Shown: piece after piece, positions 1 through 64,000 of the stretch
How positions within the stretch are numbered: position 1 is the stretch's first letter
How the letters are laid out: each line of letters starts with the position of its first letter
Assembly: GCF_000378125.1 (NCBI RefSeq)
Contig: NZ_KB899243.1
Coordinates: 124,001 to 188,000, forward strand
From: Rudaea cellulosilytica DSM 22992
GTDB taxonomy: Bacteria > Pseudomonadota > Gammaproteobacteria > Xanthomonadales > Rhodanobacteraceae
Length of the DNA: 64,000 bases
Reading direction: 5' to 3'
The notes under the pieces: generated by a model
The model's input: only the letters and a program-made list of their open reading frames with translations
The model's database searches: none
What the model was told of the DNA's origin: nothing
Program-made: the position numbers and the translations under genes

Positions 1-111
1 AACGATGAGCTTATGAAGGCGGTAGATATCAAGCTTATTTGCGGTTCTTGCTACCAGGTTGCCAAAGGCATTTGGTTGCGTGCAAGGCACCCTGTGTCGA
101 GTGCGCCCTAA
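1..111 (+). CDS. 3' end of an integron cassette gene, function unknown (partial)
   Basis: This reading frame is open from the first base of the window and stops at TAA 109-111, leaving 36 C-terminal residues. The piece contains a CGSC motif and no domain I recognise. The stop lies inside the left end of attC site 1 (106-112, CCCTAAC), which is how cassette genes usually end. The start and most of the gene lie upstream of the window. That it is a cassette gene is inferred from the overlap with the attC site; its function cannot be given. Confidence 0.55.
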   Translation, partial: NDELMKAVDIKLICGSCYQVAKGIWLRARHPVSSAP

Positions 112-195
112 CTATTCGGTCAAGTGGACCGCTGCGGCGTGCCGCGGTAACCTGACCCTCACTGTGGCAGCGGCCACTTACCTCAAGCGTTAGGC
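106..195 (+). repeat. attC recombination site 1 of an integron cassette array
   Basis: The 90-bp site begins with CCCTAAC (106-112) and ends with GTTAGGC (189-195), matching the RYYYAAC and GTTRRRY core sites. Between them GTGGACCGCTGC can pair with GCAGCGGCCAC, leaving one unpaired A, as expected for the folded single-stranded attC substrate. Exchange would fall between G189 and T190. Two near-identical copies follow at 566 and 1204. Confidence 0.88.
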
Positions 196-205
196 GCCTA
201 CTTCT

Positions 206-571
206 ATGTTTCCAGGTCTTCCAGCGTTTGCTGTCTTCCTGCTTTCGGCGGGCGGGCAACTTCCAGGCTCTGTGCTTGAAACAGAACACTATGTCATTGA
301 ACTTTCGGAGACTTGTCCGGAGTTCAGCGTAGGCGATTGTACGGCGAGCTATCTCGGAAAGAACAAGACAACCGGCGCTTCCATCCGCCTCGAAGGCAAG
401 TCGGTAATGGCCTTGTGCAAAGACAACGCCACGCCGTGCCATTTCACTTGCTATCAATTCCCCAGCGGCGCTTATACGTATTTTGTCTACCCCGACGGCG
501 ATCTCAGAGTTACTAAGGGTGGGCATGTAGTCGCCCAAGAGCATGGCTCTTGGCGAGGCAGCGGCGCCTAA
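206..571 (+). CDS. Cassette gene: predicted exported protein, function unknown
   Basis: This gene encodes 121 residues and starts at ATG 206, only 11 bases after attC site 1; its TAA (569-571) lies inside attC site 2. The first ~20 residues are hydrophobic and could be an export signal, although no basic residues precede them. The mature part has six cysteines, two as CHFTC near residue 80, suggesting disulfide bonds outside the cytoplasm. I recognise no family. The compact gene-plus-attC layout and the stop codon inside the site mark it as a genuine cassette gene. Cassette boundaries are 190 and 649. Confidence 0.7.
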   Translation: MFPGLPAFAVFLLSAGGQLPGSVLETEHYVIELSETCPEFSVGDCTASYLGKNKTTGASIRLEGKSVMALCKDNATPCHFTCYQFPSGAYTYFVYPDGDLRVTKGGHVVAQEHGSWRGSGA

Positions 572-655
572 CTATTCGGTCAAGTGGACCGCTGCGATGG
601 GCCGCGGTAATCTGACGCCCACTGTGGCAGCGGCCACTCACCTCAAGCGTTAGCT
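566..655 (+). repeat. attC recombination site 2
   Basis: The 90-bp site runs from GCCTAAC (566-572) to GTTAGCT (649-655) and is nearly identical internally to sites 1 and 3. GCCTAAC is the exact complement of the GTTAGGC that opens this cassette at 189-195, as expected when cassette ends come from one circular molecule. The right core GTTAGCT departs from the GTTRRRY consensus at one base. Confidence 0.88.
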
Positions 656-671
656 ACCGTTGGAGCGACAC

Positions 672-1196
672 GTGCGCGGCATACTCCCATTCGGTCTTCT
701 CTTCTCTGCACTTATCGCTATACAAGGCTGTGCGCCGCTTCAATCAGAAGACACAGCAAAGCTTCCTCGCTCAGCAGTTGAGCAGCAGCTCTCGTCTTCC
801 GATCCATCAAACTACTATGTTTATGCTGCGAGGCTTTTCCACGAAGGTGCCAAAGAAGACGCCGTTTTCTGGTTCTACGTTGGTGAAATTCGCTACCGGT
901 TCTACCTTGCAGCAAACCCCACTCTCGATCCTAGTGGCGCCCCTGCTCTCTTCAGTTCTTTGCATGAAGAGGTCGGTTCTGTAGTCAACGGGTGGGCCGG
1001 CGCCGACCCTGACTCATGGGCAAAGCAAATGGGGCGCGCTCTAGCTTGGGACGCCACCAACGACAACAAATTCACATCCAAGGCCACCTATGCCAAGCAG
1101 TGGCAAGACGCTCGTTTGGGGTTAGAGAAGCTTAAAGAGGAGGTGGTAGCAAATAAGGCTCAAATCCTTGAAGAGCGTAAGAAACGAGGCCTGTGA
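672..1196 (+). CDS. Cassette gene: predicted lipoprotein of unknown function
   Basis: From GTG 672 this gene encodes 174 residues. I chose GTG 672 because GGAG at 662-665 sits six bases before it; an in-frame TTG at 660 would add four residues and has no ribosome site. The N-terminus is a signal peptide ending in a lipobox (AIQGC), so the protein is probably lipid-anchored. The remainder is soluble, with tryptophan- and tyrosine-containing segments and a charged, possibly coiled-coil C-terminal helix (about residues 145-174). No family is recognised. It fills the cassette between exchange points 649 and 1287. Confidence 0.72.
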   Translation: MRGILPFGLLFSALIAIQGCAPLQSEDTAKLPRSAVEQQLSSSDPSNYYVYAARLFHEGAKEDAVFWFYVGEIRYRFYLAANPTLDPSGAPALFSSLHEEVGSVVNGWAGADPDSWAKQMGRALAWDATNDNKFTSKATYAKQWQDARLGLEKLKEEVVANKAQILEERKKRGL

Positions 1197-1203
1197 GATC
1201 GAT

Positions 1204-1293
1204 AGCTAACTATTCGGTCAAGTGGACCACTGCGACGTGCCACGGTAATCTGACGCTCATTGTGGCAGCGGCCACTTACCTCAAGCGTTAGGC
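1204..1293 (+). repeat. attC recombination site 3
   Basis: The site runs from AGCTAAC (1204-1210) to GTTAGGC (1287-1293). The left core AGCTAAC is unusual, but it exactly complements the equally unusual GTTAGCT (649-655) at the start of the same cassette. This match shows that the two ends once formed a single site in a cassette circle. The internal sequence is nearly the same as in sites 1 and 2. Confidence 0.88.
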
Positions 1294-1300
1294 TTCAGCA

Positions 1301-1681
1301 GTGAAGACTCGTAGCACTATCATCGTTTCTTTCACATGCTTGGCTTTCGCAGGCGTCGCCGCTTTTTCGCTGTGTCAAGAGATGGTCTATCTATCCGCGC
1401 AACAAGATGTTTCAGCGTACAGTGCGGACAATTGGTCTTATCAAGACCGCCCAGACGCGGTGATTCGTTCTGGTAGCACAGTACCTATCGTGGGCTGCGT
1501 TAGCGACAAGAGTGACGTCCACGAAATCGTCGAGATCTCCGGCCATAGGTACTTCGTAGGTCCGGGGAGCTACACAATCCCCAGGCGTCGGGCCAGCATC
1601 GAGGAGGCTTGGTTCAATCCTCGGGCCATCCTTAGTTGTGCAGGCTTTCTCCCGGGCGTTTCCCGCGAAGCGCCTAACTAG
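1301..1681 (+). CDS. Cassette gene: predicted secreted protein, function unknown
   Basis: This gene encodes 126 residues from GTG 1301, eight bases after attC site 3. It stops at TAG 1679-1681, so its last codons are written by the left end of attC site 4. Residues 1-25 form a clear signal sequence (basic MKTR, then a hydrophobic stretch). The mature protein has several cysteines (VGCV, LSCAG) and no domain I recognise. A periplasmic or membrane-attached location is inferred from the signal. No independent promoter is evident, so expression would depend on read-through from upstream. Confidence 0.68.
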   Translation: MKTRSTIIVSFTCLAFAGVAAFSLCQEMVYLSAQQDVSAYSADNWSYQDRPDAVIRSGSTVPIVGCVSDKSDVHEIVEISGHRYFVGPGSYTIPRRRASIEEAWFNPRAILSCAGFLPGVSREAPN

Positions 1682-1765
1682 GCGCTCAAGCGGACCGTGC
1701 GGGCGAACTTGCTCGCGCGTACCATGGGTCATCGGCCGCACGGCCGCTTAGCTTAGGCGTTAGGC
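1672..1765 (+). repeat. attC recombination site 4 (divergent type)
   Basis: The 94-bp site runs from GCCTAAC (1672-1678) to GTTAGGC (1759-1765), and its left core matches the opening of its cassette at 1287-1293. The interior differs from sites 1-3 and contains complementary blocks around CGGGCGAACTT and the CGGCCGCACGGCCG region, so it can still fold. The different interior suggests that this cassette came from another source array. Confidence 0.82.
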
Positions 1766-1804
1766 GTCGGCACCACCACCGTCACATACTTTCGGTATTT
1801 TCGA

Positions 1805-2191
1805 ATGGTCTCTGTAGTCCACAACCCATCCAGCGTCTTTCCGCCCTATCGGGGCTACGTACACGCCCTTGAAGTTCCGGCTGGTTCCCGGCTGCTGTTC
1901 ATCAGCGGACTCAATGGATTCGAGCAGGACGGTGTCACAATGCCTGACTCGTTCGAAAGCCAGGCTGAGATCATTTGGGCTCACATCCGCTCGATCTTGG
2001 CCTCAGCCGGAATGACCGTGACCAATCTTGTATCGTTGCGCACCTACTTAGCCGACCCAAAGCACGATGAGGCCAACGCACAAATGCGTGCCAAACAACT
2101 GGGAACGCATCGTGTCTCGTCCACAGTTGTGTGCTGCCAGCTTCTTGAGTCCAAGTGGAAGCTCGAAATCGAGGCAGTTGCTGCGGCGTAG
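1805..2191 (+). CDS. Cassette gene: RidA/YjgF-family protein
   Basis: The 128-residue product has the size and pattern of RidA (YjgF/YER057c/UK114) proteins: FISGLNG near residue 33, a central helix, NLVSLRTYLAD near 74-85 and a C-terminal KLEIEAVA strand. RidA enzymes hydrolyse reactive enamine/imine intermediates. In my by-eye alignment the catalytic arginine (Arg105 of E. coli RidA) is replaced by serine, so it may belong to a Rid subfamily lacking that activity. It begins 40 bases after attC site 4, so it is a cassette gene, but no attC follows. An IS30-type remnant lies just downstream and probably removed the site. Confidence 0.75.
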   Translation: MVSVVHNPSSVFPPYRGYVHALEVPAGSRLLFISGLNGFEQDGVTMPDSFESQAEIIWAHIRSILASAGMTVTNLVSLRTYLADPKHDEANAQMRAKQLGTHRVSSTVVCCQLLESKWKLEIEAVAAA

Positions 2192-2252
2192 CCTTCCGTG
2201 CCAAAAAAAACTTCGCAGTCCGTCGTCTGGATTCAACTTCTAAGTGCAACAC

Positions 2253-2411
2253 CTAGCGGGACCGAGCGAACACTTCCCTCGGCGTTTTGAAGTTGTGCCG
2301 CTTACGTGGCCTGTCATTGAGGTGTCTTGCAATCTGGCGACCATCGTCAGCAGTGCGAAGAGCCGGCACCCATGACCGTATCGGCTTCCCAATCGCCGTT
2401 ACGACCTCGCT
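2253..2411 (-). pseudogene. Remnant of an IS30-family transposase (C-terminal end)
   Basis: On the minus strand a frame of about 52 codons ends at TAG (complement of 2253-2255). Its last ~30 residues (LNDRPRKRHNFKTPREVF and flanks) match the characteristic C-terminal end of IS30 transposases, which cut and join insertion-sequence ends. The catalytic DDE core is absent and an in-frame TGA lies at 2412-2414, so nothing functional is encoded. The residues upstream of the matching end are not clearly IS30 and may be rearranged. Confidence 0.6.
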
Positions 2412-2470
2412 TCAGTGTGAGTGATTCGGCGAGGCGGCACCGATCGAGAAAAATGCCGTAGTCCGAAAAC

Positions 2471-2495
2471 AGAAAAGGAGGCGCGCTGCGCCTCC
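2471..2495 (-). terminator. Possible minus-strand terminator hairpin
   Basis: GGAGGCGC (2477-2484) and GCGCCTCC (2488-2495) form a perfect 8-bp stem with a 3-base loop. On the minus strand it is followed by TTTTCTGTTTTC, which resembles an intrinsic terminator. No minus-strand gene ends here, so its role is uncertain; it may belong to the transposon remnant. Confidence 0.35.
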
Positions 2496-2599
2496 CACTA
2501 TGAATTTATATCATCCCCAGGGGCTTGCGGCAAGGCTCAAGGCGAGAACTAGAATCGCGGCCCTGTCGATAGGACAGCCTGCATGAGGCAACAAAGGCG

Positions 2600-3034
2600 A
2601 TGCATCATGATGATGATTGGATTCCGGTGTCACCTGAAAATTGCGACTTGGTAGTTGGTCCGTTCTACCACGGAACAAAAGCAAACCTGTCGGTGGGCGA
2701 GCTGCTGACGGCAGGCTTCAGATCCAACTACGACGATAGTGTCGTGATGAATCACATCTACTTCACAACCTTGCCAAAGGGAGCCGGCCTTGCTGCGGAA
2801 ATAGCGAAGGGCGATGGTAGGCCGCGAGTCTATGTCGTCATGCCAATGGGAACATTTGAAGATGACCCCAACGTCACCAACAAAAAATTCCGAGGCAATC
2901 CAACCCGGTCATACAGAAGCGAGTCCCCTTTGAAAATCATTGGGGAAATTGAACGCTGGGAATCCTACGACCCGGAATTCATCCAACAATTGAGAGATCG
3001 CGTCAAAGCGGGCATGGGTGTAATCATCAATTGA
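2600..3034 (+). CDS. arr: Rifampin ADP-ribosyltransferase (Arr family)
   Basis: The 144-residue product is a full-length Arr enzyme, which transfers ADP-ribose from NAD+ to a hydroxyl of rifamycins and inactivates them in the cytoplasm. It has the conserved blocks PFYHGTKANL (21-30), HIYF (52-55), FEDDPN (86-91) and KKFRGNPTRSYRS (94-106). His24, Tyr54 and Asp89 correspond to the His19, Tyr49 and Asp84 described for the mycobacterial enzyme. The start at ATG 2600 fits the Arr-2 N-terminus (DWIP motif). It lies in the cassette array between the IS30 remnant and attC site 5, a setting typical of arr-2-type genes. No own promoter is obvious. Resistance is predicted from sequence only. Confidence 0.9.
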   Translation: MHHDDDWIPVSPENCDLVVGPFYHGTKANLSVGELLTAGFRSNYDDSVVMNHIYFTTLPKGAGLAAEIAKGDGRPRVYVVMPMGTFEDDPNVTNKKFRGNPTRSYRSESPLKIIGEIERWESYDPEFIQQLRDRVKAGMGVIIN

Positions 3035-3067
3035 GGGGAGGCAACGGACATTCACCCTGTCGAAAAC

Positions 3068-3161
3068 AACTAGCTATTCGCTCGAGCCGACGCCGCTTCG
3101 TGGCGTCGTCCTTGAGCTTCGGATACCCTAGCCAAAGCATCGCCATGCTCAAGCGTTATAA
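3068..3161 (+). repeat. attC-like site 5 (degenerate left core)
   Basis: CTATTCG followed by CGAGCCGACGCC aligns with the left half of sites 1-3, and GCTCAAGCGTTATAA (3147-3161) supplies the right half. GACGCC and GGCGTC flank CGCTTCGT as a central stem. The left core reads AACTAGC, with G in place of the conserved A of the AAC triplet, so recombination may be weakened. The right core is GTTATAA. Confidence 0.7.
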
Positions 3162-3179
3162 CTCGCAAGGTAGCTTCCG

Positions 3180-3479
3180 ATGATCTCGAAATCAGGTCTG
3201 TGCATGATCCTGCTTGCGGCGTCCGGCGCGGCCGGCGCAGATCAAATGCCGAAACCGGGCAGTTACGGCTTCAATTGGCTCAAGGCGGATAGTCGCTGCA
3301 AGAAACTGACCGAAAAGGACTTCTCGCAAGTGAAAACATGCACCGAAAGCAGCAATGCTTTCGGGCTTCAGCTGCATTCCCACGCGTGCAAAGTCAACGC
3401 GCAGACTGAGCTCATGGTCTATGCCACCGCGGCACAGTGCCAAGAGGCGCTGGAAACTATGCAGGCAAACGGCCCGTGA
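3180..3479 (+). CDS. Small predicted secreted protein, probable last cassette gene
   Basis: This gene encodes 99 residues from ATG 3180, 18 bases after attC-like site 5. The first ~20 residues look like a signal peptide (MISKSGLCMILL, then small residues and AGA). The mature part has four cysteines (SRCKK, KTCTE, HACKV, AQCQE) with regular spacing, suggesting two disulfides in the periplasm. No family is recognised. The position next to an attC site suggests a cassette, but no attC follows, so this is probably the worn end of the array. Confidence 0.6.
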   Translation: MISKSGLCMILLAASGAAGADQMPKPGSYGFNWLKADSRCKKLTEKDFSQVKTCTESSNAFGLQLHSHACKVNAQTELMVYATAAQCQEALETMQANGP

Positions 3480-3613
3480 CACTAGCGGGGACTCCCAAAC
3501 CGGTTCAGTCGTTGCGCATGGGCGCCGGCAATGGAGGTCATCGCAGCGATCAGCTTTGACTCACCGAACACGTCCAAACCCAAGCACCAGGCTTTCCACG
3601 GGGGATTTTCTCC

Positions 3614-4039
3614 ATGACTGCAAAGCTGTTGTACCGAGTCGTCGCCGTCGTTCTTGTTCTGTTCACCGCGGGCCACACTTTCGGCTTCCTATCGTTTCGG
3701 CCGCCTTCCGCAGACGGCCTCGCCGTCTTCGCCGCAATGGGCAACGTCCGCTTCACGTTGGACGGCGGTAGTTACACATACGCCGGCTTCTACACTGGCT
3801 TTGGTCTGATGGTATCGGCGTACATACTTTTTTCCGCTTTCCTTGCGTGGCATCTTGGCGCCATCTCTTCGACACAACCCCAAACCATAGTTACGCTTGC
3901 CTGGGCTTTTGCCGCACTTCAGATCGTTTGCCTTGTTCTCGGCTGGCTTTACTTCTTTCTTGTTCCCATCCTGTTTTCCGCCGTCGTCTCGATTTGTTCG
4001 GTCTGGGCGGCATGGTTGCTGGGGAAGGCCAATGCCTGA
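3614..4039 (+). CDS. Small integral membrane protein, function unknown
   Basis: The 141-residue product has about four hydrophobic segments (roughly 6-26, 60-82, 92-114 and 117-137), indicating an inner-membrane protein. GGGGGA at 3601-3606 is a plausible ribosome site for ATG 3614. It ends with GKANA and has no catalytic motif. It stands outside the attC array and 135 bases from the last cassette-like gene. I cannot assign a family with confidence. Confidence 0.6.
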   Translation: MTAKLLYRVVAVVLVLFTAGHTFGFLSFRPPSADGLAVFAAMGNVRFTLDGGSYTYAGFYTGFGLMVSAYILFSAFLAWHLGAISSTQPQTIVTLAWAFAALQIVCLVLGWLYFFLVPILFSAVVSICSVWAAWLLGKANA

Positions 4040-4130
4040 AGATTCGCTCGAACTGACCGCCGCGAGCGGTAGCAACCCGTTGGGCCCATCGAGGAAGCGG
4101 CAACTTCGTTGCCGCCCGGGAGGACGTTGA

Positions 4131-4535
4131 ATGAGCCGACGATTGATGCTGTTTCCCACCGCGGTCCGTCGCGACCCCACCATTGATCTCTGGATGAAGA
4201 ATCATCCGGGGCCGCTGGGCGCCATCGCGCAACGCTGGTTCGATGTCATGCGCGGTTGCGGACCGGACGTCACCGAACTGCTGCACGACGGCCACCCGAC
4301 CGCATGCATCGGCGAAGCCGCGTTCGCATACGTCAATGCCTTCACCCATCACGTCGACGTCGGGTTTTTTCTCGGCGCCGAACTCGCTGATCCGAAGGAC
4401 TTGCTGGAAGGCAGCGGCAAATTCATGCGCCATGTTAAGTTCCGGCCCGGGCTTGAGCCGGATGCAACGGCGGTCAACGCGCTCGTGGCAGAGGCCTATG
4501 CAGACATGCAGCGCTATCTCGCATCAACCAGATAG
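4131..4535 (+). CDS. DUF1801-domain protein
   Basis: This 134-residue product resembles DUF1801 (YdhG-like) proteins, a small fold related to frataxin and YjbR whose role is unknown. Features are CIGEAAFAYVNAFTHHVDVGF near residues 59-79, LLEGSGKFMRHVKF near 97-110 and a C-terminal helix. GGAGG (4120-4124) lies at a good distance from ATG 4131. The neighbours on both sides are uncharacterised membrane proteins, so context adds nothing. Confidence 0.65.
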   Translation: MSRRLMLFPTAVRRDPTIDLWMKNHPGPLGAIAQRWFDVMRGCGPDVTELLHDGHPTACIGEAAFAYVNAFTHHVDVGFFLGAELADPKDLLEGSGKFMRHVKFRPGLEPDATAVNALVAEAYADMQRYLASTR

Positions 4536-4580
4536 CTGCACTCTTCCCATAGGCTCCCCGCGCCGGCCTCGTCCGAAGCA

Positions 4581-4880
4581 ATGAACAAATCGTCGCTACG
4601 AAATGCATCGATATCTTGCCTCGCGCTCTGGGCGATGATCTGGTTGGCTTTTCTGTCGATTCGCTTCTCATCGCTCGATATCAGGGACCTGCCAGCCATC
4701 GGTCCGATCATGCTCGTTGCGCTCGGCAGCGTGCTTCTGGCTCCGCTGGCTGCCAGCGTGCTTGCGGGCGTCGCCTCGGTGCGACAACCCAAGGTGGCAT
4801 GGAACTGGCTCGTGTTGGGCTGCGCAACAGCGGCGTTCTTCGGCCAAGGGCTTTTGTTCTTCGTCTCAAGCTGGATGTAA
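4581..4880 (+). CDS. Small membrane protein, function unknown
   Basis: The 99-residue product has three predicted membrane helices (about 8-28, 40-65 and 74-96) and a short charged loop around residue 70. It follows the DUF1801 gene by 45 bases in the same direction, so the two may be co-transcribed. No strong ribosome site precedes ATG 4581. No family is recognised. Confidence 0.5.
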   Translation: MNKSSLRNASISCLALWAMIWLAFLSIRFSSLDIRDLPAIGPIMLVALGSVLLAPLAASVLAGVASVRQPKVAWNWLVLGCATAAFFGQGLLFFVSSWM

Positions 4881-4952
4881 TGCCCGACTAGTCGTGGATC
4901 GCTGCGATGCGCGTATGCACCGCCGAGCACACCGCGGCAGCGATAGCTTGGC

Positions 4953-6026
4953 TCAAGTATCGGGCGTCTCGATGGAACCTTCAGGGGCTTTCGGAAAAAT
5001 CAGCATCGCATCGCCGTAGGAAAAGAAGCGATAGCGCTGCTCGACCGCGTGCCGATACGCCTCGAGGATCAGCTTGCGCCCGGCGTATGCCGAGACGAGC
5101 ATCAGCAGGGTCGACTCAGGCAAGTGGAAATTGGTGACCAGCGCATCGACGCTGGTGATTGCATAGCCCGGGAAGATAAAAATCTGCGTCTCGCCTGCGA
5201 ACGGTTCGACGACGCCGTCGCGCTTGGCCGATTCAAGCGCGCGCACGACCGTGGTACCGACCGCGACCACGCGCCCGCCCTGCGCGCGCGTGCGCCGCAT
5301 CTTCTCCACGAGCTCGGCGCCGACGTTGAGCCACTCACGGTGCATAACGTGGTCTTCGACGCTGTCGCGGCGCATGGGCTGGAACGTGCCCGCGCCGACA
5401 TGCAGGGTGACGTAGCCGAAATCGACGCCCTTCTCGCGCAGCGCATCGAGCAGCGGCGCGTCGAAGTGCAAGCCGGCCGTGGGTGCGGCCACCGCGCCGG
5501 GCGTATGCGCGAACACGGTCTGGTAGCGCACCTCGTCGTCGGCATCGATGGCCGAAACCTTGTCTTCGCGCTCGATGTACGGCGGCAGCGGCATGCGGCC
5601 GAGCTTGGGCAGCAGTTTTTCCAGCGGCTCGGCCGACTCGAAGCGCAGCGAATAAAACTCGCCTTCGCGGCCAAGCACGAGAATCGTGCTGTTGTCGCCG
5701 AGCAGGATGCGCGAGCCCTGCTTCGGCTTCTTCGACACGCCGAGCTGGGCCAGCGCCTCGTGTGCACCGGTGATGCGTTCGATCAGGATCTCGACCGCAC
5801 CGCCGGTTTCCTTGCGCCCGTACAGGCGCGCGTGCAGCACGCGCGTGTCGTTGAACACGAGCAGGTCGCCCGCGCGCACGTAGTCGACGAGATCGGTGAA
5901 GCGGCGATCCGCGAAACCGCGTGCCGCGGCGTCGACGACGAGCAAGCGGCTCGCCGAACGCTGCGCGAGCGGCGCCTGCGCGATCAGCTCGCGCGGCAGG
6001 TCGTAGTGGAAATCGGATTTCTTCAA
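4953..6026 (-). CDS. queA: S-adenosylmethionine:tRNA ribosyltransferase-isomerase
   Basis: QueA transfers and isomerises the ribosyl part of S-adenosylmethionine onto 7-aminomethyl-7-deazaguanine in tRNA, making epoxyqueuosine, the second-last step of queuosine synthesis. The 357-residue product is full length and shows the family signatures: FHYDLPRELIAQ at the start, LLVFNDTRVLHARL, GAVAAPTAGLHF and a C-terminal YGDAMLI. It is cytoplasmic. The partner tgt, often next to queA, is not here. The small membrane gene lies just upstream on the same strand. Confidence 0.95.
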   Translation of the reverse strand: MKKSDFHYDLPRELIAQAPLAQRSASRLLVVDAAARGFADRRFTDLVDYVRAGDLLVFNDTRVLHARLYGRKETGGAVEILIERITGAHEALAQLGVSKKPKQGSRILLGDNSTILVLGREGEFYSLRFESAEPLEKLLPKLGRMPLPPYIEREDKVSAIDADDEVRYQTVFAHTPGAVAAPTAGLHFDAPLLDALREKGVDFGYVTLHVGAGTFQPMRRDSVEDHVMHREWLNVGAELVEKMRRTRAQGGRVVAVGTTVVRALESAKRDGVVEPFAGETQIFIFPGYAITSVDALVTNFHLPESTLLMLVSAYAGRKLILEAYRHAVEQRYRFFSYGDAMLIFPKAPEGSIETPDT

Positions 6027-6109
6027 GGCGCAGTTCGCAGCGCGTGGCGGGAGATGCGATTATCGCCGATAAGCGCCGACCAATGCCGCACGCCGCGATC
6101 TGCCGCCGG

Positions 6110-6274
6110 TTATTTCGCCCCGGACTGCCAGCGCTGCACGCCGATCGCGATCAGGATCAGCGGCCACCACTTCGCGATCAGATGACCGACGTCGGGAATC
6201 AGATTGAAATTCGCAAGCAGAAAAAACACACCCAGGCCGATCAGGATCAGGCCCGTGGTCTTGTTGGCGGACAT
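6110..6274 (-). CDS. Small LiaI/LiaF-like two-helix membrane protein, copy A
   Basis: This 54-residue product begins at ATG (complement of 6272-6274) and ends at TAA (6110-6112). It has an N-terminal helix (TTGLILIGLGVFFLLANF), a short loop with a proline, and a second helix (WWPLILIAIGVQRW). That pattern is found in the small membrane region shared by LiaI/LiaF-type proteins linked to envelope-stress signalling. It is very similar, also in DNA, to the gene at 11617-11787, indicating duplication. Here it sits beside queA, separated from the two-component genes. Function unknown. Confidence 0.72.
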   Translation of the reverse strand: MSANKTTGLILIGLGVFFLLANFNLIPDVGHLIAKWWPLILIAIGVQRWQSGAK

Positions 6275-6352
6275 GGAAAACTCTCGAGAAGCTGAGCGCG
6301 CAATCGCGCGGTGAAGATTGTCGGCAAAAGCAGATGAATTGCCGCTGTCCGC

Positions 6353-8554
6353 TTACGCCTGGTTTCCTTGCGCCCTGCGCCTGCCCCACTTCCACCACAA
6401 TCCCGCCACGAGCAAGATCAGGCCGATTGCCGCGTACGGCGCGCTGCGCCGAATCGTGTGCTTCCACCACGCCACGCGTTCGGCGTGCAGGCGCGCGGCG
6501 GCAGCGGCGAAATCGGGCTCGGGACAAGTGCGGCCGAAATCTGCGCCCCAGGGCACGTAGGCGCCCTGCTTGAGGTAGCGCGCGTAGAGTTTTCCGGCGA
6601 CCGGAGGATCGCGGTCGATCAACCATGCCGTCGCGTGGCAGAGCACCGCGGCGAACGCCTGCGTGCGCGGTGGCAGCAGATCGGCGGATTTCGTGGCGAA
6701 ATCGACTGCGTTGTAGCGGTAATGAAAACGCTCGAGCGGTTGTGCACGGCTCGCGGCGATGCGCGCGGCCTCGTCGGGACCGGCCAGCGTCTTCGGCACG
6801 ACAATGTCCTTGCGCGCGGGCGGCGGCGACCCGGGTGTGATGGTCGCATTCGCGGCGGCAACGGCGTCGGCATCGTTCCAGCCGCCGCCGAGATCGAAGC
6901 TGCCGGCATAGATCTGGTAGTCGGGATCGAGTTCGTAGCCGATCAGGTCGATGCCGTCGAAACGTGCCGAACGCGCCGCGGCGTACCACGCCTTGGCCTG
7001 TTCGATGCGGTCTCCCGAACCCGCGGCGCGGCGCGCGTCGACATACGCGAGCGCCTTCTTCTTCAGCTCCGCATCGTCGAAATAGGCCAGTGCGTCGTCG
7101 TAGCGCTCGGCGCGCAGCAGGCGGCGCGCGAGAAGCGTACGCAAGGCGCTTGCGGGCTCCGCGGGATTGCCGTAGCCGCCCTCGCCTTCGGCTGCCGCGG
7201 GCTTCGCTGCCGGCTTGCCCGCGTGCGCGTCGACGAACGACTTCAGCTCGTCGACGTTGAGCACGCGCTCAGCGACATAGGCCGCGTCGGGCCAGTACAG
7301 CGATGCGGCATTGTATAAATGTTCCATCGCGGCGAGGTATTCGCCGCGCGACAGCGCCAGCGTGCCGCGCTCGCCCTCGATGCGGCACTGCGGCTTGATC
7401 GTCTCGGGCCCGAACTCGCCGGCATCGCGGTTCTCGCCCCATTCCTCGTTCGCCGGAAACGCCTTCGCCGCTTGCGCGTAGGCCTGCGCGGCCTCATCCG
7501 CCTTGCCGGCGCGCAAGGCGAGCTTGGCACGCACCCACCAGGCCAGCCCGCTCGTGTCCTTCTGCGCGAGCTGCGCAGCGAGATCGTACTTGCCGCTGCG
7601 GTAGGCCAGCGCGGCGACGCGGTCGGCGCCGGCGACTTTATCGATGCCCGCGTGCGTGACCGCGTCGAGAAAGCGCTGCATGCGCGCATCATTTGCCGCC
7701 TTCGATTTCGCAACTTCCGCGGGCGCGCTCTCGCCGTCGATCTCGTTGTCGATCAACTCGCCGCTGCGCGTGTACAGGTAGGCGGTCATCAGGCGCTGAC
7801 CGAGGTCGTCGCGCACCGCGCGGTCGAGCCGTGTCGGATCCTTGATCGTCGCGCGCGCAATCTGCAACAGCGAGTCGCGTCCCGACCTCGAACCGGCGGC
7901 GGCCTGTTGCGCGTACAGCGCGATGGCCGCTGCATCATCTCCCGCCTGCAGGCGCTGGCGCGCGTCCTCGCCGAGGCTCGCCACGGCAAGCCCGTACGGA
8001 TCACTTGCACCCTTGGCCACTTCCTCACGCAACGCGGCATGCAGCGCCGGCGCATCGTGGTCGGCGATCTTCGCGAGCATGTATTGCGCCCACAAGCCAT
8101 AGCGGGCACGCTCACCGGCCGGCAATTCGAGCACGCCCTGGAAGCGGCGCTGCGCTTCGGCGACATCGTGCTTGGCCCACGCCACCGTGCCGGCGAGATA
8201 ACGCCGCGCCTCTTCGGGCAGGCCGTTGGCCGCGACGTAGGCCGCGGCCGCATCGTTCGCTGCGCGCGCCGCGGCAACGCGTTCGTACTGGACGCCGAAC
8301 CAGTCGCGCTCGATGCGCTCGCGCAACGAACGCGACTGGCCGTCGACGTACTCCTCGACGTCGTCGACTGCCTTGAACGCCGGCACCGGAACGAGATGCG
8401 CCGCTTCGAACACAAACGCGCCTTCGGGCAGCTTGTCCAGGGTCCAGGCGCGATCGCGCAGCAGTTCGGCCGGGAAGTCCGGCCCGCAGGCCAAGGCTGA
8501 CAAAGGCAAAGCTGCGGCGAGTGCCGTGCCAAGCAAGCTGCTACGGATGTTCAT
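6353..8554 (-). CDS. Large exported TPR-like protein, function unknown
   Basis: The 733-residue product has a signal peptide (residues 1-22) ending LSALAC followed by GPDFP. That cysteine may be a lipidation site, although the box is not ideal. The middle is alanine-rich and helical with repeated pairs resembling tetratricopeptide units (for example around 150-230 and 320-370). Near the C-terminus is one membrane helix (about 702-720) followed by a basic tail, so a periplasmic domain anchored at its end is likely. Its start overlaps the DUF3142 gene by 14 bases, which implies translational coupling. No enzyme motif was seen. Confidence 0.72.
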   Translation of the reverse strand: MNIRSSLLGTALAAALPLSALACGPDFPAELLRDRAWTLDKLPEGAFVFEAAHLVPVPAFKAVDDVEEYVDGQSRSLRERIERDWFGVQYERVAAARAANDAAAAYVAANGLPEEARRYLAGTVAWAKHDVAEAQRRFQGVLELPAGERARYGLWAQYMLAKIADHDAPALHAALREEVAKGASDPYGLAVASLGEDARQRLQAGDDAAAIALYAQQAAAGSRSGRDSLLQIARATIKDPTRLDRAVRDDLGQRLMTAYLYTRSGELIDNEIDGESAPAEVAKSKAANDARMQRFLDAVTHAGIDKVAGADRVAALAYRSGKYDLAAQLAQKDTSGLAWWVRAKLALRAGKADEAAQAYAQAAKAFPANEEWGENRDAGEFGPETIKPQCRIEGERGTLALSRGEYLAAMEHLYNAASLYWPDAAYVAERVLNVDELKSFVDAHAGKPAAKPAAAEGEGGYGNPAEPASALRTLLARRLLRAERYDDALAYFDDAELKKKALAYVDARRAAGSGDRIEQAKAWYAAARSARFDGIDLIGYELDPDYQIYAGSFDLGGGWNDADAVAAANATITPGSPPPARKDIVVPKTLAGPDEAARIAASRAQPLERFHYRYNAVDFATKSADLLPPRTQAFAAVLCHATAWLIDRDPPVAGKLYARYLKQGAYVPWGADFGRTCPEPDFAAAAARLHAERVAWWKHTIRRSAPYAAIGLILLVAGLWWKWGRRRAQGNQA

Positions 8555-9758
8555 TCACGGAGTCCCTGTCGATCGATGTGCAGCGCGCCCAGCCGATGCG
8601 GCGCTCATGCCCTGCCCGCAGTATCGCATCGGTCGTCGAAAAAAACCGCCAGCCTGCAGCCGACTTCTCCACACGGAATCCGTCCAGCGCGTCCGCTGCG
8701 GCGCATTCCTTCCCGGCAACTTCGATCACCGCCGGCGGCGACGCGTCGAGCGTGCCGCGATTGGCGAGCACGATGTCGGCGGCGCCGTCGATCGCGGCCT
8801 GCGTACGCACGCCGAAATCGGATTTCAATTCGGTACCAGCGATCACGGCATGCAGCGTGGCAATGCTCCATGCGCGCCTGTCATCTTCGCTTGGCAAGCG
8901 AAACCAGACGATACCGGCGAACGACGCCGGATGCGCGCGCGCAAGCGCCTGCAGCAACTCCGAGACCGCGACAGGATCGGCACGCAATTCGCGCGCGTGC
9001 TCCGCCTCGATCGCGCGTGGCATCTCGCCTTCCACTGTGATCGCCGCGCCATCGTCGCCGAAGCCGACGCGCAAGCCGTACGCCGGCAAGGCGACACGGA
9101 ACGGTTGGTGTGCAGCGCCGGCGTAAGCGTCGATCCAGCGTTGCGCCTGCGCGGGGTCGAACAGGCCGGACTCGCCTGCACCCATGCGAGGTGCCGTGAT
9201 CGCGTGGACCTGCAGCACCGATGCGTCGACCTGGGCGAGCACGCGCGCCAACACCGGCACGCCGATCCAGGTCGGCAGCGCGGTGATCGAGAGTTTCAGA
9301 CCGGCCGGCAGGTGCGTGCGCAACGACGCGAGCAGGTCGGCGTAAGCGTCAAGTCGCGCAGTCGCGCAGTCGTGATCAATCTCGATGCCGGAAACCGACA
9401 CGCCTGCTGCGCGCCACGCTTCGACAACTTTTTCGACGCGTTGGGCGATGCGATCGGCCGACGGCGGCGGCCGGCTGCCGTTAAGGCGCAGCACGGCGAT
9501 CACCGGTTTGGCGCCGCGCGCGAGCAGATCGAGTCGCGGCGACGCATCGACCAGCTCGCCCGCTGTCGTCGACTCGGCCGCGAGCACGCGCCAGCCGTTG
9601 AAATCGCCGCGCATCGCGTCGAGTGACGTGGCGATCGCGGGCGTCCATTGGCGTTGCCAAATGTAAGCCTCGTGGTCGAGAGGAGACGCCGGCTGCGGCG
9701 TGCACGCCGACTGTGTAATGGCGAGAACGGCGCATGTCAGCCAGGCTGGAACACGCAT
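8541..9758 (-). CDS. DUF3142-domain lipoprotein-like protein
   Basis: From ATG (complement of 9756-9758) the product has 405 residues. A longer frame upstream is only antisense to the response regulator. The N-terminus is a signal with a lipobox-like QSACT near residue 18. HEAYIWQRQWTPA follows, typical of DUF3142 proteins, and later VSGIEIDHD and IVWFRLP segments suggest a sugar-hydrolase-like barrel. The role of DUF3142 is unknown. It starts 8 bases after the response regulator gene and overlaps the TPR-like gene, so it belongs to the same transcription unit. Confidence 0.78.
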   Translation of the reverse strand: MRVPAWLTCAVLAITQSACTPQPASPLDHEAYIWQRQWTPAIATSLDAMRGDFNGWRVLAAESTTAGELVDASPRLDLLARGAKPVIAVLRLNGSRPPPSADRIAQRVEKVVEAWRAAGVSVSGIEIDHDCATARLDAYADLLASLRTHLPAGLKLSITALPTWIGVPVLARVLAQVDASVLQVHAITAPRMGAGESGLFDPAQAQRWIDAYAGAAHQPFRVALPAYGLRVGFGDDGAAITVEGEMPRAIEAEHARELRADPVAVSELLQALARAHPASFAGIVWFRLPSEDDRRAWSIATLHAVIAGTELKSDFGVRTQAAIDGAADIVLANRGTLDASPPAVIEVAGKECAAADALDGFRVEKSAAGWRFFSTTDAILRAGHERRIGWARCTSIDRDSVNEHP

Positions 9759-9765
9759 TCGTTGG

Positions 9766-10368
9766 TTACAACCAGCCCTTCTGCCGCGCCAATCGATACG
9801 CCTCGATGCGATTGGCGACGCCGAGCTTGCCGATCGCTTCGGAAAGGTAGTTGCGTACGGTGCCTTGCGACAGATGCAGTTGTTCGGCGATGTCGCCGGC
9901 CGAGGCACCTTCGCCGGCGAGGCGCAGTACCTGACGCTCGCGATCGTTGAGCGGATCGGCTTCGCTCCAAGCCTCGAGCGCGAGCTGCGGATCGATCGCG
10001 CGGCCGCCGCGATGCACCTTGCGCAAGGCGTCCGCAAGCTGGTCGGCGGGCGCATCCTTGAGCAGGTAACCGCTGACGCCCGCGTCGAGCGCGCGGCGCA
10101 GGAAGCCCGGGCGCGCGAACGTGGTGACGATGACGACCTTGCACTCGAGCCCGCGCTCGCGGATGCGCTGGGCGAGCTCCAATCCGGTCAGGCGCGGCAT
10201 TTCGATGTCGGTGACGACGACGTCGGGCACGTCGCGCTGGATGAGCTGCCATGCCTCCTCGCCATCCGCCGCGCTGCCAATGACGTCGAGGTCGGATTCG
10301 AGCCGCAGCAGCGCGGACAAGGCACCGCGCACCATGGCTTGGTCTTCGGCGAGGAGAACTCGGATCAT
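9766..10368 (-). CDS. NarL/FixJ-type response regulator (DesR-like)
   Basis: The 200-residue product has an N-terminal receiver domain (residues 1-120) with acidic residues Glu8 and Asp9, phosphate acceptor Asp54 (VVTDIEMP) and Lys104. A LuxR-type DNA-binding domain follows (about 137-195; LNDREREVL-like LNDRERQVLRLAGEG, then TVRNYLSEAIGKLGV). It would be phosphorylated by the histidine kinase encoded just upstream and bind DNA near its targets. The start (complement of 10366-10368) begins MIRVLLAED. The adjoining ABC transporter genes are the natural candidate targets, as in DesKR or LiaRS systems, but this is inference. Confidence 0.92.
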   Translation of the reverse strand: MIRVLLAEDQAMVRGALSALLRLESDLDVIGSAADGEEAWQLIQRDVPDVVVTDIEMPRLTGLELAQRIRERGLECKVVIVTTFARPGFLRRALDAGVSGYLLKDAPADQLADALRKVHRGGRAIDPQLALEAWSEADPLNDRERQVLRLAGEGASAGDIAEQLHLSQGTVRNYLSEAIGKLGVANRIEAYRLARQKGWL

Positions 10369-10415
10369 TTCTGCAAACGGGAAGCTACGGGAGAAAATCG
10401 AAACGCCGGCGGATT

Positions 10416-11594
10416 CTACGCGCGCCGCAGCGCGGCGGCGGGCTCGGATTCCGCACCGGCGCTCAGCGGCAACGGCGCGGTCACCTTCAGCACTGTACCC
10501 CGTCCGCGCTGCGAATCGACCTGCAGCTGTGCGCCGATCGCAGCGAGGCGCTCGCGCATGCCGGCAAGCCCGTTGCCGGGCACGATCGCGCCGCCGCGGC
10601 CGTCGTCCTCGACACGCAGGGTCACTGCCTGCCTTGCCGCCTCGAGCACGATGCGCACATGCGCCGCGCGCGCGTGGCGCTGGATGTTGGTCACCGCCTC
10701 GCGCAGGCTCATCGCCAGCGCAGTCTCGACCTCGACCGGCAGGCAGACGTCTGCGATCTCGCACTCCAGATGCACGCCGTTCGACTGCAGCAACAGCTTG
10801 GCCGAAGCGAGCTCGGCGGCGAGTCCCGCGGCACGGATGCCGGTGACCGCGCGCCGCACCTGGGCGAGTGCATCGCGCGCGATGCGTTCGACGTCGGCCA
10901 TCTCGCGCTTGGCCGATGCGGCATCGCGGTCGAACAGCTTGTTCGCCAGCTCGGACTTGAGCGCGATCAGCGACAGGGTATGGCCGAGCAGGTCGTGCAG
11001 GTCGCGGCCGATGCGCTCGCGCTCGGCGGTTGTCGCCAACCGGCGCACCTCGTCGTGGCTCAGGCGCAGTTCGGCCTCGCGTTCCTGCTTGCGCAGGAAA
11101 TTGATGTTCATGAAGGCGACGGCGAGCGCGACCAACACTGCGCTGAGCAAATAGACCCAGTAGAAGTGGAGCAACACGATCCACTCGAACGAATACAGCA
11201 CGAGCACGCAAAGCATGTTGCGCACGGCGACGCGCGTGCTGCCCGAAAACACCAGGTAAGCACAGCCGTAGATGATGTAGCCCTGCGCTCCCGGGTTGAC
11301 CGGGGTGACCGCGAAACCGAGCGCGACCATGCCGAGCGCACACCAGATCACCTGCCTGCGGTCGCGATAGTAGACGCGGAAGAACAGCCACAGGAACACG
11401 GCGAAGCTGGCCAGCGTCGGCCATAGCCAATTCGGGAAACTGTCACCGGTCTGGAATATCGGCGTGGCGAAGATCCAGAACGTCCACACCAGCATCAGCA
11501 GCGGCAGCCAGTGCACCGTGCGCTTCGCGCCGATGCTATGTGCATAGTCGGTCAGTAGGGAATCGTCGCCCGGCTTGATGTAATCGAAGATCAT
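10416..11594 (-). CDS. Sensor histidine kinase, HisKA_3 type (DesK-like)
   Basis: The 392-residue protein has an N-terminal sensor with about five or six membrane helices (residues 28-165) and no large periplasmic domain. A short linker coil follows, then the HisKA_3 dimerisation helix with phosphorylatable His200 (RIGRDLHDLLGHTLSLI) and an ATPase domain with LREAVTNIQRHA and VEDDGRG motifs. This layout suggests it senses the membrane itself, as DesK does. It is 47 bases before the response regulator and 22 bases after the small membrane gene. It ends near residue 392 with no extra domain. Confidence 0.92.
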   Translation of the reverse strand: MIFDYIKPGDDSLLTDYAHSIGAKRTVHWLPLLMLVWTFWIFATPIFQTGDSFPNWLWPTLASFAVFLWLFFRVYYRDRRQVIWCALGMVALGFAVTPVNPGAQGYIIYGCAYLVFSGSTRVAVRNMLCVLVLYSFEWIVLLHFYWVYLLSAVLVALAVAFMNINFLRKQEREAELRLSHDEVRRLATTAERERIGRDLHDLLGHTLSLIALKSELANKLFDRDAASAKREMADVERIARDALAQVRRAVTGIRAAGLAAELASAKLLLQSNGVHLECEIADVCLPVEVETALAMSLREAVTNIQRHARAAHVRIVLEAARQAVTLRVEDDGRGGAIVPGNGLAGMRERLAAIGAQLQVDSQRGRGTVLKVTAPLPLSAGAESEPAAALRRA

Positions 11595-11616
11595 GATTGC
11601 GTGCGGCAGCGCCGCT

Positions 11617-11787
11617 TCAGCCCTTCGACGATGCCAGCCAGCGCTGCACGCCGACCGCGATCAGAATCAGCGGCCACCATTGCCGGACAAGGTGAGCGAT
11701 GCCGGGGATCAGGCCGAAGTTGACGAGCAGAAAGAAGATTCCAAGTCCGATCAGAATCGCGCCCGTGGTTCTGTTTGCCGATTGCAT
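11617..11787 (-). CDS. Small LiaI/LiaF-like two-helix membrane protein, copy B
   Basis: The product has 56 residues starting MQSANRTTG. ATG (complement of 11785-11787) is preceded on the minus strand by GGAGGAG, so the longer 73-residue reading is unlikely. Two helices (TTGAILIGLGIFFLLVNF and WWPLILIAVGVQRW) flank a short turn. It is a close paralogue of 6110-6274. Placed between ABC permease and histidine kinase genes, it may help signal membrane state, as LiaF-type proteins do, but that is inferred from position. Confidence 0.78.
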   Translation of the reverse strand: MQSANRTTGAILIGLGIFFLLVNFGLIPGIAHLVRQWWPLILIAVGVQRWLASSKG

Positions 11788-11856
11788 GCCGTACTCCTCC
11801 TCTGACGAACGCATTGTCGCATCGCCCACCCAAGACATACGCGCGCCTAGTCGGCT

Positions 11857-12639
11857 TCATGCCGTCCGCGCCAGCCAGCGCCGCGCGATCGCGAAGCAGA
11901 CGATCGTGAATATCGCCAGAAACCCAAGATGACCGAATGCGCCGCCCGCATGCTCGCGCCCGATCGCCGCAAGCGCAAGCTGGGCGAGATGATACGGCGG
12001 CCAGAACACGGCGACATCGCGGATGAACTGCGGCAGCATGCTCAGCGGCATCCACAACCCGGACAGGAACGCCATCGGCAGGTAGATGAAGTTGACGATC
12101 GCCGGCGACGCGGCCGCGTTGGCGCGGCTGCCGACCAGCAAACCCAGCGCGCAGAACGGCAGCACGCCGAACGTCGCGATCAGGCCAAGCGCGAACCATT
12201 GCGCGATATCGAGACGCACGCCGCCGAGCGTAGCCGCCATCGTCGCCAGCATCGCGTAGATGATCAGGGCGAAGGCCATCGCCATGAGCATCTTCGCCAC
12301 GAGATAGGCACCTGGCGGCATCGGCGCGACGCGCTTCAGCGCGAGCCAGCCGCGCTCGCGCTCGATTGCGACCGCGACGCCGAAACCGAACAGCCCGGGC
12401 GCCATCACGCCGAATACGCTGTAGGTGGCGAACAGGTAATGCGCCGCCGCGCTGTTGCCGCGGTTGAGCAGCACGCCGAACAGCAGGTAGAACAGCGGCG
12501 GAAACAATAACGACGGGATCGCGAACGCGGGTGTGCGCAGCACGCGCAGGAATTCGTATTTGGCCTCGAGCGCATAGGCGCGCCAGGCGTGGAACGAGGC
12601 GGGATCCGATGCGGACGATGCGGCAAGGGTCGCGTTCAT
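11857..12639 (-). CDS. ABC-2 type transporter permease
   Basis: The 260-residue product has six predicted membrane helices in the ABC-2 pattern, with FAIPSLLFPPLFYLLFG near residues 39-55 and FIYLPMAFLSGLWMPLSMLP near 180-200, the ABC-2 signature. It would form the membrane pore of an exporter of a drug, lipid or peptide. Its ATG overlaps the stop of the ATPase gene by one base (TGATG), so the two are coupled. In-frame start codons further upstream lie inside the ATPase gene and were rejected. Substrate unknown. Confidence 0.9.
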   Translation of the reverse strand: MNATLAASSASDPASFHAWRAYALEAKYEFLRVLRTPAFAIPSLLFPPLFYLLFGVLLNRGNSAAAHYLFATYSVFGVMAPGLFGFGVAVAIERERGWLALKRVAPMPPGAYLVAKMLMAMAFALIIYAMLATMAATLGGVRLDIAQWFALGLIATFGVLPFCALGLLVGSRANAAASPAIVNFIYLPMAFLSGLWMPLSMLPQFIRDVAVFWPPYHLAQLALAAIGREHAGGAFGHLGFLAIFTIVCFAIARRWLARTA

Positions 12640-13535
12640 CACGCAGCTTCCTTGGTGATTTCGACAAACGCTTCGGCGAGTCCCGCGCGGCGCACTTCGA
12701 GCTCGCTGAGTTGCGCATCCTCGAACAGGAGCTGGCGCACCACCATCTCGGCCGCATCGGTGACGATTTCGACGCGCCCACCGTCGCGTGCGACGCTGCG
12801 CACCTCGGGCCAAAGCGCAATCGCGGCATCAGCGAGCGTGGTGACGCAGCGAATGCGTCGCGAAGCGACGCGCGCGCGAATCTCGGCGACCGTGCCCTGC
12901 GCGACGATGCGGCCCTGTGCGAGCACGACGACGCGATCGGCCAACGCTTCGGCTTCTTCCAGATAATGCGTGGTCAGCACGACCGCGCAACCCTCGGCGA
13001 CGAGCTGGCGGATCGCACTCCACATCGTTTCGCGCGCGTCGATGTCGAGGCCGGTGGTCGGCTCATCGAGGAACAGCAGTTCCGCGCGCCCGCAGATCGC
13101 GAGCGCGAACTGGGCGCGGCGCTGCTGGCCGCCGGAAAGCTTCGCATAGCGACAGTCGAGCAAATCATCGATGCCGGCCAGGGCGACTACGTCGGCGACC
13201 GTGCGCGGGCGCGCGTAGTAGTTGCGGAACAGGTCGATCAGCTCGCCGACGGTCAGCGTTTCCGGCAGCGAGGTCGCCTGCAGCATCGCGCCGATGCGGC
13301 GGCGCGCGGCCAACGCGTTCGGTGCCGAATCGAACAGCGAGGCGCTGCCGGTGTCCGCCTGCTGCAGGCCGACCAGCAGCGAGATCGCCGTGGTCTTGCC
13401 GGCGCCGTTCGGCCCGAGCAGGGCGAGAACTTCGCCGCGATGGACTTCAAGATCGACCCCGGCCAGCGCCTGCGTCTGGCCGTAGCGTTTGACGGCATTG
13501 GCCAGTCGGGCGACGGGATAGGGTAAGGAATTCAT
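12639..13535 (-). CDS. ABC transporter ATP-binding protein
   Basis: The 298-residue ATPase drives the ABC-2 permease encoded next. It has Walker A GPNGAGKTT (about 41-49), signature LSGGQQRR (about 133-140), Walker B LLFLDEPTTGLD (about 152-163) and the switch TTHYLEEAE. The C-terminal ~90 residues are variable, as in the drug- or lipid-exporter (NatA/DrrA) group. It is the first gene of the minus-strand run that continues through the two-component system, and its promoter should lie in 13536-13796, shared with the divergent aminotransferase gene. Confidence 0.93.
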   Translation of the reverse strand: MNSLPYPVARLANAVKRYGQTQALAGVDLEVHRGEVLALLGPNGAGKTTAISLLVGLQQADTGSASLFDSAPNALAARRRIGAMLQATSLPETLTVGELIDLFRNYYARPRTVADVVALAGIDDLLDCRYAKLSGGQQRRAQFALAICGRAELLFLDEPTTGLDIDARETMWSAIRQLVAEGCAVVLTTHYLEEAEALADRVVVLAQGRIVAQGTVAEIRARVASRRIRCVTTLADAAIALWPEVRSVARDGGRVEIVTDAAEMVVRQLLFEDAQLSELEVRRAGLAEAFVEITKEAA

Positions 13536-13796
13536 GCCTGGCTCCTGTTGCGATAGGTGAATTCTCGGCCGCGCGTCGCGATGGCGGACAGTCAGGGATA
13601 TCAGCCATGCGGGGTGACGAGCGTCATGTCCGTCAGCGCCGAATTGGCCCCATCAAACCCACTTGGCACTGGCACTCGGCCATACCAAATCGCGGTTCTA
13701 TCATGCGTCCCACAATCAGCAATTGTTTGCCTATTGGTCACTTGGCGCCGTTCCTTGGCGCCGTTCGTATTTCCGAAATTCCAGAGGGAGAGAGTC

Positions 13797-15299
13797 ATGT
13801 CGTCCATCACCCAACTCAACGAACTGCGCAGCTTCGGCGGCGCGATCCGCACGCACGGTCTGGACGACGCGACGGTCGAACGCTTCGCACAGGAAGACCG
13901 CGACCTCGCCGTTGCGATCGACGCGGCGCATGTGCTGTTCACCCAGCTCAAGAACGAAATGCCCGACCTGCTCAAGCTCGACGAAGCCGAGCAGCTCGCG
14001 CGCGTGCAGGCCGACTACGTCAACTTCTACGCCGTCGACGCGATCAACCCCTACGTCGCACTTGCCGCGCGCGGACCGTGGATCGTCACACTCAAGGGAG
14101 GTGTTATTTACGACGTCGGCGGCTACGGCATGCTCGGCCTCGGCCACACGCCGCAGGCCGTGCTCGACGCGCTGGCCAAGCCGCAGGTGATGGCCAACAT
14201 CATGACGCCGAACCTGTCGCAGCTGCGCTTCGCCAACGCGATCAAACAGGAAATCGGCCATACGCGCGCCACGCAAGAAGCTCCGTATTCGAACTTCCTC
14301 TGCCTCAATTCCGGTTCGGAAGCGGTCGGCCTCGCCCTGCGCATCGCCGACGTCAATGCCAAGCTCGCGACCGACGCGAACGGCAAGCACGCCGGCAAGA
14401 CGATCAAGCGCCTCGCGGTCAAGGGCGCGTTCCACGGCCGCACCGATCGCCCGGCGATCTATTCGGATTCCTCGCGCAAGGCCTATGCGCAGAACCTTGC
14501 CAGCTTCCGCGATGAGAAGAGTCTGATCACGGTCGAGCCGTACAACGTCGACCAGTTGCGCGCCGCGTTCGCCGACGCCGAGAAGAACGGCTGGTTCATC
14601 GAAGCGATGCTGCTCGAGCCGGTCATGGGCGAAGGCGATCCGGGCCGCGCGGTAACGCCGGAGTTCTACGCCGCGGCGCGCGAACTCACGCGCGCGCACG
14701 GCACGCTGTTCATGGTCGACTCGATCCAGGCCGGCCTGCGTGCGCACGGCGTGCTCTCTGTGGTCGACTATCCCGGCTTCGAGAAGCTCGACGCGCCGGA
14801 CATGGAGACGTATTCGAAGGCGCTCAGTGCCGGCCAGTATCCGCTGTCGGTGCTCGCCGTGAACGCACGCGCGGCCGCGCTGTACCGGACCGGCATCTAC
14901 GGCAACACGATGACCGCCAACCCGCGCGCACTCGACACGGCCTGCGCCGTGCTCGCCTCGATCACGCCGGAGCTGCGCGCCAACGTGCGCGTGCGCGGCG
15001 CCGAATTCATCGACAAGCTGCAGAAGCTGCAGAAGGAACTGCCCGGCCTGATCACCAAGGTGCAGGGCACCGGCCTGCTGTTCTCGTGCGAGCTTGCGCC
15101 GCAATTCAAATGCTACGGCGCGGGCAGCACCGAGGAATGGCTGCGCGAGCACGGCGTCGGCGTGATTCACGGCGGCACCAATTCGCTGCGTTTCACCCCG
15201 CATTTCGCGGTGTCGAGCGCCGAGGCCGACCTCGTCGTCGCCGGCGTGCGCCAGGCGCTGCTGCACGGGTCGCGGCAAAGCGTGAACGCAGCCGCGTAG
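13797..15299 (+). CDS. Class III (ornithine/GABA-type) PLP aminotransferase
   Basis: From ATG 13797 the product has 500 residues; GAGGGAGAGAG at 13783-13793 is the ribosome site. It shows the class III fold: GGVIYDVGGYGMLGLGH, NFLCLNSGSEAVGLALRIA (cofactor phosphate loop), GAFHGRTDRPA, LEPVMGEGD, FMVDSIQAG, and the likely PLP lysine in ETYSKALSAGQYPLS. These enzymes move an amino group from ornithine-, lysine- or GABA-like substrates to an oxo-acid. The substrate cannot be told here. It is not an obvious argD and sits away from the arginine cluster. Confidence 0.85.
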   Translation: MSSITQLNELRSFGGAIRTHGLDDATVERFAQEDRDLAVAIDAAHVLFTQLKNEMPDLLKLDEAEQLARVQADYVNFYAVDAINPYVALAARGPWIVTLKGGVIYDVGGYGMLGLGHTPQAVLDALAKPQVMANIMTPNLSQLRFANAIKQEIGHTRATQEAPYSNFLCLNSGSEAVGLALRIADVNAKLATDANGKHAGKTIKRLAVKGAFHGRTDRPAIYSDSSRKAYAQNLASFRDEKSLITVEPYNVDQLRAAFADAEKNGWFIEAMLLEPVMGEGDPGRAVTPEFYAAARELTRAHGTLFMVDSIQAGLRAHGVLSVVDYPGFEKLDAPDMETYSKALSAGQYPLSVLAVNARAAALYRTGIYGNTMTANPRALDTACAVLASITPELRANVRVRGAEFIDKLQKLQKELPGLITKVQGTGLLFSCELAPQFKCYGAGSTEEWLREHGVGVIHGGTNSLRFTPHFAVSSAEADLVVAGVRQALLHGSRQSVNAAA

Positions 15300-15456
15300 G
15301 GGTCCGATGCATGGGGCTCGACTCATCGAGCCCCGACGCTGCCAAAGGGATGAATTCCTACACAAAGCCGCGCAATGCGGCTGTTTCCGGCCATGGCAAC
15401 CGGCGTAAACTAGCCGCCGATCCGGCATGAGGCCGGCCACGCCACTGGAGACAGCC

Positions 15457-15816
15457 ATGAAAACCGCAACAGCCATGTTCGCCGCTTTCGCTTTCGCCGC
15501 CGTGCTCGCTTCCGGATCCGCCTTCGCCGCGGAGAAGCAGCTCACGCCACAGCAGGAACGCATGAAATCCTGCAACGCCGACCCGAAGGCGAAGACGCTC
15601 AAGGGCGACGAGCGCAAGGCGTTCATGAGTTCCTGCCTCAAAGGCGAATCGACTGCCGCCGCCCCCGCCGCGCCGGCCAAGCCGATGACGCAGCAGGAAA
15701 AGATGAAGGCCTGCAACGCCGACCCGAAGGCCAAGGAGCTCAAGGGCGACGAGCGCAAGACATTCATGAGCAGTTGCCTCAAGGGCGACGCTGCGGCAGC
15801 CGCGCCGGCGCACTGA
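15457..15816 (+). CDS. PsiF-repeat secreted protein
   Basis: The 119-residue product starts at ATG 15457 after GGAG (15447-15450). A signal peptide (residues 1-23, ending FAAEK) is followed by two PsiF repeats of about 35 residues, each with the pattern QQ..MK.CNADPKAK.LKGDERK.FMSSCLKG. An alanine/proline linker separates them. PsiF is a phosphate-starvation-inducible protein of unknown function in E. coli. Each repeat has two cysteines that may pair in the periplasm. A strong terminator follows at 15857. Confidence 0.88.
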   Translation: MKTATAMFAAFAFAAVLASGSAFAAEKQLTPQQERMKSCNADPKAKTLKGDERKAFMSSCLKGESTAAAPAAPAKPMTQQEKMKACNADPKAKELKGDERKTFMSSCLKGDAAAAAPAH

Positions 15817-15856
15817 ATTCATCCGTCGTTCCTGACGAGCGGCCAAACTCAGGCGC

Positions 15857-15887
15857 AAAAAAACCGGGCCTCGCGCCCGGTTTTTTG
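15857..15887. terminator. Bidirectional intrinsic terminator
   Basis: AAAAAAACCGGGC, a short loop and GCCCGGTTTTTTG form a GC-rich stem with an A-run before and a T-run after it. It lies between the convergent PsiF gene and the aldo/keto reductase gene and can end transcription from both sides. Confidence 0.93.
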
Positions 15888-15906
15888 TGTCCCGACCCGC
15901 AGATGA

Positions 15907-16932
15907 TCACACCGGAAACGGATTGCGCTCGGCAAAGCCCTGCTGGTGCCAATACGGATAGGCAAACGTCTTTGCGCTGGCCGCATCGAGCCTCGCGACC
16001 TGCTCCTGGGTCAGATTCCAGCCAACGGCGCCGAGGTTCTGCTTGAGCTGCTCCTCATTGCGCGCGCCGATGATCACGCTCGAAACGGTGGGTCGCTGCA
16101 GCAGCCAGTTGAGCGCGATCTGCGCAATGCTCTTGCCGGTTTCCTTGGCAACCTCGTCGAGCGCATCGACCACACGATACAAATACTCGTCGTCGACCGG
16201 CGGCCCGAAATCTGCGGTCTTGTGCAGCCGACTCGTCTTCGGCAGTTTGGCGCCGCGGCGCAGCTTGCCGGTGAGACGGCCCCAGCCGAGCGGACTCCAT
16301 ATGATCGCGCCGACGCCCTGGTCGACGCCGAGAGGCATCAGTTCCCACTCGTAGTCGCGACCGATCAGCGAATAATAGGTCTGGTTGGCGACATGGCGCG
16401 GATATCCGTACTTATCCGCAACTGCGAGCGACTTCATCAGCTGCCAGCCCGAGAAATTCGATACGCCCGTGTAGCGGATCTTGCCCGCGCGCACGAGCGT
16501 GTCGAGCGTGTACAGCACCTCCTCGATCGGCGTCTGCGCATCGAAACCGTGCAACTGGAACAGGTCGATATGGTCGCTGCCGAGCCGGGCGAGTTGCTCG
16601 TCGACGGTCTTGATCAAATGAAAACGCGAGGAGCCGACGGCATTCGGATCGTCGCCGAAGCGGAACGTCGCCTTGGTCGAGAGAATCGCCTTGTCGCGCT
16701 TGCCCTTGAGCGCCGCGCCAAGGATCGATTCGGAGGCACCGCGCGAGTACACGTCGGCCGTGTCGAACATGGTCACGCCATGGTCGAGGCAGAGGTCGAT
16801 CAACCGCTTCGCTTCCTTCACGTCGGTATTGCCCCAGGCGCTGAACAATTCGCCCTTGCCGCCGAACGTGCCGGTGCCGAAACTCAGCGCCGGAACGCTG
16901 AAGCCCGATGCACCTAATCGCCGATATTCCAT
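15907..16932 (-). CDS. Aldo/keto reductase
   Basis: The 341-residue product starts at MEYRRLG (complement of 16930-16932); an extra 17 codons upstream look non-coding. It is an NADPH-dependent (alpha/beta)8-barrel oxidoreductase. The catalytic set is visible: DTADVYSRG (Asp and Tyr), STKATF (Lys) and LFQLHGFD (His). GVSNFSGWQL and VIIGARNEEQL are further family signatures, the latter for cofactor binding. It is closest to the AKR11/YghZ-like group by length. The substrate is not indicated. The upstream 295 bases are shared with the divergent HiPIP gene. Confidence 0.92.
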   Translation of the reverse strand: MEYRRLGASGFSVPALSFGTGTFGGKGELFSAWGNTDVKEAKRLIDLCLDHGVTMFDTADVYSRGASESILGAALKGKRDKAILSTKATFRFGDDPNAVGSSRFHLIKTVDEQLARLGSDHIDLFQLHGFDAQTPIEEVLYTLDTLVRAGKIRYTGVSNFSGWQLMKSLAVADKYGYPRHVANQTYYSLIGRDYEWELMPLGVDQGVGAIIWSPLGWGRLTGKLRRGAKLPKTSRLHKTADFGPPVDDEYLYRVVDALDEVAKETGKSIAQIALNWLLQRPTVSSVIIGARNEEQLKQNLGAVGWNLTQEQVARLDAASAKTFAYPYWHQQGFAERNPFPV

Positions 16933-17227
16933 CTTGAATCTCCAAATGATCGTGGGGAATTGGTTTCCATCGGGCACGATCACGCGGAATTCAATCGCTG
17001 AACGGTCGAATTAACGATTTGTCATGCAGCGCTCCTTGTCCGGCCTCGCCCGAACACAGCGCGACAAACTGCCACATAACCGCAGCAGCGACTTCATCAT
17101 GCACGGCGTTGCGCGTACACTGGACGATGGTTCGATTCAGGCTATCGCCGCTTGTCGGCATCCTAGCCGACAGCACTAACGAACCATCTCCATAGCCAGC
17201 ATTTCCACAGCCAGCAAAGGTGACCTC

Positions 17228-17584
17228 ATGAAGAAGACCGATGCATCGAATATTTCCGGGGCCGACGAGAGCCGCCGCCGTTTCTTTGTCGGCGCGAGCA
17301 CCGCGATCGGTGCCGTCGCTCTCGCCAGCGTATTGCCGCGCCAGGCGCGCGCGGACGATTTGCCTCACCTCTCGCCGACCGATGCGACCGCGCAAACGCT
17401 CGGCTACGTCGAGGACGCGACCAAGGCCGACAAGGCCAAATTCCCGACCTATACCGCGGGCAACACCTGCGCAAACTGCAATTTCTACCAGGGCGGCGCC
17501 GCGGCCTGGGGCGGCTGCCAGTTGTTCCCGGGCAAGGCCGTCAACGCCAAGGGCTGGTGCTCCGCGCACGCCAAGAAAGCCTGA
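17228..17584 (+). CDS. High-potential iron-sulfur protein (HiPIP)
   Basis: HiPIPs are small periplasmic electron carriers with one [4Fe-4S] cluster. This 118-residue precursor has a twin-arginine export signal (SRRRFFVGAS, residues 15-24), consistent with folding and cluster insertion before export. The four cluster cysteines are Cys81, Cys84, Cys97 and Cys111, with the expected CANC, GGCQLF and GWCSAH settings. It is a single gene. A link to the cytochrome c maturation genes downstream is plausible, since HiPIPs can feed cytochrome oxidases, but is only positional. Confidence 0.95.
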   Translation: MKKTDASNISGADESRRRFFVGASTAIGAVALASVLPRQARADDLPHLSPTDATAQTLGYVEDATKADKAKFPTYTAGNTCANCNFYQGGAAAWGGCQLFPGKAVNAKGWCSAHAKKA

Positions 17585-17716
17585 TCGCGCTCGTTTCATC
17601 GCGCCCTCGCGACGGCCTTCTCCGCACCAGGGGGGAAGGCCGTCTGCTTTCTCGCATCCGGCACGCGACTCGCGTAATCTAGCGCCTCGCAAAAAGCACG
17701 GTTTTCTCCGCTCCGC

Positions 17717-19699
17717 ATGCTCCCCGAACTCGGCCAATTCGCGCTGATCCTCGCGCTCCTACTTGCGCTCGCGCAATGCGTGCTGCCGTTGCTTGGCGCC
17801 TGGCGCGGCAGCGCGGCACTGATCGCGACGGCACGACCGATCGCCACCGGCCAGTTTGTCTTCGTCGCGCTCGCATTCGGCGTGCTGACCTACGCGTTCC
17901 TGTCCCAGGACTTCTCGGTCAAGTACGTCGCACAAAATTCCAATCTCACTCTGCCCTGGTACTACCGTTTCTCGGCAGTGTGGGGTGCGCATGAAGGCTC
18001 TCTGTTGCTCTGGGTGCTGATCCTCGACGTATGGACGCTTGCGCTCGCCGCGTTCAGTCGACGCCTGCCCGATGCGTTCATCGCGCGCGTGCTCGGCGTG
18101 CTCGGCTTCGTCTCGCTCGGCTTCCTCGCGTTCACGATCTTCACTTCGAACCCGTTCGCGCGCCACCTGCCGGCGCTGGCCGACGGTGCCGATCTCAACC
18201 CGATCCTGCAGGACCCGGGTCTGATCATGCACCCGCCGATGCTCTACATGGGCTACGTCGGTTTCTCTGTGGCTTTCGCGTTCGCGATCGCCGCGCTGCT
18301 CGGCGGCGAACTCGACGTCGCCTGGATTCGCTGGGCGCGACCGTGGACCAACGTTGCCTGGGCCTTCCTCACGCTCGGCATCACGCTCGGCAGCTGGTGG
18401 GCCTACTACGTGCTCGGCTGGGGCGGCTGGTGGTTCTGGGACCCGGTCGAGAACGCTTCGTTCATGCCATGGCTGGTCGGTACGGCGCTGATTCATTCGC
18501 AAGCGGTGACCGAGAAACGCGGCTCGTTCCGCGCGTGGACGCTGCTGCTGTCGATCTTCGCCTTCTCGCTGTCGCTGCTCGGCACATTCCTCGTGCGCTC
18601 GGGCGTGTTGACCAGCGTGCATGCATTCGCGAGCGACCCGAAGCGCGGCCTGTTCATCCTCGCCTTCCTCACGATCGTCGTCGGCGGCTCGCTGTCGATC
18701 TATGCGCTGCGCGCGCCGAAGGTCGCCGGCGGACGGCCCTTCCAGATGCTGTCGCGCGAAACGCTGCTGCTGATCAACAACCTGTTGTTCGCTTGCGCCG
18801 CGGCGATGGTGCTGCTCGGCACGCTGTATCCGCTGATCGGCGATGCGCTCGGCGTCGGCCGTATCTCGGTCGGCCCGCCGTACTTCGGCTTCATGTTCGT
18901 CCTGCTGATGCTGCCGGTCGTGCTGCTGATTCCGTTCGGACCGTTCTTCCGTTGGGCGGCGGGCGATTGGCGCACAACATTGCGCGCGCTCGCACCCGCG
19001 CTTGCATTGGCTATCTTTTGCGCGCTGATCGCCCGGCTGCTCGTCGGTGACCTGTCTCTGCGCGGCATCGCCGGCGTCGCGGCGAGCTTGTGGGTCGGTG
19101 CCGGCATCGCGCTGTACGCGCTCAAGCGCTGGCGCGAGGCGCCGCGTGGACGCCGCTACACGCCGGAAATGCTCGGCATGATCGCAGCGCATTTCGGCGT
19201 CGCGATCTTCCTCGCCGGCGTGCTCGTTACCGAGGCGACGAGCGTGGAATCCGACGTGCGCATGGCGCCGGGCGAGACCAAACACATCGCCGGCCTCGAC
19301 TTCAAATTCAATGGCGTCACAGCGGCACAGGGACCGAACTTCCGCGCCGAACAAGGCGTGATCGAGGTGTTCCGTGACGGCAAAGTCATCAGCACGCTCA
19401 ATCCGCAGAAGCGCCAATACTCCGGCAACACGCCGGTACAAACTAAAGCCGATATCGAGCCGGGCCTGTTCCGTGATGTCTATGTCGCGCTGGGCGAATC
19501 GCTCGATGACAAGGGCGCCTGGGCCGTGCGCATCTACGTCAAGCCGTTCGTGCGCTGGATCTGGCTCGGCGGCCTGTTGATGATGCTCGGCGGTTTCGTC
19601 GCCGCGACCGACCGGCGTTTTCGCGCACTGCCCGCGCGCATCGACGCGCCGGCGGCCGCACCGGCACCGCCCGTGACCGCAACGGCGCTCGCGCAATGA
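17717..19699 (+). CDS. ccmF: Cytochrome c haem lyase subunit CcmF
   Basis: CcmF takes haem from CcmE and attaches it to apocytochrome c in the inner membrane. The 660-residue protein has about 15 membrane helices and the tryptophan-rich haem-handling motif (WGGWWFWDPVENASFMPWL, about 234-252). LMHPP-type and HSQAVTEKRGSF histidine-containing segments are also seen, and a periplasmic domain precedes the last helix (about 510-610). The last four bases overlap ccmG. It opens the set ccmF-ccmG-ccmH-ccmI; ccmA-ccmE are not in the window. Confidence 0.96.
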   Translation: MLPELGQFALILALLLALAQCVLPLLGAWRGSAALIATARPIATGQFVFVALAFGVLTYAFLSQDFSVKYVAQNSNLTLPWYYRFSAVWGAHEGSLLLWVLILDVWTLALAAFSRRLPDAFIARVLGVLGFVSLGFLAFTIFTSNPFARHLPALADGADLNPILQDPGLIMHPPMLYMGYVGFSVAFAFAIAALLGGELDVAWIRWARPWTNVAWAFLTLGITLGSWWAYYVLGWGGWWFWDPVENASFMPWLVGTALIHSQAVTEKRGSFRAWTLLLSIFAFSLSLLGTFLVRSGVLTSVHAFASDPKRGLFILAFLTIVVGGSLSIYALRAPKVAGGRPFQMLSRETLLLINNLLFACAAAMVLLGTLYPLIGDALGVGRISVGPPYFGFMFVLLMLPVVLLIPFGPFFRWAAGDWRTTLRALAPALALAIFCALIARLLVGDLSLRGIAGVAASLWVGAGIALYALKRWREAPRGRRYTPEMLGMIAAHFGVAIFLAGVLVTEATSVESDVRMAPGETKHIAGLDFKFNGVTAAQGPNFRAEQGVIEVFRDGKVISTLNPQKRQYSGNTPVQTKADIEPGLFRDVYVALGESLDDKGAWAVRIYVKPFVRWIWLGGLLMMLGGFVAATDRRFRALPARIDAPAAAPAPPVTATALAQ

Positions 19700-20238
19700 A
19701 CCGCCTGCTGCCTCTGCTCGGCTTCTTCGCCCTGGTCGGACTGCTCGGCTTCGGCATGTGGTGGAACACGAAGCATGAAACCAACGAGGTGCCGTCGCCG
19801 CTGATCGGCAAGCCGGCACCGGAGTTTACTCTTCCACTTTTATACGATTCCACAAAGTCGCTTTCCAAAGCCGACCTGCTCGGCAAGCCATATCTCGTCA
19901 ACGTGTTCGGCTCGTGGTGCGCCACCTGTCAGTACGAACATCCGATTCTGACCGAAAAGGTCAAGCCGCTCGGGATCAAACTGATCGGCATGGCATGGAA
20001 GGATCCGCCCGAGGACTCGAAGCGCTGGCTCGCCCGTTTCGGCGATCCCTACGATGCGATCGTCAGCGACGCGGACGGCCGCACCGGCATCGACTTCGGC
20101 GTGTACATGGCGCCGGAGAGTTTTCTCGTCGATGCGCAAGGCGTGATCCGCTACAAGCGCATCGGCATGTTCACCCCGGAACTGATCGAGCGCGAGCTGC
20201 TGCCCGAGTTGGCCAAGCTGCGACAGGCCAAACCATGA
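19696..20238 (+). CDS. ccmG: Thiol:disulfide interchange protein CcmG/DsbE
   Basis: CcmG is a membrane-anchored periplasmic thioredoxin that reduces the haem-binding cysteines of apocytochrome c. The 180-residue protein has an N-terminal anchor (4-23), then a thioredoxin fold with active site WCATC (Cys75 and Cys78), where WCPTC or WCVSC is more usual. GVYMAPESFLVD carries the conserved cis-proline. It overlaps ccmF by four bases and ccmH by four. Confidence 0.95.
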   Translation: MNRLLPLLGFFALVGLLGFGMWWNTKHETNEVPSPLIGKPAPEFTLPLLYDSTKSLSKADLLGKPYLVNVFGSWCATCQYEHPILTEKVKPLGIKLIGMAWKDPPEDSKRWLARFGDPYDAIVSDADGRTGIDFGVYMAPESFLVDAQGVIRYKRIGMFTPELIERELLPELAKLRQAKP

Positions 20239-20696
20239 TGCGTCGCGTGCTTTGCATCGTCACGATGATGCTGGCCGGCGCGCTGTTCGGCAGCACCGCG
20301 CACGCGATCGATCCGCTGCCGTTCAAAGATCGCGCCGAGGAAGTGCGCTTCCAGAATCTCGCGCGCCAGCTGCGTTGCCTGGTCTGTCAGAACCAGGATC
20401 TCGCCGATTCCGACGCCGACCTCGCCAAGGACTTGCGCAAGCAGGTGTTCGAGATGATGCGCGCGGGCAAAAGCGATGCCGAGATCAAGGACTTCCTCGT
20501 CGCGCGCTACAACGATTTCGTGCTCTACGATCCGCCGCTGAAACCGGGCACCTGGCTGCTCTGGTTTACGCCGTTCGCGCTCGTCGCGCTCGGTGCGATC
20601 GCGCTTGTGCGCATCCTGCGCCGGCGCGCGCGCGCCGCCGTTAGCGAAGCCCTCGCGCGCGGCACGCCCAACGACAACCGGGACGACGACTGGTGA
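20235..20696 (+). CDS. ccmH: Cytochrome c maturation protein CcmH (CycL type)
   Basis: CcmH keeps apocytochrome cysteines reduced and works with CcmF and CcmI. The 153-residue precursor has a signal peptide (to about residue 24) and the redox motif LRCLVCQNQ (Cys48 and Cys51). A three-helix periplasmic domain follows, then one membrane helix (about 107-126) and a basic tail. It is the short form, without the fused TPR part of E. coli CcmH; that part is the separate ccmI gene here. ATG 20235 is used, with a second ATG at 20238 equally possible. Confidence 0.95.
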   Translation: MMRRVLCIVTMMLAGALFGSTAHAIDPLPFKDRAEEVRFQNLARQLRCLVCQNQDLADSDADLAKDLRKQVFEMMRAGKSDAEIKDFLVARYNDFVLYDPPLKPGTWLLWFTPFALVALGAIALVRILRRRARAAVSEALARGTPNDNRDDDW

Positions 20697-21940
20697 CCTC
20701 CGCCTTCCTGATCTTCGCCGCGCTGATGCTTATCGCGGCGCTCGCCTTCGTGCTCGTGCCGCTGTTGCGTACGCGCGTCGGCGACGATGCGCAGAATGAA
20801 GCGCGGCGCAGGCGCAAGGCGCTGGAAGCGGCGCATGCAGACGGCATCCTCACCGACGCGGAGTACGCGGCGAAGTGCGCCGCGCTCGCCCAGACGGCAC
20901 CTGCGTCCGCGCCTGCACGCACGCGCACGGGTTTTGCCGTCGCCTTAGCCGTTGCGTTGCTGCTGCCGGCTGCGGCGATCCTGCTCTATTGGCAACTCGG
21001 TGCGCCACGAGCGCTCGACCCGGCCAACCTCGTCGCGCGACCGGGTGACGGCACCGACATCGAAGCCGCAATCGCGCAACTCGCCGAAAAGATGAAGCAG
21101 GATCCGGACAACGCGGAAGGCTGGGCCCTGCTTGGCCGCGCGTACAAGTCGACGCGGCGTTTTGCCGACGCGCGCGACGCACTCAAGCGCGCTCACGATC
21201 TGCTGCCGGACGACGCCGACTTGATGGTCGAATACGCCGAAACGCTCGTGCTCTCCAGCTCGGACCATCGCATCCAGGGCGACGCGCTCGATTTGATCGA
21301 GAAGGCGATCCAGACGAATCCGCAGAACCAGAAAGGGCTGTGGCTGGCCGGCATCGCCGACTCGCAGGCGGGCAAGTACGCCGAGGCGGTGAAGAAGTGG
21401 AATACGTTGCTGCCCCTGCTGCCGCCGGGTTCGAATGTGGCCGACTCGGTACGGGAACAAATTGCGCAGGCAGAGGCATTGCGCGACGGCAAGCCGCTGC
21501 CTGCGCCTTCCGCCCAGCCCCCAGCGGAAACATCCAAAGCGGCTGCCGCTGCCGAAGCCGGCGCGAACGAGGCTCAGGCGGCCGCTACCAGCGGTCCGCG
21601 CATCCTCGTAACGGTCGCACTCGATCCTCGCCTCAAGGACAAGGTCGCACCGGGCGACACGCTGTTCGTCTTCGCCAAGGCCGCGAGCGGCCCGCCCATG
21701 CCGCTGGCGATCGCCAAGCTCACCGCAGCCCAGTTACCGGCAAGCGTCACCTTGACCGATGCGATGAGCATGATGCCGAACATGAACCTTTCCGCCTTCG
21801 CGCAGATCGTGATAGGCGCGCGCATCTCGAAGTCCGGGCAGGCGATCGCACAGAGCGGAGACCTGCAGGCGCTGTCGGCACCGCTGCCGAACTCGCGCTC
21901 CGAACCGGTGGAGTTGACGATAGACCAAGCCGTGCCCTGA
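20693..21940 (+). CDS. ccmI: Cytochrome c maturation protein CcmI (TPR)
   Basis: CcmI holds apocytochrome c for the CcmFH lyase. The 415-residue protein starts at GTG 20693, overlapping the ccmH stop (GTGA). It has two membrane helices (about 3-23 and 81-102) with a cytoplasmic loop between them, a TPR region (about 115-265) and a periplasmic C-terminal domain after an alanine-rich linker. The C-terminal domain contains ILVTVALDP and LFVFAKAASGPPMPLA, typical of CcmI. It ends the cytochrome c maturation operon. Confidence 0.92.
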   Translation: MTSAFLIFAALMLIAALAFVLVPLLRTRVGDDAQNEARRRRKALEAAHADGILTDAEYAAKCAALAQTAPASAPARTRTGFAVALAVALLLPAAAILLYWQLGAPRALDPANLVARPGDGTDIEAAIAQLAEKMKQDPDNAEGWALLGRAYKSTRRFADARDALKRAHDLLPDDADLMVEYAETLVLSSSDHRIQGDALDLIEKAIQTNPQNQKGLWLAGIADSQAGKYAEAVKKWNTLLPLLPPGSNVADSVREQIAQAEALRDGKPLPAPSAQPPAETSKAAAAAEAGANEAQAAATSGPRILVTVALDPRLKDKVAPGDTLFVFAKAASGPPMPLAIAKLTAAQLPASVTLTDAMSMMPNMNLSAFAQIVIGARISKSGQAIAQSGDLQALSAPLPNSRSEPVELTIDQAVP

Positions 21941-22033
21941 TTCCGGCACGACCGATGTTCGCGGAACCTTGGCGCAACGGTGGGCGCAATATAAGCTCGC
22001 GCGGCCGCATCCTCGATCTGCTCATACCTACGC

Positions 22034-23152
22034 ATGTCCGACGCACGCCAGTATTTCCCCCTGCCCTCGCCGTTTCCGATGCGCCGCGGCGGCGAACTCG
22101 TCGCGGCGCAGCTCGCCTATGAAACCTGGGGTGCGCTCAACGCAGCGCGCGACAACGCGATTCTGATCCTCACCGGTCTCTCGCCCGGTGCGCACGCGGC
22201 ATCGAACGCAGCCGATCCTTCGCCCGGTTGGTGGGAAGACATGATCGGTCCCGGCAAGCATATCGACACGAATCGCTGGTTCGTGATCTGCGTCAATTCG
22301 CTCGGCAGTTGCAAGGGCTCGACCGGGCCCGCGTCCATCAATCCACAAACGGGCAAAGTATACAAACTCGATTTCCCCGAACTGACGCTCGAGGACGTCG
22401 GTAACTCCGCGTTCGAGCTGGCGCGCGGCCTCGGCATCGACAAGCTCGCCTGCCTGATCGGCAATTCGATGGGCGGCATGAGCGCGCTCGGCTACCTCGT
22501 CGAGCACCCCGACAGCGTGCGCGCGCACATCAGCATCTCCACCGCGCCGCAGGCGCAGCCGTTCGCCATAGCCATCCGCTCGCTGCAGCGCGAGGCGATC
22601 CGGCTCGACCCGAACTTCAACCAAGGCAACTACGACGACGCGCACTATCCCGAGACCGGCATGTCGATGGCGCGCAAGCTTGGCGTGATCACTTACCGCT
22701 CGGCGATGGAATGGGTGGGCCGCTTCGCGCGCATCCGCCTGGATCACGAGGCGCGTGCCGACGATGATCCATTCGGCGTCGAGTTCCAGGTCGAGTCCTA
22801 TCTCGCCGGACACGCGAAACGATTCGTTCGCAGTTTTGATCCGAACTGTTATCTCTATCTTTCCCGCGCGAGCGACTGGTTTGATGTCGGCGAACACGCG
22901 CCCGATGCACACGGCCACGGCGATGTCGCCGCCGCATTATGGAAGATCCACATCGAGCGCGCGCTCGTCATCGGCGTGACCACCGACATTTTGTTCCCGC
23001 TCTCGCAGCAGGAGGAAATCGCCAACGGCCTGCGCTCAGCCGGCGCGCAGGTCGATTTCGTCGCGCTGGATTCGCCGCAGGGCCATGACGCCTTCCTCGT
23101 CGACATCTCTCGCTTCGGCGCGGCCATCGCGGGATTTCTCGCGAAGCTGTAG
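22034..23152 (+). CDS. metX: MetX-family O-acyltransferase (homoserine or serine)
   Basis: The 372-residue alpha/beta-hydrolase-fold enzyme moves an acyl group from CoA to an amino-acid hydroxyl. It has the nucleophile elbow GNSMGG (Ser145), the acid in TTDILFPL and the base in GHDAFLVD. Signature blocks are GLSPGAHAAS, WWEDMIGPG and NSLGSCKGSTGPASINP. These blocks resemble the Xanthomonadales proteins described as serine O-succinyltransferases more than classic homoserine acetyltransferases. The substrate is therefore uncertain, and metX is used in the family sense. A cysteine dioxygenase-like gene follows, which supports a role in sulfur amino-acid metabolism. Confidence 0.85.
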   Translation: MSDARQYFPLPSPFPMRRGGELVAAQLAYETWGALNAARDNAILILTGLSPGAHAASNAADPSPGWWEDMIGPGKHIDTNRWFVICVNSLGSCKGSTGPASINPQTGKVYKLDFPELTLEDVGNSAFELARGLGIDKLACLIGNSMGGMSALGYLVEHPDSVRAHISISTAPQAQPFAIAIRSLQREAIRLDPNFNQGNYDDAHYPETGMSMARKLGVITYRSAMEWVGRFARIRLDHEARADDDPFGVEFQVESYLAGHAKRFVRSFDPNCYLYLSRASDWFDVGEHAPDAHGHGDVAAALWKIHIERALVIGVTTDILFPLSQQEEIANGLRSAGAQVDFVALDSPQGHDAFLVDISRFGAAIAGFLAKL

Positions 23153-23156
23153 AATT

Positions 23157-23174
23157 GGTTATATCCATATAACC
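23157..23174. promoter_or_regulatory. Perfect palindrome, possible operator
   Basis: GGTTATAT-CC-ATATAACC is a perfect 8+8 bp inverted repeat with a 2-base centre. It begins four bases after the metX stop and lies 70 bases before the cupin gene. It is AT-rich in GC-rich surroundings and lacks a T-run, so it looks more like a dimeric regulator site than a terminator. The regulator is unknown. Confidence 0.5.
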
Positions 23175-23243
23175 GTCGCTGATACGATCCACGAGCACGC
23201 AACCGCAAAGCGGTCAACACGCCGAAATTTTCAATAAAATCCT

Positions 23244-23822
23244 ATGCTTGCACTCGATTTCCCCGGCTCCCAACACCTGGTCGAGCGCCTTGACCGCGCC
23301 GTCGACCACGACCGCGACGCCGACATCGCCAACGCGCTGCGCACGACACTGTGCGAATTGATCCGCGATCCGTCGGTGAAACTGCCGCGCTGCATCTTCG
23401 AGGAAGTGAAGGACCACTACGCGCGCCGCGAGCTCTATCGCAGCGAGGAACTCGGCTACAGCGTCATCGCGATGACCTGGGGCCCCGGCCAGGGCACGCT
23501 CATACACGACCACGCCGGCATGTGGTGCGTCGAGGGCGTGTGGCACGGCTCGCTCGAAATCACGCCGTACGAACTCGTCGAACAGGAAGGCGAACGCTAT
23601 CGCTTCGAATCGCGCGGCACGATGAATGTCGGCCCCGGCTCGGCCGGCAGCCTGATCCCGCCGCACGAATACCACACGATCCGCAACCCGAGCGCCGATT
23701 CGCTCGCCGTCACCCTGCACATCTACCGCGGGCCAATGACCCAATGCTCGGTGTTCCGTCCGATCGAAAACGAGTGGTACGGCCGCGACCGGCGCGTGTT
23801 GAGCCTGGACGCGATGCATTGA
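23244..23822 (+). CDS. Cysteine dioxygenase-type cupin
   Basis: The 192-residue cupin resembles bacterial cysteine dioxygenases, iron(II) enzymes that oxidise cysteine to cysteine sulfinate. The first cupin motif is GTLIHDHAGMWCVEGVWHG, with metal ligands His88 and His90; the second is in IPPHEYHTI (His141 or His144). A conserved Trp/Tyr-rich C-terminal end follows. It could instead act on 3-mercaptopropionate, since the Tyr/Arg features that separate the two cannot be judged by eye. Next to the MetX-type gene it suggests control of cysteine levels. No good ribosome site precedes ATG 23244. Confidence 0.82.
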   Translation: MLALDFPGSQHLVERLDRAVDHDRDADIANALRTTLCELIRDPSVKLPRCIFEEVKDHYARRELYRSEELGYSVIAMTWGPGQGTLIHDHAGMWCVEGVWHGSLEITPYELVEQEGERYRFESRGTMNVGPGSAGSLIPPHEYHTIRNPSADSLAVTLHIYRGPMTQCSVFRPIENEWYGRDRRVLSLDAMH

Positions 23823-23890
23823 TTGCGGAACCACAGCGCAGACGTGGCCAGCTCGCCGCGATTTGACTTATACTTCGCGACCTCATCGAT

Positions 23891-23977
23891 GCCGGTGTGG
23901 CGGAATTGGTAGACGCGACGGACTCAAAATCCGTTTCTGGCAACAGAGTGTGGGTTCGATTCCCTCCACCGGCACCA
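23891..23977 (+). tRNA. tRNA-Leu, anticodon CAA
   Basis: The 87-base sequence folds as a class II tRNA: acceptor GCCGGTG/CACCGGC, long variable arm and T-loop GGTTCGATTCC. The anticodon stem ACGGA/TCCGT holds the loop CTCAAAA, giving anticodon CAA (reads UUG). The CCA end is encoded (23975-23977). Its 3' end is partly repeated at 24996-25010. Confidence 0.97.
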
Positions 23978-24032
23978 TCCCCAAATAGAGCGGGATACAA
24001 CGAAACAGAACGGGACTAATAAAGTCCAACCA

Positions 24033-24056
24033 AACCCGCCACTTAGCGGGTTTTTT
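24033..24056 (+). terminator. Intrinsic terminator after tRNA-Leu
   Basis: AACCCGC, the loop CACTTA and GCGGGTT followed by six Ts form a clear intrinsic terminator 56 bases after the tRNA. Confidence 0.92.
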
Positions 24057-24171
24057 GTTGCCCGACCATCCGCGTGCGTCCCATTCGATTTCGTTGCAGC
24101 CCGCGTTTTCTGTGGGTAGCACCGTGAGTAACTCGTGTCGACCGAGTTCTCACGTGCTAAGGTTGACGACT

Positions 24172-24747
24172 ATGAGAGTCCTCATTCCCATCGCTATTTT
24201 GCTAATCGCTCTCACGCCGGCCGAAGCGGCCCCTCCTAGTTTCTCCTCTGATGAACAGGAGGACTCGGCCAAAGCTTCCAAAGAAAACTCCGCGGTCTAC
24301 GGTGAATTCATCCGCACATTCACCTCTGCGGGAGCACCGCTACCGATCGTACAGCCGGGCGGCAGTCTGCCATTTCCTATGCCAACCGTGCCGCCTGTCG
24401 GCGTAACCTATGTCGACGAGCCGACGCGAGTCGGCTTGCTGGTACCACGCGGCACCTATTTGATGTCTTGGGTGCTCAACCCGAGCGAGGGCGCGTCAGT
24501 GACCCTACTCGTCAACGGGCTCGCTCCGACTACAGCCGTCGGTGCGCTGCGGTACACTCAGGCTGTGACAACTAGTGTTGTAAGCTTCGAGTACCTCGTC
24601 CAAGCTCCGCTCGATCAGAACTTGATCTCGTTGGTGAATACGGGCGTGAACTTGATCTCGCTCAACGGTATTCCCAACAGAACCGTCGGCAGCTCCGCGA
24701 TCCTCACGCAGATCCGCGTGCAGCGCATCGGCCATCTGGCTCGCTAA
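24172..24747 (+). CDS. Secreted protein with a TNF/C1q-like jelly-roll domain (BclA-like)
   Basis: From ATG 24172 the product has 191 residues, with a signal peptide (MRVLIPIAILLIALTPAEA) and a low-complexity proline-rich stretch (about 55-75). A C-terminal domain of ~110 residues follows, with GTYLMSWVLNPSEGASVTLL, TTAVGALRY and LISLVNTGVNLISLNG. Alternating strands and these motifs resemble the jelly-roll domain of the Bacillus exosporium protein BclA and of bacterial C1q/TNF-like surface proteins. There is no collagen-like repeat here. It is inside the tRNA-Leu insertion and less GC-rich than its neighbours. Function unknown; an earlier in-frame start was rejected because it lacks the signal peptide. 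Confidence 0.65.
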   Translation: MRVLIPIAILLIALTPAEAAPPSFSSDEQEDSAKASKENSAVYGEFIRTFTSAGAPLPIVQPGGSLPFPMPTVPPVGVTYVDEPTRVGLLVPRGTYLMSWVLNPSEGASVTLLVNGLAPTTAVGALRYTQAVTTSVVSFEYLVQAPLDQNLISLVNTGVNLISLNGIPNRTVGSSAILTQIRVQRIGHLAR

Positions 24748-25074
24748 ATCTCGATCAGTAAACCGCCGTCGATCATCCCGTGATAGTGGCCCGCCGGGAT
24801 GACGTTCGACGGGAGCACCGAGCGGCTGCTCGCTGGGCAAGTCCTCCTCGACTACCGCGAGTTGGCCAAGGCGCCTAACTGCCGGATTCTGATTGACATG
24901 GTAGGCTACGGCGCATGGGTCGAACGGGGTTGCGAGTAACTTTGTGAGTAAGTTGGCATGATTGACGTGGGAATTGCCCATTCTGCCTATGTTCGCGATT
25001 CCCTCCACCGCGCCACTGATACGAACAAGCGGCCCCACGGGCCGCTTTCCATTTATCTCGCGCTCTCCACTCCC
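24748..25074. other. Gene-poor end of the tRNA-Leu insertion
   Basis: These 327 bases contain the second copy of the 15-bp repeat (24996-25010) and a terminator (25027-25050). A 46-codon frame (24799-24939, ATG to TAA) is open but has no ribosome site and no recognised homology. I do not call it a gene. Confidence 0.5.
25027..25050 (+). terminator. Hairpin terminator, probably the original tRNA-Leu terminator
   Basis: AAGCGGCCC (25027-25035) and GGGCCGCTT (25039-25047) make a 9-bp stem with a 3-base loop, followed by a short pyrimidine run. It begins 17 bases after the displaced copy of the tRNA end, where the tRNA's own terminator would be expected before the insertion. Confidence 0.75.
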
Positions 25075-25821
25075 ATGCGTTCCTTGCCCACGAACGTATT
25101 CCGCCTAGCAGCTGCGACCGTCTGCGCACTGCTCCTCGCGGCCTGCGCCGCGGCGCCGAAGCACAACCCACTCGCGACCTGGGTACCGTCGCCGAACTAC
25201 AACGCGCGCAAGGCGATGCTAATCGTCGTGCACTACACCGAGCAGCACTCAGTGCAGGAAAGCCTCGACACGCTGCGCAGCCAGAACAGCCAAGGTCCAG
25301 TCAGCGCGCATTACCTCATCGGCGCCGACGGCCGCATCTACCAGCTCGTTGCCGACGAGGCGCGTGCCTGGCATGCCGGCCCCGGACGCTGGGGCACGAT
25401 CACCGATCCGAACTCGGCCTCGATCGGGATCGAACTCGACAATGACGGCGCCTCGCCATTCGCAACGACGCAGATCGACAGTCTGCTCGTGCTGCTGGCC
25501 GACTTGACCGAACGTTTGAGCATTCCGCGCACGCAGGTCGTCGGCCACGAGGACGTGGCGCCGACGCGCAAGATCGATCCGGGTCCGCTGTTTCCGTGGA
25601 AGCGCCTCGCCGACGCCGGCTACGGCCGCTGGCCGCGCGGCGAGCTTGTCACGCCGCCAGCGGGCTTCGATGCCTGGGCCGCGCTCGCCCAAATCGGCTA
25701 TGCGCTCGACGACCGCGCCGCGGCACTGCATGCTTTCCACAACCACTTCCGCAGCGGCGAAGGCGACGCGCTCGATGACATAGACGAGCGCATCCTATAC
25801 GCGCTGACGAAAGATCGTTGA
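25075..25821 (+). CDS. amiD: N-acetylmuramoyl-L-alanine amidase, AmiD-like lipoprotein
   Basis: The enzyme cleaves the bond between N-acetylmuramic acid and L-alanine in peptidoglycan. The 248-residue precursor starts at ATG 25075 and has a lipobox (LLAAC, about residue 22), placing it in the outer-membrane inner leaflet like E. coli AmiD. The amidase_2 fold shows zinc ligands in IVVHYTEQ and VVGHEDVAPTRKIDPGP, with SAHYLIGADGRIYQLV and SIGIELDNDG between. A C-terminal peptidoglycan-binding-like helical part follows (about 190-248). Confidence 0.92.
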   Translation: MRSLPTNVFRLAAATVCALLLAACAAAPKHNPLATWVPSPNYNARKAMLIVVHYTEQHSVQESLDTLRSQNSQGPVSAHYLIGADGRIYQLVADEARAWHAGPGRWGTITDPNSASIGIELDNDGASPFATTQIDSLLVLLADLTERLSIPRTQVVGHEDVAPTRKIDPGPLFPWKRLADAGYGRWPRGELVTPPAGFDAWAALAQIGYALDDRAAALHAFHNHFRSGEGDALDDIDERILYALTKDR

Positions 25822-25857
25822 CGTTCTCGCGTTGGGTTTCGCTGCGCTCAACCCAAC

Positions 25858-27075
25858 CTACGCGTGCCGCGGCTTCACCTTGCCCGCCGACAACTTCGCG
25901 TTGCGTCGCGCGGTTTCGACGTCGTCGGCGAACGCGAGGGCGACGCCCATGCGCCGCTTGATGAAACTCTCCGGCTTGCCGAACAGGCGCAGATCCGTGT
26001 TCGGCACAGTCAGCGCCTCGGCGACGCCGTCGAATGCAAGCGCGTTGCCTTCGACACCGCCATAGATCACCGCCGACGCTCCGGGTGACTTGAGCCGCGT
26101 GTTCACCGGCAGGCCGAGGATCGCGCGCGCATGCAGCTCGAATTCGCTCTGCCATTGCGTGATCATCGTGACCATGCCTGTGTCGTGCGGGCGCGGGCTG
26201 ACCTCGCTGAACCAGACCTCGTCGCCCTTGACGAACAACTCGACACCGAACACGCCCTGGCCACCGAGATCGTCGGTCACCTTCTTTGCGACTTCCTGCG
26301 CACGTGCGAGCGCGAGTGCAGACATCGCATGCGGCTGCCAGCTTTCGACATAGTCGCCGGCGACCTGCACGTGTCCGATCGGCGTGCAGAACTGAGTTTC
26401 GATTTCACCGCCTGCGCCACGCGCACGCACGGTGAGCAAAGTGATCTCGTAGTCGAAATCGATGAAGCCCTCGACGATGACGCGACCACGATTGACGCGG
26501 CCACCGGCCATCGCATAGTCCCAAGCCTTCTTTACGTCGCCGGGACCGTCGATCTTGCTTTGTCCCTTGCCCGACGAGCTCATCACCGGCTTGACGATGC
26601 AGGGGTAGCCGATGCCGCCATCGATGGCTTCTTGCAGTTCAGCCAAGGAATCACAGAACTTGTAAGGGCTGGTCGGCAGGCCCAGCGTTTCCGCAGCAAG
26701 GCGGCGGATGCCCTCGCGATCCATCGTCAGGCGCGCAGCGCGCGCAGTCGGGATCACGCGCACGATGCCCGTCGCTTCGAGTTCTTCGAGCACCGGCGTC
26801 GCGATCGCCTCAATCTCGGGCACGACGATGTCCGGCTTCTCCGCCTCGATCAGCGCGCGCAGCTGCGCCGGATCGTCCATCGCGATCGTGCGCGCGTGGT
26901 GCGCGACCTGCTGCCCCGGCGCATGCGTGTAGCGATCAACCGCGATCGTCTCGACGCCGAGGCGCTGCAACGCGATCAGCACTTCCTTGCCGAGTTCCCC
27001 CGAGCCGAGCAGCATGACGCGCACGGCGGCTGTGGACAGCGGCGTGCCGAGGACTACGGGGGGACGTGACGGCAT
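25858..27075 (-). CDS. purT: Formate-dependent phosphoribosylglycinamide formyltransferase
   Basis: PurT makes formylglycinamide ribonucleotide from GAR, formate and ATP, an alternative to PurN in purine synthesis. The 405-residue product is full length, with GSGELGKEV (16-34 region), [10 protein letters not shown], the ATP-grasp stretch [16 protein letters not shown] and the metal-binding [12 protein letters not shown]. It is a single cytoplasmic gene transcribed away from the secreted-protein gene at 27397. Confidence 0.97.
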
Positions 27076-27396
27076 TGCTTTTTCCTGGCGATGGACGATG
27101 CGACATTATCTCGCATCGAGGGCGCCGCCGGTGCAGCTAAGGCAGCCTCGGCGATCGCCGACAGGTCGCACTTTTTGACGGAGCGGCCGGCCGTCGTCGG
27201 CACATCCAGGCCGACGCGCATGACTTCCGGCACAGCCGCGACCGATTTCTACTTTTGCGCATCGTATACGCGGATGACTTCCTGCAGATGCGTGCAGCGC
27301 GCGCGTGCGGAATCATCCGTCTGCGCCGCGCACGAAGCACAACGAAGGCGCATGTCGAGTCCCGATCGTCCATGTTTCCACGCCACCGGAGGAGCC
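27076..27396. other. Intergenic region without a gene
   Basis: These 321 bases separate divergent purT and the secreted-protein gene and should hold both promoters. A GGAGGAG ribosome site (27388-27394) serves the downstream gene. I see no convincing RNA, repeat or operator. Confidence 0.5.
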
Positions 27397-27828
27397 ATGT
27401 TCACCCGTCAATCAAAGTCTCGCATACCGCTTGCCATTGCATCGATGTTTGCCTTGTTCGCCGGCGTCGCGCATGCCGAAGCAGTCGACCCGCATGGGCA
27501 GTGGGTTGGCCGTACCCAGGTCGAGGGACAACGCGACGCAGACAAGACGACCCTGTCGCTCGGCGCGATCGACCAGCAAGGCACCTCGCTCGAACTTGAT
27601 ACCGGCCGCACCTGTCGGCTGCGCGACGGTACCTACTCCGCGCAAGGTACCGACGCGTGGTCGCTGCACTTCAAGCCGGAAAGCGGTGACAACCTCTGCG
27701 AACGCCTGTCCCAGGGCGAAGTGATCCTGCGTGTAGCCGGCCCGCGCAAGCTCGCCTTCGAGGCGCGCTATCCCGACGGCAAGGGTGGACAGAACCAGCG
27801 CAACGGAGTGCTGATGCGCTATCCGTAG
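27397..27828 (+). CDS. Secreted protein of unknown function
   Basis: The 143-residue precursor starts at ATG 27397 right after GGAGGAG. A signal peptide (to about residue 26, AHAEA) is followed by a small mainly beta domain with two cysteines (TCRL and NLCER) and a final GQNQRNGVLMRYP. The pattern HGQWVGRTQVEG, with extended strands, suggests a lipocalin-like or small beta-barrel fold, but I recognise no family. A metallopeptidase gene follows after 83 bases in the same direction. Confidence 0.7.
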   Translation: MFTRQSKSRIPLAIASMFALFAGVAHAEAVDPHGQWVGRTQVEGQRDADKTTLSLGAIDQQGTSLELDTGRTCRLRDGTYSAQGTDAWSLHFKPESGDNLCERLSQGEVILRVAGPRKLAFEARYPDGKGGQNQRNGVLMRYP

Positions 27829-27911
27829 AGCGCCGAATCGGCCTGCTCTTGCGGCAGCGATGCGCGACGAGTAACGTTCGCGCATCCGCAGCAAACGGCA
27901 GGGAGATCTGT

Positions 27912-28823
27912 ATGGATTGGCAGAAAGGGCGCGAAAGCGACAACGTCGTCGAGGATGACGGCAGCGGCCGCGGTGGTGGTTTCGGTGGTGGCGGTGGCGG
28001 CCTCGGTTTCGGCGGCTTCCACATCGGCATCGGCGGCATCATTCTGATCGTCGTCGTCAGCCTGCTGTTCGGCAAAAATCCGCTCGACATCCTGTCGCTG
28101 CTCAGCGGCGGCGGATCGATGCTCGACTCGAGCAGCCAGACGGCGCCGCCCGCACAGCGCGCGCAGGCGACAAGCAACGATCCGCAGACGAAGTTCGTCA
28201 AGGTCGTGCTCGGCAGCACGGAAGATGTCTGGGGCCAATATTTCCAGGCCAGCGGCCAGCGCTATCCGCAGCCCAAGCTCGTGCTCTACCGCGGCCGCAC
28301 GCAGACCGCCTGCGGCGTCGGCCAGGAAGCGATGGGACCGTTCTATTGCCCGGGCGACCAGCAGGTCTATCTCGATTTGGGTTTCTTCCAGGAAATGGAT
28401 ACGCGCTTCCACGCTCAGGGCGATTTCGCGCGCGCCTATGTCATAGCGCACGAGATCGGCCACCATGTGCAGAACCTGATCGGAGTCATGGACAAGGTCG
28501 AGCAGGCGCGCCGTCAAGGTACGCCGATGGACGGCGCCAGCGGCCTGTCGGTGCGTCAGGAACTGCAGGCCGACTGCTTCGCCGGCGTCTGGGCGAACCG
28601 CTCGCAGGCGCAGCTCAACTGGCTGCAGGCCGGCGATATCGACTCGGCGCTCAATGCCGCGTCCGCCGTCGGCGACGATACCTTGCAGAAGCAGGCGCGC
28701 GGCTACGCCGTGCCGGATTCGTTCACGCACGGCTCGTCCGCACAGCGCCAGCGCTGGTTCAAGGCCGGCTTCGCCTCGGGCGATATCAACAGCTGCAACA
28801 CGTTCAACACGCAGTCGCTGTAG
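27912..28823 (+). CDS. ypfJ: YpfJ-type neutral zinc metallopeptidase
   Basis: The 303-residue product starts at ATG 27912. After a short glycine-rich segment (about 18-37) it has one membrane helix (about 38-53), then a linker and a peptidase domain with the zinc motif HEIGHHVQ. ELQADCFAGVW supplies the third zinc ligand, as in the YpfJ/KPN_02809 family. The active domain should face the periplasm. The substrate is unknown for the family. The C-terminal end (FNTQSL) is typical. Confidence 0.92.
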   Translation: MDWQKGRESDNVVEDDGSGRGGGFGGGGGGLGFGGFHIGIGGIILIVVVSLLFGKNPLDILSLLSGGGSMLDSSSQTAPPAQRAQATSNDPQTKFVKVVLGSTEDVWGQYFQASGQRYPQPKLVLYRGRTQTACGVGQEAMGPFYCPGDQQVYLDLGFFQEMDTRFHAQGDFARAYVIAHEIGHHVQNLIGVMDKVEQARRQGTPMDGASGLSVRQELQADCFAGVWANRSQAQLNWLQAGDIDSALNAASAVGDDTLQKQARGYAVPDSFTHGSSAQRQRWFKAGFASGDINSCNTFNTQSL

Positions 28824-28940
28824 AACGACTCGCGTCGGCGCGTGCTTAACGCGCCGCAAACACCGCGTTGCGCATGATCAGCGCGGCTTCCGCAACGGAA
28901 GCCGCGTCGTTTCCATCGTTCTCGACAAGGAGCCGCACCG

Positions 28941-29759
28941 ATGAGTTTCGATCCCGCACAGCTGCAGTCGCTCGTTTCGACCTATGTGGTCCCGCTCGCG
29001 TGGAAGATTCTGGGCGCGCTCGCGCTCTGGATCGTCGGCCGCTGGGTCGTTCGCCTGATCGTCGCCGGCGCTCAACGCGTGCTCGTCCGGCGGGAGCTCG
29101 ATCCGACTCTGCAACGCTACGCCGGCTCGGTCATCTCGGGCCTGCTCACGGTGCTGCTTGCGATCGCCGTGCTCTCGGTGCTCGGCGTCGAGACTGCCTC
29201 GTTCGCCGCGCTGCTCGCCGCCGCCGGCGTCGCGATCGGCATGGCCTGGTCGGGACTGCTGGCGAACTTCGCCGCCGGTGTCTTTCTGATCACGCTGCGC
29301 CCGTTCAAGGTCGGCGACGCGATCACCGCGGGCGGCGTCAGCGGCACGGTTCGCGAGATCGGCCTGTTCGGCACGACGCTGGACATGGGCGATAACGTCA
29401 AGGCCGTCATCGGCAACAACAAGATTTTCTCCGACAACATCATCAACTATTCGGCCAACGCCTATCGCCGCGTCGACCTGAGCGTCCTGCTCGCGGCCGG
29501 CGTCGACGTCGACGATGCGAAGGCGCGCCTGCGCGGCGCCGTATTGCAGGTGAAGAACGTTCTCGCCACGCCGGCGCCGGTCATCGAGATCCTCGAACAC
29601 ACCCCGCTCGGCACCGTGTTGACTGTGCGTCCCTTCAGCACCAACGACAATTACTGGCAGGTCTACTTCGACACGAACAAGGCCATTGCCGAGGTCGCCA
29701 AGACCGCTGCGTGGCCGGCGCCGGAAACGCGCCAGGCCGTGCGCACGATCGCGCCTTGA
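28941..29759 (+). CDS. mscS: Small-conductance mechanosensitive channel (MscS family)
   Basis: MscS opens when the membrane is stretched and releases solutes during osmotic downshock. The 272-residue protein has three N-terminal helices (about 17-38, 55-80 and 84-110). The pore helix is rich in alanine and glycine (FAALLAAAGVAIGMAWSGLLAN). A beta domain with RPFKVGDAI and a C-terminal alpha/beta domain follow. Length and layout match E. coli MscS. ATG 28941 follows GGAG (28930-28933). Confidence 0.95.
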   Translation: MSFDPAQLQSLVSTYVVPLAWKILGALALWIVGRWVVRLIVAGAQRVLVRRELDPTLQRYAGSVISGLLTVLLAIAVLSVLGVETASFAALLAAAGVAIGMAWSGLLANFAAGVFLITLRPFKVGDAITAGGVSGTVREIGLFGTTLDMGDNVKAVIGNNKIFSDNIINYSANAYRRVDLSVLLAAGVDVDDAKARLRGAVLQVKNVLATPAPVIEILEHTPLGTVLTVRPFSTNDNYWQVYFDTNKAIAEVAKTAAWPAPETRQAVRTIAP

Positions 29760-29793
29760 GCAGAGCGGCCGCGTCGCGGCGGCCGCCACGTCG

Positions 29794-30174
29794 CTAGCCG
29801 AAGCGCGGCAACACGAACGCGAAAGTCGCGCCGACGACGAACGCCACAAGCGCCAGCGAATACAGCACCGCGCTGGCACCACGCAAGCGCTGGCATGCTC
29901 GCGCCAGCGCCGGGTCCGCTGGACAAGGCAGGCGGCGCGCACGCCAGATCGCCACGCCGGCAAGCGCGAGTATCGCCGCCGCCGTGCCGAACACGGTGAC
30001 CTTGTGTTCGCTCAGCCAGACCAGCTGCGGCACGGCGCTGACCAGACCCGCCAGTGCCGCGCCCGCCCCGAGCGTGATCATTACCGCCGGTAGCACGCAA
30101 CAGACCAGCGTTCCGGAACTGACAACCAGCGCGGCGAATGCCAATCCGGCGTTGCGCTTCAACGGCGCATTCAC
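29794..30174 (-). CDS. MerT-like metal transport membrane protein
   Basis: The 126-residue protein has three predicted membrane helices (about 11-30, 58-77 and 102-122). It carries a vicinal cysteine pair in the first helix (LVCCVLP, Cys25 and Cys26) and two further cysteines in the cytoplasmic loop (Cys84 and Cys94). Both placements match MerT, which carries Hg2+ inward from MerP. The overall sequence is divergent and no merA or merR is nearby, so the metal is uncertain. Its ATG overlaps the stop of the MerP-like gene (ATGA). Confidence 0.72.
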   Translation of the reverse strand: MNAPLKRNAGLAFAALVVSSGTLVCCVLPAVMITLGAGAALAGLVSAVPQLVWLSEHKVTVFGTAAAILALAGVAIWRARRLPCPADPALARACQRLRGASAVLYSLALVAFVVGATFAFVLPRFG

Positions 30175-30509
30175 GGCTTGCTCCCGATGCGTTGGCGTAC
30201 ATCGTCCAAGCTCTCGCTTTCGCGATGGATGGTCTTGACCGCGTAACCCGCATCGGTCAGCGCCTTGCGCAACTCCTCGTCGTCGATGTCCGTGCCTTCC
30301 TTGGTCGACAGGGCCACCAGCTTCTTTTCCAGACTCACGACCACGTCGGTCGTCGCCGGGAACGCGCGCAGTTTCTTCTCGATGCCCTGCGCGCAGAACG
30401 CGCAGACCAGACCGTTCACGTCCATCTCAATCGTCGCCGCAGCGGCGGGGGCCAGGGCGGCGAAACCCGCAGCCAAGGCAAAAAAGGCAAAACGACAATT
30501 CTTGTACAT
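30171..30509 (-). CDS. MerP-like periplasmic heavy-metal-binding protein
   Basis: The 112-residue precursor starts at ATG (complement of 30507-30509), preceded by GGAGAAG. A signal peptide (to about residue 25, AAA) precedes a heavy-metal-associated domain with metal site GLVCAFC (Cys36 and Cys39) and the usual beta-alpha-beta pattern ending ALTDAGYAVKTI. It probably captures a soft metal ion in the periplasm and hands it to the MerT-like protein encoded next. The metal cannot be stated from sequence. A 30-residue tail (ESLDDVRQRIG) follows the domain. Confidence 0.82.
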   Translation of the reverse strand: MYKNCRFAFFALAAGFAALAPAAAATIEMDVNGLVCAFCAQGIEKKLRAFPATTDVVVSLEKKLVALSTKEGTDIDDEELRKALTDAGYAVKTIHRESESLDDVRQRIGSKP

Positions 30510-30539
30510 GATCTTCTCCAGCTCGTAAGCAAACATCAT

Positions 30540-31193
30540 TCAGAAGTTGAACATCATCATCAGTTGCGGCTTGCCCTGGCCGGTGACGCCGGCCTCGACC
30601 CAAGCACCGCCCTTGAACAGGCGCACCAGAGCGGCCCACTCGACGCCGCGATAGAGGCCGCCGGTATAGCTTCGTGCCTGCAAGACGAACCAGGTGGCCA
30701 GATCCTTGTAGTCGTGGGGATACGGCGCAAAGCCGAGCTGCAGCGTGTCGATGCGTTGCGAGTAAGCGCTGCTTTCATGCAGGTCGCTCATCAGGGCGGC
30801 ATAAATGCGTCGCGTCTCGTAGTCGACCTGCAGGCCGACGTTGCGGTCGAGCCGATTGCCGCGAAATGTGTTGCCGCTGGCGCTGCCCAGGCCGCCCCAG
30901 GCGAAGACATTGGCCTGTGCATCGTCCAGATTCCAGCGCTGCACGAGATAGTTGGCGCGCAGGTAGCGGATCTCGCGCGTGCGGCCGTCGATGTCGCTCT
31001 CCGTGCGCAACCAGCCGCCACCGAGCGACAGCCAGTAATACGGCGCGTAGAACGCCTGCGTCTCCTCCATCGTGCCGGCGCCGTATTCCGCCATCACGGT
31101 AGTGCCGTTGGCGAACGCGATTGGCTTGGCTTCGCCACCTTGCGCGAACGCGAGCAGAACGCCAGCGAGTACGCCGGCGGGTTGTTTCAACAT
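30540..31193 (-). CDS. Predicted outer-membrane beta-barrel protein in the metal operon
   Basis: From ATG (complement of 31191-31193) the product has 217 residues with an N-terminal signal (to about residue 22). The rest is rich in alternating aromatic/polar strands (YYWLSLGGGWL, YLVQRWNL, LVRLFKGGAWVEAGV) and ends in phenylalanine (MMMFNF), as outer-membrane barrels do. About ten strands are guessed. It lies between the CopL-like and MerP-like genes, so a role in metal entry, sensing or protection is inferred. No specific family is recognised. Confidence 0.6.
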   Translation of the reverse strand: MLKQPAGVLAGVLLAFAQGGEAKPIAFANGTTVMAEYGAGTMEETQAFYAPYYWLSLGGGWLRTESDIDGRTREIRYLRANYLVQRWNLDDAQANVFAWGGLGSASGNTFRGNRLDRNVGLQVDYETRRIYAALMSDLHESSAYSQRIDTLQLGFAPYPHDYKDLATWFVLQARSYTGGLYRGVEWAALVRLFKGGAWVEAGVTGQGKPQLMMMFNF

Positions 31194-31270
31194 GATTTGA
31201 TCCTCGGACAAACCCTGTGCGCGGACGCGCACGAGCCGCGCCGGGTGGCGCGGAATCGAGAAGGTCGGGA

Positions 31271-31606
31271 TCAGGCGATCGGCGGGCGGATCGGAGGGCT
31301 TTCGTCGCGTCCGGGTGGACGTACATCCATCGGCATCAAGGCCGCACCAGCAAGATCGGATGCTGTCCAATTCATGCCAGAGGGCACAACGAATACGGCG
31401 GAGCCGGCGATACAGGCCTGCAGGCACGCGGACGGTGCGCAATCGCCGACGCAGCACGACGCCTTCTTTTCTCCCGTATCGCCGTGCTGCATGGCTTGCA
31501 TGCAATCGTCTGCCTGCGCACGCACGGCAGCCGCGGCGAGCATGGGCAACGGCCCCTGCATCACGAGGCTCAGTGCGAGCAGAAATTGGAGGACGATACG
31601 CGGCAT
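31271..31606 (-). CDS. CopL-like cysteine-rich metal-binding protein
   Basis: The 111-residue precursor has a signal peptide (residues 1-25), a His/Cys-rich core (MQHGDTGEKKASCCVGDCAP and CLQAC, seven cysteines in about 40 residues) and a proline-rich end ESPPIRPPIA. This matches the CopL family, known from Xanthomonas as a cysteine-rich protein needed for copper-induced expression of copAB. It is first in a minus-strand set with a barrel protein and MerP/MerT-like proteins. Copper or another thiophilic metal is the likely signal. The family match is by eye. Confidence 0.65.
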   Translation of the reverse strand: MPRIVLQFLLALSLVMQGPLPMLAAAAVRAQADDCMQAMQHGDTGEKKASCCVGDCAPSACLQACIAGSAVFVVPSGMNWTASDLAGAALMPMDVRPPGRDESPPIRPPIA

Positions 31607-31737
31607 GGGATCACTCTATCCCCGTCAAGACTAGCGCGTCGAGGAAAAAGTTTCACGCGGCTTCCGTGCCAGGCACATTGCGGTCACGCACCTGGGTTAA
31701 CATTTGCCGCATTCGGAACGACGACCGCCTCGAAGCC

Positions 31738-32964
31738 ATGAAACTTGCAATCCGCGCCGCGCTGGCGCTGCTGGTTCTTTTTCTCGCCGCCTGCGCCACG
31801 CACGCGCCCAGGCCGGACTCCAATCCGCCGCTGATCCTGGTCTCGATCGACGGTTTCCGCGCCGACTACTTCGAGCGCGGCCTCAGCCCGAACCTGAAAG
31901 CGATCGCCGATGCCGGCGTCCACGCGGCGGCGATGCGTCCGGCGTTCCCCACCTTGACGTTTCCGAACCACTACACCCTCGTCACCGGCCTGTATCCGGA
32001 TCATCACGGCATCGTCAACAACACGATGGTCGATCCGGTCCTCGGTAATTTCACCTACAAGAAGAGCAGCGAACTCAGCGCGCGCTGGTGGGAAGGCGCG
32101 GAACCGCTCTGGGTGACCGCCGACAAGCAGGGCGTGCGCACGGCGACGATGTTCTGGCCGGGCAGCGACGTCGAGATCCGTGGCCACCGGCCTGACTACT
32201 ATCTGCCTTTCAACGGCAAGATGACGGCTGGCCAGCGCATCGACCAGGTTCTCGCCTGGCTCGACCAGCCCGCGGCCAAGCGTCCGCGTTTCCTCACCTT
32301 GTACTTCGAGCAACTCGACCACGAGAGTCACGATCATGGGCCGGGCTCGACCGAGGCCGACGCGGCGCTGCGCGAGGTCGATGCCAGCATCGGCCACCTG
32401 GTCGCCGAACTAGAAAAAAGAGATTTGTACAAGAACGCCAATCTCGTCATCGTCTCCGACCACGGCATGGCCGAGACCGATGCAGAACGCACGGTCATCC
32501 TCGATTCGATCGTCGATCTGCGCCACATCGACCTCGTCACCTCCGGAATTGCCGTCGGCATCAACCCCAAACCGGGCTACGAAGCGGAAGTCGAGCGCGC
32601 AATGCTGGCGCCACGCGGACACATGCAATGCTGGCGCAAGGGCGAACTGCCGGCGCGGCTGCACTACGGCACGCACCCGCGCATCCCGGCCCTGGTCTGC
32701 GTACCCGAGAGTGGCTGGCTGATCGAGACACAGGAATTCCATAGCCGACCGAATCACCGCATGCACGGCGGCGAGCACGGCTATGACAATGACGACCCGC
32801 ACATGCGTGCATTGTTCCTTGCGCACGGTCCGGCATTCAAACGCGGGCTGAGCGTGCCCGAATTCGACAATGTCGATGTGTATCCGCTATTGGCCCACCT
32901 GCTGGATATCAGGCCCGAGCCGAACGACGGCAATCCGGCGACCATGCGCGAAATGCTGCAATGA
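31738..32964 (+). CDS. Nucleotide pyrophosphatase/phosphodiesterase (NPP family)
   Basis: The 408-residue precursor starts at ATG 31738 and has a lipobox (LFLAAC, Cys19), so it is a periplasmic lipoprotein. NPP enzymes are two-zinc alkaline-phosphatase-fold hydrolases that split nucleotide diphosphate or phosphodiester bonds. The metal and catalytic residues are visible: Asp37/38 (SIDGF), nucleophile Thr74 in PTLTFPNHYT, DHESHDHGPG, VSDHGMAE and the late GGEHGYDNDD. The Xanthomonas NPP is a well-studied homologue. It is divergent from the metal operon. Confidence 0.92.
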   Translation: MKLAIRAALALLVLFLAACATHAPRPDSNPPLILVSIDGFRADYFERGLSPNLKAIADAGVHAAAMRPAFPTLTFPNHYTLVTGLYPDHHGIVNNTMVDPVLGNFTYKKSSELSARWWEGAEPLWVTADKQGVRTATMFWPGSDVEIRGHRPDYYLPFNGKMTAGQRIDQVLAWLDQPAAKRPRFLTLYFEQLDHESHDHGPGSTEADAALREVDASIGHLVAELEKRDLYKNANLVIVSDHGMAETDAERTVILDSIVDLRHIDLVTSGIAVGINPKPGYEAEVERAMLAPRGHMQCWRKGELPARLHYGTHPRIPALVCVPESGWLIETQEFHSRPNHRMHGGEHGYDNDDPHMRALFLAHGPAFKRGLSVPEFDNVDVYPLLAHLLDIRPEPNDGNPATMREMLQ

Positions 32965-33335
32965 GGGGGAAAAGCCGTTTCCTGTTGCACCGCGCAAGAT
33001 TTGCGTGCATGATTGGCCGTCCAGATGATTGCGTGCCCATGAACCAGCTCTTCGCCAGCTTCGAGATCCTGTCCAGCGCCGACATGGCCGCAGGCATGAC
33101 TTCGCGCGCGCGTCGACCGACCACGACCAACACGGCCGGGTAAGCTGTCGCACGATTTTCATGTGATTCGACGATAAAACCCGGCCCCGCGCCGGGTTTT
33201 TGTTTTTTGGATTTTTGAATGGGGTTTACGAATGACGATTCGACGTTATTTCACGGCGCTCCATCGCCGGAACAAAATCGGCCATCCATGGCCGCACTTC
33301 TCAACCAAAACCTTCATTTGAACGAATTCTGATCT
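32965..33335. other. Intergenic region before the arginine operon
   Basis: These 371 bases hold a terminator (33176-33203) and the likely promoter region of the arginine operon. A 60-codon frame (32961-33143) has no support. I could not identify a clear arginine-repressor operator. Confidence 0.5.
33176..33203 (+). terminator. Intrinsic terminator
   Basis: AAAACCCGGCCC, a short loop and GCCGGGTTTTTG form a GC-rich hairpin with a T-run. It separates the pyrophosphatase gene from the arginine operon. Confidence 0.93.
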
Positions 33336-34349
33336 ATGACCATCCGTCACTTTCTTACCACCCAGGACTGGAGCCGCGCCGACCTCGACGCGCTGCTCGC
33401 GCGCGCGGCCCAATTCAAGCAGAACAAGCTCGGCGACGATCTCAAGGGCAAATCCATCGCCCTGCTGTTCTTCAACCCCTCGATGCGCACGCGCACGAGC
33501 TTCGAGCTTGGTGCGTTCCAGCTCGGCGGCCATGCGGTCGTGCTGCAACCCGGCAAGGACGCGTGGCCGATCGAATTCGATCTCGGCACGGTGATGGACG
33601 GTGAGACCGAGGAACACATCGCCGAAGTCGCGCGCGTGCTGTCGCGCTACGTCGACCTGATCGGCGTGCGCGCGTTCCCGAAGTTCAAGGACTGGTCGGT
33701 CGACCGCGAGGATCACGTGATCCATTCGTTCGCGAAATACGCGACCGTGCCGGTGATCAATATGGAGACGATCACGCATCCGATGCAGGAGCTCGCGCAC
33801 ATCCTTGCCCTGCAGCAGCACTTCAAGACGAATGATTTGCGCGGCAAGAAGTACGTGCTGACATGGACCTATCATCCGAAGCCGCTCAACACCGCGGTCG
33901 CAAACTCCGCGCTGCAGATCGCGACGCGCTACGGCATGGACGTCACCTTGCTTTGCCCTACACCCGAGTACGCGCTCGACCAGCGCTATCTCGATTTCGC
34001 CAAACAGAACGTCACCGAGAACGGCGGCAGTTTCGCGATTTCGCACAACGTCGACGCGACGTACAAGGGCGCCGACATCGTCTACGCCAAGAGCTGGGGT
34101 GCGCTGCCCTACTTCGGCAACTGGGAACCGGAAAAACCCATTCGCGACGCGCACAAACATTTCATGGTTGACGAGCGCAAGATGGCGCTGACCAACCACG
34201 GCGTGTTCAGCCACTGCCTACCGCTGCGCCGCAACGTCAAGGCCACCGATGCGGTGATGGATTCGCCCGCCTGCATCGCGATCGACGAGGCCGAGAACCG
34301 GCTGCACGTGCAGAAGGCCGTGATGGCCGCACTCGCCAAGAACAAGTAA
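33336..34349 (+). CDS. argF': N-acetylornithine carbamoyltransferase
   Basis: This 337-residue enzyme carbamoylates N-acetylornithine rather than ornithine, giving N-acetylcitrulline. It has the carbamoyl-phosphate motif SMRTRTS (49-55), HPMQ (148-151) and HCLPLRRN (293-300). Glu144 and Lys302 occupy the positions known in the Xanthomonas acetylornithine enzyme for acetyl-group recognition and the modified active-site lysine. This distinguishes it from ordinary ArgF. ATG 33336 is preceded by no strong ribosome site. It opens the arginine/proline run. Confidence 0.95.
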
Positions 34350-34363
34350 CCCTGGAAATGATC

Positions 34364-35569
34364 ATGAGTCAGACCGAAAAAGACATCGTCCTCGCCTTCT
34401 CCGGCGGCCTCGACACGAGCTTCTGCGTTCCCTACCTGCAGGAGCGCGGTTATCGCGTGCACACCGTGTTCGCCGACACCGGCGGCGTCGATGCAGAAGA
34501 ACGCGCGTTCATCGAGAACCGCGCCAAGGAGCTCGGCGTCGCCAGCCACGTCACCGTCGACGGCGGTCCGGCGATCTGGAACGGCTTCGTCAAACCATTC
34601 GTCTGGGCCGGACAAGGCTATCAAGGCCAGTATCCGCTGCTCGTGTCCGATCGCTACCTGATCGTCGAAGCCGCACTGAAGCGCTGCGACGAACTCGGCA
34701 CGAAGTACATCGCACATGGCTGCACCGGCATGGGCAACGACCAAGTGCGCTTCGACCTGACGATCAAGGCACTCGGCGATTACATCATCGTCGCGCCGAT
34801 CCGCGAGATCCAGAAGGAGCACACGCACACGCGCGCCTACGAGCAGGACTATCTCGAACAGCGCGGCTTCGGCGTGCGCGCCAAGCAGAAGAGTTACACG
34901 ATCAACGAGAACCTGCTCGGCGTGACCATGTCCGGCGGCGAGATCGACAAGTGGGAAGCACCAGGCGAAGGCGCTCGCGGCTGGAACGCACCACGCGCCG
35001 AATGGCCGACGACGCCGCTGCGCGTGACGCTCGGTTTCGCCAATGGCGAAGCGGTGTCGCTCGATGGCGAAAAGCTGCCGGGTCACGAAATTCTTGCGCG
35101 GCTCAATCGCGAGTTCGCCAAGTACGGCGTCGGCCGCGGCTTGTATACCGGCGACACGACGATCGGTCTCAAGGGCCGCATCATCTTCGAAGCACCGGGC
35201 CTGACCGCGCTACTCACCGCGCATCGCGCGCTCGAAGAAGCGGTGCTGTCGAAACTGCAGAACCGCTTCAAGCCCGAGGTCGCGCGCGCCTGGGTCGAGC
35301 TCGTCTACGAAGGCTTCTTCCACGATCCGCTCAAGGCCGACCTCGAAGCTTTCCTCGCTTCCTCGCAGCGCTGCGTCAACGGCGAAGTCACGCTGGAAAC
35401 GCAAGGCGGCGGCGTCGGCGCAGTAGCGATCGCGTCACCGCATATCCTCAACGCCAAGGGCGCGACCTATGCGCAATCGGCCGACTGGGGCGTCGAGGAA
35501 GCCGAAGGCTTCATCCGCCTCTACGGCATGAGCTCGACGCTGTGGGCTGAAGTGAACCGGAATTCGTGA
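34364..35569 (+). CDS. argG: Argininosuccinate synthase
   Basis: ArgG joins citrulline and aspartate with ATP to form argininosuccinate. The product has 401 residues from ATG 34364, chosen over ATG 34358 because GGAA (34354-34357) is six bases before the second. The ATP pyrophosphatase loop FSGGLDTSF (near residue 12), an Asp-Thr-Gly (ADTGG) segment and [10 protein letters not shown] are visible. In this acetylated pathway its citrulline must come from acetylcitrulline after ArgE action. It follows argF' by 14 bases. Confidence 0.95.
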
Positions 35570-35573
35570 GTCG

Positions 35574-36674
35574 ATGAGCGACCTGCTTGCCAGCACACTG
35601 CAGCATCTGCACGCGCTCGTCGCGTTCGATACACGCAATCCGCCGCGCGATATCGGCACGGGCGGCATTTTCGATTATCTGCACGCGAACCTGCCGGGCT
35701 TCGACTGCACCGTGACCGATCACGGTGCGGGCGCGGTCAGCCTGTTCGCCGTGCGCGGCAAGCCGAAGGTGCTGTTCAACGTCCATCTCGACACCGTGCC
35801 CGACTCGCCGCACTGGACGGCCAGTCCGTTCGAACTGCGCGTGAGCGATACACACGCGATCGGCCTCGGCGCCTGCGACATCAAGGGTGCGGCAGCCGCA
35901 CTGCTGACCGCTGCAGCGCATGCGGATGGCGATGTCGCGTTCCTGTTCACGACCGACGAAGAAGCGAACGATGCGCGTTGCATCGCCGCGTTTCTCGCGC
36001 AGAAGAAACCGTTCGACGCCGTCGTCGTCGCCGAGCCGACGCGTGGCGAAGCGGTGCTCGCGCATCGCGGCATCAGTTCCGTGTTGATGAACTTCAAGGG
36101 CCGCGCCGGGCATGCTTCGGGCGGCAATGCCGCGACGGACAGCGCGCTGCATCAGGCGATCCGCTGGGGCCAGCACGCACTCGACTATGTCGAGTCGCAG
36201 TCGCATCAGCGCTTCGGCGGCCTGACCGGTCTGCGCTTCAATATCGGTCGCGTCGAAGGCGGCATCAAGGCGAACATGATCGCACCGAGCGCCGAAGTGC
36301 GCTTCGGTTTCCGCCCGCTGCCGTCGATGGACATCGACACGTTGCTCGCGACGTTCCGCGGCGGCTTCGAAGCGCAGCCCGCCGAATTCCAGGAAACCTT
36401 CCGCGGCCCACCGCTGCCCGCGGGCGACATCGCGGGCGCCGAAGCGCGTCGCCTGAAGGCACGCGATTTCGCCGACGAAGTCGGCCTGACCATCGGCAAC
36501 GCGGTCGATTTCTGGACCGAAGCCTCGCTGTTCTCGCAGGCCGGCTACACCGCAATCGTCTGCGGTTCCGGCGACATCGCCCAGGCGCATACCGCGGACG
36601 AGTTCGTCGAACTCGCGCAATTGCAGCAGATCACCCAAAGCTACATGCATATCTTGAAATCGCAGGCCCGTTGA
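35574..36674 (+). CDS. argE: Acetylornithine/acetylcitrulline deacetylase
   Basis: The 366-residue M20-family zinc peptidase removes acetyl groups. In the acetylornithine-carbamoyltransferase pathway its substrate is N-acetylcitrulline, yielding citrulline for ArgG. Motifs are NVHLDTVPD (zinc ligand and catalytic Asp), [21 protein letters not shown] (Glu pair) and VVAEPTRGE. The dimerisation domain lies roughly at 175-285. It starts four bases after argG. Confidence 0.93.
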
Positions 36675-36675
36675 A

Positions 36676-38025
36676 ATGGATACCAACACGCAAACCCGCC
36701 AGACCATCGTGCGCCTGCTCTCGAGCATGGGCAGCGCGAAGGAGATCGACCAGTACCTGCGTCGCTTCTCGCAGCTCGACGCGAAGAAATTCGCCGTCGT
36801 CAAAGTCGGCGGCGCCGTGCTGCGCGACGATCTCGATAACCTCGTCTCCTCGCTTGCCTTCCTGCAGCAGGTTGGTCTCACGCCGATCGTGATCCACGGC
36901 GCCGGCCCGCAACTCGATGCCGAGATGAGCGCGGCCGGCATCATCAAGGAGACGGCCGATGGCCTGCGCGTCACCTCGCCGGCGGCGCTCGCGATCGTGC
37001 GTCGCGTGTCGCAGACCGAGAATCTGAAGCTCGTCGAAGCGCTGCAGAAAGTCGATGCACGCGCGACCTCGATCACCGGTGGCGTGTTTGAGGCGGGCTT
37101 CCTCAATCCGAACAAATACGGCCTCGTCGGCAAGGTCGATCGCGTCAACCTCGCCGCGATCGAGGCGAGCCTCAACGCGGGCTCGATCCCGGTCATTGCG
37201 AGTCTCGGCGAAACCGTCGCCGGGCAGATTCTCAACATCAACGCCGACTTCGCCGCGAACGAGCTGATCAAGGCACTGCAGCCGTACAAGATCGTATTCC
37301 TCACCGGCACAGGCGGGCTGCTCGACGACGCCGGCAACGTGATCGACTCGATCAACCTCGCCACCGAGTACGAGCACCTGAGCCAGCAGCCGTGGATCAA
37401 CGGCGGCATGCGCGTGAAGATCGAGCAGATAAAGGACCTGCTCGACGCGCTGCCGCTGACTTCGTCGGTATCGATCACCAAGCCGGCCGAGCTCGCCAAA
37501 GAACTGTTCACGCACAAGGGCTCTGGCACCTATATCCGCCGCGGCGAGAAGGTGCTGCGCGTGGACTCGTGGAACCAGCTCGATCTCGCGCGCATGCGCA
37601 AGCTGATCGAATCGAGTTTCGCTCCGCGCACGCTCGCTGCCGACTATTTCGACAAGACCCCACTGCTGCGCGCCTACGTCAGCGAGAACTACCGTGTCGC
37701 GGTGATCCTGCTGCAGGCTGGCAGCCACGTCTATCTGGACAAGTTCGCCGTACTCGACGAGGCGCAAGGCGAAGGCCTCGGCCGTGCGGTGTGGCAGGTG
37801 ATGCGCGAGGAGACGCCAACGCTGTTCTGGCGCTCGCGCCACGGCAATCCCGTCAATCACTTCTACTACGCCGAGTCCGACGGCTGCTGCAAGTTGCCGG
37901 ACTTCAAGGCGTTCTGGTACGGCATCGAGAATTTCGACGAGATCGCGGCTTGCGTCGACTACTGCCGCGCAAAGACGCCGACGCTGATCGACCATGCGTC
38001 AATCGGGAACAAGGAAGCGGCATGA
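36676..38025 (+). CDS. argB: Bifunctional N-acetylglutamate synthase/kinase
   Basis: The 449-residue protein has an amino-acid kinase domain (about 1-290; [25 protein letters not shown]) and a C-terminal GNAT acetyltransferase domain (about 295-440; [23 protein letters not shown]). This fused NAGS/NAGK form, known from Xanthomonas and Maricaulis, both makes acetylglutamate and phosphorylates it. It replaces separate argA and argB genes and is expected to be arginine-inhibited. It starts one base after argE, and its stop overlaps argC. Confidence 0.93.
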
Positions 38026-38990
38026 GCACGCCAGGAAAAAAAAGCGTAGGCATCGTCGGCGCACGCGGCCACACCGGTGCCGAACTGATCAGGTTGATCG
38101 CGCGCCACCCGCAACTCGAACTCGTTTTCGTCTCATCGCGCGAACTCGACGGCCAGCGCGTTGCCGAGCACAACTCCGACTACCGAGGCGAACTGCGTTA
38201 CGAAGCATTGGATGCGGAAGCTGTGGCGGCCAAGCGCGCCGACGTCGTCGTGCTCGCGCTGCCGAACGCCAAGGCCGAACCCTACGTCGCAGCGATCGAT
38301 GCGGCGAAAAGCGATGGCTACGACCCGATCATCGTCGACATCAGCGCCGACTACCGATTCGACAGAACTTGGTACTACGGCCTGCCCGAACTGACGCGCG
38401 ATCAGTACCGTGGCCAGCATTGGATCAGCAACCCGGGCTGCTACGCGACCGCGATGCAGCTCGCGATCACGCCGCTGAAGGATCTGCTCGCCGCCCCGCC
38501 TGCCTGCTTCGGCGTCTCCGGCTATTCCGGCGCAGGCACAACGCCATCGGACAAGAACGATCCGGAGAAACTGCGCGACAACTTGATGCCCTACGCGCTC
38601 GTCAACCATACACACGAGCGCGAAGTGACGCGGCATCTCGGCATTCCGGTCGAATTCATGCCGCATGTCGCGGCGCATTTCCGCGGCATCACGATGACGG
38701 TGAACCTGTGGCTGACGCAGCCGATGACGCTCGATGCGATCAAGGCGCGCTATGTGCAAAAGTACAAGCACGAGCCGTTGATCGACGTTATTGACGAAGC
38801 GCCCTGGGTCAGTCATATCGCGAACAGGCACGGCGTGCAGATCGGCGGCTTCACGCTCGCGCCGGGCGGCAAGCGCGTCGTCGTCGTCGCCACGCTCGAC
38901 AACCTGCTCAAAGGCGCGGCAACGCAGGCAATGCAGAACATCAACCTCGCGCTCGGCTATCCCGAACTGGAAAGCATTCCCCATGAGTGA
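38022..38990 (+). CDS. argC: N-acetyl-gamma-glutamyl-phosphate reductase
   Basis: ArgC reduces N-acetylglutamyl phosphate with NADPH to the semialdehyde. The 322-residue product starts at ATG 38022, overlapping the argB stop by four bases. It has the nucleotide-binding start [17 protein letters not shown], the catalytic cysteine in SNPGCYATA, and [10 protein letters not shown], a feature of the longer ArgC type. [13 protein letters not shown] carries the conserved His. It overlaps argH by eight bases. Confidence 0.95.
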
Positions 38991-40281
38991 CCTGCTCTGG
39001 CAAAAACCCGGCGTCGAGACCGACGCGCGGATCATGCGCTTCCTCGCCGGCGACGACGTGGTGCTCGACCGCGAGTTTTTTCTGCACGATATCGACGCGA
39101 GTCGCGCGCATGCCGAAGGCTTGGCACGGATCGGCGTCGTCACCCGAGGCGAATGCGATGCGATCGCACGCGAACTCGGTGTGCTTGCCGATGATTTCAA
39201 AAGCGGCGCTTTCGTTCTCGACGAGAAATACGAAGACGGCCACTCGGCGATCGAGGCGCGCCTGACCGAGCGCCTCGGCGATGCCGGGCGCAAGGTGCAC
39301 ACCGGGCGCAGCCGCAACGATCAGATCCTCGTCGCGACGCGGCTGTGGCTCAAGGCCAAGCTAACCGCGCTGCATGCGCTGTGCGTCGACGTCGCCAAGT
39401 CCTGCCTCGACCGCGCTGCTAAGGACGTGCTGCCGATGCCGGGCTATACGCACCTGCAGCGCGCAGTCGTCTCTTCGACCGCGATGTGGTACGCCGGTTA
39501 CGCCGAAAGCTTCATCGACAACGCGCAGCGCGCGCTCGACACACGCGCCTGGATCGACGCGAATCCGCTCGGCACGGCCGCAGGCTATGGCGTGAACCTC
39601 AAGCTCGATCGCGAACACACGACGCAGGCGCTCGGCTTCGCGCGCATGCAGGTCTCGCCGATCTACGCGCAGCTCTCGCGTGGCAAGTTCGAGATGGCCG
39701 CGCTCGACGCGCTCGGCACGGCGCTGCTCGACCTGCGTCGTCTCGCCTGGGACCTGTCGCTGTTCACGACTGCGGAATTCGGCTTCGTCCACCTGCCGCC
39801 CGAGTACACGACCGGCTCGTCGATCATGCCGAACAAGCGCAACCCGGACGTGGTCGAACTGATGCGCGCGAGCTACGCGAGTGTGGCTGCCGGCCGCGCC
39901 GAGATCGAGCAACTGCTGTCGCTGCCGTCGGGCTACCAGCGCGACCTGCAGTTCTCCAAAGGCGGGCTCTACCATGGCTTCTCGCGCGGACTCGCCGCGC
40001 TCGAACTGCTGCCCGACCTGCTCAGGCGCATGCAATGGAACGCGCAGGCGATGCGTGCGGCGATCGATTCGGCGATGTACACGACCGACGTCGCGATCGA
40101 AGCCGCGATTGCCGGCGTACCGTTCCGTGACGCTTACAAGCAAGCCGCCGCCACGACGAACGAGGCGGGCCAAGGGCGCACGCCCGAGCAAAGCCTCGCT
40201 GCGCGCACTTCCCCCGGTGCGGCGGCGGATCTGCGCCTGGATGAGCTGCGCGCCAGATTGGCCAAGCTCGTCGGCAAATGA
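38983..40281 (+). CDS. argH: Argininosuccinate lyase
   Basis: ArgH splits argininosuccinate into arginine and fumarate, the final step. The 432-residue product has the fumarase-superfamily signature [12 protein letters not shown] (the mobile loop with catalytic Ser), HTGRSRNDQ and GYTHLQRA. The start at ATG 38983 fits ([10 protein letters not shown]). A shared proximal-end [11 protein letters not shown] segment is normal for this group. It overlaps proB by four bases. Confidence 0.96.
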
Positions 40282-41441
40282 CCTCGCCCTTGGCCCAGGA
40301 GACTTCGGTGTCGCAAGGCTTCAGCCAACAGCCGCTGCCGACCTGGCGCCGCGCCGTGCTCAAGGTCGGCAGCAATCTGCTGACCGCGGGCGGCCAGCAA
40401 CTCTCTCCGCAGCACGCGCGCGGGCTCGCCGATTTCGTTCTCGCCTCGCGCGCGCAAGGGCGTGAAATCGTCATCGTCTCCTCAGGCGCCGTCGCAGCCG
40501 GGCGCGCACGCATGCACGAGGACGCGGGCGGCCTCGTCGCACGCCAAGCGCTTGCCGCGCTTGGCCAGACGCGCATGGTCGCGCTGTGGCAGGAACTGCT
40601 CGGCGCAATACCCGTGGCGCAGGTTCTGCTCGCGCACGACGACCTGCGCAACCGCCGCCGCTATCTCAACGCGCGCAACACGCTGCTCGAGTTGCTGCGG
40701 CTTTCCGCCGTGCCGGTGATCAACGAGAACGATACCGTCGCGGTCGAAGAATTGAAGCTTGGCGACAACGACAACCTCGCCGCGATCGTTGCCGCGCTCG
40801 TCGACGCCGACCTGCTGCTGATCGCAAGCGACGTCGATGGCCTCTACGACGCGCACCCGCTGCTCGATCCGAACGCGCGGCCGGTCGAAGCCGTGGCTGC
40901 GGTGACACCCGAGGTGCTGGCGATGGCCGGCGCCGCAGGCAGCACGCACGGCACCGGCGGCATGATCACCAAGCTGCAGGCCGCGACCAAGGCGGCAAAC
41001 GCAGGCATTACGACCGTGCTGTTCAACGGAACGCGCGCGGAGACGGTCGCCCTGCTCGGCGCGGGCGCGTTTCGTGGCACGCGCTTCGCCGCGGCAAGTT
41101 CACGGCTCGCGGCACGCAAGTACTGGCTGCGTCACGCGCCGGGCGCGGATGCGCGCATTCGTGTCGACGCAGGCGCAGCACGCGCGCTTGCGAGCGGCAA
41201 GTCGCTGCTGCCGGGTGGTATCGCCGGCGTCGACGGCGAATTCGCGCGTGGCGACATCGTCGAAATCGTCTGCGACCACGTGCCGGTCGCCCGCGGCCTC
41301 GTCCAGTACAATGCAGGCGAGGTGCGGCGACTCGCCGGAAAACAGTCGCGCGAGATCGAGACCATCCTCGGCTTCAGCTACGGCGACGAGGTCCTGCACC
41401 GCAACGACCTCGTGGTCCTGAACGAAGGAGCGACGGCATGA
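40278..41441 (+). CDS. proB: Glutamate 5-kinase
   Basis: ProB phosphorylates glutamate, the first step of proline synthesis. The 387-residue protein has an amino-acid kinase domain (about 22-275; [46 protein letters not shown]) and a C-terminal PUA domain (about 295-380). Both are present in the long bacterial form. Feedback inhibition by proline is usual for the family. It overlaps argH (ATGA) and proA (ATGA), tying proline to arginine synthesis. Confidence 0.96.
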
Positions 41442-42739
41442 ATGCCGCGGCCGAAGTGCGCAACGAACACGCCTCGCCGGATATCCGCGAGCTGGCGCTC
41501 GCCGCGCGCGCCGCTGGTACGACTGTCGCCGCGCTTTCCACGTCGGCCAAGCGCGATGTCCTGCATGCGATGGCTGCGACGCTCGCCGCGCGGTCGAACG
41601 ACATTCTCGCGGCGAACGCGCGCGATGTCGCCGCGGCACAGGCCAAGGGGCTCGCCGCGGCGATGATCGATCGCCTGCGCCTCGACGAGGCGGGCGTCGA
41701 GAACATCGTCCGCGCGGTGAAGGAAATAGCCGCCTTGCCCGATCCGGTCGGCCAGGTCACGCGCCGCGAACAACGTCCGAATGGATTGAGCATCGAGCGC
41801 GTGCGCATTCCGCTCGGCCTGATCGCGATGATCTACGAATCGCGCCCGAACGTGACCGCCGACGCGGCTGCACTATGCTTCCACGCCGGCAACGCCGTGC
41901 TGCTGCGCGGCGGTTCGGAGGCGATCCACAGCAACCGCGCGATCGCTGCGGCGCTGCACTCGGCGCTGCGCGCGCACGCCCTGCCCGAGGCCGCGGTCAC
42001 GCTGGTCGAAGACCTGAGCCGCGAGACGGTGATGAAACTGCTGCAACTTACCGACATCGTCGACCTTGCGATTCCGCGCGGCGGCGTCGGCCTCATCCGT
42101 TTCGTCGCCGAGCACGCGCGCGTGCCGGTGATCAAGCATTATCAGGGCGTCTGCCATCTCTACGTCGATGCGAGCGCCGACTCTGATCTCGCCCTGCGCC
42201 TCGCCATCGACGGCAAGACGACGCGGCCCTCGGCCTGCAATGCGCTCGAAACCCTGCTCGTGCACAAGGACATTGCCGCGGAATTTTTGCCGCGTGTCGC
42301 TGCCGAACTGGACAAGCGCGGCGTCGAACTGCGCGGCGACGCCGCCAGCCGTGCGCTGGTCGCGGACATGAAGCCCGCGACCGAGGACGACTACGCCGCC
42401 GAATTCCTCGATCTGATCCTCGCCGTGCGCATAATCGATGATCTCGACAGCGCGATTGCACATATCCGCCGCTACGGTTCCGATCACACCGAAGTGATCG
42501 CAACGCGCGACGACGCCGCGGCGGACAAGTTTGTGCACGCGCTGCGTTCGGCCGTCGTGCTGGTCAACGCGTCGTCACGTTTCTCCGACGGCGGCGAGCT
42601 TGGCCTCGGCGCCGAGATCGGCATCTCCACGACGCGCCTGCACGCCTACGGCCCGATGGGCGCCGAGTCGCTTACGATCGAGCGCTATGTCGTGCGCGGC
42701 CATGGCCAGGTCCGGCACGCCGAGTCGGCACGCATCTGA
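41438..42739 (+). CDS. proA: Gamma-glutamyl phosphate reductase
   Basis: ProA reduces gamma-glutamyl phosphate to glutamate semialdehyde with NADPH, the step after ProB. The 433-residue product belongs to the aldehyde dehydrogenase fold, with [26 protein letters not shown] and the catalytic cysteine in [13 protein letters not shown]. The C-terminal [20 protein letters not shown] is typical. ATG 41438 overlaps the proB stop. Confidence 0.96.
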
Positions 42740-42744
42740 ACTCG

Positions 42745-43788
42745 ATGAGCGAACCGCTGCGCCTGACTGCCGCCGACCGCGTGCTGGTGATCGCCCCGCA
42801 CCCGGACGACGAGTCGATTGCTTGCGGCGGACTCCTGCTCGCCGCGCGCGACGCCGACGCCGCCAGGCGCGTCGTCACCTTGACCGACGGCGACAACAAT
42901 CCCTGGCCGCAGCGCTGGATCGAGAAGCGCTGGCGCATCGACGCAACCGCACGCGCGCGCTGGGGCGCGCGCCGACGCGCGGAGGCGCAGGCAGCGCTCG
43001 AACTGCTCGGAGTCGCGGCGGATGCATGCGAGTTCCACGGCTTCCCCGACGCGGCGCTCACTTCACTGCTGATGCGCGATGCGGACCGTCTCGTCGCCCC
43101 GCTGCGCGCGCGGATCGCCGCGTTTGAACCAACCCATATCGCGCTTCCGGCACTGGCCGACCGGCATCCGGATCACAGCGCGGCGCATATCGCGGTGCAA
43201 CTCGCCTTGCTCCAGGACGGTCGCGCCATGCGACGGCTTGCCTATCGCGTGCACGGCGTCGCCAATCCTGTGGCTAAGTACGTCCTCGAGCTCGGCGAAT
43301 CGCAACGCGAAACCAAACGTGCCGCCATCGCCAGCCATCGCACCCAGACGGCGCTGAGCGGCAAGCGCTTCCTCGCCTACGCCACCCCGCGCGAGACCTA
43401 CGACGAGGCCGCCATTGCGCAGCGCGACGAGCATCCGCTGCGCGCCCGCCTGCGCGAGGATGGCGCTATCGAACTGCGCGTGGCCAAGCAGAATCGCCAC
43501 GGCAACGATCGCGTGTCGATCCTGCTCGGCACCGCGCCGGGAATCTGGTCCGCGTGGCACCTTTCTGTGGCGCCGTCGCGACGCTGCGACGTGCTCGATG
43601 CGCGCGGCGATTTCGTCGTCGCCACAACCGAGTGGCGCGAAGAAGCCAACGCCTGGACAGCCGAGATGCGCCTGCCCGTTTCGGCCAGGCCGGCCATCGG
43701 CTACGCCAAACTCGCCAAGGCGCAACCGGGGCTCGTCATCTTCGATCGCTACGGTTGGCAGGCCATCGATCTCGGCGAACAGTCCTAA
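42745..43788 (+). CDS. PIG-L-family deacetylase
   Basis: The 347-residue protein has the PIG-L/LmbE signature near its start: VIAPHPDDESIACGG (His, Asp and Asp zinc ligands) and PDHSAAH later for the third ligand. The family removes acetyl groups from N-acetylglucosamine-type substrates. The last ~110 residues are an extra domain not seen in the minimal family. It starts five bases after proA, so it is co-transcribed with arginine and proline genes. A role on acetylated intermediates is possible but speculative, and the substrate is unknown. Confidence 0.88.
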   Translation: MSEPLRLTAADRVLVIAPHPDDESIACGGLLLAARDADAARRVVTLTDGDNNPWPQRWIEKRWRIDATARARWGARRRAEAQAALELLGVAADACEFHGFPDAALTSLLMRDADRLVAPLRARIAAFEPTHIALPALADRHPDHSAAHIAVQLALLQDGRAMRRLAYRVHGVANPVAKYVLELGESQRETKRAAIASHRTQTALSGKRFLAYATPRETYDEAAIAQRDEHPLRARLREDGAIELRVAKQNRHGNDRVSILLGTAPGIWSAWHLSVAPSRRCDVLDARGDFVVATTEWREEANAWTAEMRLPVSARPAIGYAKLAKAQPGLVIFDRYGWQAIDLGEQS

Positions 43789-44043
43789 GCGCAGCGGGCT
43801 CGTTTATCGCGCGTTTTGCCGGAAAGCGCTGCGTCACCTGGCTCATGCATGACGGAGAAATCGGCAATTTCCGATGTGAAATTAGGTAAAAATTAACGCT
43901 CCGAGGCGCTAACTGAACGCAGCTCGGAAACTTCCTGAACGACATTCTGGGCGACGATTGACAGCGGAATGGGGCCTGTCATTCTCCGCACCGCGCGATG
44001 CGGAATTAACCAGCGCGTATCTCACCAATCAATGGAGACGGCA

Positions 44044-44616
44044 ATGAAAACGTTGTTGGGTTCGGTGGCAATCGGTATCGGAGCGCTGCTGTGCCAGGGC
44101 GTCTATGCACAAGACTCGGCGGGCCACACCGCACTGTGCAAAGACGGTACGTATTTCGACGGCGCTACGCACAAGGGCGCGTGCCGCGGCCATCAGGGCG
44201 TGAAGGAGTGGTTGGACAAGACGACGGCAAAGAGCGACGCCAAGACCGACGCGAAGAGCGCGGATACCACGGCCGCTGCAACCGACGACAAAACGACGAA
44301 GAAACATCATAAGAAGAAGGACGCGGACACAGCCTCAACAGCCGCGACGACGGCGGCTCCGGCCGCAGCGACGACCACTGCGACGACTGCCGCCAAGGAA
44401 GAGAAGTCGACCAAGCACACGCCGCCGACTCCGGCCAAAGACATCGTGGCCAAGCCCGGTGGCGGCCCCGGCCTGGTCTGGGTCAACTCCGAGTCGAAGG
44501 TCTACCATTGTCAGGGCGACGAGTGGTATGGCAAGACCAAGCAGGGCTCGTACATGAGCGCGGCCGATGCCGAGAAGGCCGGTGCGCACGCGGCCCACGG
44601 CAAGGCTTGCCAGTAA
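44044..44616 (+). CDS. DUF3761-type secreted protein with a long Lys/Ala/Thr linker
   Basis: The 190-residue precursor starts at ATG 44044 after GGAG (44034-44037). A signal peptide (to about residue 22, YAQ) is followed by a DUF3761-like segment (CKDGTYFDGATHKGACRGHQG). A low-complexity linker of about 80 residues rich in Lys, Ala, Thr and Asp comes next, then a short C-terminal segment (VWVNSESKVYHCQGDEWYGKT, about 143-190). Both end segments have paired cysteines. Function unknown; periplasmic location inferred. A strong terminator follows. Confidence 0.75.
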   Translation: MKTLLGSVAIGIGALLCQGVYAQDSAGHTALCKDGTYFDGATHKGACRGHQGVKEWLDKTTAKSDAKTDAKSADTTAAATDDKTTKKHHKKKDADTASTAATTAAPAAATTTATTAAKEEKSTKHTPPTPAKDIVAKPGGGPGLVWVNSESKVYHCQGDEWYGKTKQGSYMSAADAEKAGAHAAHGKACQ

Positions 44617-44660
44617 GCGATGCCATAGCGTCCGTTCGTGGACGCGAACGAGCAAGGAAA

Positions 44661-44690
44661 ACGCCCGGCTGGTCCGGGCGTTTTTTTTGG
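44661..44690 (+). terminator. Intrinsic terminator
   Basis: ACGCCCGG-CTGGT-CCGGGCGT and eight Ts form a clear intrinsic terminator 45 bases after the DUF3761 gene. Confidence 0.95.
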
Positions 44691-44744
44691 TTCCGACTCC
44701 GCGGCATACGCTGCGTGCGAAGTCGAAAAAGCAAAGATAAAACG

Positions 44745-44772
44745 AAAAAAGCCACCGCTTGCGGTGGCTTTT
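44745..44772 (-). terminator. Terminator of the tRNA-Pro gene
   Basis: AAAAAAGCCACCGC, TT and GCGGTGGCTTTT form a stem with A- and T-runs on both sides. On the minus strand the hairpin is followed by TTTTTT and lies 74 bases after tRNA-Pro. Confidence 0.9.
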
Positions 44773-44846
44773 AGCAAGTTTTTTTGAGAAGTCCGGCAGG
44801 GATGCCGGTCTTTTCTTTGCGCGCATGGAGGCGCGCATAAATGACG

Positions 44847-44923
<77 letters not shown>

Positions 44924-45035
44924 ACTCGGATGCTCGCCGTCTGTGCGGGATAGCGCGGTGGACGCGCTGCGACAGCGAGCCGCGCATGATAATGGCGACC
45001 CGCTCCGCTTGCAACCTTTCTGCCTGGGATCAGGG

Positions 45036-45686
45036 CTACTCGACCGGAATCACGGTGATCTTCACGCGCATGCGGTCGCCCGGATCGAACGGCAATCGCG
45101 CCATGTAGATCTCGCCCTTGTAGCGGTACTCGACGTCGTAACCGACGATGCGCCGCTCGGGCTGTGCGGAGTTGCGCACGGTGCCGCGTTGCGCGTCGTG
45201 GCAGTCGCGCAGCGAGGCACTGACTGCGTCGCGTTCGGCATCAGCCTGCTGTTGGGCGTTGGTTCTCTGATCCTGCGCCGCGGCGATGCGATTTCCGGCG
45301 ACACCGCCGGCGACCACACCACCCGCAGTCATGACCTTGTTGCCGTCGCCGCGGCCGAAGGCGTGGCCGATGACGCCGCCTATCAGGGCGCCGATCACGG
45401 TGCCGGCCGCGCGGTTATCGGTCAGGTCGTTGTCGTGGGGCGGCGGGGGCGGAGGCGGTGTCTGGTCGTTGCAATCGGCACGCGCGGGCGCAGCATCGTC
45501 GCCCAGCGGCGTGGGCGTGCCATCAGACATCGCTTCGTAGACCGGGTCCACGCGCAACACGTCGGCCCAGCCATAACGGGTCGATTCCGCCGCGATCGGT
45601 GGCGGGTGCGCAGGCGTGCGGTCCTGCGCGTGGCAGATACTCGCGGACAGCAGCATGCTCGCGATGAGAATGCCGGATAACTTCAT
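45036..45686 (-). CDS. Glycine-zipper 2TM-domain envelope protein
   Basis: From ATG (complement of 45684-45686) the product has 216 residues with a signal peptide (to about residue 21, CHAQ). The centre carries a glycine-zipper membrane segment (AAGTVIGALIGGVIGHAFGRGDG...GGVVAGGVAGNRIAA, about 94-140) preceded by a proline run. SlyB and RcpA-like outer-membrane proteins have this segment. The C-terminal ~60 residues (YDVEYRYKGEIYMARLPFDPGDRMRVKI) form a small beta domain common in this group. Probable role in envelope integrity, by family only. Confidence 0.85.
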   Translation of the reverse strand: MKLSGILIASMLLSASICHAQDRTPAHPPPIAAESTRYGWADVLRVDPVYEAMSDGTPTPLGDDAAPARADCNDQTPPPPPPPHDNDLTDNRAAGTVIGALIGGVIGHAFGRGDGNKVMTAGGVVAGGVAGNRIAAAQDQRTNAQQQADAERDAVSASLRDCHDAQRGTVRNSAQPERRIVGYDVEYRYKGEIYMARLPFDPGDRMRVKITVIPVE

Positions 45687-45928
45687 CTTGTGGCGACTCC
45701 AAACGACGTAGCCCGCCATCGCGCCCGCGATGACGAACTTGCGAACTGCAGCAGATGTGCGGCACCGGTTCCCCCCGGCGTTCGCGCGAGCTGCATTGAA
45801 CTGGTCGACATTACAGCACGCACACGCTGAATGCGGACTAAGGAAAAATCGCCGCGAAACGGCGTCTGGCCAAGGGTTTAGCGGGATTTTCGAACCTGAA
45901 TGCGAGGCCGTTGCGCTACAATTGGCAG

Positions 45929-47329
45929 ATGAAACTACGCCTGCACAACTCGCTGACCCGACGCGTCGAAGAGTTCGTCCCGCTCGATCCGCAACGCGTG
46001 ACCATGTACGTCTGCGGTCCGACGGTCTACAACTATGTGCATATCGGCAACGCGCGTCCGTATGTCCTGTTCGGGCTGCTCGCGCGCCTGCTGCGTCGCC
46101 AGTACCCGAAGCTCGTCTACGCGCGCAACATCACCGACGTTGACGACAAGATCAACACTGCCGCCGCAGCCGCGGGCGTGCCGATCGCCACGATCACCGA
46201 CCGCTACGCCGCCGACTTCCGTAAGGACATGACCCGCCTCGGCGTCGACGCGCCCGACGTGGAACCGCATGCGACCGAGCATATTCCGCAGATCATCGCG
46301 ATGTGCGAGCGCCTGATCGCGGGCGGCCACGCCTATGCGGCCGAGGGCCATGTGCTGTTCGACGTCGCCTCGTTTCCGGCGTACGGCGAGCTGTCCGGCC
46401 GTTCCACCGACGAAATGATCGCCGGCGCGCGCGTCGAAGTCGCCCCGTACAAGAAGAACCCGGCCGACTTCGTGCTGTGGAAACCATCCACGCCCGACCT
46501 GCCCGGCTGGGACAGTCCCTGGGGCCGCGGCCGCCCGGGCTGGCACATCGAATGCTCGGCGATGAGCGAGGCGCACCTCGGCGAGACGATCGATATCCAT
46601 GCCGGCGGCAACGATCTCATGTTCCCGCACCACGAAAACGAGATCGCGCAATCGACCTGCGCTCATGGCGGCAAGATCTTCGCTCGCTACTGGCTGCACA
46701 ACGGCATGCTCAGCATCGAAGGCAAGAAGATGTCGAAATCGCTCGGCAATACGTTCAAGTTGCACGAGTTGCTTGAGAAACATCCGCCCGACCTGCTGCG
46801 CTACATGCTCATGAAAGCGCACTACCGCCAACCGTTGGACTGGTCGGCGGCGGCGCTCGAACAGGCGCAGCGCACGCTCGACGGCCTGTACACGACGCTG
46901 CGCGACCTGGCCGATGTGCCCGCCACCCCGGCCGACGACTTGCCAGAAGAGTTCCTTGCGACGCTTACCGACGACCTCAACACGCCCGAAGCGCTGGCCG
47001 TGCTCTCACGCCTTGGCGACGCGACGCGCAAAGCCGAAGGCCGTGAGGCGCGCCAGGAAGCGAAATCAGCGCTGCTCGGCGCCGGTGCGTTCCTCGGCCT
47101 GCTGCAGGTCGATCCCGAAGTCTGGTTCCAGGGTGCGACGGCTGATTCCGCGCTCGACGAAGCTCAGGTACAAGGACTCGTCGATGCACGCCAGGCGGCG
47201 AAAGCCGCAAGGAATTTCGCCGAAGCCGATCGTCTGCGTGCCGAATTGCACGAACTCGGCATCGTCGTCGAGGACACGCCGCAGGGACCACGCTGGAAGC
47301 GGGCCAGTGCCACGACGGCGACGGCATGA
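45929..47329 (+). CDS. cysS: Cysteinyl-tRNA synthetase
   Basis: CysRS charges tRNA-Cys. From ATG 45929 the product has 466 residues, with the class I ATP motif [11 protein letters not shown] (HIGH equivalent), zinc ligand Cys in [21 protein letters not shown] and [13 protein letters not shown], and KMSKS near residue 270. The C-terminal anticodon-binding and DALR parts are intact. The start was chosen over a nearby in-frame ATG because it fits the family. sufE follows after ten bases. Confidence 0.97.
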
Positions 47330-47339
47330 GATCGCGGCG

Positions 47340-47789
47340 ATGACTGCCCAGCCCGACCTCCGCCTGCCCGCCGAAACCAGCGCACAAGCTGCGCAGGACG
47401 CAATCGCCGAGGAATTCGCCTTCTTCGGCGACTGGACCGAGCGCTACCAGTACCTGATCGATCTCGGCCGCAAGCTGGCGCCGTTTCCCGAGGCGCTGAA
47501 GACCGAGGAGCACAAGGTCCAGGGCTGCCAGTCGCAGGTCTGGCTGGTCGCCAGCGGCGACGCGCGGCGTCTGGACTTCCAGGCGATCAGCGATTCGGCC
47601 ATCGTCTCCGGGCTGATCGCGCTGCTGCTGCGCGTGTACTCGGGCCGCAGTGCGCAGGAAATCCTCGATACCGAGCCGAGCTACATTGCCGCGATCGGCT
47701 TGGCCAAGCATCTCTCGCCGACGCGCAGCAACGGCCTAGCCGCGATGCTGCAGACGATCAAGGCGCATGCACGCGCGGCGCTTGGCTGA
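47340..47789 (+). CDS. sufE: SufE-family sulfur acceptor
   Basis: SufE accepts persulfide sulfur from SufS and passes it to the iron-sulfur assembly scaffold. The 149-residue product has the conserved cysteine in VQGCQSQVWL (residue ~61) and the helical C-terminal domain (LSPTRSNGL). It starts at ATG 47340, ten bases after cysS, so the two may be co-expressed. sufS and the rest of the suf operon are not in the window. Confidence 0.92.
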   Translation: MTAQPDLRLPAETSAQAAQDAIAEEFAFFGDWTERYQYLIDLGRKLAPFPEALKTEEHKVQGCQSQVWLVASGDARRLDFQAISDSAIVSGLIALLLRVYSGRSAQEILDTEPSYIAAIGLAKHLSPTRSNGLAAMLQTIKAHARAALG

Positions 47790-47861
47790 TCGCTCCCGTC
47801 CAGCGCCATCCGTGCTTTCTTGCACGATCTGACCCCGCCCCGCGCTGAGTGAGCTGGCGCG

Positions 47862-48431
47862 TCAGTGCAATCGCGCGTGCAGCATGGCGACGTAGATGGC
47901 GAACACGACCGCGCTCGTCACGCACATGAGCTTGTGGTAGCCGTCGCGTGCGATGAACACTCCGCCCGCCGAGGCAACAAGGAAGAACAGCTGGAAGGCA
48001 ATGTCGGCGCTGCCCATCGGGTAATGATCATTGGTCAGACCGCGCAACAGGCTGACGGCCAGACTGACGATGAACAAGCTGAAGAAAAGCTTCCTGTGTG
48101 CGAAATAGTGGGCGCGAAGATCGACCGGATGCTCGCCGAAGAAGTCTGGCAACACGAGGCCAGCGAGCAGATACCAGACGATCATCTGCACGAGCACGAG
48201 CGCGAACATCGAAAACGTCCACGCCGCCGCCGGTATGTGGCGCATGCTGAAAATCGACCACCAGCTCTGCACGGAGATCACGAGCAGAAGCGCGGCGAAC
48301 ACGAAGCTCGGCCAGTAGGGAACCACGCGCGCACGCGCAAGCACCATGCCACGCACGCCTTTGAGAATTTGCGTGATCGCCAACCCGAGGATGATCGAGA
48401 TCAGGACCGACAGGTAACTGAACGGATCCAT
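47862..48431 (-). CDS. Integral membrane protein, function unknown
   Basis: The 189-residue protein has about five or six hydrophobic helices (roughly 5-25, 40-60, 68-93, 110-130, 140-158 and 165-182), with a basic segment after the first. No catalytic motif or family is recognised. It lies between sufE and dksA on the minus strand, 32 bases after the dksA stop, and could be co-transcribed with dksA. Confidence 0.65.
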   Translation of the reverse strand: MDPFSYLSVLISIILGLAITQILKGVRGMVLARARVVPYWPSFVFAALLLVISVQSWWSIFSMRHIPAAAWTFSMFALVLVQMIVWYLLAGLVLPDFFGEHPVDLRAHYFAHRKLFFSLFIVSLAVSLLRGLTNDHYPMGSADIAFQLFFLVASAGGVFIARDGYHKLMCVTSAVVFAIYVAMLHARLH

Positions 48432-48463
48432 GGGTTACTCGCCGCGGAGCTCGAAATGGGCGA

Positions 48464-49297
48464 TCAGTCGCCCATTTGTTTCTGGCGATGCTCCCAGCGC
48501 TCCTGCGCGTCGAGCGACAGGGTCGCGATCGGGCGCGCGTCGAGGCGATCGATGCCGATTTCCTCGTCGGTCTCCTCGCAATAACCGTAACGGCCTTCCT
48601 CGATGCGCTTGAGCGCCTTGTCGATCTTGCCGATCAGCTTGCGGTAGCGGTCGCGCGTGCGCAGCTCGAGAGAATTCTCGGTCTCGCGCGTGGCACGCTC
48701 GGCTTCGTCGCCGACATCGCGCACTTCGTCGCGCAGGTTGTCGATGGTCTGCTTGGATTCCTCAACGAGATCCTCGCGCCACTTCTGCAGTTTCGCGCGA
48801 AAATAGGCGAGATGGCGCGGGCCCATGTACTCCTCCTTCGCCGAAGGACGGTAGTTCGGGGGCAACTCGATGACGACGGTACTGGGGAGCGCGTAACGTC
48901 CGTCTTCGCGCGTGACGGTATCTGGAATGGGTGCTACTGCGGACATGTTGCCTTTCTTGGAACTTGCGTGTTTCTGGGGGGGGGCCTTTTTTGCGACCGC
49001 CGGCTTGGGTGAATGCGATGGCGCCGGCTTGGCGGCGCGCGCGGGTTTTGCGACGGGTTTCTTTGCCGCCGGTTTCTTCGCCGGGACAAGTTTCTTGGCC
49101 GGGCGTTGCGGTTTGACGACAGCTTTGGCGCGAGTGGCCTTGGCCGGGACCTTTTTCGCCGATACGGGCTTCTTTGCCGCCTTCGCGGGTTTCTTGCTCG
49201 CAGCTTTTTTCGGCACTGGCTTTTTCGCAGCGCCGGCCTTGGCCGGTCCTGCCTTCTTCTTGGCGGGACTTGCGGGTTTACGCTTCGATGTCGCCAT
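48464..49297 (-). CDS. dksA: RNA polymerase-binding regulator DksA with Lys/Ala-rich extension
   Basis: DksA enters the RNA polymerase secondary channel and, with ppGpp, alters rRNA and amino-acid promoter activity. From ATG (complement of 49295-49297) this product has 277 residues. The first ~117 are a Lys/Ala/Pro-rich tail resembling histone H1 and disordered. The core (118-277) has the coiled coil whose tip carries Asp194 and Asp197, matching Asp71/Asp74 of E. coli. Only one zinc-finger cysteine remains (Cys240); the others align with Thr243, Ser261 and Ala264, so zinc is probably not bound. A shorter product could begin at Met118. Confidence 0.93.
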   Translation of the reverse strand: MATSKRKPASPAKKKAGPAKAGAAKKPVPKKAASKKPAKAAKKPVSAKKVPAKATRAKAVVKPQRPAKKLVPAKKPAAKKPVAKPARAAKPAPSHSPKPAVAKKAPPQKHASSKKGNMSAVAPIPDTVTREDGRYALPSTVVIELPPNYRPSAKEEYMGPRHLAYFRAKLQKWREDLVEESKQTIDNLRDEVRDVGDEAERATRETENSLELRTRDRYRKLIGKIDKALKRIEEGRYGYCEETDEEIGIDRLDARPIATLSLDAQERWEHRQKQMGD

Positions 49298-49412
49298 AAT
49301 CCTTTTCCCGTTGTCGCTCGGCGGTCGCGTGTTATAGCCCAATCGCCCCCGCACGGCAACCATTACCTATGCTGCGCCGCGCCTTGATCGGCGCCGCGAT
49401 CGAAAATCCAGA

Positions 49413-49649
49413 ATGGCGCGACTGTTGCTAGCTTTGATCGGACTGTACCAGCGCCTGCTGAGCCCGTTGCTCGGATCGCGCTGCCGCTTCCATCCGAACT
49501 GCTCCGAATACGCTCGCGTATCCGTGGCGCGCTTCGGCGCCGCGCGCGGCGGCGTGCTCGCAATCTGGCGTATTTTACGCTGCCAGCCGTTCAGCGAAGG
49601 CGGTATCGATGAGGTGCCGCAAACCTTTACACTTCGTCGCAACCGCTGA
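49413..49649 (+). CDS. yidD: Membrane protein insertion efficiency factor YidD
   Basis: YidD is a small membrane-associated protein that helps YidC-dependent insertion. The 78-residue product has the family pattern LIGLYQRLLSPLLGSRCRFHPNCSEYA and ILRCQPFSEGGIDEVP. An amphipathic N-terminal helix would lie on the membrane. It usually sits with rnpA, yidC and rpmH; here it is alone, before the dihydroorotase gene. Confidence 0.93.
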   Translation: MARLLLALIGLYQRLLSPLLGSRCRFHPNCSEYARVSVARFGAARGGVLAIWRILRCQPFSEGGIDEVPQTFTLRRNR

Positions 49650-49665
49650 AACGAGCCTTTTTGCC

Positions 49666-51000
49666 ATGAATGATGTCCTGATCGTCAACGCCGACATCGT
49701 CAACGACGGCCGCCGCTTCACCGGCGACGTGCGCGTACGTGACGGGCGCATCGAGGCCGTCGCCGGCCAGCTCGCCGCACGGGCGAACGAGGGCGTGTTC
49801 GACGCACGCGGGCGCCTGCTGCTGCCCGGCATGATCGACGACCAGGTGCATTTTCGCGAGCCCGGGCTAGAGCACAAGGGCGATTTCTTCACTGAATCGC
49901 GTGCCGCGGTGGCCGGCGGCGTCACCAGTTTCATGGAAATGCCGAACTCGAAGCCGACCACGACCGACCGTGCCGCGCTCGAGGACAAGTACGCGCGCGC
50001 CGCGAAGAAATCGCTCGCCAACCACGCCTTTTATATGGGCGCGACCAACGACAACCTCGAGGAGATCCAGCGCCTCGACCCGCGCGTCGCCTGCGGCATC
50101 AAGATCTTCATGGGCGCCTCGACCGGCAACATGCTGGTCGACAACCCGGCCACGCTCGATGCGATCTTCCGCGATGCGCCGACGCTGATCGCGACGCACT
50201 GCGAAGATACGCCGACGATCGACGCCAATCTCGCCGCGGCGCGGGCGAAGTACGGCGATGCGATCCCGATCGAGGAACATCCGTTCATCCGTTCGCGCGA
50301 GGCCTGCATCAAGTCGACGCGGCTGGCGATGGAACTCGCGCGGCGCCACGATTCGCGCCTGCACGTGCTGCATGTCACCACCGCCGAGGAACTCGAACTG
50401 TTCGCGCCCGGCCCGGCCGACGGCAAGCGCATCACCGCCGAGACCTGCGTGCATTTCCTGCATTTCAGCAGCGAGGATTACGCGACCAAGGGCAATCTGA
50501 TCAAGTGCAATCCGGCGGTGAAATTGCCGTCCGACCGCGCTGCGATCATCCGCGCGATCAACGACGGCCGCATCGACATCCTCGCCACCGATCACGCTCC
50601 GCACACCTGGGAAGAGAAGCTGCAGAGCTACGAGAAAGCGCCGTCCGGGCTGCCGCTCGTGCAATCGGTGCTGCAGTGCGCGCTGGAACGTTGGTTCGAC
50701 GGTCAACTTCCGCTCGAGTTGATCGTTGAAAAGACCGCGCACGCGCCGGCACGCTTGTACAACGTGCGCGACCGTGGCTATATCCGCGAAGGCTACTGGG
50801 CAGACCTCGTGTTGATCGATGCAAACCTGCCGCACAGGGTGACGCGCGAAGAAACCCTGTCGAAGTGCGGCTGGTCGCCGTTCGAAGGCACGATTTTCCG
50901 CTCGACAATCGTCGCCACCTGGGTCAACGGCCATCTCGGCTGGCACGAGGGCAAGCTCGACGACAGGCAGTTGGGCAAGCGCCTGGAGTTCGATCGATGA
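49666..51000 (+). CDS. pyrC: Dihydroorotase (multifunctional type)
   Basis: Dihydroorotase closes carbamoyl aspartate to dihydroorotate in pyrimidine synthesis. From ATG 49666 the product has 444 residues, an amidohydrolase with the metal motif DDQVHFREPG (HxR type), the His in THCEDTPT and HVLHVTTAEE, and the ATDHAPHTWEEK metal Asp. Length and motifs fit the class I (PyrC-like long) form. A longer in-frame start at 49609 lies inside yidD and was rejected. The downstream M23 gene overlaps by four bases. Confidence 0.9.
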   Translation: MNDVLIVNADIVNDGRRFTGDVRVRDGRIEAVAGQLAARANEGVFDARGRLLLPGMIDDQVHFREPGLEHKGDFFTESRAAVAGGVTSFMEMPNSKPTTTDRAALEDKYARAAKKSLANHAFYMGATNDNLEEIQRLDPRVACGIKIFMGASTGNMLVDNPATLDAIFRDAPTLIATHCEDTPTIDANLAAARAKYGDAIPIEEHPFIRSREACIKSTRLAMELARRHDSRLHVLHVTTAEELELFAPGPADGKRITAETCVHFLHFSSEDYATKGNLIKCNPAVKLPSDRAAIIRAINDGRIDILATDHAPHTWEEKLQSYEKAPSGLPLVQSVLQCALERWFDGQLPLELIVEKTAHAPARLYNVRDRGYIREGYWADLVLIDANLPHRVTREETLSKCGWSPFEGTIFRSTIVATWVNGHLGWHEGKLDDRQLGKRLEFDR

Positions 51001-51830
51001 AGCGTGTTTTCCTGGTTGCCGCCCTTGCCTCCGCCATTTTTTCCGCACACGCCGCCGACCGCGAACTGCAATTGCCCGAACAGTTGCAACAAGGCCAACT
51101 CGTCGTCGGCCATGCGCCGAAGGGCGCGAAGATCGAATTTGCCGGGCGTCGCGTGCTCGTCGGCGATGATGGCGTGTTCGTCTTCGGCCTCGGCCGCGAT
51201 GCGCCGGCCGAGGAGAAACTGCATATCCGCTACTCGAACGGCAAGGCCAGCGATGTCATGCTCAAGATCGCCAAGCGCGAGTACGAGACCGAGCGCGTCA
51301 ACGGCCTGCCCCAGCAAACGGTCACACCCAATCCGGAGCTGACCAAACGCATCGAGCGCGAACGCGCGCGCGTGGCCGAAACGCGTCACCGCAACGATGC
51401 GCGCGAGGATTTCGAGCATGGCTTCCTCGACCCGGTCGAAAATGCGCGCGTCAGCGGCCTGTGGGGCCGCCAGCGCATCGACAACGGCAAGCCGATGGCA
51501 CCGCATTTCGGCCTCGACTTCGCCGTACCGAACGGCACGCCGATTCGCGCGACCGCAGCGGGCCTCGTCTCGCTTGCCGAAATGGGCATGGTCCTCAACG
51601 GCGGCATCGTCGTACTCGACCACGGCCACGGCGTAAGCACGACCACGATCCACATGAGCCGCATCGACGTGAAGACCGGGCAAAAGGTGAAACAGGGCGA
51701 CATCGTCGGCCTCGCCGGAGCGACCGGGCGCGCCACCGGTCCGCACGTGCACTGGGCGGCGAACTGGTTCGACGTGCCGATCGATCCTGCGCTGCTGCCC
51801 AAGACAGGCGATTTCGCGAAAACACCGTGA
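50997..51830 (+). CDS. M23-family metallopeptidase (peptidoglycan endopeptidase type)
   Basis: The 277-residue precursor has a signal peptide (to about residue 19, SAHAA), a helical/beta N-terminal part (about 25-145), and a LytM domain (about 155-270). The zinc ligands lie in HFGLDFAVP and GPHVHWAA, with the second in IVVLDHGHG. Such enzymes cut peptide cross-links in the cell wall, or act as EnvC/NlpD-like activators when inactive; here the ligands look intact. The ATG overlaps the dihydroorotase stop. Confidence 0.92.
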   Translation: MKRVFLVAALASAIFSAHAADRELQLPEQLQQGQLVVGHAPKGAKIEFAGRRVLVGDDGVFVFGLGRDAPAEEKLHIRYSNGKASDVMLKIAKREYETERVNGLPQQTVTPNPELTKRIERERARVAETRHRNDAREDFEHGFLDPVENARVSGLWGRQRIDNGKPMAPHFGLDFAVPNGTPIRATAAGLVSLAEMGMVLNGGIVVLDHGHGVSTTTIHMSRIDVKTGQKVKQGDIVGLAGATGRATGPHVHWAANWFDVPIDPALLPKTGDFAKTP

Positions 51831-52315
51831 CGGTTGAGGTCCGCGAAATCGGCGCCGACCAATTCGACTTGGTCTGGCCGATCTTTCACTCGGTGGTCGC
51901 CGCCGGCGACACTTACAGCTACGCACCCGACACGACTTTTGAAGAAGCGCGCGCGATGTGGACCAGCGCACCAGCGCGCTGCTTTATCGCGCTGATCGAT
52001 GGCAAGCCGGCCGGCTGCTATATGCTCAAGCCGAACCAACCCGGCCTCGGCAGCCACGTCGCCAACGCGGGTTACATGGTCGCGCCGCGCGCACGCGGAC
52101 AGGGCCTCGCCGGCAAGCTCTGCGAGCATTCGCTCGCGACCGCGCGTGCGGCAGGATTTCTCGCCATGCAATTCAATTTCGTCGTGAGCACGAACGAAGT
52201 CGCCGTGAAACTCTGGCAAAAGCACGGCTTCAAAATCGTCGGCACGGTGCCGCAAGCGTTTCGCCATGCAACGCTCGGGCCGGTCGATACCTATGTGATG
52301 TATCGATTTTTATAG
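51827..52315 (+). CDS. GNAT-family N-acetyltransferase
   Basis: The 162-residue protein starts at GTG 51827, overlapping the M23 stop (GTGA). It has the GNAT core: ANAGYMVAPRARGQGLAGKLCEHSL (acetyl-CoA-binding motif around residues 78-102) and FNFVVSTNEVAVKLWQKHGF near 122-141. The substrate is unknown; it could acetylate an amino sugar, peptide or small amine. Its overlap with the peptidase gene suggests co-expression. Confidence 0.88.
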   Translation: MTVEVREIGADQFDLVWPIFHSVVAAGDTYSYAPDTTFEEARAMWTSAPARCFIALIDGKPAGCYMLKPNQPGLGSHVANAGYMVAPRARGQGLAGKLCEHSLATARAAGFLAMQFNFVVSTNEVAVKLWQKHGFKIVGTVPQAFRHATLGPVDTYVMYRFL

Positions 52316-52360
52316 CTCGCCCTTGCGAACAGGAACGACGCGCTGGATCAGCGCGCTACG

Positions 52361-53197
52361 CTACGTTCGCGCTGACGCGCGCGCCTCGCGCCACGACCAC
52401 CACAATGCCTTCCAGCGCGCGCCACCGGGTTGCGCCATCACTGCGCGCAGCGGGTCATTGGAGTGCGCCGCGTTTTGCATCAGTGCGAGATCGAGCCGCG
52501 AACGCACTCGCCGAGCCAGCGGCGCGCGCTGGGCCTCGGCCAGCGTGCTTTGCAACGCGGAGGCAAGCCGGCCGAGATGGTCGCGCACAAGTTCGGCGCG
52601 CTTCGGCACGGCTTCGGCCAGCGCGCTGCGCGTCGTTTCGTGCCGCGCCAGCAGATCGAGCGGAACGGGCAGGCGTTCGGGGACATCGGCCAGGTGGCGC
52701 AGGGCGAGCAGCAGATGCGATACCGCCCACAGCCTCGCAGAAGTCACTGCCCCTGTGATCGGTGCGTCAAACAGCGCCGTTTCGATCCGCGCAACGGGCG
52801 CGTACAACGCCGAGTATTCGCCCAGCAATGATTCCAGGTCGGAGGCGGCGCCGACATGGCGCATGGCGAGCGCGCCGTCGCACAGCGCCATCCAATCCGC
52901 CGCATCGACCTGCGCCGTCTTCGGATCGGCGAACAGCACCGCGCTGAGCGGGTGCCGCACCGATCCGGACGCGGCCGCGAGCAGCTCCTGCCGCCACCAC
53001 TGGATTTTCACCTCGGCGACCTGCGCCTCGCTCAGGCCGAACGCGGCCTGCTCGAGTTCGTGGACCAGGCTGCCGAACGCGGCTGAGCGCAAGCGCGCGT
53101 CAGGCGCGAGGAACAGCGCCACCGTGGCCTGCTCGGGATTCGCCGCCAGCCATTTCTCCTCGAAACTGGCGAAAGCGCCGTGTTGCACGTCCGACAT
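52361..53197 (-). CDS. Squalene/phytoene-synthase-family protein
   Basis: The 278-residue all-helical protein resembles the squalene/phytoene synthase superfamily, including the mitochondrial NDUFAF6 group, with EVKIQWWRQEL near residues 62-73 and an RHLADVPERLPVP segment. The two aspartate-rich motifs needed for isoprenoid condensation are weak or missing, so it may not be a terpene synthase. It follows gph and ubiG on the same strand, which fits a role linked to quinone or respiratory-complex assembly rather than pigments. Confidence 0.7.
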   Translation of the reverse strand: MSDVQHGAFASFEEKWLAANPEQATVALFLAPDARLRSAAFGSLVHELEQAAFGLSEAQVAEVKIQWWRQELLAAASGSVRHPLSAVLFADPKTAQVDAADWMALCDGALAMRHVGAASDLESLLGEYSALYAPVARIETALFDAPITGAVTSARLWAVSHLLLALRHLADVPERLPVPLDLLARHETTRSALAEAVPKRAELVRDHLGRLASALQSTLAEAQRAPLARRVRSRLDLALMQNAAHSNDPLRAVMAQPGGARWKALWWSWREARASART

Positions 53198-53203
53198 GCC
53201 AAT

Positions 53204-53872
53204 TCAATCCAGGCCGAGCGCGGGAATCAGATCCTGCGGTCGTGCGACGACGATGTCCGCGCCCCAATCGTGCGGATCCTCGCCGTCGAGATAGCCCCAG
53301 CCCGCCGCGACGGTGCGCATGCCGGCGGCACGGCCGGCCTCGATGTCGCGCGCGTCGTCGCCGACGTAGACGCTGCGCCTTGCATCGACATTTGCTAACT
53401 GTGCCGCGTGCAGCAGCGGCTCGGGATCGGGTTTGCGTTTGGCCAGCGTGTCACCACCGACCAGGGCGGCGCTGCGCGCGGCAAGACCGAGTTCCGCGAC
53501 GACGCTGCGTGCAAGATGTTCGGGTTTGTTGGTGACGATGCCCCACGGCAATGCACGCGCGTCGAAATTCGCAAGCACCGCGTCGATGCCGTCGAATGTA
53601 CGCGTGAGCAACGCGATCTGCTGCGCATACAAGTCGAGGTAGCGCGGCAGCAAAGTCTCGACGCGTGTTTCATCGATACCGGGAAAGCCCGCGCGCAGCA
53701 TCGCGCGGCCACCCTTGGAGACGACCATGCCGACCTTGTCCATTACGATGGTCGGCTCGCCGAGCTCGGCGCGCAGGCGGCGCATCGCGTCGATCAGGTC
53801 GGGAGCGGAATCGATCAACGTGCCGTCGAGGTCGAAAAACACGGCAGAGATCGGTTTGCCGTTCAAGTTCAC
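53204..53872 (-). CDS. gph: HAD phosphatase, phosphoglycolate phosphatase type
   Basis: From GTG (complement of 53870-53872), overlapping the ubiG stop by four bases, the product has 222 residues. It is a haloacid dehalogenase phosphatase with [11 protein letters not shown] (nucleophile Asp), [21 protein letters not shown] and [11 protein letters not shown]. The four motifs are intact. It may act on 2-phosphoglycolate, or on N-acetylmuramate 6-phosphate, as the closely related MupP does; sequence alone does not decide. The location after ubiG is common in Gammaproteobacteria. Confidence 0.85.
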
Positions 53873-54588
53873 GCCGGTTTCACCGCGCAGGCGAGGTAGT
53901 TGACTTGTGTGTTGCCCACGATCCACGCGCGCCGCGACAACGGGTTGTAAGCCAACCCGCTCAGGTCTTCGAGTTCGAGGCCAGCATCGCGCAGTGCCAT
54001 TGCCATTTCCGCCGGACGGATGAACTGGGCGTAGTGGTGCGTGCCGCGCGGCAACAGGTTGAGCGCGTACTCGGCACCGAGGATCGCCGCGCCGAACGCG
54101 AGCGGCGTGCGGTTGAGCGTGGAAAGAAACAGTCGACCGCCGGGCTTGAGCAGCATGGCGCAGGCCGCGATCACGCTGCCCGGATCGGGCACATGCTCGA
54201 GCATTTCCATGCAGGTGATCGCATCGAACGCGCCGGGCGATTCCTGCGCGAGCGTTTCGACGGCGATCTCGCGGTAGTCGACCTGCAGATTCGATTCATG
54301 CAGATGCAGTCGCGCCACGTCGAGCACGCGCGGCGCGAGATCAATGCCGGTTACCTGTGCGCCAGCCGCGGCCAGCGCTTCGCTGAGGATGCCGCCGCCG
54401 CAGCCGACGTCGAGCACGCGCGCGCCCCTGAGCGCGACGCGCTCGGCGACGTAGTTCAGGCGTACCGGATTGAGATCGTGCAGCGGGCGCGACTCACCCT
54501 CCGGGTCCCACCACGAGGCGGCAAGCTTGTCGAATTTGCCGGTTTCCGCGCGGCTTACATTGGATTCGTTGACGTTGGTTGAATTCAT
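53869..54588 (-). CDS. ubiG: Ubiquinone biosynthesis O-methyltransferase UbiG
   Basis: UbiG methylates hydroxyl groups of ubiquinone precursors with S-adenosylmethionine. From ATG (complement of 54586-54588) the 239-residue product has the SAM-binding motif [16 protein letters not shown] near residue 62, [27 protein letters not shown] and [19 protein letters not shown]. The extended reading upstream is not coding. gph follows with overlapping codons. Confidence 0.95.
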
Positions 54589-54610
54589 TACGAACCGGTT
54601 CCGATTGCGC

Positions 54611-54865
54611 TCAATGCGCCAGCCATTCTCGCACGCTAATCTCCCAGCCGCCGCTCGTGTGCGCCGGGTCGCGTCTTGCAATCGCCTGCGCCTCGGCCAA
54701 GTCGACCGCGCGCAGCAGGTAGGCGCCGCCACTCTTGTCGCCGAACGGACCGGACATTTCGTTGCGTCCCTCGGCGCGCAGCTCTTGCAGAAACTGCTGA
54801 TGCAGCGGCACTGCGGCCGGATCGAAGCCGGTGCGACGAATCAGGACCACCAGATAGCGGTTCAT
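54611..54865 (-). CDS. YciI-family protein
   Basis: The 84-residue product matches YciI proteins ([58 protein letters not shown]). This small dimeric fold is widespread, and some members are dehalogenase- or dioxygenase-related; no reaction can be named here. It starts one base after the mtaD stop, so it is co-transcribed with it. Confidence 0.8.
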
Positions 54866-54866
54866 G

Positions 54867-56186
54867 CTATTGCGCGAACGCAATCCGCTCGTGCCATTCG
54901 CGTGCCTTGGCACGGATGCCGGCGAGGTCCATGCCGACCAGCGCGCGGTTGTCCAGTTTGCGTCGGCCGGCAATCCATACGTCGCTGACCTGCTGGCGGC
55001 CGGTTGCGTATACGAGTTGCGAGGCGACGTGATAGATCGGTTGCGTTTCGATCGCATCGAGGCGCACGGCAGTGAGGTCGGCTTGCTTGCCCGGCACAAT
55101 CGAACCGATGCGCTCGGCCAGGCCCAGTGCGCGCGCACCGTTGAGCGTCGCCGCCTGCAGCGCGAATGCCGCGTCGAACGCGCTCGCATCGTTGGCGACC
55201 GCCTTGGCGAGCATTGCCGCGGTGCGCATTTCGCCGAACATGTCGAGGTCGTTGTTGCTTGCCGCGCCATCGGTGCCGATCGCGAGATTGACGCCCGCGC
55301 GTCGTATCTTTTCCGCCGGGCAGAAACCGCTGGCGAGCTTGAGGTTGGATTCTGGGCAATGCACGATCGATGCGCCGGCTTCGGCGAGCTGCGCGATCTC
55401 GCCGTCGGTCAACTGGGTCATGTGGATCGCGATCAGGTGATCGTTGACCAGGCCCAGCGCATGCATGCGCGCGATCGCGCGCATGCCGTGGTCGCGCTTG
55501 GAATCTTCCACTTCCTGCGCGGTCTCGTGCAGATGCAGGTGCACCGGCAGGTCGAGCTGGTCGGACATCAAACGAATGCGCTCGAACGTCTCGTTCGCGA
55601 CGGTGTACGGCGCGTGCGGCGCGAGCGTCGTCGTCACGAGCGATTCGCTGCGCAATGCGTCGTGCACGGCGAGGTTCTTGTCGAAATACTCGTCGCGGCT
55701 CTGCGCCCACGCGGTCGGAAATTCGATGAACGGCAGTCCGACCACGGCGCGAAAACCGAACTTCAGGTAAGTCGCCGCCTGCGCGTCGGGGAAAAGATAA
55801 TTCTCGTTGCAGCAGGTGGTGCCGCCGCGCAGCATCTCGGCGATTGCGAGCTCGATGCCGTCGCGTACGAACTCGGGCCCCATCACGCGGCCCTCGGCAG
55901 GCCAGATGTGCTCGTTGAGCCAGGTCATCAGCGGCAGGTCGTCGGCAAGGCCGCGCATCAGCACCATCGGATTGTGCGTGTGCGCGTTGATGAGACCGGG
56001 GATCAGCGCATGCTCATTCAGTTCGACGCGCGCGGCGCTCGGATATTTCCCGCGTGCGGTTTCGATCGGCAGCACGTCGACGATTGTGTCGCCGGCAAGC
56101 GCGACGGCATGCTGGTCGAGCACGACGCCGTGCGGTTCGACGGGGATGACCCAGCGGGCTTCGAGGAGTTGATCGACGATCGTCAT
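54867..56186 (-). CDS. mtaD: Adenosine-nucleoside deaminase (MtaD-like amidohydrolase)
   Basis: From ATG (complement of 56184-56186) the 439-residue amidohydrolase has IPGLINAHTHNPM and HLHETAQE with metal ligands, HCPESNLKLASG and GTDGAASNNDLDMFGE. The family deaminates methylthioadenosine or S-adenosylhomocysteine to inosine forms. The related TRZ/ATZ hydrolases act on s-triazines, but these motifs fit the nucleoside group. A 37-codon extension upstream is repeat DNA and was rejected. It leads the minus-strand run that continues through yciI, ubiG and gph. Confidence 0.88.
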   Translation of the reverse strand: MTIVDQLLEARWVIPVEPHGVVLDQHAVALAGDTIVDVLPIETARGKYPSAARVELNEHALIPGLINAHTHNPMVLMRGLADDLPLMTWLNEHIWPAEGRVMGPEFVRDGIELAIAEMLRGGTTCCNENYLFPDAQAATYLKFGFRAVVGLPFIEFPTAWAQSRDEYFDKNLAVHDALRSESLVTTTLAPHAPYTVANETFERIRLMSDQLDLPVHLHLHETAQEVEDSKRDHGMRAIARMHALGLVNDHLIAIHMTQLTDGEIAQLAEAGASIVHCPESNLKLASGFCPAEKIRRAGVNLAIGTDGAASNNDLDMFGEMRTAAMLAKAVANDASAFDAAFALQAATLNGARALGLAERIGSIVPGKQADLTAVRLDAIETQPIYHVASQLVYATGRQQVSDVWIAGRRKLDNRALVGMDLAGIRAKAREWHERIAFAQ

Positions 56187-56222
56187 AGGCTGCCGAAGCA
56201 CCGGATGGATTGCTTTTCCCTT

Positions 56223-56380
56223 CTCCCGCTGGCGGGAGGTATTTTCCCGTTCCCACGGGGCGCGGGGACGGGTGCCGAGGGCGGATGCGGGCGGCAAACC
56301 GGATACATCATCATTCGCCGCGGCACCAACCTCACCCGAAGCCGCTGCCGCGGCTTCGACCTCTCCCGCCAGCGGGAGAG
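56223..56380. repeat. REP-like palindromic intergenic elements
   Basis: CTCCCGC-TG-GCGGGAG (56223-56238), GAAGCCGC-TGCC-GCGGCTTC (56338-56357) and CTCTCCCGC-CA-GCGGGAGAG (56361-56380) are three GC-rich hairpins in the 207 bases between mtaD and efp. The third resembles the first with its centre reversed, as in paired REP elements. Such repeats are widespread in Lysobacterales genomes. They may end or stabilise transcripts. Confidence 0.75.
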
Positions 56381-56393
56381 GTGAAATGCTTTC

Positions 56394-56963
56394 TCAGCCT
56401 TTGACTCGTCCGACGTACTCGCCGGTGCGCGTATCGACGCGGATCAGCTCGCCGTTCGGCACGAACAGCGGCACACGCACGGTCGCCCCGGTTTCCAGCT
56501 TGGCCGGCTTGCCACCGGAACCTGCCGTATCGCCCTTCACGCCCGGATCGGTTTCGGTGATCTGCAGTTCGACGAAGTTCGGCGGCGACACGGTCAGCGG
56601 CGCACCATTCCACAGCGTGACGATGCAGATCTCGTTGCCCTTGAGCCATTTCTCGGCATCGACCATCGCCGATTTGTCGGCCGCGATCTGCTCGTGCGTG
56701 TCCGGGTGCATGAAGTGCCAGAACTCGCCGTCGCTGTAGAGATATTCCATGTCCTGATCAATCACGTCGGCCGGTTCGAGCGAATCGGTCGACTTCATCG
56801 TCAGCTCGACGACGCGGCCGGTCTTGATGTTGCGGTATTTCACGCGCGTGAACGCCTGGCCCTTGCCCGGCTTCACGTATTCGGTGTCGACGATCGAGCA
56901 CGGATAGCCGTCCACGATGATCTTCATGCCGTTCTTGACGTCGTTCATGCCATAGCTGGCCAT
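56394..56963 (-). CDS. efp: Translation elongation factor P
   Basis: EF-P helps ribosomes make peptide bonds at polyproline stretches. The 189-residue product has three beta-barrel domains and the modification-site loop VKPGKGQAF with Lys34, which the neighbouring EpmB would prepare beta-lysine for. PFVPNGELI-like [24 protein letters not shown] is the usual C-terminal end. It is divergent from epmB, with only 56 bases between. Confidence 0.97.
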
Positions 56964-57019
56964 CTTCTAAGCTCCGTTATGCGACGAGCCGCGGTCGATT
57001 GCGGCTAAAATTGAAGGAT

Positions 57020-58084
57020 ATGGGAAAAATTGAAGCCGCAATTGTAACCGGGAACACGCTGGCTGCGCATGCCGGCCAGGCCCCGGGTTCGGGAATCCGC
57101 GACCCGCAAAATCAGGACTGGCGACGCCTGTGGCGCGACTCCGTGACCGATCCGCGCGAGCTGCTCACGCTGGTCGGCCTGGAAAATCTGGCCGAAAGCA
57201 TCCTGCCGCGCCTCGACACCGGCTTTGCTCTGCGCGTGCCGCGCGGCTTCGTCGCACGCATGCGTCACGGCGATGCGCGCGACCCGCTGCTGCTGCAGGT
57301 GCTGCCGCAGGCCGCGGAGCTGGACGATGTCGCGGGTTTCGGCTTCGACGCGGTGGGTGATCTCGACGCGCTCACGGCCACGGGCGTTCTGCACAAGTAC
57401 AACGGCCGCGCGCTGCTGGTCGCGATCGGCTCGTGCGCGGTGAATTGCCGATACTGTTTTCGTCGCCACTTTCCCTACGCCGAGGAAACCGCAGCGGCCA
57501 ATCATTGGCGGGAGGCGATCGAACACCTGCGCACCGACGACTCGGTCGAGGAAGTGATCCTGTCTGGCGGCGATCCGCTGTCGCTGTCGACGGCCAAACT
57601 CGCCGAGCTGACCAGCGCACTTGCTGCGATCCCGCACATCCGCCGCCTGCGCATCCACACGCGGCTGCCGGTCGTGCTGCCCGAGCGGATCGACGCCGAG
57701 CTTATCGCCTGGCTGCGCGGCCTGCCGTGGCCGGTCGCGGTCGTGCTACACGCCAACCACTCGAACGAGCTCGACGCGAGCGTCACCGCGGCCTGCGCGC
57801 GACTGCGCGCGACCGGCGCGGCCCTGCTCAACCAGAGCGTGCTGCTGCGCGGGATCAACGACAGCGTCGACGCGCTCGCCGCGCTGTCCAAGAATCTGTT
57901 CGAATGCGGCGTGCTGCCCTACTACCTGCATCAGCTCGACCGCGTTGCCGGCACGGCGCATTTCGCGGTCGACGACGCTGCCGCGCGTGCGCTCGTCGAA
58001 GCGCTGCGCGTGCAATTGCCGGGCTACCTGCTGCCGCGGCTCGTGCGCGAGATCGCGGGCGAATCGCACAAGACGCCGTTGTGA
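57020..58084 (+). CDS. epmB: EF-P beta-lysylation protein EpmB (lysine 2,3-aminomutase)
   Basis: EpmB is a radical-SAM enzyme that converts lysine to beta-lysine for attachment to EF-P Lys34 by EpmA. From ATG 57020 the product has 354 residues, with the radical-SAM cysteines in GSCAVNCRYCFRRHFPY and ILSGGDPLSL. LLNQSVLLRGINDS and the end GESHKTPL match the family. A TTG start at 56999 would add seven residues. The divergent efp neighbour supports the assignment. epmA is not in the window. Confidence 0.95.
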   Translation: MGKIEAAIVTGNTLAAHAGQAPGSGIRDPQNQDWRRLWRDSVTDPRELLTLVGLENLAESILPRLDTGFALRVPRGFVARMRHGDARDPLLLQVLPQAAELDDVAGFGFDAVGDLDALTATGVLHKYNGRALLVAIGSCAVNCRYCFRRHFPYAEETAAANHWREAIEHLRTDDSVEEVILSGGDPLSLSTAKLAELTSALAAIPHIRRLRIHTRLPVVLPERIDAELIAWLRGLPWPVAVVLHANHSNELDASVTAACARLRATGAALLNQSVLLRGINDSVDALAALSKNLFECGVLPYYLHQLDRVAGTAHFAVDDAAARALVEALRVQLPGYLLPRLVREIAGESHKTPL

Positions 58085-58190
58085 TGTGGCCCACCGGTTG
58101 CCTGGCCGCCCACTGGCGCGGGTGGGACGAATCGAGTAAAACTCGGGCACCTTTCATTTTCCCATCGCGGACGCGAGCTTCATCGAAGCC

Positions 58191-60251
58191 ATGAGCAAAC
58201 CTACGGACGTGATCAAACTCCTGCTGGTCGAAGAATCGGTCGAGGAAGCCGAGCGCCTGACCAGCGTGCTGCGCAACGCCGGCATCGCCGTGCGCGCGAC
58301 CCAGGTGCGCGACGCGGACGAACTCGACGCGCAACTGCAGGCGCAGACCCCAGACCTGATCCTTGCCGGGACCGCGCTCGGGCTCGACGAGGTCGTGCAG
58401 GCGGCCAACCGCGGCGGCAAGGACATCGCCATCGTCGCGATCGTGCCCGAGCTGTCGGGCGAGATCCTGACCGAAGTATTCCGCCACGGCGTCAACGGCG
58501 CGGCGGCCTATCAGCAGGCGGAATTGTTCGTCGGCGTGATCCAGCGCGAATTCGCCAGCCTCAACCTGCGCCGCAGTGTGCGCCGGCTCGAACTGAGCCT
58601 TGCCGAATCCGAGCGCCGCTGCGATTCGTTGCTCGAGTCTGCGCGCGACCCGATCGCCTACGTGCACGAGGGCGCGCACGTGCGCGCGAACCGCGCCTGG
58701 CTCGAAGTATTCGGCTGCGCCGATTTCGAAGAGCTGCAAGGCGTGTCGGTGCTCGACCTGATCGCCCCCGAAGCGGCGGGCGACTTCAAGGCGCTGCTGC
58801 GCAGCCTGTCGCGCGGCGAGAAGCCACCGGCCAGCCTGCCGATCAAGATGCGCCGCGCCGACGGCAGCACGTTCGACACAGTGATGGAATTCGCCCCGGC
58901 CAGCGTCGCCGGCGAACCCTGCCAGCAGATCGTGCTGCGTCAACCGCTGGCCAACCCCGAGCTTGCGCAGCAGATCGATACGCTGCGCACGAAAGACCTC
59001 GTCACCGATCTGTACAACCGCCAGCACGGCCTCGCCGAACTCGAGCGCATGGTCGCCGCCGCCTCGGGCGGTGCGCCGAATCAGATTCTGTTGCTGCTCG
59101 AGGCCGACAACTTCCGCGAGCATCTGGGCGAAATCGGTCTCGGCAACGCCGACCTGCTGCTCGGCGACATGGCCAACCTGCTACGCCGCAATCTCGAATC
59201 GACCGAGCACATCGCCTTCCGCTTCGGCGACCAGACCTTCGGCGTACTCAGCCCGGCGTTGTCCATCGACGCCGCCAACGAACTCGCACAGCGGCTGTGC
59301 AATGCCTACGCCGAGCACGATTTCGACATCGGCAAGCGCCACTTGAACTTGTTCGTCAGCATCGCCGGTGTATTGATCGGCGAGAAGAACGCCAACACCC
59401 AAGCCGTACTGACCCAGGTCGGAGCGGGCCTGCGCGATCTGCAGCAGCGCGGCGGCAATCAGGTCGCGATCCATGATCCGGGCGTGCGCGACGCGGCCCT
59501 GCTCGCCGAAGCGCAGCAGTTGCGCGAGCGTCTCGAGCAAGCGGTCAAGCGCGGCCAGTTCGCGCTCTACAGCCAGCCCATCGTCAATCTGCACGGGGTC
59601 GAAGGCGAGTTCTACGAAATTCTGGCGCGCCTCGTCGACGACAAGGGCGAAGTACTGCCGAACGTCTTCCTGCCGGTGGCCGAAGATGCCGGACTGATGC
59701 TGGCGATCGACCGCGTGGTCATCGCCAAGGCGATCACGACACTGGCCGAACGCGAGAAGGCCGGACGGCATACGACGTTCTTCGTCAACCTCACCGCACC
59801 GTCGATGGCCGACGAGACCTTGCTGCCATGGATCGCCCAGCAACTCAAGGCCGCGCGCTTGCGCGGCGACGCTCTAGTGTTTGAGGTGCCCGAGAGCAAG
59901 GTCATCACCCAGCTCAAGGCCGCCCGCAGCTTCGTCGCGGGGCTGCGTCAACTGCATTGCGGCTTCGCCCTGGAACAATTCGGCGCAGGGGTCAACTCGT
60001 TCCAGTTGCTCAAGCACATCGATGCGAGCTACTTGAAGATCGACCGCAGCTACATGCAGGATCTGCCCAAGGACAAGGAACACCAGGAGTTCATCCGCCA
60101 GTTTTGCCACCAGGCACACCAGGCCGGCAAGATCGTGATCGCCGAGCAGGTCGAGAACGCCGCGAGCATGTCGATCCTGTTCACCTGCGGAGTGAACTTC
60201 GTCCAGGGCAATTATCTGAACGAGCCGGAAAAGATACTCAGCGCGGCGTGA
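58191..60251 (+). CDS. fimX: FimX-like REC-PAS-GGDEF-EAL protein (degenerate)
   Basis: The 686-residue protein has an N-terminal receiver-like domain (about 9-120), a PAS domain (about 140-250), a GGDEF domain (about 265-430) and an EAL domain (about 435-680). All three signalling motifs are degenerate: no acceptor Asp in the receiver (LILAGTAL), GDQTF (346-350) for GGDEF and EIL (476-478) for EAL. This combination is that of FimX, which binds c-di-GMP without making or breaking it and drives type IV pilus assembly with PilZ. EVL-type changes are known there. The name is by architecture. Confidence 0.85.
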   Translation: MSKPTDVIKLLLVEESVEEAERLTSVLRNAGIAVRATQVRDADELDAQLQAQTPDLILAGTALGLDEVVQAANRGGKDIAIVAIVPELSGEILTEVFRHGVNGAAAYQQAELFVGVIQREFASLNLRRSVRRLELSLAESERRCDSLLESARDPIAYVHEGAHVRANRAWLEVFGCADFEELQGVSVLDLIAPEAAGDFKALLRSLSRGEKPPASLPIKMRRADGSTFDTVMEFAPASVAGEPCQQIVLRQPLANPELAQQIDTLRTKDLVTDLYNRQHGLAELERMVAAASGGAPNQILLLLEADNFREHLGEIGLGNADLLLGDMANLLRRNLESTEHIAFRFGDQTFGVLSPALSIDAANELAQRLCNAYAEHDFDIGKRHLNLFVSIAGVLIGEKNANTQAVLTQVGAGLRDLQQRGGNQVAIHDPGVRDAALLAEAQQLRERLEQAVKRGQFALYSQPIVNLHGVEGEFYEILARLVDDKGEVLPNVFLPVAEDAGLMLAIDRVVIAKAITTLAEREKAGRHTTFFVNLTAPSMADETLLPWIAQQLKAARLRGDALVFEVPESKVITQLKAARSFVAGLRQLHCGFALEQFGAGVNSFQLLKHIDASYLKIDRSYMQDLPKDKEHQEFIRQFCHQAHQAGKIVIAEQVENAASMSILFTCGVNFVQGNYLNEPEKILSAA

Positions 60252-60355
60252 TGCCGCGCCTGGCCTGGTTTTTACCGTCGCCTCGGCGCCTGAGCGCGGC
60301 GTAACGCGGGAATACTCGCGCGGAGAATATTCGCGTCGATCGGCCTCGCCGCGGG

Positions 60356-61744
<1,389 letters not shown>

Positions 61745-61832
61745 GGTCTTGCCGGAGGGGAAGCGAGCCGCGAATTATAGCGGCTGATCGCCCCGACTGC
61801 CCCGCCGAATCCGCCGCACCCCCCAGTGGCGG

Positions 61833-62687
61833 CTATTTCGTGCGCAACGCCACCCCGTCGAGCTGCGGTGCGCTCGCGCAATGTCCGCGACGCAGGCTGT
61901 CGAGATAGCGTGTGACCAATGTTGTCGTCGCCGTTTCCACGCGCGCATTCGTGCTGCGCGCGCCGCCGAAATCCATATGGCTCGCGCCATCGACGACGGC
62001 GAGCCAGCGGCAGCCCGGACCGAGGCCGTCGTAGGCCTGCGTGCGCCAGGTGTAGTCGCCGTCGAGGCCGCGGTCGCGCGTGCCGGTGATCAGCAGCATC
62101 GGTGCACGAATCGGCCGCCAGGCATCCGCCGGAAAGACTTGTCCCGGGCCTTCCGGCGACAACGCGACGTAGGCATCGAAACCGCCCTGCGCTTTGAGAT
62201 CGAGTTTGTTCTGCGCGCCGGCTTCGAGCATGACCGTGATCGCCCCCATCGAATGACCGAGCAGCACGGCATACGGCGCGTGACAGGTCTTGTTCGCCCA
62301 TGCACGCGCGGCGTCGATGTCCATAAAGCGCTTGCGGTAGGCATCGGCATTCGTGACCAGATCGGCGATGCCCTGTTTGAAACCGTCGCTGCGGATATCG
62401 GCCGCGAGCGGGCCGAGGCCGCTTTCGCGATGACCGATCACGATCGCGCGCCAGCCGTCGCGCGCGAGCGCCTCGCCGAGATAGCGCAGGCCGCGTTCGC
62501 TGCCACCGGCACCGTGCGAGATCAGCGCGAGCGGGGCGCAGTCCTTGCCGGTGACAGACGGCTCGTATACGGCGAGCGGCGTCAAGGCGCCATCCATCCG
62601 CGTCGCTTCGATGTGCTGCCCGACGACGGCCCATGCCAGCCCGACAAGGCCGACGGCAAATACAAACAACAGCGATGACATTCGCAT
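61833..62687 (-). CDS. Alpha/beta-hydrolase with signal peptide
   Basis: From ATG (complement of 62685-62687), just after GGGAGGAG, the 284-residue precursor has a signal/anchor (to about residue 23). The fold shows LALISHGAGGSERGL, nucleophile GHSMGA (Ser ~140), the acid in LLITGTRDRG and catalytic His in DGASHMDFGG. The pattern resembles dienelactone-hydrolase/platelet-activating-factor acetylhydrolase-like exported esterases. The substrate is unknown. It lies between ffh and ypjD. Confidence 0.85.
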   Translation of the reverse strand: MRMSSLLFVFAVGLVGLAWAVVGQHIEATRMDGALTPLAVYEPSVTGKDCAPLALISHGAGGSERGLRYLGEALARDGWRAIVIGHRESGLGPLAADIRSDGFKQGIADLVTNADAYRKRFMDIDAARAWANKTCHAPYAVLLGHSMGAITVMLEAGAQNKLDLKAQGGFDAYVALSPEGPGQVFPADAWRPIRAPMLLITGTRDRGLDGDYTWRTQAYDGLGPGCRWLAVVDGASHMDFGGARSTNARVETATTTLVTRYLDSLRRGHCASAPQLDGVALRTK

Positions 62688-62796
62688 GGCGACTCCTCCC
62701 GCAGGATCACAACGCAGTTGCTTCGATTCGGTGGACACGTAGCCTTCAACCGTGCTCACGCGTGGCAGCGCCGCGTCGATATGCGACACTTGGCGC

Positions 62797-63594
62797 ATGT
62801 CCGCAACGATCTCCACCCTGCTCGCCACCGCGCTGTATCTGACCGCTGCGGCGATCCTCGCCCTGCCGCTGCTGCACCGCCGGGCGCAACCGCGCGCGAT
62901 CGGCATGGGCCTCGGCGCAATCGCCGTTGTGCTGCATTTCGTCGTGCTGTTCAGCGCGCACCGCGGTGGCGTGGACCTGCATTTCTTCGCCGCGCTGTCG
63001 CTGGTCGGCGCCTGCATCGCCGCACTGTGCCTGCTCGTCAACCTGAGCCGCCCGGTGGCGACGCTCGGCGTGATCGCGTTCCCGCTCGCTTCGCTGCTGC
63101 TCGGCATCGACGTGTTCCTCGCCCCGTCGACACAGCCGATGACCTTGGAATGGCAGATCAAGCTGCACGCTGTCTTTGCCCTGCTTGGCTACAGCGTGCT
63201 CAGCATCGCCGCGGTGCTCGCGATCCTGCTCGCGCTGCAGGAACGCGCGCTGCACGCGCGGCGCTTCGACGGCCTCGTGCGCACGCTGCCGCCGCTGACC
63301 TTGACCGAAGCGCTGATGTTCCGCCTGATCGGCGCGGGTTTCGTCCTGCTCACGCTGACTCTGCTCACCGGCATCCTGTTCGTCACCAATCTGTTCGACC
63401 AGCACCTCGCGCACAAGACCATCCTGTCGATCGCCGCATGGTTCGTGTTCGGCACGCTGTTGTTCGGTCGCTGGCGTTACGGCTGGCGCGGACGCCGTGC
63501 AGTGAACCTCGTGCTGATCGGTATGGCGTTGCTGCTGTTCGCCTTCTTCGGCAGCCGCTTCGTGCTCGAAGTGGTTTTGAAACGGGTGCCTTAG
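62797..63594 (+). CDS. ypjD: YpjD/CcsA-type membrane protein
   Basis: The 265-residue protein has eight predicted helices and belongs to the cytochrome c assembly (CcsA/CcmC-like) superfamily, with WQIKLHAVFALLGYSVL, GFVLLTLTLLTG and AHKTILSIAAWFVFG. The YpjD (CorE) branch lies next to ffh in many Gammaproteobacteria and was linked to magnesium/cobalt efflux; its role is uncertain. ATG 62797 gives a good first helix, and a start 15 codons upstream lacks support. Confidence 0.88.
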   Translation: MSATISTLLATALYLTAAAILALPLLHRRAQPRAIGMGLGAIAVVLHFVVLFSAHRGGVDLHFFAALSLVGACIAALCLLVNLSRPVATLGVIAFPLASLLLGIDVFLAPSTQPMTLEWQIKLHAVFALLGYSVLSIAAVLAILLALQERALHARRFDGLVRTLPPLTLTEALMFRLIGAGFVLLTLTLLTGILFVTNLFDQHLAHKTILSIAAWFVFGTLLFGRWRYGWRGRRAVNLVLIGMALLLFAFFGSRFVLEVVLKRVP

Positions 63595-63603
63595 CCAGCG
63601 TCC

Positions 63604-64000
63604 GTGCGCGCGAACCGGAAAACAGTGCTGCTGGTAGTTCTTCTGGTGTGCGTAGCTGCGCTAGTCGTGCGCGTTGAAACACAAAGCCCGGCATCGTCAC
63701 AAACTTCCCCGTCGTCCGCGAATCCAGCCGGCCTGCCATCTGCAGACAGGGTTTCGGCGGATAGGAAATCGACGGCCCCCATCGGGCCGAATCCGAATGC
63801 GGTTTCGATCTCCGACCGCGAAACGGCATCGCGTCATTTTCGCGAGGAGAAACAATGCCTCATTGTTGCGAAGGCCATCGAGTTGTACCGAAGCCGGCTT
63901 CGTGCTTGTGAAGATCCACAGTGGATGCCAGGACCGGAGAAAGAAGCGGCTTGCGCGAAACAGACTGCTGGAGACATCGAGAAAATCGCCGCGTTGACGC
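63604..64000 (+). CDS. Secreted or membrane-anchored protein, cut by window end
   Basis: From GTG 63604, ten bases after ypjD, a frame of 132 codons stays open to the window end. It starts MRANRKT and a hydrophobic stretch (VLLVVLLVCVAALVV), a signal or anchor. A Ser/Pro-rich linker and a charged segment with spaced cysteines follow (KQCLIV, RACEDP, AACAKQ). No family is recognised. No ATG start was found, so the start is a guess. Confidence 0.5.
   Translation, partial: MRANRKTVLLVVLLVCVAALVVRVETQSPASSQTSPSSANPAGLPSADRVSADRKSTAPIGPNPNAVSISDRETASRHFREEKQCLIVAKAIELYRSRLRACEDPQWMPGPEKEAACAKQTAGDIEKIAALT

Follow-up and report, generated by a model that had tools for sequence, protein, structure and literature searches.

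A probable sedentary chromosomal integron between tgt and queA in Rudaea cellulosilytica, and attI platforms that may be served in trans

Introduction

What becomes of a cassette array that has no integrase gene beside it? Integrase-less arrays are often regarded as relics. Where the attC cluster has lost, or never had, an adjoining integrase, it is termed a CALIN. In Xanthomonas, of the order Lysobacterales, intI of the chromosomal integrons is often broken, and integrase-less arrays lie at conserved loci away from intI (PMC12444791, in its accessible part). An attI found away from its integrase is a feature of the Delta-attI-type gene cassettes (PMC12901181, in its accessible part), and insertion sequences of the IS1111-attC group occupy a specific place in attC (the group is cited in PMC11089894, PMC11187229 and PMC12444791). 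The arr-2 cassette of class 1 integrons encodes ARR-2 (9iba), which is of the same family as the Arr protein described below and its best match of solved structure (150.7 bits). Here we describe array A, which occupies the left end of a window of 64,000 nucleotides from Rudaea cellulosilytica DSM 22992 (contig NZ_KB899243.1, positions 124,001 to 188,000; contig coordinates below carry the prefix C3), and compare it with two further platforms of the same genome and with attI-like sites in relatives.

Results

A sequence-only reading of the window had taken array A for the tail of a cassette array without its integrase. That absence is an effect of the window edge. An intI gene, divergent from the cassettes, occupies roughly C3:121.44-122.45 kb (about -2560 to -1550 in window coordinates), and attI lies at about C3:122592-122611, so that the window starts 1.4 kb downstream of attI. 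Three further attC sites recognized by our covariance model R1 (L029 10953, 11389 and 11705, which are C3:122953, 123389 and 123705) confirm that the array extends to the left. The same reading would have been given up had neither an integrase nor further attC been found leftwards; both are there. Homologous attI sites stand beside full-length intI genes in relatives, and the first cassette of array A has a start/end match of 9 nt. A promoter-like TTGAC box lies about 60 bp before the attI crossover triplet (G^TT), and the Pc of array A is a predicted promoter, based on a match to the conserved TTGAC sequence. The intI gene matches TIGR02249 in two reading frames of the assembly (281.8 and 177.9 bits, one piece being over the cut-off), and the array may therefore have no active integrase. 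Sequencing error and mutation are indistinguishable in the assembly, and the activity of this IntI is doubtful.

The attC sites were scored with R1, built from 13 training sequences. Among the five attC-like sites originally proposed, those at 106, 566, 1204 and 1672 are real; all four are training sequences and so match R1 by construction, whereas the fifth, at 3068, fails this covariance test, which the sequence-only reading had itself suggested (Table 1). Over 85 bp, site 2 shares 92% identity with site 1 and also with site 3, in keeping with the description of the three as nearly identical, and site 4 is indeed of a divergent type with a lower score. Small same-strand open reading frames lie between the sites, with stops in or adjoining them, as had been noted. 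Outside the training set, R1 gave 92-106 bits for nine intact attC of the same genome and 40-53 bits for further truncated or divergent ones, and 131 matches at E <= 0.05 came from 50 loci searched in other genomes. Rfam proved of no use as an attC detector, yielding only two tRNA matches in the window at the gathering threshold. The array had been thought to end at 3161, which is too short: a previously unlisted attC at 4882-4965 (E 0.0019 in 127 kb; 8e-5 in 5.6 kb) scores better than that at 3068, so the distal part reaches about 4965, up to queA. From 5000 to 64000 of the window, R1 gave a single match with an E of 1 or less, at E = 0.55.

Table 1. Array A and its right flank in the window (positions in window coordinates)
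Feature	Position	Strand	Evidence
Cassette ORF, 3' end	1..111	+	starts left of window (L029:11800-12111, 103 aa); stop inside attC 1
attC site 1	106..195	+	R1 106.9 bits (in training set); bottom-strand DNA fold z -2.7
Cassette ORF, 121 aa	206..571	+	without family match
attC site 2	566..655	+	R1 103.5 bits (in training set); bottom-strand DNA fold z -2.2
Cassette ORF, 178 aa	660..1196	+	nothing over curated cut-off
attC site 3	1204..1293	+	R1 102.8 bits (in training set); bottom-strand DNA fold z -1.3, weak
Cassette ORF, 126 aa	1301..1681	+	without family match
attC site 4, divergent type	1672..1765	+	R1 74.7 bits (in training set); bottom-strand DNA fold z -3.8
RidA-like (Ribonuc_L-PSP) gene	1805..2191	+	PF01042 52.6 bits (cut-off 27.3); TIGR00004 31.3 bits, under cut-off 106
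arr, rifampin ADP-ribosyltransferase gene, worn distal part	2600..3034	+	NF033144 147.9 bits (cut-off 130); PF12120
Fifth proposed site, decayed attC at best	3068..3161	+	R1 7.7 bits, E 1.6, filters off; fold z -2.0 (3069-3156)
Distal-region ORF, 99 aa	3180..3479	+	nothing over curated cut-off
LIC_13387 family ORF, distal region	3614..4039	+	NF047765 94.5 bits
Possible decayed attC	4034..4121	+	R1 11.7 bits, E 0.16, filters off
DUF1801 ORF, distal region	4131..4535	+	PF08818 40.3 bits
Distal-region ORF, 99 aa	4581..4880	+	without family match
Weak attC, distal end, adjoins queA	4882..4965	+	R1 25 bits, outside training set; fold z -1.3
queA, right chromosomal flank	4953..6026	-	NF001140 469.8 bits

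Array A is flanked by tgt on one side and queA on the other, and 1-4965 has a G+C of 56%, the remainder of the window 65%. The R1 search found no attC between the RidA-like gene and arr. The stretch 2192-2599 has no match among plasmids; read by eye, it contains a putative IS30-family remnant. The idea of a tgt/queA location common to the family was rejected: a search of 80 integron-related loci from relatives, many spanning only 2-4 kb, gave nothing at E <= 1e-15 for SecD, SecF, Tgt or QueA, and the secF CALINs of Xanthomonas could accordingly not be linked to this location.

The cassettes bear a signature of insertion. Across 19 cassettes of this genome, the complementarity of start and own end is 7.9 nt, compared with 5.4 nt in other pairings (a difference reached in 0 of 20,000 permutations), which is the mark of insertion by an integrase; three of the 19 have a start/end match of only 1-3 nt.

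Two further arrays of the genome, B and E, each begin with a module of roughly 200 bp that comprises attI and promoter, followed by cassettes. Their attI are 94% and 88% identical to that of array A, the start of the first cassette matches its end over 8 nt in B and 10 nt in E, and attC are present, but a search for intI found no piece of it at either platform. How common are such platforms? In 30 genomes of the family, 37 of 54 attI-like sites have no adjoining intI, where intI was counted only for matches upstream and in divergent orientation; with at most four candidates scored per genome, the site counts are lower bounds. At one of the 54 (L143) the core is absent by eye, and one of eight full-length intI genes (in G057) has an internal stop. 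No attC was found downstream at 12 of the 37 intI-less sites, the contig there being shorter than 1 kb in six. Most intI-less sites share at least 180 bp upstream of the crossover with intI-bearing ones, a stretch that takes in the promoter box and the palindrome. A few, for example L099, L107, L109 and L123, have a shorter common stretch of 34-58 bp. We do not claim the common left end of the orphan modules as the recombination boundary of a mobile attI unit, since the conserved palindrome might just as well limit it by function.

An IS3-family element (NF033516, 267.5 bits) lies at one position inside attC of arrays B and E, in the attC stem and with an apparent 3-bp duplication. In its group, 25 of the 29 left flanks that could be tested have the attC R'' triplet 10-28 nt ahead of the IS, versus 2.4% of random positions; by eye, copies L178, L181, L182, L185 and L196 have no attC-like flank. 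A 7-nt stem test across the IS junctions was uninformative (five copies positive, control 13%). No relatives of its OrfB were found in PLSDB plasmids at E <= 1e-60, and we found no description of an attC-targeting IS3 group in the accessible literature. On this reading, the group would target the attC stem beside an extrahelical base.

Discussion

We consider, with a probability of roughly 0.85, that positions 1 to about 4965 of the window belong to a sedentary chromosomal integron inserted between tgt and queA, of which they form the middle and distal part. Array A has features of such an integron, namely an adjacent intI, an attI with a G^TT crossover, and attC with same-strand cassettes, and together with the tgt/queA flanks these bear out the earlier suggestion of a chromosomal integron in Lysobacterales. 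IntI would have put circular cassettes into attI at G^TT, one after another, and such successive insertion would explain why every cassette shows the start/end match of a former circle. The distal part, from about 1766 to 4965, would be older and worn, with its attC decayed and the RidA-like and arr genes left without a recognizable attC between them. With intI split in the assembly, the integron may now be frozen. Could array A instead be a CALIN? The intI broken over two frames leans that way, and arrays B and E, with at least two attC and no intI nearby, fit the description save for having attI; array A itself is adjoined by intI and attI, which refutes that explanation there and makes it very unlikely overall. 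The genome has three attI platforms, that of array A among them, and we infer that a resident IntI, while active, served all three in trans.

Why, then, should arrays without intI be found at conserved loci? Attachment platforms served in trans would explain them, and we lean slightly towards a distributed integron in Rhodanobacteraceae, in which one integrase serves dispersed attI/promoter platforms, with, separately, an IS3-family group that targets attC stems. The module of about 200 bp (palindrome, promoter, attI) would then persist without intI while still loading cassettes. The evidence for service in trans is that in all eight species pairs compared (four loci) the neighbouring gene is conserved and the first cassette is unrelated, with an intact intI elsewhere in the genome; the intI-less loci L113 and L123, which have no recognized core, were left out. 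Evidence from related species thus suggests that landing sites without intI still swap in new genes, and these sites are probably served by an integrase made elsewhere in the genome. The intI-less platforms might also be plain relics, each once a full integron, in which intI was deleted and the differences arose by excision or homologous array exchange rather than by insertion in trans, and this we regard as a possible, if less favoured, account. An intI remnant is kept at five of the 54 sites; at L122 of G030, 117 intI codons are left beside a kinase gene related to the one adjoining platform E, and in some genomes that have intI-less sites, G012 and G098 among them, no intI turned up at E <= 1e-40. 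Deletion alone sits less well with the orphan modules, which have kept promoter box and attI core (TTGAC in 31 of 34), or with the differing first cassettes. That only two of six remnant modules have TTGAC counts against our reading. Blast comparison of six orphan or remnant pairs shows homology up to the crossover in five, which also speaks against relics; in the sixth, L131/L132, it already breaks off where the module begins on the left, the two modules differ, and a block of 560 bp is common to both further on, which favours relics. A start by cassette insertion at random genomic attG sites, for which insertion at such sites in E. coli is cited in the accessible part of PMC12444791, is very improbable, given the long upstream stretch that most intI-less sites have in common with intI-bearing ones.

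If an attI without intI still takes up cassettes with the help of a distant integrase, the integron of a genome would be not a single locus but a network of landing sites that have a promoter each, and estimates of activity confined to the surroundings of intI would be too low. Service in trans is directly testable at orthologous loci of Rhodanobacter and Dyella relatives. An attC-directed IS3 group, if true, would be a second, unrelated way of targeting attC and would tie cassettes down.

This is reminiscent of the IS1111-attC group, each group keeping to a particular place in attC, although the element of arrays B and E is of the IS3 family, not one with an IS110/IS1111-type transposase. Unlike the arr-2 cassette of class 1 integrons, the arr gene here is chromosomal and lies in a worn distal region; among plasmids its closest match, from Burkholderia, has 75% identity, and 1721 of the 1734 records fall below 60%. 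It is a further environmental relative of a cassette gene known from the clinic. Delta-attI-type elements are cassettes in mobile integrons (PMC12901181, accessible part), whereas here whole attI/promoter platforms head chromosomal arrays. In Xanthomonas, intI lies downstream of ilvD, and the accessible part of PMC12444791 describes no attI for the CALINs; in R. cellulosilytica, the intI of array A lies between tgt and queA, and two intI-less arrays are headed by an attI/promoter module.

A chromosomal integron between tgt and queA

What stands at the head of the attC sites in the window? The sequence-only reading saw an array without its integrase, but extending the search leftward recovered both intI and attI just outside the window. 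In the source genome (6 contigs, 4.34 Mb, completeness 99.99%), where the window spans C3:124001-188000, the TIGR02249 profile has a piece above cut-off at a single locus, with six weaker matches elsewhere. This intI comprises two frames meeting within the gene, at 281.8 bits (over the cut-off) and 177.9 bits (under it), and is thus frameshifted in this assembly, through either mutation or assembly error. The attI site, GGGGTCTATTTGTAG^TTAGGC, is placed between intI and the first cassette, its crossover lying about 60 bp downstream of a TTGAC box. On the left, intI is adjoined by tgt, beyond which secF and then secD ORFs were read by eye, and queA flanks the array on the right. Because intI and attI lie to the left, and tgt and queA form the flanks, the array (array A) is a chromosomal integron with its head approximately 1.4-2.6 kb outside the window. 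The proposal of a chromosomal integron in Lysobacterales is therefore supported, and the host is Rhodanobacteraceae-like, of that order. What the window itself shows is a chromosomal integron of ordinary type, truncated at the window edge; interest is raised by attI platforms lacking intI, where the cassettes continue to vary from one species to another, and by an IS3 group apparently directed to attC.

An imperfect palindrome (GTTACRCCC..GTAAC type) surrounds the intI start at L029:10400-10470, in the region of the array A head. Many attI modules (palindrome/promoter/attI units of about 200 bp), including many without intI, conserve it in the corresponding position; it resembles half of the attI core and is possibly a binding site.

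The attC covariance model R1 was built from 13 own-genome sites with a hand-given structure (R''-spacer-L''-stem-L'-spacer-R' plus two bulged bases). Four of the five attC sites originally proposed, at 106-195, 566-655, 1204-1293 and 1672-1765, match R1 at 75-107 bits, all four being in its training set, but the fifth, at 3068-3161, reaches only 7.7 bits (E = 1.6, filters off). A further site outside the training set, 4882-4965, scores 25 bits, and the remainder of the window has no R1 match better than E = 0.55; with filters off, 4034-4121 reaches 11.7 bits (E = 0.16). Bottom-strand DNA folding supports sites 1, 2 and 4 (z -2.7, -2.2 and -3.8), and more weakly site 3 (-1.3), 3069-3156 (-2.0) and 4882-4965 (-1.3).

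Features of array A, of the two other attI platforms (B and E) in the same genome, and of the IS3-family element (C3, the contig containing the window; C5, another contig; L030-L033, retrieved loci)
Feature	Location	Details
intI	C3:121442-122384, minus strand	TIGR02249
RidA-like protein gene	window 1805-2191	
Arr rifampin ADP-ribosyltransferase gene	window 2600-3034	NF033144, 147.9 bits (cut-off 130); worn distal part of chromosomal integron
LIC_13387-family protein gene	window ORF	
DUF1801 protein gene	window ORF	
attI-like site, array B	C3 near 1559	94% identical to A; homology over 197 bp, 78%
attI-like site, array E	C5 near 217550	88% identical to A; homology over 193 bp, 74%
IS3-family element, 1250 bp	L032:11575-12824, minus strand; also ends of L030, L031, L033	OrfB NF033516, 267.5 bits

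Among the cargo of array A, five window-ORF proteins have no family match above cut-off. The closest solved structure to Arr is ARR-2; among 1734 plasmid records with an Arr match the best is 75% identical (Burkholderia), and 1721 fall below 60% identity. No attC was found by R1 between the RidA-like gene and arr, with filters on or off, and 2192-2599 has no plasmid match. Between these two genes, 2220-2345 on the minus strand was read by eye as the putative end of a transposase gene of the IS30 family.

attI platforms without an adjacent integrase

Once a cassette has been inserted, the first bases following its crossover G^TT and the last ones preceding its terminal AAC derive from one circle and are therefore expected to be complementary, whereas the two halves of a single attC site derive from neighbouring cassettes. 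Across 19 own-genome cassettes, the complementarity run averages 7.9 nt in own pairs, compared with 5.4 in other pairings and 5.0 within sites, a value equalled in 0 of 20,000 permutations; the start/end match is just 1-3 in three of the 19. An 85-bp attC query has 24 matches in the genome, located within array A and at the ends of contigs (four such ends). No intI pieces were found beside platforms B and E. Since their first cassettes match their own ends (8 nt in B, 10 nt in E), both sites have served as attI. Adjoining platform B, an ORF at L030:1797-4308 was seen by eye to contain a second copy of the 3' end of the RND transporter gene next to it, as though a duplication had enclosed another gene.

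Across the family, intI (E <= 1e-40) is present in 92 of 197 genomes and an attI-like site (E <= 0.001) in at least 30. At most four candidates per genome were scored, making site counts lower bounds: at least 54 sites from 30 genomes, 18 of which have two to four. The adjacent intI is full-length at 8 sites (one with an internal stop), broken at 4 (our own genome's included), a remnant at 5 and lacking at 37, and attC follows downstream at 7, 2, 4 and 25 of these, respectively. Of the 37 sites lacking intI, L143 has no attI core by eye. Over the 52 sites with a script-recognised core, the TTGAC box is found in 31/34 orphan modules (those without adjacent intI), 11/12 intI-bearing modules (full or broken) and 2/6 remnant modules, against approximately 2.8% of random 50-mers. 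The match between a first cassette and its own end covers 4.91 of 7 positions at 22 orphan sites (2.38 permuted; 0/20,000), 5.0 at nine intI-bearing sites (2.56; 0/20,000) and 4.8 at five remnant sites (3.24; 143/20,000). In genome G103, two tandem attI-like modules 1.9 kb apart (L119:6001-7922) share a single array, the first with intI remnants.

Cassette turnover and its likely source

What might explain cassettes at sites that have no integrase beside them? We compared the same locus between species for 23 sites with intI absent or a remnant below 60 bits, matching loci by neighbouring sequence. This yielded 8 distinct, partly non-independent species pairs from four loci, in which the neighbours are 86-97% identical and the first 150 bp past attI only 42-50%, similar to the 47% (s.d. 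3%) expected at random. In five of six pairs examined by blast, homology runs through the module as far as the crossover, beyond which the stretches compared share only attC-sized matches (61-67 bp). All eight genomes carry elsewhere a stop-free intI of 313-314 positions. The simplest reading of these comparisons is that a distant IntI would load the intI-less sites in trans. Exchange of arrays through homologous recombination is possible, above all for the L131/L132 pair, where homology ends at the left end of the module and a 560-bp block is common further on. For the platforms of our own genome no such species pair was found. In the genus of Rhodanobacter sp. B05, a similar module (E <= 1e-12) occurs in 19 of 45 genomes and intI (E <= 1e-40) in 37. 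Locus L122 of genome G030 adjoins a kinase gene related to the one next to platform E, and it retains 117 codons of intI.

An IS3-family element placed in attC

Contigs C3, C4 and C5 terminate in copies of the IS3-family element, which in arrays B and E occupies attC at the identical base and in the identical orientation, with an apparent 3-bp (CCG) duplication directly after a bulged attC base. Its three left-end matches in the genome represent two copies, because the start of C3 overlaps the end of C4 by 304 bp; by elimination, we infer a join between the ends of C5 and C3. Relatives (E <= 1e-60) occur in 10 of 197 family genomes, ours included. From the best 80 of 295 relatives in the genome_contigs scan, flanks were taken for 49, and 41 of these were scored together with one copy from the family search and our own two. 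Of 29 testable left flanks, 25 carry the attC R'' triplet 10-28 nt ahead of the IS, compared with 2.4% among 20,000 random positions. On the right, 27 of 36 flanks have an R'-like triplet behind the IS (29% random), and both triplets are present in 16 of 22 copies (1.2% random). The left-flank triplet is also present at four more distant copies from Oceanimonas and Marinobacterium (46-48% identity), scored on the left side only. Relatives in Rhodanobacter, Pseudoxanthomonas, Luteimonas, Solimonas, Nevskia and others mostly share this placement. Arrays might merely tolerate insertions, but the fixed position speaks against this. Approximately 33 bp inside its left end, the IS carries a 10-mer, CTAACTATTC (L032:12783-12792, minus strand), identical to the start of host attC sites, a likeness that could be either chance or mimicry.

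Comparison with known systems

In the literature searched, which mostly excluded subscription papers, we found no description of IS3 elements targeting attC, which does not establish absence from print. An IS3 element within a cassette gene is reported in PMC11023631, and the IS1111 group is covered in PMC11187229 and PMC11089894. For the platforms, PMC12444791 describes attC clusters without a nearby integrase (CALINs) that occupy conserved loci in Xanthomonas, and states that mobilisation of CALINs in trans is possible.
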